Below are positions 1 to 17,652 of a stretch of DNA of 17,652 nt, one piece after another. Made by a program: the position numbers and the translations under genes. The notes beneath the pieces are model-generated. The model was not told the origin of the DNA. It was given only the letters and a program-made list of their open reading frames with translations, and did no database searches. Where the stretch lies: the NCBI GenBank assembly GCA_030671465.1, contig DAOVIP010000002.1:1-17652 (forward strand), read 5' to 3'. Every line of letters begins with the position of its first letter. The first letter of the stretch is position 1. Origin of the DNA: Candidatus Aminicenantota bacterium (lineage in GTDB: Bacteria; Acidobacteriota; Aminicenantia; UBA2199).

Positions 1-389
1 AGCCTTACTTCGGTATATCTCATGGCAGCCGGGGGATCTCCATCAATAGATCCAAAATTGCCTTGTCCGTCAACCAACATATATCTCATAGAAAAATCCT
101 GCGCCATCCGGGCCAGGGTATCATAGACAGCCGAATCTCCATGTGGATGGTATTTACCGATCACATCTCCAACAATACGTGCTGATTTTTTATAAGGGCG
201 GTTATAAAGTGTACCGGTCTGATAAAGCGAATAGAGGGTTCTTCGGTGTACCGGTTTCAAACCATCCCGGATGTCCGGAATGGCCCTGCCGATAATAACA
301 CTCATGGAATAATCCAGATAAGAGGTTTGCATCTCATTTTCGATGGTTACATCTTCTATTCTTTCTTTGATCTCATCTATGATATCCAT
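1..389 (-). CDS. gyrA: DNA gyrase subunit A, N-terminal part (runs off the window)
   Basis: Only the first 129 codons are present. GyrA is the DNA breakage-reunion subunit of the A2B2 gyrase, which introduces negative supercoils ahead of the fork. Visible family landmarks are [18 protein letters not shown] (residues 33-50), the quinolone-determining segment [11 protein letters not shown] (81-91) and the RYTE motif with the catalytic tyrosine at residue 125. Ser86 and Asp90 correspond to E. coli Ser83 and Asp87, so the common quinolone-resistance substitutions are absent. The ATG is at 389-387. The gyrB stop overlaps its Shine-Dalgarno (TAAGGA, 6 nt before the ATG) and the two genes are 9 bp apart, so they are surely co-transcribed and probably translationally coupled. 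Confidence 0.97.
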
Positions 390-398
390 CTTCTATCC

Positions 399-2792
399 TT
401 ATATATCCAGGTTTTTAACGTTCAGAGCATTTTGAAGAATAAACTCTTTTCGCTTATTGGAGTCGCTGCCCATCAAGGTATCAAATATAGTTTCGCTTAC
501 AAAAAAATCATTAATATTAACTTTCAGTAAAGTTCGAAAATTAGGATCCATGGTGGTTTCCCATAACTGTATGGGATTCATCTCACCCAGTCCTTTATAT
601 CTTTGAATAGAAAATTTGCTCTTTATCTTATCAAACAGGGTGGAGACGAGTTCTTTTGATTTTTCAGTATTAAATTCAAAACCGTTAATCCTACATACAT
701 ACGGAGCTTGGGGGAAGTGTTTGAGTTTTTCATAAGACTCATTTACTTCAGCAAACAATGGACCGGTCAAATATTCCCAGTTCAGGGATTTTTTCATGAC
801 CACGCCATTTAGTTCATATTCAATATCCAGATTGAAAGTAGAGTATTCTTCATCAAAATTGATGGTTACGGATCGACAACAATCCACTTCCCCAATTCTT
901 TCGGCAATTTCCTCTGTCTTTTTGGCATCCGAAAAGGTATCTTCATCTTTAATCAATTCAACCAATTTGTTGGTTAAAGCCCTGGGCATCCCTCTTTTTT
1001 CAATACTATCCATCAGGTAACTTCTCTTATTAACCAACTTGATGAATTTGACCAGTTTGGAACCTTTTAATACTTCTGTCGTATTTTGTTCATTGTATAC
1101 AATGGCTTCTTCACCAATAAGTTTTATGAGGTAATTATCCAATTCCTTCTCATTTTTAATATACTTTCTGCTCTTTCCTTTTTTAACCAAAAACAAGGGA
1201 GGTTGGGCCAGGTAGAGATATCCCTTTTCAATAAGCGGGCGCATATATTTGAAAAAGAAAGTCATGATCAGCGTGCGGATATGGGATCCATCAACATCGG
1301 CATCAGTCATAATAATAATTTTATGATAACGCAATTTCGAAATATCAAAGCTTTCTATACCGATTCCCACTCCTAAAGCCGCAATAATGGTTTTTATTTC
1401 CTCATTTTCCAGCATTTTAGTAGTGGTGGCTTTTTCCACATTTAAAATCTTTCCCTTGAGGGGAAGAATAGCCTGAAATCTGCGATCCCTTCCTTGCTTG
1501 GCAGATCCCCCAGCTGAATCTCCTTCTACGACATATAATTCACTTTCTTCCGGGTTTTTGGTCTGACAGTCAGCAAGTTTTCCGGGTAAAGTGGTATTTT
1601 CAAGAAGAGTCGATTTTCTGACCAAATCTTTTGCCTTTCTTGATGCTTCCCGCGCCTGGGCAGCCAGAGAGGCTTTATTGACAATGGATTTGGCAACCCC
1701 AATATTTTCCTCAAAAAATTCCTGTAACTTCTCATTTACAAAAGATTCAACAAGACCTTTTACATCAGAATTACCCAGTTTGGCTTTGGTCTGGCCTTCA
1801 AATTGAGGTTCTTTTAATCGGATTGAAATGACAGCAATCAACCCTTCCCGAACATCATCACCGGAAAAATTAACTTTAACCGCTTTCCGAAGGTTGTCTG
1901 ATTGAGCAAAACTGTTGATGGTTCGGGTTATGGCCCCTTTGAAACCGGTTAGGTGGGTTCCCCCTTCAACAGTGTTGATGTTGTTTACATATGACAACAA
2001 CATTTCACTAAAGGTATTGACGTATTGAAAGGCAATATCTATTTCGATTTCGTCCTTTTCCGAACTTAAATGAATGGGCTTGTTATGAACCTTCTCTTTT
2101 GAACCGATCAAATATTTTACATATTCAACAAGCCCCCCTTTAAAAACATACTGTTCTTTTTTGTTATCCCTCTCATCAATCAAGGTAATGGATAGACCCC
2201 TATTTAAAAAGGCCAGTTCTTTCAGTCGTTTTGACAATATGTCAAAACTGAATTCAATCATATCGAAAATCTCTTCGTCTGGCCAGAATGTAACCCTGGT
2301 TCCTCGCTTGCTTGTTTTTCCGATTTTCTTGAATTTCGATACCGGATTTCCCTGTTCATACTTTTGAAAATAAACCGCCCCATCTCTCTTGACTTCCAGA
2401 TCCAAACGGGAAGATAGCGCATTTACAACCGAAACCCCCACTCCGTGAAGTCCGCCAGAAACTTTATAACTATTTTTATCAAATTTACCTCCCGCATGAA
2501 GGGTGGTCATCACAACTTCTGCAGCCGGTTTTTTCTCTTCTTTATGAATATCTACCGGAATTCCGCGTCCATCATCACTAACAGTGATGGATTCATCGAA
2601 ATGGATTACAACTCCGATCTTTTTACAGTAACCAGCCATGGCTTCATCAATGGAATTATCAACAACTTCATAGACCAGATGATGCAAGCCAGTACTTCCG
2701 GTACTTCCTATATACATGGCGGGCCTTTTTCTAACTGCTACCAGTCCTTCCAGAACCTTGATGCTTTCTGCTGTGTATTTTTTATTAGCCAT
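399..2792 (-). CDS. gyrB: DNA gyrase subunit B
   Basis: This is the ATPase and TOPRIM subunit of gyrase, 797 aa. The GHKL ATPase motifs are EVVDNSIDEAMAG (42-54, with Glu42 and Asn46), DDGRGIPVD (73-81) and GGLHGVGVSVVNALS (113-127). The QTKAKLGN loop lies at 334-341. The TOPRIM parts are VVEGDSAGGSAKQGRDR (421-437, Glu423) and MTDADVDGSH (495-504, Asp497/Asp499/Asp501), and QRYKGLGEMNP follows near the C-terminus. The length and the extra region between the TOPRIM acidic motif and QRYKGLGEMNP match the long, E. coli-type GyrB with its insertion of about 165 residues, not the roughly 640-residue form. The start overlaps the recF stop by 8 bp, which indicates coupled translation. Confidence 0.98.
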   Translation of the reverse strand: MANKKYTAESIKVLEGLVAVRKRPAMYIGSTGSTGLHHLVYEVVDNSIDEAMAGYCKKIGVVIHFDESITVSDDGRGIPVDIHKEEKKPAAEVVMTTLHAGGKFDKNSYKVSGGLHGVGVSVVNALSSRLDLEVKRDGAVYFQKYEQGNPVSKFKKIGKTSKRGTRVTFWPDEEIFDMIEFSFDILSKRLKELAFLNRGLSITLIDERDNKKEQYVFKGGLVEYVKYLIGSKEKVHNKPIHLSSEKDEIEIDIAFQYVNTFSEMLLSYVNNINTVEGGTHLTGFKGAITRTINSFAQSDNLRKAVKVNFSGDDVREGLIAVISIRLKEPQFEGQTKAKLGNSDVKGLVESFVNEKLQEFFEENIGVAKSIVNKASLAAQAREASRKAKDLVRKSTLLENTTLPGKLADCQTKNPEESELYVVEGDSAGGSAKQGRDRRFQAILPLKGKILNVEKATTTKMLENEEIKTIIAALGVGIGIESFDISKLRYHKIIIMTDADVDGSHIRTLIMTFFFKYMRPLIEKGYLYLAQPPLFLVKKGKSRKYIKNEKELDNYLIKLIGEEAIVYNEQNTTEVLKGSKLVKFIKLVNKRSYLMDSIEKRGMPRALTNKLVELIKDEDTFSDAKKTEEIAERIGEVDCCRSVTINFDEEYSTFNLDIEYELNGVVMKKSLNWEYLTGPLFAEVNESYEKLKHFPQAPYVCRINGFEFNTEKSKELVSTLFDKIKSKFSIQRYKGLGEMNPIQLWETTMDPNFRTLLKVNINDFFVSETIFDTLMGSDSNKRKEFILQNALNVKNLDI

Positions 2793-3843
2793 TTTTTACT
2801 CTCTTGAGATCTTTGTTTCCGCATTTTAATTCAATTAAGTTATCAAAACTTTTGAATTTATGAACTGAAGTGGCGACAACCTGGATATCCGGGCAATTTT
2901 CCAATAAAAAATCAATATTTTGATTATCGAAAGTTGTATCAAAGTCATCAATCAAGAAAACAGGATACTGGTTTTTTGTCTTTTTAAAAAGTTCTATAAA
3001 AGCGATATAAATCATTAATAGATGGAGTTTTCTCTCTCCGGAAGAATAAAATTTAAAATTTATTGATTTAAAGTAGAATTCGAAATCATCCAGGTGTGGT
3101 CCAATCATGGATTTTTGGTTTTTAATTTCCAGGTTTTTTGTTTTTTCCAATTGCTGGTAAAAAATGTCATCTGAAATGCCTTTATTTGTATCAAACGATG
3201 GTTTATATAGAATTGTCAGATGATTTCCAAATTTATTTTCGATTTCATGGTTCAATTTGTTTATGAATTGCATTCGGGTGTCAACAATTTTCGAACTCAT
3301 TTCACTGATCGCATGGTTCCAACTATTGAGTTCCAGGACATTTTTTGTGGTTTTTAGTAAATAATTTTTTTGTTTTAAAAGCTTATTATAACTCAAAATA
3401 TAGTGTATGTAAAGTGAATGAACACCAAATATAAATCGATTAATCACTTTACGCATTTCAGTAACACTGTCAATTGTCCGGTTATAATTGGAGGATGAAA
3501 AAAATACCGGATAAAAATACTTACTCAATTCAACCACGTTCGAGTTTTTTTTATTTAAAAACAAATAAAATCCATTCTTTTTAAACGAAGCAATCAGCTC
3601 TGTTTCAATACTCCCTTTTAAAACCCCCATTTTCAAAAAAAAAGCGTTCATATCAAAATTAACCAAATCTGACTTTTTTACTTTTAAAAAAGACTTTCCA
3701 AATCCCAGAATAAATATTGCTTCCAATATTGAGGTTTTCCCAGCGCCATTCAATCCATATATTAAGTTTTTCTGGGATGATAAAGAAATATCAAGGCTGG
3801 TTAGATTTCTAAAGCCTTTTAGTTCTAATGTCTGTATAATCAA
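2785..3843 (-). CDS. recF: DNA replication and repair protein RecF
   Basis: RecF is an SMC-like ABC ATPase that loads RecA at single-strand gaps with RecO and RecR. The 352 aa are close to the family norm. The N-terminal FRNL and Walker A GLNGAGKTS (30-38) are clear. GPHLDD (248-253) replaces the usual GPHRDD, the ABC signature is SSGERK (267-272) instead of S-Q-G-Q-Q-K, and Walker B is VFLIDDFD (295-302). The start is a TTG (3843-3841): it lies two residues before the conserved I-x-x-L-x-L-x-x-F-R-N block and no in-frame ATG fits. I see no obvious Shine-Dalgarno. The dnaN stop is only 5 bp upstream, so expression probably depends on read-through and coupling from dnaN. Confidence 0.95.
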   Translation of the reverse strand: MIIQTLELKGFRNLTSLDISLSSQKNLIYGLNGAGKTSILEAIFILGFGKSFLKVKKSDLVNFDMNAFFLKMGVLKGSIETELIASFKKNGFYLFLNKKNSNVVELSKYFYPVFFSSSNYNRTIDSVTEMRKVINRFIFGVHSLYIHYILSYNKLLKQKNYLLKTTKNVLELNSWNHAISEMSSKIVDTRMQFINKLNHEIENKFGNHLTILYKPSFDTNKGISDDIFYQQLEKTKNLEIKNQKSMIGPHLDDFEFYFKSINFKFYSSGERKLHLLMIYIAFIELFKKTKNQYPVFLIDDFDTTFDNQNIDFLLENCPDIQVVATSVHKFKSFDNLIELKCGNKDLKRVKNG

Positions 3844-3848
3844 GCGGT

Positions 3849-4952
3849 TTATATATTAAGTGGCATTACAACATAAATAAAATTAATATCGCTTTCCTTT
3901 TTTGGTTTGAATATAAATGCACTATCACTATCGTTCACACCAATCTGAATATCTTCTGAATCAATGTGGGTGAGGAAATCAATAATAAAATTTCCATTAA
4001 AGGCGACTTCTAAAGGTTTACCATCATAGTCAAATATTAATTCCTCATGAGCTTCACCTTTTTCAGGTGTGGTTCTTTCGAGGATTAATTTCTGATCAGT
4101 AAATTTGAACGCTACTCCGTTGTTTCTGGTTTTAAAAATCAAAACACGGCGAAGCGTATTCAGTAACTCTTCAACATTAATAATGGCTTGATATTCAGTC
4201 TTTTCAGGAATTACAGCTTTATAATTGGGAAACTTTTGATCAATAATACGGGAAGAAAGAATTCGATTCTGGTATTTAAAAAATAAATTATTTTTGTCAT
4301 AACTAAAATCCAGTTCACCTTTTTCTCCTATTTTAAGTAATTCAAGAAGGGTTTTTCTGGAAATAATGAATCCCACGGGTTCTGAGATAGGTGATTTGTT
4401 TTTATAATGGGTATACGATAAACGGTGACCGTCTGTAGCCGCCATTTCCAGAATATCTTCATTGATGTTCATCAATGCTCCACCCAGGTTAAATTTCATT
4501 TCAGGAGAGATAATATAATAATTCTTTTGAATCATTGAATTTAATTTTTCCATTGAGATTTTGATCGAGGAGGAAAAATCTGAAACCGGCAATTGTGGAT
4601 AATCTGATGATTGAAGTCCCAATAATTTGTATTTACTGGTCTTGGTTTCATTGCTTATATTAATCTGTAAATCATTGTTCTCTGAAATTTCCACAATTCC
4701 TTCAGGCATTTTTGACATTAAATCATAAAAATCTTTTCCATTTACCGTAAAAGTACCTGGTTCTTTTACATCAACTTGAATACTGGACGACAAACCAATC
4801 TCAAGATCCGTGGCAACCATCTCCAGTAGGTTGTTTTCAGTCGCGGTTAACATTATATTTTGTAGAATATCCATAAGGGTTTTTTTCTCAAAAACACCTT
4901 GAAATAATCTTAATTCATTTGCAAATTTTGATTTTTCCACAAAAATTTTCAT
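3849..4952 (-). CDS. dnaN: DNA polymerase III beta subunit (sliding clamp)
   Basis: This is the homodimeric ring clamp that tethers DNA polymerase III and docks many repair proteins. The 367 aa length is typical. Family traits are the MKIFVEKSKF N-terminus, ATDLEIGL (47-54), LLGLQSSDYPQLP in the first-to-second domain region, MAATDGHRLSY in domain 2 and the conserved C-terminal VVMPL close to the last residue. The ATG at 4952-4950 is preceded by a GAGG Shine-Dalgarno with a 9-nt spacer. It sits between dnaA and recF in the standard dnaA-dnaN-recF-gyrB order. Two DnaA-box-like sequences lie inside the gene, TTTTCCACA at 4933-4941 and a perfect TTATCCACA (minus strand) at 4594-4602. Confidence 0.97.
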   Translation of the reverse strand: MKIFVEKSKFANELRLFQGVFEKKTLMDILQNIMLTATENNLLEMVATDLEIGLSSSIQVDVKEPGTFTVNGKDFYDLMSKMPEGIVEISENNDLQINISNETKTSKYKLLGLQSSDYPQLPVSDFSSSIKISMEKLNSMIQKNYYIISPEMKFNLGGALMNINEDILEMAATDGHRLSYTHYKNKSPISEPVGFIISRKTLLELLKIGEKGELDFSYDKNNLFFKYQNRILSSRIIDQKFPNYKAVIPEKTEYQAIINVEELLNTLRRVLIFKTRNNGVAFKFTDQKLILERTTPEKGEAHEELIFDYDGKPLEVAFNGNFIIDFLTHIDSEDIQIGVNDSDSAFIFKPKKESDINFIYVVMPLNI

Positions 4953-5128
4953 TTTTTTCTACCTCAATTTATATTAATAATAATATCATAATATATATAT
5001 AAAAAAAAGAAATAGTATGTTAAAAAGTGGAAAATTTGTTTTCTTATTATACAGTACTTGTTTTTCATTCTGAATTACCTGTTGAAAATTTCTTATTTGT
5101 GATAAAAATATTTAAAACAATGCAATAA
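4953..5128. other. dnaA-dnaN spacer, AT-rich, candidate DNA-unwinding element / oriC part
   Basis: This 176-bp spacer contains almost only A and T from about 4966 to 5010 (runs of TAATAATAAT, ATATATATAT and A8). Such composition is expected of a DNA-unwinding element. A one-mismatch copy of the local DnaA-box-like word lies at 5026-5034 (AGTGGAAAA), and an exact copy, TTTTCCACA, lies at 4933-4941 just inside dnaN. In many bacteria oriC lies on one or both sides of dnaA, so this spacer and 6476-6621 are the two candidates. The assignment is an inference, and I did not identify a clear DnaA-trio array. Confidence 0.45.
5046..5074 (-). promoter_or_regulatory. putative dnaN promoter
   Basis: On the minus strand TTCAGA (5074-5069) and a perfect TATAAT (5051-5046) are separated by 17 bp, giving a predicted transcription start near 5039, about 87 nt before the dnaN ATG. 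The -35 box is weak (4 of 6). A DnaA-box-like word (5034-5026) lies just downstream of the predicted start, so DnaA could modulate it. Confidence 0.45.
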
Positions 5129-6475
5129 TTAATCTTGAAAGAAGTTAATGAAAGAGTTAATCTGTTTGGAAAAATCTTCATTGCTTTCGATTTCATTTTC
5201 GATCTTCTTTATTGAATGAAGGACGGTTGTATGATGTTTTCCTCCAAATTTACTTCCAATCTCGGTTAAGGGATTTTTGGTTAATTTTTTACAAATATAC
5301 ATTGCAATCTGGCGGGGAAGAGCAATCTTGGGTCGATTATTTTTTGATTTGAGCTCTCCAACCTTAATATTGTATTTTTTAGCAATAAATTCTTGAATAC
5401 CTTCGATGGTTATGGTTTTCTTTTTTAATGAAATATAGGGTTTTAATGCTTCTTTAGCAAACGATAATGTAATTTCGTTTCCATTCATATCCGAATATTT
5501 TAAATCTGCATAGCCGATTAGTCGATTCAAAGCCCCTTCAAGTTTTCGGATATTATCCTTTATGGAAGATGCCAGAAAATAAACCACCTCATTGGAGATT
5601 TCAAATTGTTTTTTGGTGAGACTTTTATTTCGGGATACTTCTGAAATTTTCTTTTTGAGTATGGCAATTCTGCCTTCAAGATCATAGGGAAGGATATCCA
5701 CAATACCTCCCCATTCAAATCTTGATTTTATCCTTTTTTCCAAATCTGGAATGTTATCCGGGTGTTTGTCTGAGCAGATTACAATTTGTTTTTCCATTTG
5801 AATTAATTTATTGAAAATATAGTAAAATTGTTCGCTGGTTCCTCCCCATTTGGTTATATATTGAATATCATCAATAAGTAAAACATCTACGGATGTGTAT
5901 TTTTTTATAAACTCCGATCTCTTGTTCAGGCGGGTATATTCTACATATTCGTTCATGAGATCGCTAGTGGTTAGATAAATAACACTCATTTTTTGATTGT
6001 TTTCTACAATCCGGTTTCCAATAGCATACATCAGGTGGGTTTTCCCGAGCCCTACATCACTGTATATATACAATGGGTTATAAGATTTTCCTGGGAATTC
6101 GGATACACTATAGGCAAATGAATAGGCCATTCGGTTTGGATCCAGTTGAACAAAACTGCTAAAAGTATATTTGTTTTGCAGGTTGGATCGATGGTGCAGA
6201 ACATTTCCCCTTTTGTTGTCCTCGGGTAAAGTTATGTCCTCTTCATCATAAAGGGGAACCAATTTTAAGGTAAATTTAAATTCCTTTTTGGTGTGATCAT
6301 TAATTTTATTTAACAGATTTTTTTTTAACCAGCTGGTTTTTTTCTTATCTGGTGAACCAACAAAAACCACATTTTTATGAAAACCAATATAAGTCAAAGG
6401 TTTAATCCAATTGTCATAGGTGGGCTTATCCAGTATTTTCTTTAGATAATTTTTGGTTATTTCAAAATAATCCAT
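5129..6475 (-). CDS. dnaA: chromosomal replication initiator DnaA (non-canonical ATP and DNA-binding motifs)
   Basis: DnaA is the AAA+ initiator that binds DnaA boxes, unwinds oriC and recruits the helicase. The 448 aa carry domain I (1-75), a short linker, an AAA+ core starting at YTFSSFV (103-109) and a C-terminal HTH. Walker B is LLIDDI (199-204); sensor and finger parts include ICSDKHP (233-239) and KRIKSRFEWG (247-256). Two family-defining spots differ. The Walker A reads YIYSDVGLGKTH (136-147), with Ser-Asp where GG is nearly universal. The recognition loop reads FGGKHHTTV (410-418), where RDHTT is usual. Both were checked against the nucleotides. The ATG at 6475-6473 has no evident Shine-Dalgarno; the leader holds an inverted pair of DnaA-box-like sites. 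Identity is certain; the functional effect of the changes is unknown. Confidence 0.97.
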   Translation of the reverse strand: MDYFEITKNYLKKILDKPTYDNWIKPLTYIGFHKNVVFVGSPDKKKTSWLKKNLLNKINDHTKKEFKFTLKLVPLYDEEDITLPEDNKRGNVLHHRSNLQNKYTFSSFVQLDPNRMAYSFAYSVSEFPGKSYNPLYIYSDVGLGKTHLMYAIGNRIVENNQKMSVIYLTTSDLMNEYVEYTRLNKRSEFIKKYTSVDVLLIDDIQYITKWGGTSEQFYYIFNKLIQMEKQIVICSDKHPDNIPDLEKRIKSRFEWGGIVDILPYDLEGRIAILKKKISEVSRNKSLTKKQFEISNEVVYFLASSIKDNIRKLEGALNRLIGYADLKYSDMNGNEITLSFAKEALKPYISLKKKTITIEGIQEFIAKKYNIKVGELKSKNNRPKIALPRQIAMYICKKLTKNPLTEIGSKFGGKHHTTVLHSIKKIENEIESNEDFSKQINSFINFFQD

Positions 6476-6484
6476 TTTAGTTAC

Positions 6485-6516
6485 TTTTCCACAAATTTAT
6501 TAACACTTGTGGAAAA
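6485..6516. promoter_or_regulatory. inverted pair of DnaA-box-like sites in the dnaA leader (candidate oriC / autoregulatory site)
   Basis: TTTTCCACAA (6485-6494) and its exact reverse complement TTGTGGAAAA (6507-6516) flank a 12-bp AT-rich spacer. Each contains TTTTCCACA, one base from the consensus TTATCCACA. The pair begins 10 bp upstream of the dnaA start codon and lies downstream of the predicted dnaA promoter, so DnaA bound here could repress its own gene, form part of the origin, or both. The site sits at the point where gene orientation switches, as expected near oriC. Confidence 0.6.
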
Positions 6517-6552
6517 CTAATCCTCTTATTTCCCGCCAAATGTTGTATGTTC

Positions 6553-6585
6553 ATTATAATATAGTAAAGCTGAATGTGATGTCAA
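6553..6585 (-). promoter_or_regulatory. putative dnaA promoter
   Basis: On the minus strand a perfect TTGACA (6585-6580) is followed after 16 bp by TATATT (6563-6558), with an overlapping perfect TATAAT (6558-6553) at a less favourable 21-bp spacing. The predicted start near 6551 gives a leader of about 75 nt that contains the inverted DnaA-box-like pair. Confidence 0.6.
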
Positions 6586-6588
6586 TAC

Positions 6589-6616
6589 TTGACAAAATTT
6601 TTTTTTATATTATATT
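6589..6616 (+). promoter_or_regulatory. putative glnA promoter, possibly giving a leaderless mRNA
   Basis: A perfect TTGACA (6589-6594) and TATATT (6611-6616) with 16-bp spacing put the predicted transcription start at about 6622-6623, at the A/T of the glnA ATG. Its -35 box is only 3 bp from the divergent dnaA -35 box; together they read TGTCAATACTTGACA (6580-6594). Confidence 0.5.
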
Positions 6617-6621
6617 GAGGA

Positions 6622-8001
6622 ATGCAGCAAAAATCAAAATTTAATGCTATCAAAAAGAAATGTGCCGATCACAAAGCTGAATTTTTCAGCTTAAATACCC
6701 TGGACTTAAAAGGAAAATTACATTCGTTGACACTCCCGGTTTATATGTTTAATGAAGAGTTAATGGATCATGGCGTTGGGTTTGATGCTTCTTCATATGG
6801 GTTTGCCAAAACTGAAAGAAGCGATATGACAATGATCCCGGATCTGGATTCTATGTTTATGGATCCATTCTCTCAAAAAAAGACTGCTGTTTTTATGGCC
6901 AATATTTATTTAACCAACAGTGAGAAATCCAGATTTTCTCAGGATGTTCGTTTTGTGGCAAAAAAGGCGGAAAAGAGCCTAACCGAATCAAAAATCGGTT
7001 CAACGATTATGATGGCCCCGGAATTCGAATTTTTTATTTTCAAAAATGCAGAATACGGGGTTGAAGAAAATGAATGCTTCTATTATATCGAAAAGGAAAC
7101 AGAAGAGAAGAAAAATTTTTATCATTCCCCAGCACCAGACGACCCATATATTGATTTTAAAAATGAAGCCACCTCAATCCTTAATGATATAGGGATAAAA
7201 GTGAAATACCACCATCATGAAGTTGCGGTAAATCAGCATGAAATTGAGACCAATTTCGATACGTTATTAAAATCAGCGGATGATGCCGTAAAGATAAAAT
7301 ATGTCCTGTTTAATTTGGCCAAAAAGCATGAACTTTTTGTTACTTTTATGCCCAAACCGTTTTTCGGCAATGCAGGTAATGGCTGGCATATTCATCAATA
7401 TGTTTTAAAAGGTCAAAAAAATCTTTTCTTTGATGGTGCGCGATATGCCAAATTTTCGAAGAAAGGATTGAATTATTTAACTGGGTTATTGTTTCATTCC
7501 GCTTCTCTATCCGCTTTTGCCAATCCATCCACCAATTCATACAAAAGGCTGGTACGAGGTTATGAGGCTCCGGTTGCAGCGATATTTGGACAGTCAAATC
7601 GAAACGCATCGATTCGAATTCCCACCTATTCCCGGCCCGAGCAAACCCGATTGGAATACAGGGCCAGTGATGCGTCATCCAATCCCTACCTTGCTCTTTC
7701 AGCAATGCTGATGGCAGGTATTGATGGAATTAAGAAGAATTTGGATCCCGATGAATATTATTTCGGACCTTTCGATTCCGGTATTCCTAAGACCAGGGCA
7801 TTAAAAAAGAAAATTAAAATGTTACCGGAAGATCTGAATGAAGCTTTGGAAGGATTGATGAAGGATAACGGATATTTGAAGGCAGATGATGTGTTTAATG
7901 ATCAGATTATTTCCCGTTGGATTGAGTTCAAGCGGAATGAGATTAAAGAAATCTCAAATATTCCCCACCCCAAAGAGTTCGAACAGTATTTCAATTTCTA
8001 A
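6622..8001 (+). CDS. glnA: glutamine synthetase family protein (type I, alpha-like)
   Basis: This is predicted to ligate ammonia to glutamate using ATP in the cytoplasm. Type I landmarks are all recognisable in 459 aa: GVGFDASS (51-58), APEFEFF with metal ligands Glu134/Glu136 (132-138), HHHEVAVNQHEIE with Glu200/Glu207 (197-209), FMPKPFFGNAGNGWHIHQ with His257 (242-259), NSYKRLVRGYEAP (305-317), NRNASIRIP (326-334), RLEYRASD (343-350) and NPYLA. The spacing of the two Glu ligands and the lack of the Tyr adenylylation loop (NLYDLP) fit the non-adenylylated alpha group. Some signature positions are unusual: A for G in FDGSS, and G-W-H for G-M-H. No other in-frame ATG exists nearby. GAGGA abuts the ATG (no spacer), so initiation may be leaderless. 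Its place next to dnaA is unusual. A related gamma-glutamyl ligase activity cannot be excluded. Confidence 0.87.
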   Translation: MQQKSKFNAIKKKCADHKAEFFSLNTLDLKGKLHSLTLPVYMFNEELMDHGVGFDASSYGFAKTERSDMTMIPDLDSMFMDPFSQKKTAVFMANIYLTNSEKSRFSQDVRFVAKKAEKSLTESKIGSTIMMAPEFEFFIFKNAEYGVEENECFYYIEKETEEKKNFYHSPAPDDPYIDFKNEATSILNDIGIKVKYHHHEVAVNQHEIETNFDTLLKSADDAVKIKYVLFNLAKKHELFVTFMPKPFFGNAGNGWHIHQYVLKGQKNLFFDGARYAKFSKKGLNYLTGLLFHSASLSAFANPSTNSYKRLVRGYEAPVAAIFGQSNRNASIRIPTYSRPEQTRLEYRASDASSNPYLALSAMLMAGIDGIKKNLDPDEYYFGPFDSGIPKTRALKKKIKMLPEDLNEALEGLMKDNGYLKADDVFNDQIISRWIEFKRNEIKEISNIPHPKEFEQYFNF

Positions 8002-8055
8002 ACTTTTAACAATATTGAATTGTTCATTGATTGGGTTCCAACAGTAAAGAAAAAC

Positions 8056-8244
8056 ATGACCATTAGATTACCCGAATCTATAAAACGCTTTTCGATCAGG
8101 ATAGTAGCGATAATATTGATTCTGATAATATTAATATCTCCTTATTTTTTAATTATTGATTTCGTTACTTATTCTCCTCTGGTTCTAACCGTATGGTTGC
8201 TTTCTGCTGCATATTATGTGTTTGTACAGAGCAGAAAAAGATAG
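8056..8244 (+). CDS. small two-helix membrane protein, unknown function
   Basis: I do not recognise this 62-residue protein. A short basic N-terminus (MTIRLPESIKRFSIR) is followed by two hydrophobic stretches, about residues 16-36 (IVAIILILIILISPYFLIIDF) and 42-56 (a segment rich in Leu, Val and Tyr), and a basic tail QSRKR. This suggests two transmembrane helices with both ends in the cytoplasm. I chose the ATG at 8056; the frame is open from a TTG at 8020, which would add 12 residues, and neither start has a good Shine-Dalgarno. It follows the glutamine synthetase by 54 bp on the same strand and could share its transcript. That the gene is real is supported mainly by the membrane-protein composition of its translation. 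Confidence 0.55.
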   Translation: MTIRLPESIKRFSIRIVAIILILIILISPYFLIIDFVTYSPLVLTVWLLSAAYYVFVQSRKR

Positions 8245-8283
8245 AACAGATATCTGCAGCGAATGGATTTTTATCCCAGAACA

Positions 8284-8302
8284 ATTGTTAATTATTAACA
8301 AT
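8284..8302. repeat. 19-bp perfect palindrome upstream of the rsmG-parAB promoter
   Basis: ATTGTTAATTATTAACAAT has 9-bp arms (8284-8292 and 8294-8302) around a single central T. The size and symmetry are those of a homodimeric repressor operator. It lies about 26 bp upstream of the -35 region of the predicted promoter, a position compatible with activation or with control of read-through from upstream. No T-tract follows, so it is not a terminator. Confidence 0.4.
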
Positions 8303-8327
8303 AACATATTTCTGTTTTTCATTTCAG

Positions 8328-8356
8328 TTGGTTAGAATCCGGTGCTATGATATAAT
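8328..8356 (+). promoter_or_regulatory. putative promoter of the rsmG-parA-parB-bactofilin operon
   Basis: A perfect -10 TATAAT (8351-8356) is preceded by TGA (8348-8350), giving an extended -10 (TGnTATAAT). A weak -35 TTGGTT (8328-8333) is 17 bp upstream. The predicted start is near 8363, 26 nt before the rsmG ATG. Confidence 0.6.
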
Positions 8357-8388
8357 GGGTTTTTTGAATTCACACCCTCTAATCGGCA

Positions 8389-9006
8389 ATGAATGATATG
8401 ATAAGCAACAGAATGGTTACTCGCGATATCCAATTGGATAAAAAAAAGGAGAAATCCATAGAGGAATATATGCATTTTTTAATGAAATCCAATAAAGAAA
8501 CCAATTTGATATCCAGGAAGATGACCCGGGATAATCTTCTCTGTTTGATACAGGAAACGCTCTTTATCGGCCCATTGGTTTCAAAGCCGGGAATCATTGA
8601 TGCCGGCAGTGGAAATGGTCTGCTGGGAGTACCATTGGCGATTTTAAATAAAAAACGCCCGGTTGTTTTAGTGGAAACAAAAAAGAAGAAAGTTTCCTTT
8701 CTTCGTAAATTGAAAAGTCAAATGTCACTGGATAATATTGAAATTTATGAAGGGCCGATTGAGGATTATTTAAGAAAAACACCTTCGGAAAACTTTTCTC
8801 TGGTAACCAGAGGGTTCCCTCGACTTGAAATAATACTGCGGTATTTACATAAAGGAATTGTTCGGGAGATTCTGGTGATTACCGCCAAGAGAAAAATGAT
8901 AAAAATAAAAAAAGGTATGGAAAGTATTACACAAAAAATTTATAATATACCTTTTAGGGATAATATAGTCATTTACAAAATGGAGAATGTTTCACGTGAA
9001 ACATAA
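8389..9006 (+). CDS. rsmG: 16S rRNA (guanine-527-N7)-methyltransferase RsmG (GidB)
   Basis: RsmG methylates G527 of 16S rRNA with S-adenosylmethionine. The 205-aa length and the SAM-binding motif IIDAGSGNGLLGVPLAI (69-85; the family has D-x-G-S-G-x-G-x-P-G), followed by the acidic VE (95-96) at the end of strand 2, are typical. So is the N-terminal helix with MKSNKETNLIS (32-42). VTRGFPR (139-145) replaces the common SRA motif. Start choice is uncertain: ATGs at 8389, 8398 and 8413 are in frame and none has a clear Shine-Dalgarno. The last codons (AAT GTT TCA CGT GAA ACA TAA) run through the parS site and overlap parA by 20 bp. The usual upstream genes mnmE/mnmG are absent here. Confidence 0.93.
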   Translation: MNDMISNRMVTRDIQLDKKKEKSIEEYMHFLMKSNKETNLISRKMTRDNLLCLIQETLFIGPLVSKPGIIDAGSGNGLLGVPLAILNKKRPVVLVETKKKKVSFLRKLKSQMSLDNIEIYEGPIEDYLRKTPSENFSLVTRGFPRLEIILRYLHKGIVREILVITAKRKMIKIKKGMESITQKIYNIPFRDNIVIYKMENVSRET

Positions 9007-9772
9007 TGAAAGAAATTGCGAAATTATTGCCATTGCCAATCAAAAAGGCGGAGTCGGAAAAACCACGACCGCCATTAATTTGGGCGCTGCGTTTGCCATT
9101 GCCGAGAAAAATGTTCTGTTGGTGGATCTTGATCCGCAGGCCAACTCAACCACTGGTCTGGGATTTGACAAGCATGGAATCGAAAAAGATATCTATTCGC
9201 TTCTGATTGGAAAAAATCGTATTGAAGATGTTGTATTGGCTTGTGGCCTTCAATTTATGAAATTGATCCCGTCTTCAAGGAATCTTGCCCGATTTGAACT
9301 GGAACTGATATCTGAAGACGACAACCATCTTTATTTAAAAAGTAATTTAGAAACGATTGTTGATCGCTTTGATTATATTATTATCGATTCTCCACCATCT
9401 CTGGGACTGCTTACCATAAATGCCCTGACCGCCTCGGATAGTGTTTTGATTCCCATTCAAACTGAGTATTATGCATTGGAGGGCCTATCTGATTTGATGA
9501 ATACAATCAAGAGAATCCGGGAAAACTTTAATTCTCAATTGAAGATCAAGGGCTTTCTATTGACCATGTTTGATGAAAGGACCAATTTGTCCAAACAGGT
9601 TGGTGAAGAGATACGGGGTTTTTTTAAATCGAAAGTTTATGAATCGATTATTCCCCGAAATGTAAAAATTTCCGAAGCCCCCAGTTTCGGGAAACCGATT
9701 CAGTTGTATGATGTTAAATCAGCAGGTTCAAAGGCCTATATGACTTTGGCAAAGGAGATGATGATTCGATGA
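8987..9772 (+). CDS. parA: chromosome-partitioning ATPase ParA (Soj)
   Basis: ParA is a deviant-Walker ATPase that binds nucleoid DNA as an ATP dimer and moves ParB-parS complexes. From the ATG the protein has 261 aa: IANQKGGVGKTTTA with the deviant Walker A (20-27, signature Lys20 and catalytic Lys25), LLVDLDPQANST (44-55) and the Walker B segment YIIIDSPPSLG. Two starts are possible. The ATG at 8987 gives MFHVKH, familiar from many ParA proteins, but GGAGA ends directly before it. A GTG at 8996, inside parS, has the same GGAG 10 nt upstream and would yield a protein 3 residues shorter. It overlaps rsmG by 20 bp and parB by 4 bp (ATGA). Confidence 0.95.
   Translation: MFHVKHNERNCEIIAIANQKGGVGKTTTAINLGAAFAIAEKNVLLVDLDPQANSTTGLGFDKHGIEKDIYSLLIGKNRIEDVVLACGLQFMKLIPSSRNLARFELELISEDDNHLYLKSNLETIVDRFDYIIIDSPPSLGLLTINALTASDSVLIPIQTEYYALEGLSDLMNTIKRIRENFNSQLKIKGFLLTMFDERTNLSKQVGEEIRGFFKSKVYESIIPRNVKISEAPSFGKPIQLYDVKSAGSKAYMTLAKEMMIR
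8988..9003. promoter_or_regulatory. parS: parS centromere site
   Basis: TGTTTCACGTGAAACA is a perfect 16-bp palindrome identical to the canonical chromosomal parS bound by ParB/Spo0J; one more symmetrical pair (A8987/T9004) extends it to 18 bp. It lies within the overlap of rsmG and parA, immediately next to the parAB genes and about 2.4 kb from the presumed origin region, as expected for a centromere near oriC. I found only this one copy in the window. Confidence 0.95.
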
Positions 9773-10611
9773 AAAGAAAAGTTTTGGGAAAGGGAATTGA
9801 AGCTATTATCTCCAACCGATCACCAGAAACTTCAGAAAAAATCCTATCTGATATTAATATTGAAGACATTTATCCCAATCCCTTTCAACCCCGAAAGGAT
9901 TTTAACCCGGTAAAAATAAAAGAGCTTGCCAACTCAATAAAGGAAGCGGGAATGATTCAGCCCATTGTGGTTTATAGGAAGGAAGACAAATATTATCTTC
10001 TGGTTGGAGAGCGTCGATGGAGGGCGGCCCAATATTTAAAATGGTCAACAATCCCGGGGCTGGTTAAAGACTTAACCATTGATGAGATAATGCTTGGTAC
10101 CCTGGTTGAGAATATTCAGAGAGAAAACCTGAATGCAATTGAAATTGCCGAAGGTATTGACTTGCTGATGAAAAAGAATGATTTCAATCAGGAAAGTGCA
10201 TCTGAAAAATTGGGAATGAACCGTGTTACCTTAACCAATTATTTGCGTTTATTGAAATTGCCTGAGGCTATCAAAAAGGGAATTGTGACCGGTGATTTGT
10301 CTCCCGGTCATGCCAGGCCCTTACTTTCTCTGAACGGTCAGGATGATATGATGCAGGCATTTTTAAAAATTCTGGATCAAAAGCTTTCTGTCAGACAAAC
10401 TGAAGCTTTGGTTAAGGCTTTCTATAAAACCAAAAGCAAATTGACCAGGGTTGAAGATCCGGATCAACAGAAAATTGAAAATAAATTAACCCGCTTTTTT
10501 TCAACCAAGGTAAAATTAATCTATTCGAAAAGCGGAAAAGGAAAAATTGAGATTCATTTCAACAAGCTTGATGAGTTTGAAAGGATATATAAATTGATTT
10601 TCAAGGAGTAG
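9769..10611 (+). CDS. parB: chromosome-partitioning protein ParB (Spo0J), CTP-dependent clamp
   Basis: ParB binds parS, then slides as a CTP-gated clamp and stimulates ParA. In 280 aa the order is typical: N-terminal ParA-activating segment (KRKVLGKGIEAII, 2-14), PNPFQPRKDF (36-45), IQPIVV (63-68), the CTP-binding GERRWRAAQ (80-88) and ENIQREN (114-120), and the parS-recognising HTH, about 142-163 (SASEKLGMNRVTLTNYLRLLKL). A C-terminal dimer domain ends in ERIYKLIFKE. The ATG overlaps the parA stop (ATGA) and has an AAGGAG Shine-Dalgarno 10 nt upstream within parA. Intact CTPase motifs and a perfect parS in the same operon indicate a working segregation system. Confidence 0.96.
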   Translation: MKRKVLGKGIEAIISNRSPETSEKILSDINIEDIYPNPFQPRKDFNPVKIKELANSIKEAGMIQPIVVYRKEDKYYLLVGERRWRAAQYLKWSTIPGLVKDLTIDEIMLGTLVENIQRENLNAIEIAEGIDLLMKKNDFNQESASEKLGMNRVTLTNYLRLLKLPEAIKKGIVTGDLSPGHARPLLSLNGQDDMMQAFLKILDQKLSVRQTEALVKAFYKTKSKLTRVEDPDQQKIENKLTRFFSTKVKLIYSKSGKGKIEIHFNKLDEFERIYKLIFKE

Positions 10612-10614
10612 TGG

Positions 10615-11001
10615 ATGTCCAAAAATGAACCACCGATCAAAGTAAATGCCTTTATTGATAAAGATACGGAAGTTAAAGGGGATATTCGTTTTAAGGAATC
10701 TTTTCGAATTGATGGTAAATTTAAAGGTAAAATCCTTGAAGGCGACACCCTCATTATTGGTGAAAGTGCCCAGGTGAACGCTGATATTGAAGTTAGAAAT
10801 ATTTCAATAAATGGAAGGGTCAAGGGATCGATTATTGCCAGGGGCAGTACTGAAATTTTTACCCTAGGAAGGGTTACCGGTCAAATCATTACAGGGAAAT
10901 TAATCATAGAGGAAGGGGCCTTTTTTCAAGGAACTTGCCAGATGGAGTTGAAAGCGTTAGAGGAAAAAAAAACGGATGGAGATGAAACAACCCTCAAATA
11001 G
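10615..11001 (+). CDS. bactofilin family cytoskeletal protein
   Basis: The 128-residue protein has the bactofilin (DUF583) pattern. A central right-handed beta-helix of short repeats with regularly spaced hydrophobic and Gly residues (VKGDIRFKESFRIDGKFKG at 20-38, then ISINGRVKGSIIARG, then VTGQIITGKLIIEEGAF) is flanked by short disordered ends. Bactofilins polymerise without nucleotide into membrane-associated filaments; in Myxococcus and Caulobacter they act in cell shape, and in Myxococcus a bactofilin scaffold positions ParAB-parS. The start codon is 3 bp after the parB stop, with AAGGAG 6 nt before the ATG, so it is the last gene of the rsmG-parA-parB unit. A link to chromosome positioning is inferred from this context. 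Confidence 0.9.
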   Translation: MSKNEPPIKVNAFIDKDTEVKGDIRFKESFRIDGKFKGKILEGDTLIIGESAQVNADIEVRNISINGRVKGSIIARGSTEIFTLGRVTGQIITGKLIIEEGAFFQGTCQMELKALEEKKTDGDETTLK

Positions 11002-11028
11002 CATCAATACCGGGGGTATGCTTTTTTT
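11001..11028 (+). terminator. possible intrinsic terminator after the bactofilin gene
   Basis: ATACC (11007-11011) pairs with GGTAT (11015-11019) around a GGG loop; alternatively GCAT (11001-11004) and ACC (11009-11011) pair with GGT (11015-11017) and ATGC (11018-11021) with a bulge. A run of seven T follows at 11022-11028. The stem is short, so termination may be partial. Confidence 0.45.
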
Positions 11029-11034
11029 GCACCA

Positions 11035-11062
11035 TTGAGTTGAGTCATTTGTTTTTTATATT
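11035..11062 (+). promoter_or_regulatory. possible kdsB-pyrG promoter
   Basis: TTGAGT (11035-11040) and TATATT (11057-11062) are 16 bp apart, between the putative bactofilin terminator and the kdsB ATG at 11082. The match is moderate and the region is AT-rich, so chance is possible. Confidence 0.3.
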
Positions 11063-11081
11063 GAATTGGTATTGATATATT

Positions 11082-11822
11082 ATGGATATACAAATTGCGG
11101 CAATTATACCGGCTCGATATGATTCCACTCGTTTCAAAGGTAAACCCTTGGTAAAAATAGCTGGGAAACCCATGATCGAACAGGTTTATCGACAGGTTGA
11201 AAAATGTAAAAAGTTCACTGACATTATTGTTGCAACTGATGACAAAAGGATTGCCCAAACAGTTTATAAATTTGGGGGGCAATATCAGATGACTTCCGGG
11301 AACATCCGATCCGGGACTGATCGGATATGGGAAGTACTTAAAAACAGTAATTATGATGCGGTCATCAATATTCAGGGTGATGAGCCGCTGATATCTGAAA
11401 AACTAATCTCAAAATTGTATGATACCCTGCTTAATGAAAAAGAGAGGGTTGTTTCCGCATTTTATGTTAACAAATCCTTTGAGGATTTTGGATCCAGGGA
11501 TATCGTTAAGGTAGTTTTGGATAATCATTTTCAGGCGCTTTATTTTTCCCGTTCTCCTGTTCCTCATCAAACAGTTGATCAATTTCAGGAATTTAATCAA
11601 CATATAGGCATTTATGGCTATTGGCGCGATATTTTGGAAAGGTTTGTAAATTTTCCACCTTCAAAGCCGGAAAAGTTAGAAAGACTTGAACAATTGCGTT
11701 TCTTATCCAATGATATTATGATCAAGTTGGTCGAGAGTGACTGTCCGTCGATCGGAGTTGATGTTCCAGAGGACATAGAAAGAATTGAAAACTTGATGGG
11801 TATCGAAAATGAAAAAGACTAA
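11082..11822 (+). CDS. kdsB: 3-deoxy-manno-octulosonate cytidylyltransferase (CMP-Kdo synthetase)
   Basis: KdsB activates Kdo with CTP to CMP-Kdo for the inner core of lipopolysaccharide. The 246 aa show the nucleotide-binding start AIIPARYDSTRFKGKPL (7-23), IRSGTDRIWEV (75-85; the family has SGTDR), VINIQGDEPLI (94-104, metal-binding Asp100), HIGIYGY, LEQLRFLSNDI and GVDVPEDIERI. It is not the hexose-modifying variant as far as I can judge. No clear Shine-Dalgarno precedes the ATG. The end overlaps pyrG by 14 bp, pairing a CTP consumer with the CTP-making enzyme in one operon. Its presence indicates a lipopolysaccharide-bearing outer membrane. Confidence 0.95.
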   Translation: MDIQIAAIIPARYDSTRFKGKPLVKIAGKPMIEQVYRQVEKCKKFTDIIVATDDKRIAQTVYKFGGQYQMTSGNIRSGTDRIWEVLKNSNYDAVINIQGDEPLISEKLISKLYDTLLNEKERVVSAFYVNKSFEDFGSRDIVKVVLDNHFQALYFSRSPVPHQTVDQFQEFNQHIGIYGYWRDILERFVNFPPSKPEKLERLEQLRFLSNDIMIKLVESDCPSIGVDVPEDIERIENLMGIENEKD

Positions 11823-13413
11823 ATATATTTTTGTTACTGGAGGAGTTCTATCTTCTTTGGGCAAAGGCATTGCCGCTGCTTCTATTGGCAATATTCTGGA
11901 ATCTTATGGATTTTCCATCACCATCATCAAATTTGATCCCTATTTAAATGTTGACCCGGGAACCATGAGTCCGCTCCAACATGGTGAAGTGTTTGTAACG
12001 GATGATGGGGCTGAAACAGATTTGGATCTTGGCCATTATGAACGGTTTACCCAGGCCAGGATGTCACAGAAAAATAACTGGACTGCAGGAAGAATCTATC
12101 ACCAAATCCTCCGCAAGGAAAGGCGGGGGGATTACCTTGGAAAGACGGTCCAGGTCATTCCCCATGTTACCGATGAAATCAATGCTGCAATCATGGCTAT
12201 GGACGGTCAGTATGATATTATCATTTCGGAAATAGGGGGAACAGTTGGTGATATCGAAAGTTTACCGTTTTTGGAATCTATTCGTCAGATCGGTCTATTA
12301 CTTGAAAAAGAAAACGTTATCTATATACATTTGACTCTGGTCCCCTATATAAAAACTGCCGGTGAACTGAAAACCAAACCCACCCAGCATAGCGTGAAAG
12401 AATTAAGGGGAATTGGAATTCAACCGGATATCCTGCTCTGTCGATCTGAAATCCCCATCTCGTTGGAATTAAAGAAGAAAATTGCCCTGTTTACCAATGT
12501 AAGGGAAAAAGATGTTGTTAGCGCCTTTGATGTGAAAAGTATTTATGAAATTCCATTGATTTTCAAAAAAGAGGGTCTTGGAAATTCTCTGCTTAAAAAA
12601 TTGAATTTGAAACAAAAGAAGGATGACTCTAAAAAATGGCAGGCCTGGGTAACCCGGGCGAACAATCTGAAAAAGGAAGTGGTTATTGGTATAGTAGGGA
12701 AATATGTAAAATTGTATGACTCTTATAAAAGTTTATTTGAAGCACTTTTTCATGGCGGGGTTGAAAATAATGTTTCGGTAAAACTGGATTTAATAGAATC
12801 CGAAGATTTATTGGGAAAACCTTTGGATGAAAGATTCAGGAAAATAAATGGGATTTTGGTTCCCGGAGGATTTGGTCTGAGGGGAATTAAAGGCATGATG
12901 ATGGCAATTGAATATGCCAGAAAAAATAAAATTCCATTTTTTGGAATTTGTCTGGGCATGCAAATCGCCACCATCGAATATGTTCGAAATGTTGCTGGGA
13001 TTAAAAATGCCCATTCCACTGAGTTTAATTCCCAAACCCCAAATAAAATATTTTTAAAACTGAAAGAATTGGTAGATATAAAAGAAATGGGCCATAATAT
13101 GCGGCTTGGTGAATTCTCTTGTCAAATTAAAAAGGACACGTTAAGCTACAAAATTTACAATAAAGTTAAAATCTTTGAAAGACATCGCCATCGCTATGAA
13201 TTTAATCCGAGATTTGAATCGGTTATAGAGAAAAACGGAATGACCATCAGTGGAAAAAATCTGGAACGGGATCTGGTTGAAATGGTAGAGCTAAATGATC
13301 ATCCCTGGTACATCGGATGCCAGTTTCACCCGGAGTTCAAATCAAATCCGATGAAACCCCATCCGCTTTTTGTGAGATTTATAAGCGCGGCCAAGAGCAA
13401 TCAAACGAAATAG
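11809..13413 (+). CDS. pyrG: CTP synthase
   Basis: PyrG aminates UTP to CTP with glutamine-derived ammonia and ATP. The 534 aa are normal length. The synthetase domain opens with YIFVTGGVLSSLGKGIAAAS (6-25) and contains KFDPYLNVDPGTMSP (41-55), HGEVFVTDDGAETDLDLGHYERF (58-80) and EIGGTVGDIES (141-151). The class I glutamine amidotransferase domain has the nucleophile Cys381 in FFGICLGMQIA, MRLGEF, HRHRYEFN and the His507-Pro-Glu509 pair in CQFHPEF. The start lies inside kdsB (14-bp overlap), which implies translational coupling. GHNMRLG replaces the commonly seen GGTMRLG. It ends against a hairpin shared with the convergent msrC. Confidence 0.97.
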   Translation: MKKTKYIFVTGGVLSSLGKGIAAASIGNILESYGFSITIIKFDPYLNVDPGTMSPLQHGEVFVTDDGAETDLDLGHYERFTQARMSQKNNWTAGRIYHQILRKERRGDYLGKTVQVIPHVTDEINAAIMAMDGQYDIIISEIGGTVGDIESLPFLESIRQIGLLLEKENVIYIHLTLVPYIKTAGELKTKPTQHSVKELRGIGIQPDILLCRSEIPISLELKKKIALFTNVREKDVVSAFDVKSIYEIPLIFKKEGLGNSLLKKLNLKQKKDDSKKWQAWVTRANNLKKEVVIGIVGKYVKLYDSYKSLFEALFHGGVENNVSVKLDLIESEDLLGKPLDERFRKINGILVPGGFGLRGIKGMMMAIEYARKNKIPFFGICLGMQIATIEYVRNVAGIKNAHSTEFNSQTPNKIFLKLKELVDIKEMGHNMRLGEFSCQIKKDTLSYKIYNKVKIFERHRHRYEFNPRFESVIEKNGMTISGKNLERDLVEMVELNDHPWYIGCQFHPEFKSNPMKPHPLFVRFISAAKSNQTK

Positions 13414-13436
13414 ATATCGTTAATTTATAACGATAT
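13414..13436. terminator. hairpin filling the whole pyrG-msrC gap (possible bidirectional terminator)
   Basis: A perfect 9-bp stem, ATATCGTTA (13414-13422) and TAACGATAT (13428-13436), closes a 5-nt loop (ATTTA). It begins at the base after the pyrG TAG and ends at the base before the msrC TAA, so it is exactly the intergenic region. The stem is AT-rich and neither side has a long T-run, so it may act as a weak terminator or as a 3' mRNA-protecting structure for both genes. Confidence 0.5.
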
Positions 13437-13895
13437 TTACCAGATGGTTTTTAATTTCTCAACAATTTTCTCCAGGTATTCCTTATCTGTTTCATCGAAA
13501 TCATTGAATTTTTCACTATCAACATCCAAAACCATTCTGATTTTATTCCTGCAGTCAAAGCCAGGAACGACAATCTCGGAGTTGGATCGGGAATCACAGG
13601 CAACATGCCCTGGAAATTGATGAACATCCGGTACAATAATTGTCTCTTCCTGGTGTACGGCTGCCGCACAGGCACCCTTTTCCAAAGATAGTTTCATACA
13701 GGCAGGCGGCCCCTGGAAGGGTCCGAGAATCAACTCTTGGTCATGCAAGAAATAGAATCCCACCCAGAAAAAATTGGGAAATCTCTCCTTCAAGATGGCA
13801 GTTATATTTGCCAATGTGGCAACAATATCCACATGTCTATTTATCTGGGCCTGGATCTGTTTTAAGGCCCATTTGTATGCTTCTTTTTTTTGCAT
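13437..13895 (-). CDS. msrC: free methionine-(R)-sulfoxide reductase (GAF domain)
   Basis: fRMsr (E. coli YebR/MsrC) reduces free Met-R-sulfoxide using thioredoxin-type reductants. The 152-aa single GAF domain carries FFWVGFYFL (42-50), LGPFQGPPAC (57-66), KGACAAAV (73-80), PDVHQFPGHVACD (89-101), SEIVVPGF (106-113) and VLDVDS (122-127). Cys66, Cys76 and Cys100 have exactly the spacing of E. coli Cys84, Cys94 and Cys118, so the redox centre is complete; there is an extra Cys115. The ATG at 13895 has AAGGAG (13907-13902) 6 nt upstream and a strong promoter behind it. It is transcribed against pyrG. Some GAF signalling proteins look similar, but the FQGPPAC / PGHxACD set is specific to this enzyme family. 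Confidence 0.93.
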   Translation of the reverse strand: MQKKEAYKWALKQIQAQINRHVDIVATLANITAILKERFPNFFWVGFYFLHDQELILGPFQGPPACMKLSLEKGACAAAVHQEETIIVPDVHQFPGHVACDSRSNSEIVVPGFDCRNKIRMVLDVDSEKFNDFDETDKEYLEKIVEKLKTIW

Positions 13896-13917
13896 CTTTA
13901 TCTCCTTTGTATTTTTG

Positions 13918-13945
13918 ACTATACAAAAAATTAAATAATTGTCAA
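13918..13945 (-). promoter_or_regulatory. putative msrC promoter
   Basis: On the minus strand a perfect TTGACA (13945-13940) and TATAGT (13923-13918) are separated by 16 bp. The predicted start is near 13911, just upstream of the AAGGAG ribosome-binding site. Confidence 0.65.
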
Positions 13946-13970
13946 TTCATGAGCTTTATATACGAACACT

Positions 13971-13999
13971 TTGACAATTTTTTCGTAATCATTTATAAA
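13971..13999 (+). promoter_or_regulatory. putative promoter of the M14 pair
   Basis: A perfect TTGACA (13971-13976), a 17-bp spacer and TATAAA (13994-13999) form a near-consensus sigma-70-type promoter. The predicted start is near 14006, about 38 nt before the first ATG. It is divergent from the msrC promoter with 25 bp between the two -35 boxes. Confidence 0.7.
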
Positions 14000-14043
14000 T
14001 ATGTTTGGTCTTTTTTTAACCATTTAATTGAAATGAGGTGAAT

Positions 14044-16071
14044 ATGAAACAAAAAAAGTGGTTGTTTTTATTTTTCCTGATGATATCTTCAATCTTAATC
14101 ATGGCGGATTCATTTCCCCTGAACTTTGATCGCTATCATACTCCTGATGAGTTGAATCAAAGCCTGAAAAAGCTGGCAAATTTGTTTCCCCGCATTACCA
14201 AACTACACAAAATTGCGATTAGTCCTGGCGGCCGAAAGGTAATGCTTCTGGAAATAGGCCCGGAAGTGAAAAATAAAAGAAAGAAAAATCCTGCTATATT
14301 GGTTGTAGCCAATATGAGTGGAACCGTACCGATTTCCAGTGAGGGAGCAATGAAAACCATTCAAATAGTTCTGGATAAAGAAGAATCCAGAAGCGATAAA
14401 ACCTGGTATATCTGTCCGGTTGGAAATCCAGATGCCTTAAATCGATATTTTTCCAAACCTCTGGCAATGAACTCACGAAATAGCCATCCTCATAATGATG
14501 ATATGGATGATCAGCTGGATGAAGATGGTACGGAAGATCTTGATGGAAATGGAATTATTTCCATGATGCGGGTCAAATCTCCGGAGGGAAAATGGATTCC
14601 GATTCCGGGTGAACCCAGAATGATGAAAAAAGCAGATTGGTCTAAAGGTGAGAAGGGATTATATAAAGTCTATGTTGAAGGAATTGATAATGATGGAGAT
14701 GGGCAATACAATGAGGATGGACCGGGTGGAGTAGACATTGCCATCAATTTCCCCCATTTATTTAAGTTTTTTAAAAAAACCGGAGGTGCCTGGGCCGGGA
14801 GTGAAACAGAGAGTTTTAATTTAATCAAATTCATATTTCAACATCCTGAGATTGCCCTGACCTTTTGTCTGGGTGAAACCAATTTTTGCCTCATCCCGCC
14901 CAGAGGTGGGCGAAAGGGAACCGCAGATTTTTCCAAGATAAAAATTCCCGAGCGGGTTGGAAAAATGTTTAAGATGGATGTCAGCAGAACCTATACCATA
15001 AAAGAGATTATTGAAATTGTAACACCTTTTGTTCCCGAAGGTTTTGAAATTACTGAATCCATGGTTGCCAGCTTTTTAGGCCTGGGTGCAATGGTGAATC
15101 CTTTGGCGGCGGATCTTAAATTCTATAATGAAGTATCTGAAAAGTATAAGGAATTTCTTAAAAAAAATAAAATGGATAGCAAACGTTTGGATCCTCCAAA
15201 AGCCAAGGATGGATCTTTTGAACTCTGGTCTTATTATCATCTGGGATTGCCTTCTTTTAGCCTGGATTTCTGGACATTGCCGCAGTTAAAGGAGGAAAAA
15301 AAAGGAAAGTCGGACATTACACCTGAAAAACTGGAGAAAATGAGCAATGAAGAATTTTTAGCCCTTGGAGAAGAGAAAATTGATGCATTTCTAAAATCTT
15401 CCGGTGCTCCGGCCAATGTTAAAGCCAAGATGATTATGAATGCGGTTAAGAATGGCATGATGACCACAAAAAAGATGACAGCGATGCTCCGAAATATGCC
15501 CAAACCCAAGAGCAAGGAAGGCGGTGATCCTGTTTTAAAGGCATTGTTGGCCTTCAGTGATAAAGAGTTGAAGGGAAAGGGCTTTATGAATTGGAAACCT
15601 TTCCAGCATAAGACATTGGGAAAAGTTGAGTTGGGCGGAGCTGTTCCCTATTCTCAAACTACTCCTCCAGCTCATATGATTAATCAATTGATTGAAGGAC
15701 AGGTCCCCTGGATTCTTCATTTGGCAAAAAAAATCGCCAGAATCAAAATCGTGAAATCAGAAGTGAAATCCCTGGGCAACGGTTTATTTCGACTAAAAAT
15801 CTGGATTGAAAACCGGGGTTATCTTCCGTATCCTACGGAAATGGGAAAAAGAAATAATCGTGTTCCTCCAATAGTGGTAACCATTGAGGGTGAAAATATG
15901 AAAATTATTGAAGGAAAAAAGAGAAGCCTGATTAAGGGTATTGCCGGAACCAGCAACCAGGTAGTGAACTGGATTCTTTACAGTAAAAAACCCGGGAAAG
16001 TAAAGATTAATGCCTTTACTCCTCTTGCCTGGGCAGACAGTACATTCTTGAATTTAGGAGGTTCCAAATGA
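14044..16071 (+). CDS. exported M14-fold protein lacking the zinc site (putative pseudo-carboxypeptidase)
   Basis: The 675-aa protein has a signal peptide (residues 1-21, KQKK then a hydrophobic run ending IMA). Its plan matches the next gene: FPRITKL (48-54), NPD (128-130), an acidic insertion with calcium-loop-like DLDGNG (165-170) and DNDGDG (215-220), and a shared C-terminal part WKPF-H-G-E-GG (517-532). Aligned to its neighbour, the zinc motif HxxE is SGTV (Ser92, Val95), the third zinc His is Gly277, NRNW is AINF, and the catalytic Glu is Asp407. It should therefore bind no catalytic zinc. A helical insertion (about 415-510) is absent from the neighbour. The start is the ATG after GAGGTGA (14035-14041); a GTG at 14038 lies inside that site. 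A binding, scaffold or regulatory role beside the active paralogue is inferred. Confidence 0.8.
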   Translation: MKQKKWLFLFFLMISSILIMADSFPLNFDRYHTPDELNQSLKKLANLFPRITKLHKIAISPGGRKVMLLEIGPEVKNKRKKNPAILVVANMSGTVPISSEGAMKTIQIVLDKEESRSDKTWYICPVGNPDALNRYFSKPLAMNSRNSHPHNDDMDDQLDEDGTEDLDGNGIISMMRVKSPEGKWIPIPGEPRMMKKADWSKGEKGLYKVYVEGIDNDGDGQYNEDGPGGVDIAINFPHLFKFFKKTGGAWAGSETESFNLIKFIFQHPEIALTFCLGETNFCLIPPRGGRKGTADFSKIKIPERVGKMFKMDVSRTYTIKEIIEIVTPFVPEGFEITESMVASFLGLGAMVNPLAADLKFYNEVSEKYKEFLKKNKMDSKRLDPPKAKDGSFELWSYYHLGLPSFSLDFWTLPQLKEEKKGKSDITPEKLEKMSNEEFLALGEEKIDAFLKSSGAPANVKAKMIMNAVKNGMMTTKKMTAMLRNMPKPKSKEGGDPVLKALLAFSDKELKGKGFMNWKPFQHKTLGKVELGGAVPYSQTTPPAHMINQLIEGQVPWILHLAKKIARIKIVKSEVKSLGNGLFRLKIWIENRGYLPYPTEMGKRNNRVPPIVVTIEGENMKIIEGKKRSLIKGIAGTSNQVVNWILYSKKPGKVKINAFTPLAWADSTFLNLGGSK

Positions 16072-17652
16072 AGAAAAAATATATACTTTTTATGATTATA
16101 CTTCTGGGAATTGTATTTGGACCAGTCACCTCTTATTCAAAATCCAAAGTATCGGTTCCTCTACGGTTTGACCATTATTATGATTATGCAATGGTCATTG
16201 ATGCCTTAAAGGTTCTTCATAAATCCTTTCCTCGATTAACCAAATTGGATCTGGTGGGAAAAAGTGAAGAGGGAAGGTCTATATATTGTATGACCGTCAA
16301 CAATCCACAAACCGGTCCAGAACTTGACAAACCGGGTATATATGTGGATGGGAATATCCATGGTAATGAGATTCAAGCCACTGAAGTGGCACTGTATTTA
16401 CTCAATTATTTATTGACGAATTATCAGAAAAATAAAGAAATAACCGCCCTGGTTGATAAAAAATGCTTTTATATTGTTCCCATGGTAAATCCGGACGGTC
16501 GTTTCCATTTTTTTACCGATCCCAATACCCCAAACAATAACCGGGGTTTACGCAGACCTCATGATGATGATCATGATGGCTTGGTGGATGAGGATTTCCC
16601 CGATGATCTTGATGGAGATGGAAATATTTGTACAATGCGGAAAAGGGATCCCCATGGGCTATTCAAAACAGATCCTGAAGATCCAAGGTTGATGGTCAGA
16701 ATAAAGCCAGGAGAAACCGGAGAATGGACCATTCTGGGTTCGGAAGGAATTGATAACGATGGTGATGGTAAAATAAATGAAGATGCCGAAGGATATGTCG
16801 ACCCCAATAGAAATTGGGGATTCGACTGGATGCCGCCTTATGTGCAGCAGGGATCCGGAGATTATCCTTTTTCCGGTGTGGGATTGAAAGCCCTGGCCAG
16901 TTATATTAGAAAACGCCCCAATATTTGCATTGCCTGGGCCTTTCATAATACTGGGGGGATGTTTCTGAGAGGACCAAGTACCAAAGCCCAGCCAGACTAT
17001 CATCCTCTGGATATAGCAGTTTATGACTATCTGGGAGAACAGGCTGAAAGAATTACGCCCGGATACCGTTATCTGATCAGTTGGAAAGATCTCTATACCA
17101 CCTATGGTGATTTTGGGGAATGGATGACCATGATTATGGGTTCTTATACCTTTGTGGGCGAACTGTACATGAGTAAACAGGAGAGTTTTAAAAGTTTTAA
17201 GGAGAGCAAAAAAGTATCCCCCAATGATGAGGATGATGAATTTTCTTTCAGAGGTGACAGATCCTTTGATCGGGAACGATTGAAGTTTAATGACCACTTG
17301 GCCCAGGGAAAATTGTATAAACCCTGGAAAGCGTTTAAACATCCGATTTATGGTGATATTGAAATTGGTGGATGGGTAAAAATGAGTTCACGTTTGTCAG
17401 ATCCCTTCATGCTAATTGATCTGGTTCACCGCAATGCTTCAGCTGTTATTTTTTCTGCCAAAAACACACCGGATATAAGACTGGAAGTGATTGAGATAAA
17501 CAAAATCACCCCGGATCTTACCCGTATTCGAACCCGGCTGAGCAATAGCAAGGCAATTCCTACCATGAGCTACCATGTACAGAATGTTAAACTTTACCCT
17601 CAGGATATGTTAAAAATATCAGGAAAAAACATCAAGGTAGTTGCTGGTGGTA
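16068..17652 (+). CDS. exported zinc carboxypeptidase, M14 family (3' end beyond window)
   Basis: I translated 528 residues before the window ends. A signal peptide (about 1-24) is followed by an M14 domain with all key residues: zinc ligands His98 and Glu101 in NIHGNE, NPDGR (141-145), substrate-binding Asn247/Arg248 in DPNRNW, the third zinc ligand His293 in AFHNTGG, and the catalytic Glu365 in TFVGELY. Between NPDGR and DPNRNW lies an acidic insertion with three calcium-loop-like stretches (166-176, 180-187, 229-239; for example DNDGDGKINED). The protein continues into a C-terminal region homologous to that of the preceding protein. The ATG overlaps the upstream TGA (ATGA) and has AGGAGG 6 nt before it, a stronger site than that of the first gene. 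Secreted peptide degradation is the likely role; specificity is unknown. Confidence 0.9.
   Translation, partial: MKKKYILFMIILLGIVFGPVTSYSKSKVSVPLRFDHYYDYAMVIDALKVLHKSFPRLTKLDLVGKSEEGRSIYCMTVNNPQTGPELDKPGIYVDGNIHGNEIQATEVALYLLNYLLTNYQKNKEITALVDKKCFYIVPMVNPDGRFHFFTDPNTPNNNRGLRRPHDDDHDGLVDEDFPDDLDGDGNICTMRKRDPHGLFKTDPEDPRLMVRIKPGETGEWTILGSEGIDNDGDGKINEDAEGYVDPNRNWGFDWMPPYVQQGSGDYPFSGVGLKALASYIRKRPNICIAWAFHNTGGMFLRGPSTKAQPDYHPLDIAVYDYLGEQAERITPGYRYLISWKDLYTTYGDFGEWMTMIMGSYTFVGELYMSKQESFKSFKESKKVSPNDEDDEFSFRGDRSFDRERLKFNDHLAQGKLYKPWKAFKHPIYGDIEIGGWVKMSSRLSDPFMLIDLVHRNASAVIFSAKNTPDIRLEVIEINKITPDLTRIRTRLSNSKAIPTMSYHVQNVKLYPQDMLKISGKNIKVVAGG

Follow-up and report, generated by a model that had tools for sequence, protein, structure and literature searches.

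The window, that is, the whole 17,652-nucleotide stretch of DNA analysed here, ends with two adjacent genes for proteins of the M14 carboxypeptidase fold. The second gene, hereafter gene2, possesses the complete catalytic set, and the first, gene1, possesses none of it. This dead-plus-active arrangement recurs across several phyla, which suggests that both proteins belong to one unit. We think that the pair probably constitutes a two-subunit secreted metallocarboxypeptidase, in which gene1 would be a non-catalytic capture or docking subunit.

gene1 runs on the forward strand from the ATG at 14044 to the TGA ending at 16071 and encodes 675 amino acids; an alternative GTG start at 14038 would make it two residues longer. 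gene2 begins on the same strand with the ATG at 16068 and shows no stop codon before the window end (16068 to 17652). Because the window is an entire contig, gene2 is cut off by the contig end, and its portion within the window is 528 amino acids; a full-length version of 589 amino acids (P0122) is 99% identical. The source genome is a fragmented draft of 521 contigs. The start of gene2 overlaps the stop of gene1 in the sequence ATGA (16068 to 16071, forward strand), and AGGAGG, a ribosome-binding-like site, is located 6 nucleotides upstream of the gene2 ATG (16056 to 16061, forward strand), both as stated in a preliminary description of this DNA. From the overlap and the common strand we judge the two genes to form an operon, probably read as one transcript. 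Both N-termini are signal-like, so both proteins are probably secreted.

Both proteins belong to M14 by Pfam and by fold. The Pfam M14 family (PF00246) matched gene1 with 49 bits and gene2 with 131 bits against a cut-off of 21.6, and single-chain structure models, which had been proposed as a check, gave the M14 carboxypeptidase fold for both (mean pLDDT 78 and 69, with low-confidence stretches). In a single BLASTP comparison, gene1 and gene2 were identical in 154 of 649 columns (24%, E = 3e-37), and this value and the common fold bear out the earlier claim that the two are paralogues. Beyond the full M14 fold, gene1 has its own conserved C-terminal region. The Pfam scan of gene1 with E values up to 1 returned PF00246 and, below threshold, BatD, and nothing else; no discoidin domain was found in it beside the pseudopeptidase domain. 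Two acidic stretches resembling calcium loops, at about residues 151-177 and 212-229 of gene1 (14494 to 14730, forward strand), also occur in gene2. They contain invariant Asp, Glu and Gly columns in alignments A1-A3 and may bind calcium in both proteins.

The catalytic residues of the two proteins were compared by alignment; all positions lie on the forward strand. gene2 has the zinc motif H98-G-N-E101 (16359 to 16370, seen also in the translation), the third zinc ligand His293 (16944 to 16946) and the catalytic Glu365 (17160 to 17162). That is, the zinc triad His/Glu/His and the catalytic Glu are complete, and N247-R248 is also retained, in agreement with the preliminary description. In gene1, where none of the triad or the catalytic Glu is present, residues 92-95 (SGTV, 14317 to 14328, placed also by the profile) occupy the site of the HxxE motif, with Ser92 at the position of His98 and Val95 at that of Glu101. 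Ala233-Ile234 (14740 to 14745) takes the place of Asn-Arg, Gly277 (14872 to 14874) that of His293, and Asp408 (15265 to 15267) that of Glu365. The preliminary description was right that every catalytic position of gene1 is changed, and its numbering of the Asp as 407 is corrected here to 408. Judged by these residues, gene1 is an M14-fold pseudopeptidase and no M14 enzyme, and gene2 is a zinc-dependent carboxypeptidase with predicted activity.

A profile alignment to M14, which had also been suggested, gave the same placement: in a gene1 profile of 30 relatives, E-G-x-x aligned with the zinc motif of the solved carboxypeptidases M, D and T. An HxxE elsewhere in gene1 had been named as a finding that would speak against loss of catalysis, and a search of the entire window gene1 yielded none, whereas gene2 has one, at position 98. 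Matches to the HxxE pattern in the gene1 reading frames of four relatives (L076, L191, L280 and L281) were rejected as chance matches, lying off the aligned site, where Glu is found. Ser92 of the window is itself atypical; most gene1 relatives have Glu or Asp there.

Relatives were examined from the window's class, other Acidobacteriota, Bacteroidota, Balneolota, Chlorobiota, Zixibacteria, KSB1 and Planctomycetes, and rows with a gap at a position were set aside in counting its residues. In the class loci (L058-L157; reading frames of at least 200 bits with P0001 or P0122), His98 was present in 0 of 93 readable gene1 sequences (100 rows) and in all 93 readable gene2 sequences (94 rows). The corresponding values were 0 of 97 and 91 of 91 for His293, and 0 of 100 and 89 of 89 for Glu365. 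At position 98, class gene1 had Glu (74), Asp (9), Ser (4), Gly (2), Asn (2), Gln (1) or Ala (1) (n = 93). The named loci (L165-L244; reading frames above 250 bits with either profile) are the best 80 of at least 462 confirmed places and span eight phylum-level groups by NCBI name. Among these best 80, gene1 had His98 in 0 of 79, His293 in 0 of 80 and Glu365 in 0 of 79, and gene2 had them in 75 of 75, 73 of 73 and 72 of 72. In Acidobacteriota outside the class, the three residues were found in 0 of 18 gene1 sequences (one unread at 98), and gene2 had both His in 17 of 17 and Glu in 16 of 17, a truncated gene2 having Leu at 365; these counts overlap in organisms with the class, named, linkage and neighbour counts and are not to be summed. 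Some organisms occur twice among the class, named and later (L274-L293) loci. That is, in the search for tandem pairs in related genomes that the preliminary description had proposed, the first member was without His98, His293 and Glu365 in every readable case.

Where no tandem partner lay in the fetched stretch, M14 relatives retained both HxxE and the Glu; in three further tandem M14 pairs, each member had a complete active site. These solo relatives and active/active pairs indicate that catalytic loss is not inevitable, and the latter also that tandem M14 genes need no dead partner.

In two quick trees, calculated without bootstrap, gene1 formed a single clade (SH-aLRT 100 and 100) and so did gene2 (99 and 100). 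In the second tree, which excludes loci L231, L233 and L237, the leading members of the active/active pairs branched between gene1 and all other sequences (support 93), and the second members lay close to gene2 (support 71). These positions in the unrooted tree would fit an ancestral active pair. The distances of gene1 and gene2 were correlated with r = 0.906 over 37 pairs, and the maximum in 5000 permutations was 0.295; such co-divergence of linked genes is partly expected from shared history alone.

The linkage of the two genes was also close. We found 185 gene1-gene2 pairs in 182 loci, with duplicate organisms counted and with the pieces of interrupted gene1 (L140, L146 and L282) counted apart. 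All 22 gene1 copies that lacked a full partner were near contig ends, with at most 815 nucleotides downstream. Eight gene2 places of at least 300 bits had no gene1 match on the same contig, of which five had a gene1 end upstream and the other three had at most 194 nucleotides of upstream sequence. A relative with gene2 intact and gene1 absent, which had been named as counter-evidence, was not found among all gene2 places of at least 300 bits, weaker matches being covered in part. No gene1-gene2 fusion was found either, as no single reading frame gave high scores to both profiles.

Shortly after the lost catalytic Glu, gene1 of the window has a helical insert at residues 415-492 (15286 to 15519, forward strand), seen in the structure model and by sequence comparison. 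An insert of about 70 residues at this site occurs in most gene1 of two of the three clades (A, B and C, defined by fetching order, i.e., score to P0001, and not by a tree of all rows). It is absent from clade C and from part of the remaining gene1, and thus it is not essential to the pair as such. Of the three gene1 segments with the highest conservation, two (388-399 and 402-413) lie beside the position of the lost Glu. The conservation of the gene1 cleft was not significantly higher than that of the rest of the domain (p = 0.083), so that it gives no proof of a used pocket; the same comparison in gene2 was not significant (p = 0.065). Outside gene1, among the reading frames examined, the insert was found only in VPS10-like propellers, and in 26 of 147 loci such a propeller is encoded close to the pair. 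Further neighbour clusters recur, among them a TldD/PmbA-type pair (16 loci, all clade B; assigned by Pfam from one scanned locus) and a parA cluster (11 loci).

We suppose that gene2 would be the zinc-dependent catalytic subunit, and that gene1, its paralogue, would have given up both zinc binding and catalysis, in the simplest case by a single loss, and been retained as a non-catalytic subunit that binds gene2. Such physical association would allow gene1 to present, gate or anchor the substrate, and its remodelled cleft and the adjacent helical insert perhaps serve substrate handling; a capture or docking role is what we infer for it. We consider doubtful an extension of this model in which the dead subunit uses a helical docking insert, shared or matching, to join the active subunit to a receptor with a VPS10-like propeller. 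The three would then make one extracellular peptide-harvesting machine, and secreted multi-subunit carboxypeptidases of this hitherto unrecognised class would occur in many phyla.

It is unlikely that gene1 instead stands outside the working enzyme as a regulator or secretion chaperone dedicated to gene2, like a pro-domain that inhibits or a folding helper. A protein of this kind would be made first and be ready once gene2 emerges, and gene1 does precede gene2 in the listed pairs, with the 4-nucleotide overlap as the nearest gene2 start codon in 88 of 185 pairs (duplicate organisms counted); moreover, the Pfam scan gave no pro-domain match in gene2. However, the full M14 fold, the conserved C-terminal region and the usual insert exceed the needs of an inhibitor.

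Rather unlikely, too, is that gene1 works on its own as a secreted protein that binds peptides or polysaccharide or provides surface anchoring, and merely shares a transcript with a peptidase acting in the same pathway. The relatives of the insert in VPS10-like propellers suggest partners besides gene2, and in genomes such as G004, G032, G038 and G097 the insert is listed only in a long frame other than gene1. Against this, among the relatives' loci gene1 lacked gene2 only near contig ends, and genome G044 keeps three pair lineages side by side, each with a dead first gene and an active second gene.

We regard it as very unlikely that gene1 has another metal site or activity, with its ligand positions swapped. 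E-G-x-H is the prevailing motif of clades B and C, which also mostly keep Asn-Arg, and class gene1 has Glu or Asp at 98 in 83 of 93 and His at 101 in 41 rows. The third ligand, however, is replaced by Gly, Ser or Asp in all readable gene1, clade A, which includes the window, has mostly Val at 101 and has lost Asn-Arg, and the window also has no Glu at 98.

That gene1 is a pseudogene in decay, or that it arose as an artefact of a single draft assembly, can be dismissed, even though the window genome is a fragmented draft and the gene1 frame is interrupted in a few relatives, because the frames of both genes are open in the strain records of Maribellus luteus and Fodinibius halophilus and the residues are conserved through the class loci, the named loci and the other Acidobacteriota. 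The dN/dS ratio, whose determination for gene1 had been proposed, had a median of 0.111 for gene1 and 0.082 for gene2 over 60 non-independent comparisons, the closest ones left once pairs with at least 98.5% gene1 identity had been removed; the gene1 value indicates purifying selection. Residue conservation, the single gene1 clade and this ratio together agree with the earlier claim of catalytic loss without gene decay. The highest gene2 ratio, 0.75, came from the L150/L152 comparison, in which a gene2 frame is overlong. Interrupted frames were seen in four draft loci: in both genes of L282 and L140, in gene1 only of L146 and in gene2 only of L144. A broken gene1 beside an intact gene2 had been named as a refuting observation, and L146, a single draft-assembly locus, formally fits it.

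Carboxypeptidases T, A and B are shorter, about 300-330 residues in most structures matched, and we know of no dead partner for them. TldD/TldE (PmbA) is a cytosolic two-gene metallopeptidase heterodimer with one inactive member, and its fold family is unrelated to the present pair by Pfam.

Among the M16B peptidases, the available sections of two articles describe two-subunit enzymes, namely MPP alpha/beta, SPH2681/SPH2682, TTHA1264/TTHA1265 and AlbF/AlbE, and MPP cannot do without its inactive alpha subunit (PMC11266112, PMC12731061). As in the present pair, homologous active and zinc-less metallopeptidase subunits come from a bacterial two-gene operon, judged here from overlap and strand. 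However, those sections describe M16B as a clam-shell fold with HxxEH and a proven heterodimer, whereas gene1 and gene2 are M14, with HGNE-I in gene2, and form a putative heteromer. Csd1/Csd2 of Helicobacter pylori (M23B) form, according to the available part of the report, a stable 1:1 heterodimer packed via helical domains, and in the crystal one homologue has zinc and the other does not (PMC5053510). They resemble our pair as two homologous bacterial metallopeptidase-fold proteins, one without zinc (here by residues), but have the M23 LytM fold and a role in cell shape. The M14 pseudopeptidases named in the available part of a 2024 review, i.e., vertebrate CPXM1, CPXM2, AEBP1 and CPD domain III and yeast Ecm14, likewise have the M14 fold and changes in zinc-binding or catalytic residues, and include no bacterial member (PMC11266112). 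CPXM1 and Ecm14 retain all three zinc ligands according to the same part of the review, whereas gene1 retains none. By title and abstract opening, no paper listed in searches of an open-licence library had a bacterial M14 pseudopeptidase pair as its topic.

The close gene1 relatives P0022, P0098 and P0114 carry the source label "M14 family metallopeptidase" or "Zinc carboxypeptidase", and such annotations should be read with caution. A bacterial dead/active M14 pair across several phyla would extend the dead-plus-active principle of M16B to another large peptidase family, and the role of a dead peptidase subunit becomes testable with a single co-expression experiment.

The contig carrying the gene pair (G000:C292) is complete within the window and comes from a draft assembly of 521 contigs that is 88% complete. 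The first gene (gene1) occupies 14044-16071 on the forward strand and encodes an M14-fold pseudo-carboxypeptidase of 675 aa. The second (gene2), on the same strand, encodes an M14 carboxypeptidase with a complete catalytic set; it starts at 16068 and runs for 528 residues until the contig ends, and a 589-aa protein with 99% identity to this incomplete frame indicates its full length. The two frames share an ATGA overlap, and AGGAGG lies 6 nt upstream of the gene2 start. A signal-like stretch opens both proteins and the majority of the relatives printed, the starts having been chosen by a lenient script that takes the most signal-like one. A few kb from the pair, parA/parB-like genes, named from sequence, were seen at 8987-10611 (clade A).

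We aligned 100 gene1-like and 94 gene2-like ORFs from genomes of the class. The gene1 rows were divided into clades A (46, window included), B (41) and C (13), which follow fetching order by score to one relative. In gene2 numbering, position 98, the first zinc ligand, was His in 93/93 readable gene2 rows but in 0/93 readable gene1 rows (Glu 74, Asp 9, Ser 4, Gly 2, Asn 2, Gln 1, Ala 1). Position 101 was Glu in 93/93 readable gene2 rows and in no gene1 row, where it was mainly Val in clade A and His in B and C. The third ligand, position 293, was His in 91/91 readable gene2 rows, compared with Gly 53, Ser 39 and Asp 5 in gene1, and the catalytic Glu at position 365 was present in 89/89 readable gene2 rows, compared with Asp 85, Pro 8, Asn 5, His 1 and Arg 1 in gene1. 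The Ser92 of the window's gene1 is uncommon at this position, where its relatives mostly carry Glu or Asp. The substrate-pocket Asn-Arg is gone in clade A and mostly retained in B and C, which suggests loss in steps.

The pair is widespread. Within the class, 100/142 genomes matched gene1 at 1e-20 and 98/142 matched gene2 at 1e-60, two counts that are not independent because the gene1 search at 1e-20 also catches gene2. From a scan of GTDB representative genomes, the best 80 of 462 confirmed places were kept as a named set. By NCBI names, these best 80 comprised 28 Aminicenantes by title or Aminicenantota by placement, 13 Acidobacteriota (some in the window's class), 28 Bacteroidota, 2 Planctomycetota and one each of Balneolota, Chlorobiota, Zixiibacteriota and KSB1; five lacked any such name. 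The pair is present in strain-titled records, for example Maribellus luteus XSD2 and Fodinibius halophilus 2W32, which count against a binning artefact. In the named set, His98, His293 and Glu365 were found in 0/79, 0/80 and 0/79 gene1 rows, and in 75/75, 73/73 and 72/72 gene2 rows. Among 18 Acidobacteriota loci outside the class, a few of which duplicate organisms of the named set, these residues were kept by 0/18 gene1 (one unread at 98), while gene2 kept both His in 17/17 and Glu in 16/17. The sole Glu exception is a truncated gene2 copy in locus L282, where gene1 is interrupted too. The preliminary description of a changed first and an intact second protein was borne out, and the check it proposed, for tandem pairs in related genomes whose first member always lacks HxxE, found His98 in no readable gene1 aligned.

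We also compared other M14 genes of these genomes. These controls, a few of them close to the end of a contig, stand without another M14 frame in the stretch fetched, and they kept HxxE and the catalytic Glu in every case aligned. In fourteen of them (L269, L271, L317-L324 and L326-L329), which keep HxxE and Glu, the third ligand is replaced by Asp, reflecting either an unusual His/Glu/Asp site or local misalignment. Three loci carry a different pair type, a tandem M14 pair with both active sites complete (L314 2857-6905, L315 3070-7114 and L316 3306-7314), possibly the ancestral state of the dead/active pair. These tandems and the other controls indicate that neither M14 membership nor tandem position predicts catalytic loss. 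The predictor is being the first gene of the dead/active pair type.

Counting duplicates, gene2 adjoined gene1 for 185 gene1 rows in 182 of all fetched loci. The remaining 22 rows had at most 815 nt downstream before the sequence ended, several with a truncated gene2. Conversely, in a gene2-alone search in which class places of at least 300 bits were fully followed and weaker matches in part, 8 places of at least 300 bits had no gene1 match on the same contig; on inspection, 5 have a gene1 end upstream and 3 have at most 194 nt upstream. Thus, gene2 without gene1 away from contig ends was not found among these 8 fetched places. The preliminary description named a first gene absent or broken beside an unaffected second as refuting; such absence was not seen among these places, and breakage has one formal instance, a single draft locus (L146) where gene1 only is interrupted. 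Interrupted frames in other single draft loci affect gene2 only (L144) or both genes (L140 and L282). Two genomes, G005 (L059) and G011 (L066), have a single gene1 followed by two tandem gene2 copies (dead, active, active).

In an 85-row tree, gene1 and gene2 each formed one clade (SH-aLRT 100 and 99), and both values were 100 when the active/active pairs were added. The gene1 and gene2 distances of 37 pairs were correlated at r = 0.906, against a maximum of 0.295 in 5000 permutations. One genome, G044, carries three pair types with mutual distances of 2.34-2.82 (gene1) and 1.83-2.15 (gene2) changes per site; since all three are divergent in both genes, the two members of a pair were copied or acquired together. 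Over 60 Nei-Gojobori comparisons sharing sequences, median dN/dS was 0.111 in gene1, with a maximum of 0.37, and 0.082 in gene2, whose maximum of 0.75 comes from an over-long frame. Purifying selection on the dead gene1 is nearly as strong as that on the active gene2, in line with the preliminary view that catalysis was lost without gene decay.

Many gene1 proteins carry a helical insert of about 77 residues shortly past the lost catalytic Glu (15286-15519 in the window). Its profile matched gene1 of pairs in 40/42 rows of clade A, 34/37 of B and 0/13 of C, in 54/71 of the named set and in 11/22 of a later set (the sets share some organisms); no gene2 row matched. Against 142 class genomes, the insert alignment hit 36 places besides the gene1 loci, and all 23 of these 36 that were examined were relatives of one VPS10/BNR-type propeller protein, whose query Pfam assigned to Sortilin-Vps10 (126 bits). 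These relatives (L294-L313, L004, L025 and L027) carry the insert, here a helical module of about 65 residues, at one fixed place and belong to one subfamily of VPS10/BNR-like propellers in the class; the window's genome encodes one too (G000:C16).

In 26/147 loci (e.g. L103, L105-L108, L071, L156 and L284), the pair has an insert-less VPS10-like gene, confirmed by Pfam at one locus, no more than 1.4 kb away: 22 in clade B, 2 in A (one weak and split), 1 in C and 1 outside the class. About 1% per locus would be expected by chance, assuming about 2,000 genes per genome; two genomes have at least 5 and at least 7 distinct VPS10-like frames among the matches listed. The majority of the 26 adjacencies are a single inherited arrangement. 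The neighbour occurs in three orientations (divergent, same strand upstream and same strand downstream), and this variety hints at repeated association, which is suggestive rather than proof. Past the neighbour, ten clade B loci have a parA-like gene, named from sequence (L106, L108, L110, L112, L113, L115, L117, L121, L122 and L124). Sixteen clade B loci, L106 (7862-10735) among them, have metallopeptidase genes of the TldD/PmbA type on the downstream side of the M14 pair, usually as two adjacent genes; the assignment is by Pfam on one locus. TldE is an inactive partner of TldD.

According to excerpts of the cited papers, zinc-less metallopeptidase subunits serve in bacterial heterodimers of the M16B type (PMC11266112, PMC12731061) and in Csd1/Csd2 (PMC5053510), and the M14 pseudopeptidases in a 2024 review of metallopeptidase pseudoenzymes come from animals and yeast (PMC11266112). 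By analogy with these heterodimers, gene1 and gene2 may join as a zinc-less and an active member. The principle of dead and active subunits is known; within the open-licence literature searched, no publication on an M14 pair from bacteria came up, and there the principle is not described for bacterial members of this family.

Judging from its M14 residues, gene2 would trim C-terminal residues off extracellular peptides. Both proteins are probably made from one transcript, and gene1 is probably secreted as well. Gene1 probably binds gene2 and would add substrate capture, gating or anchoring, with the helical insert, where present, as the best candidate for the docking surface.
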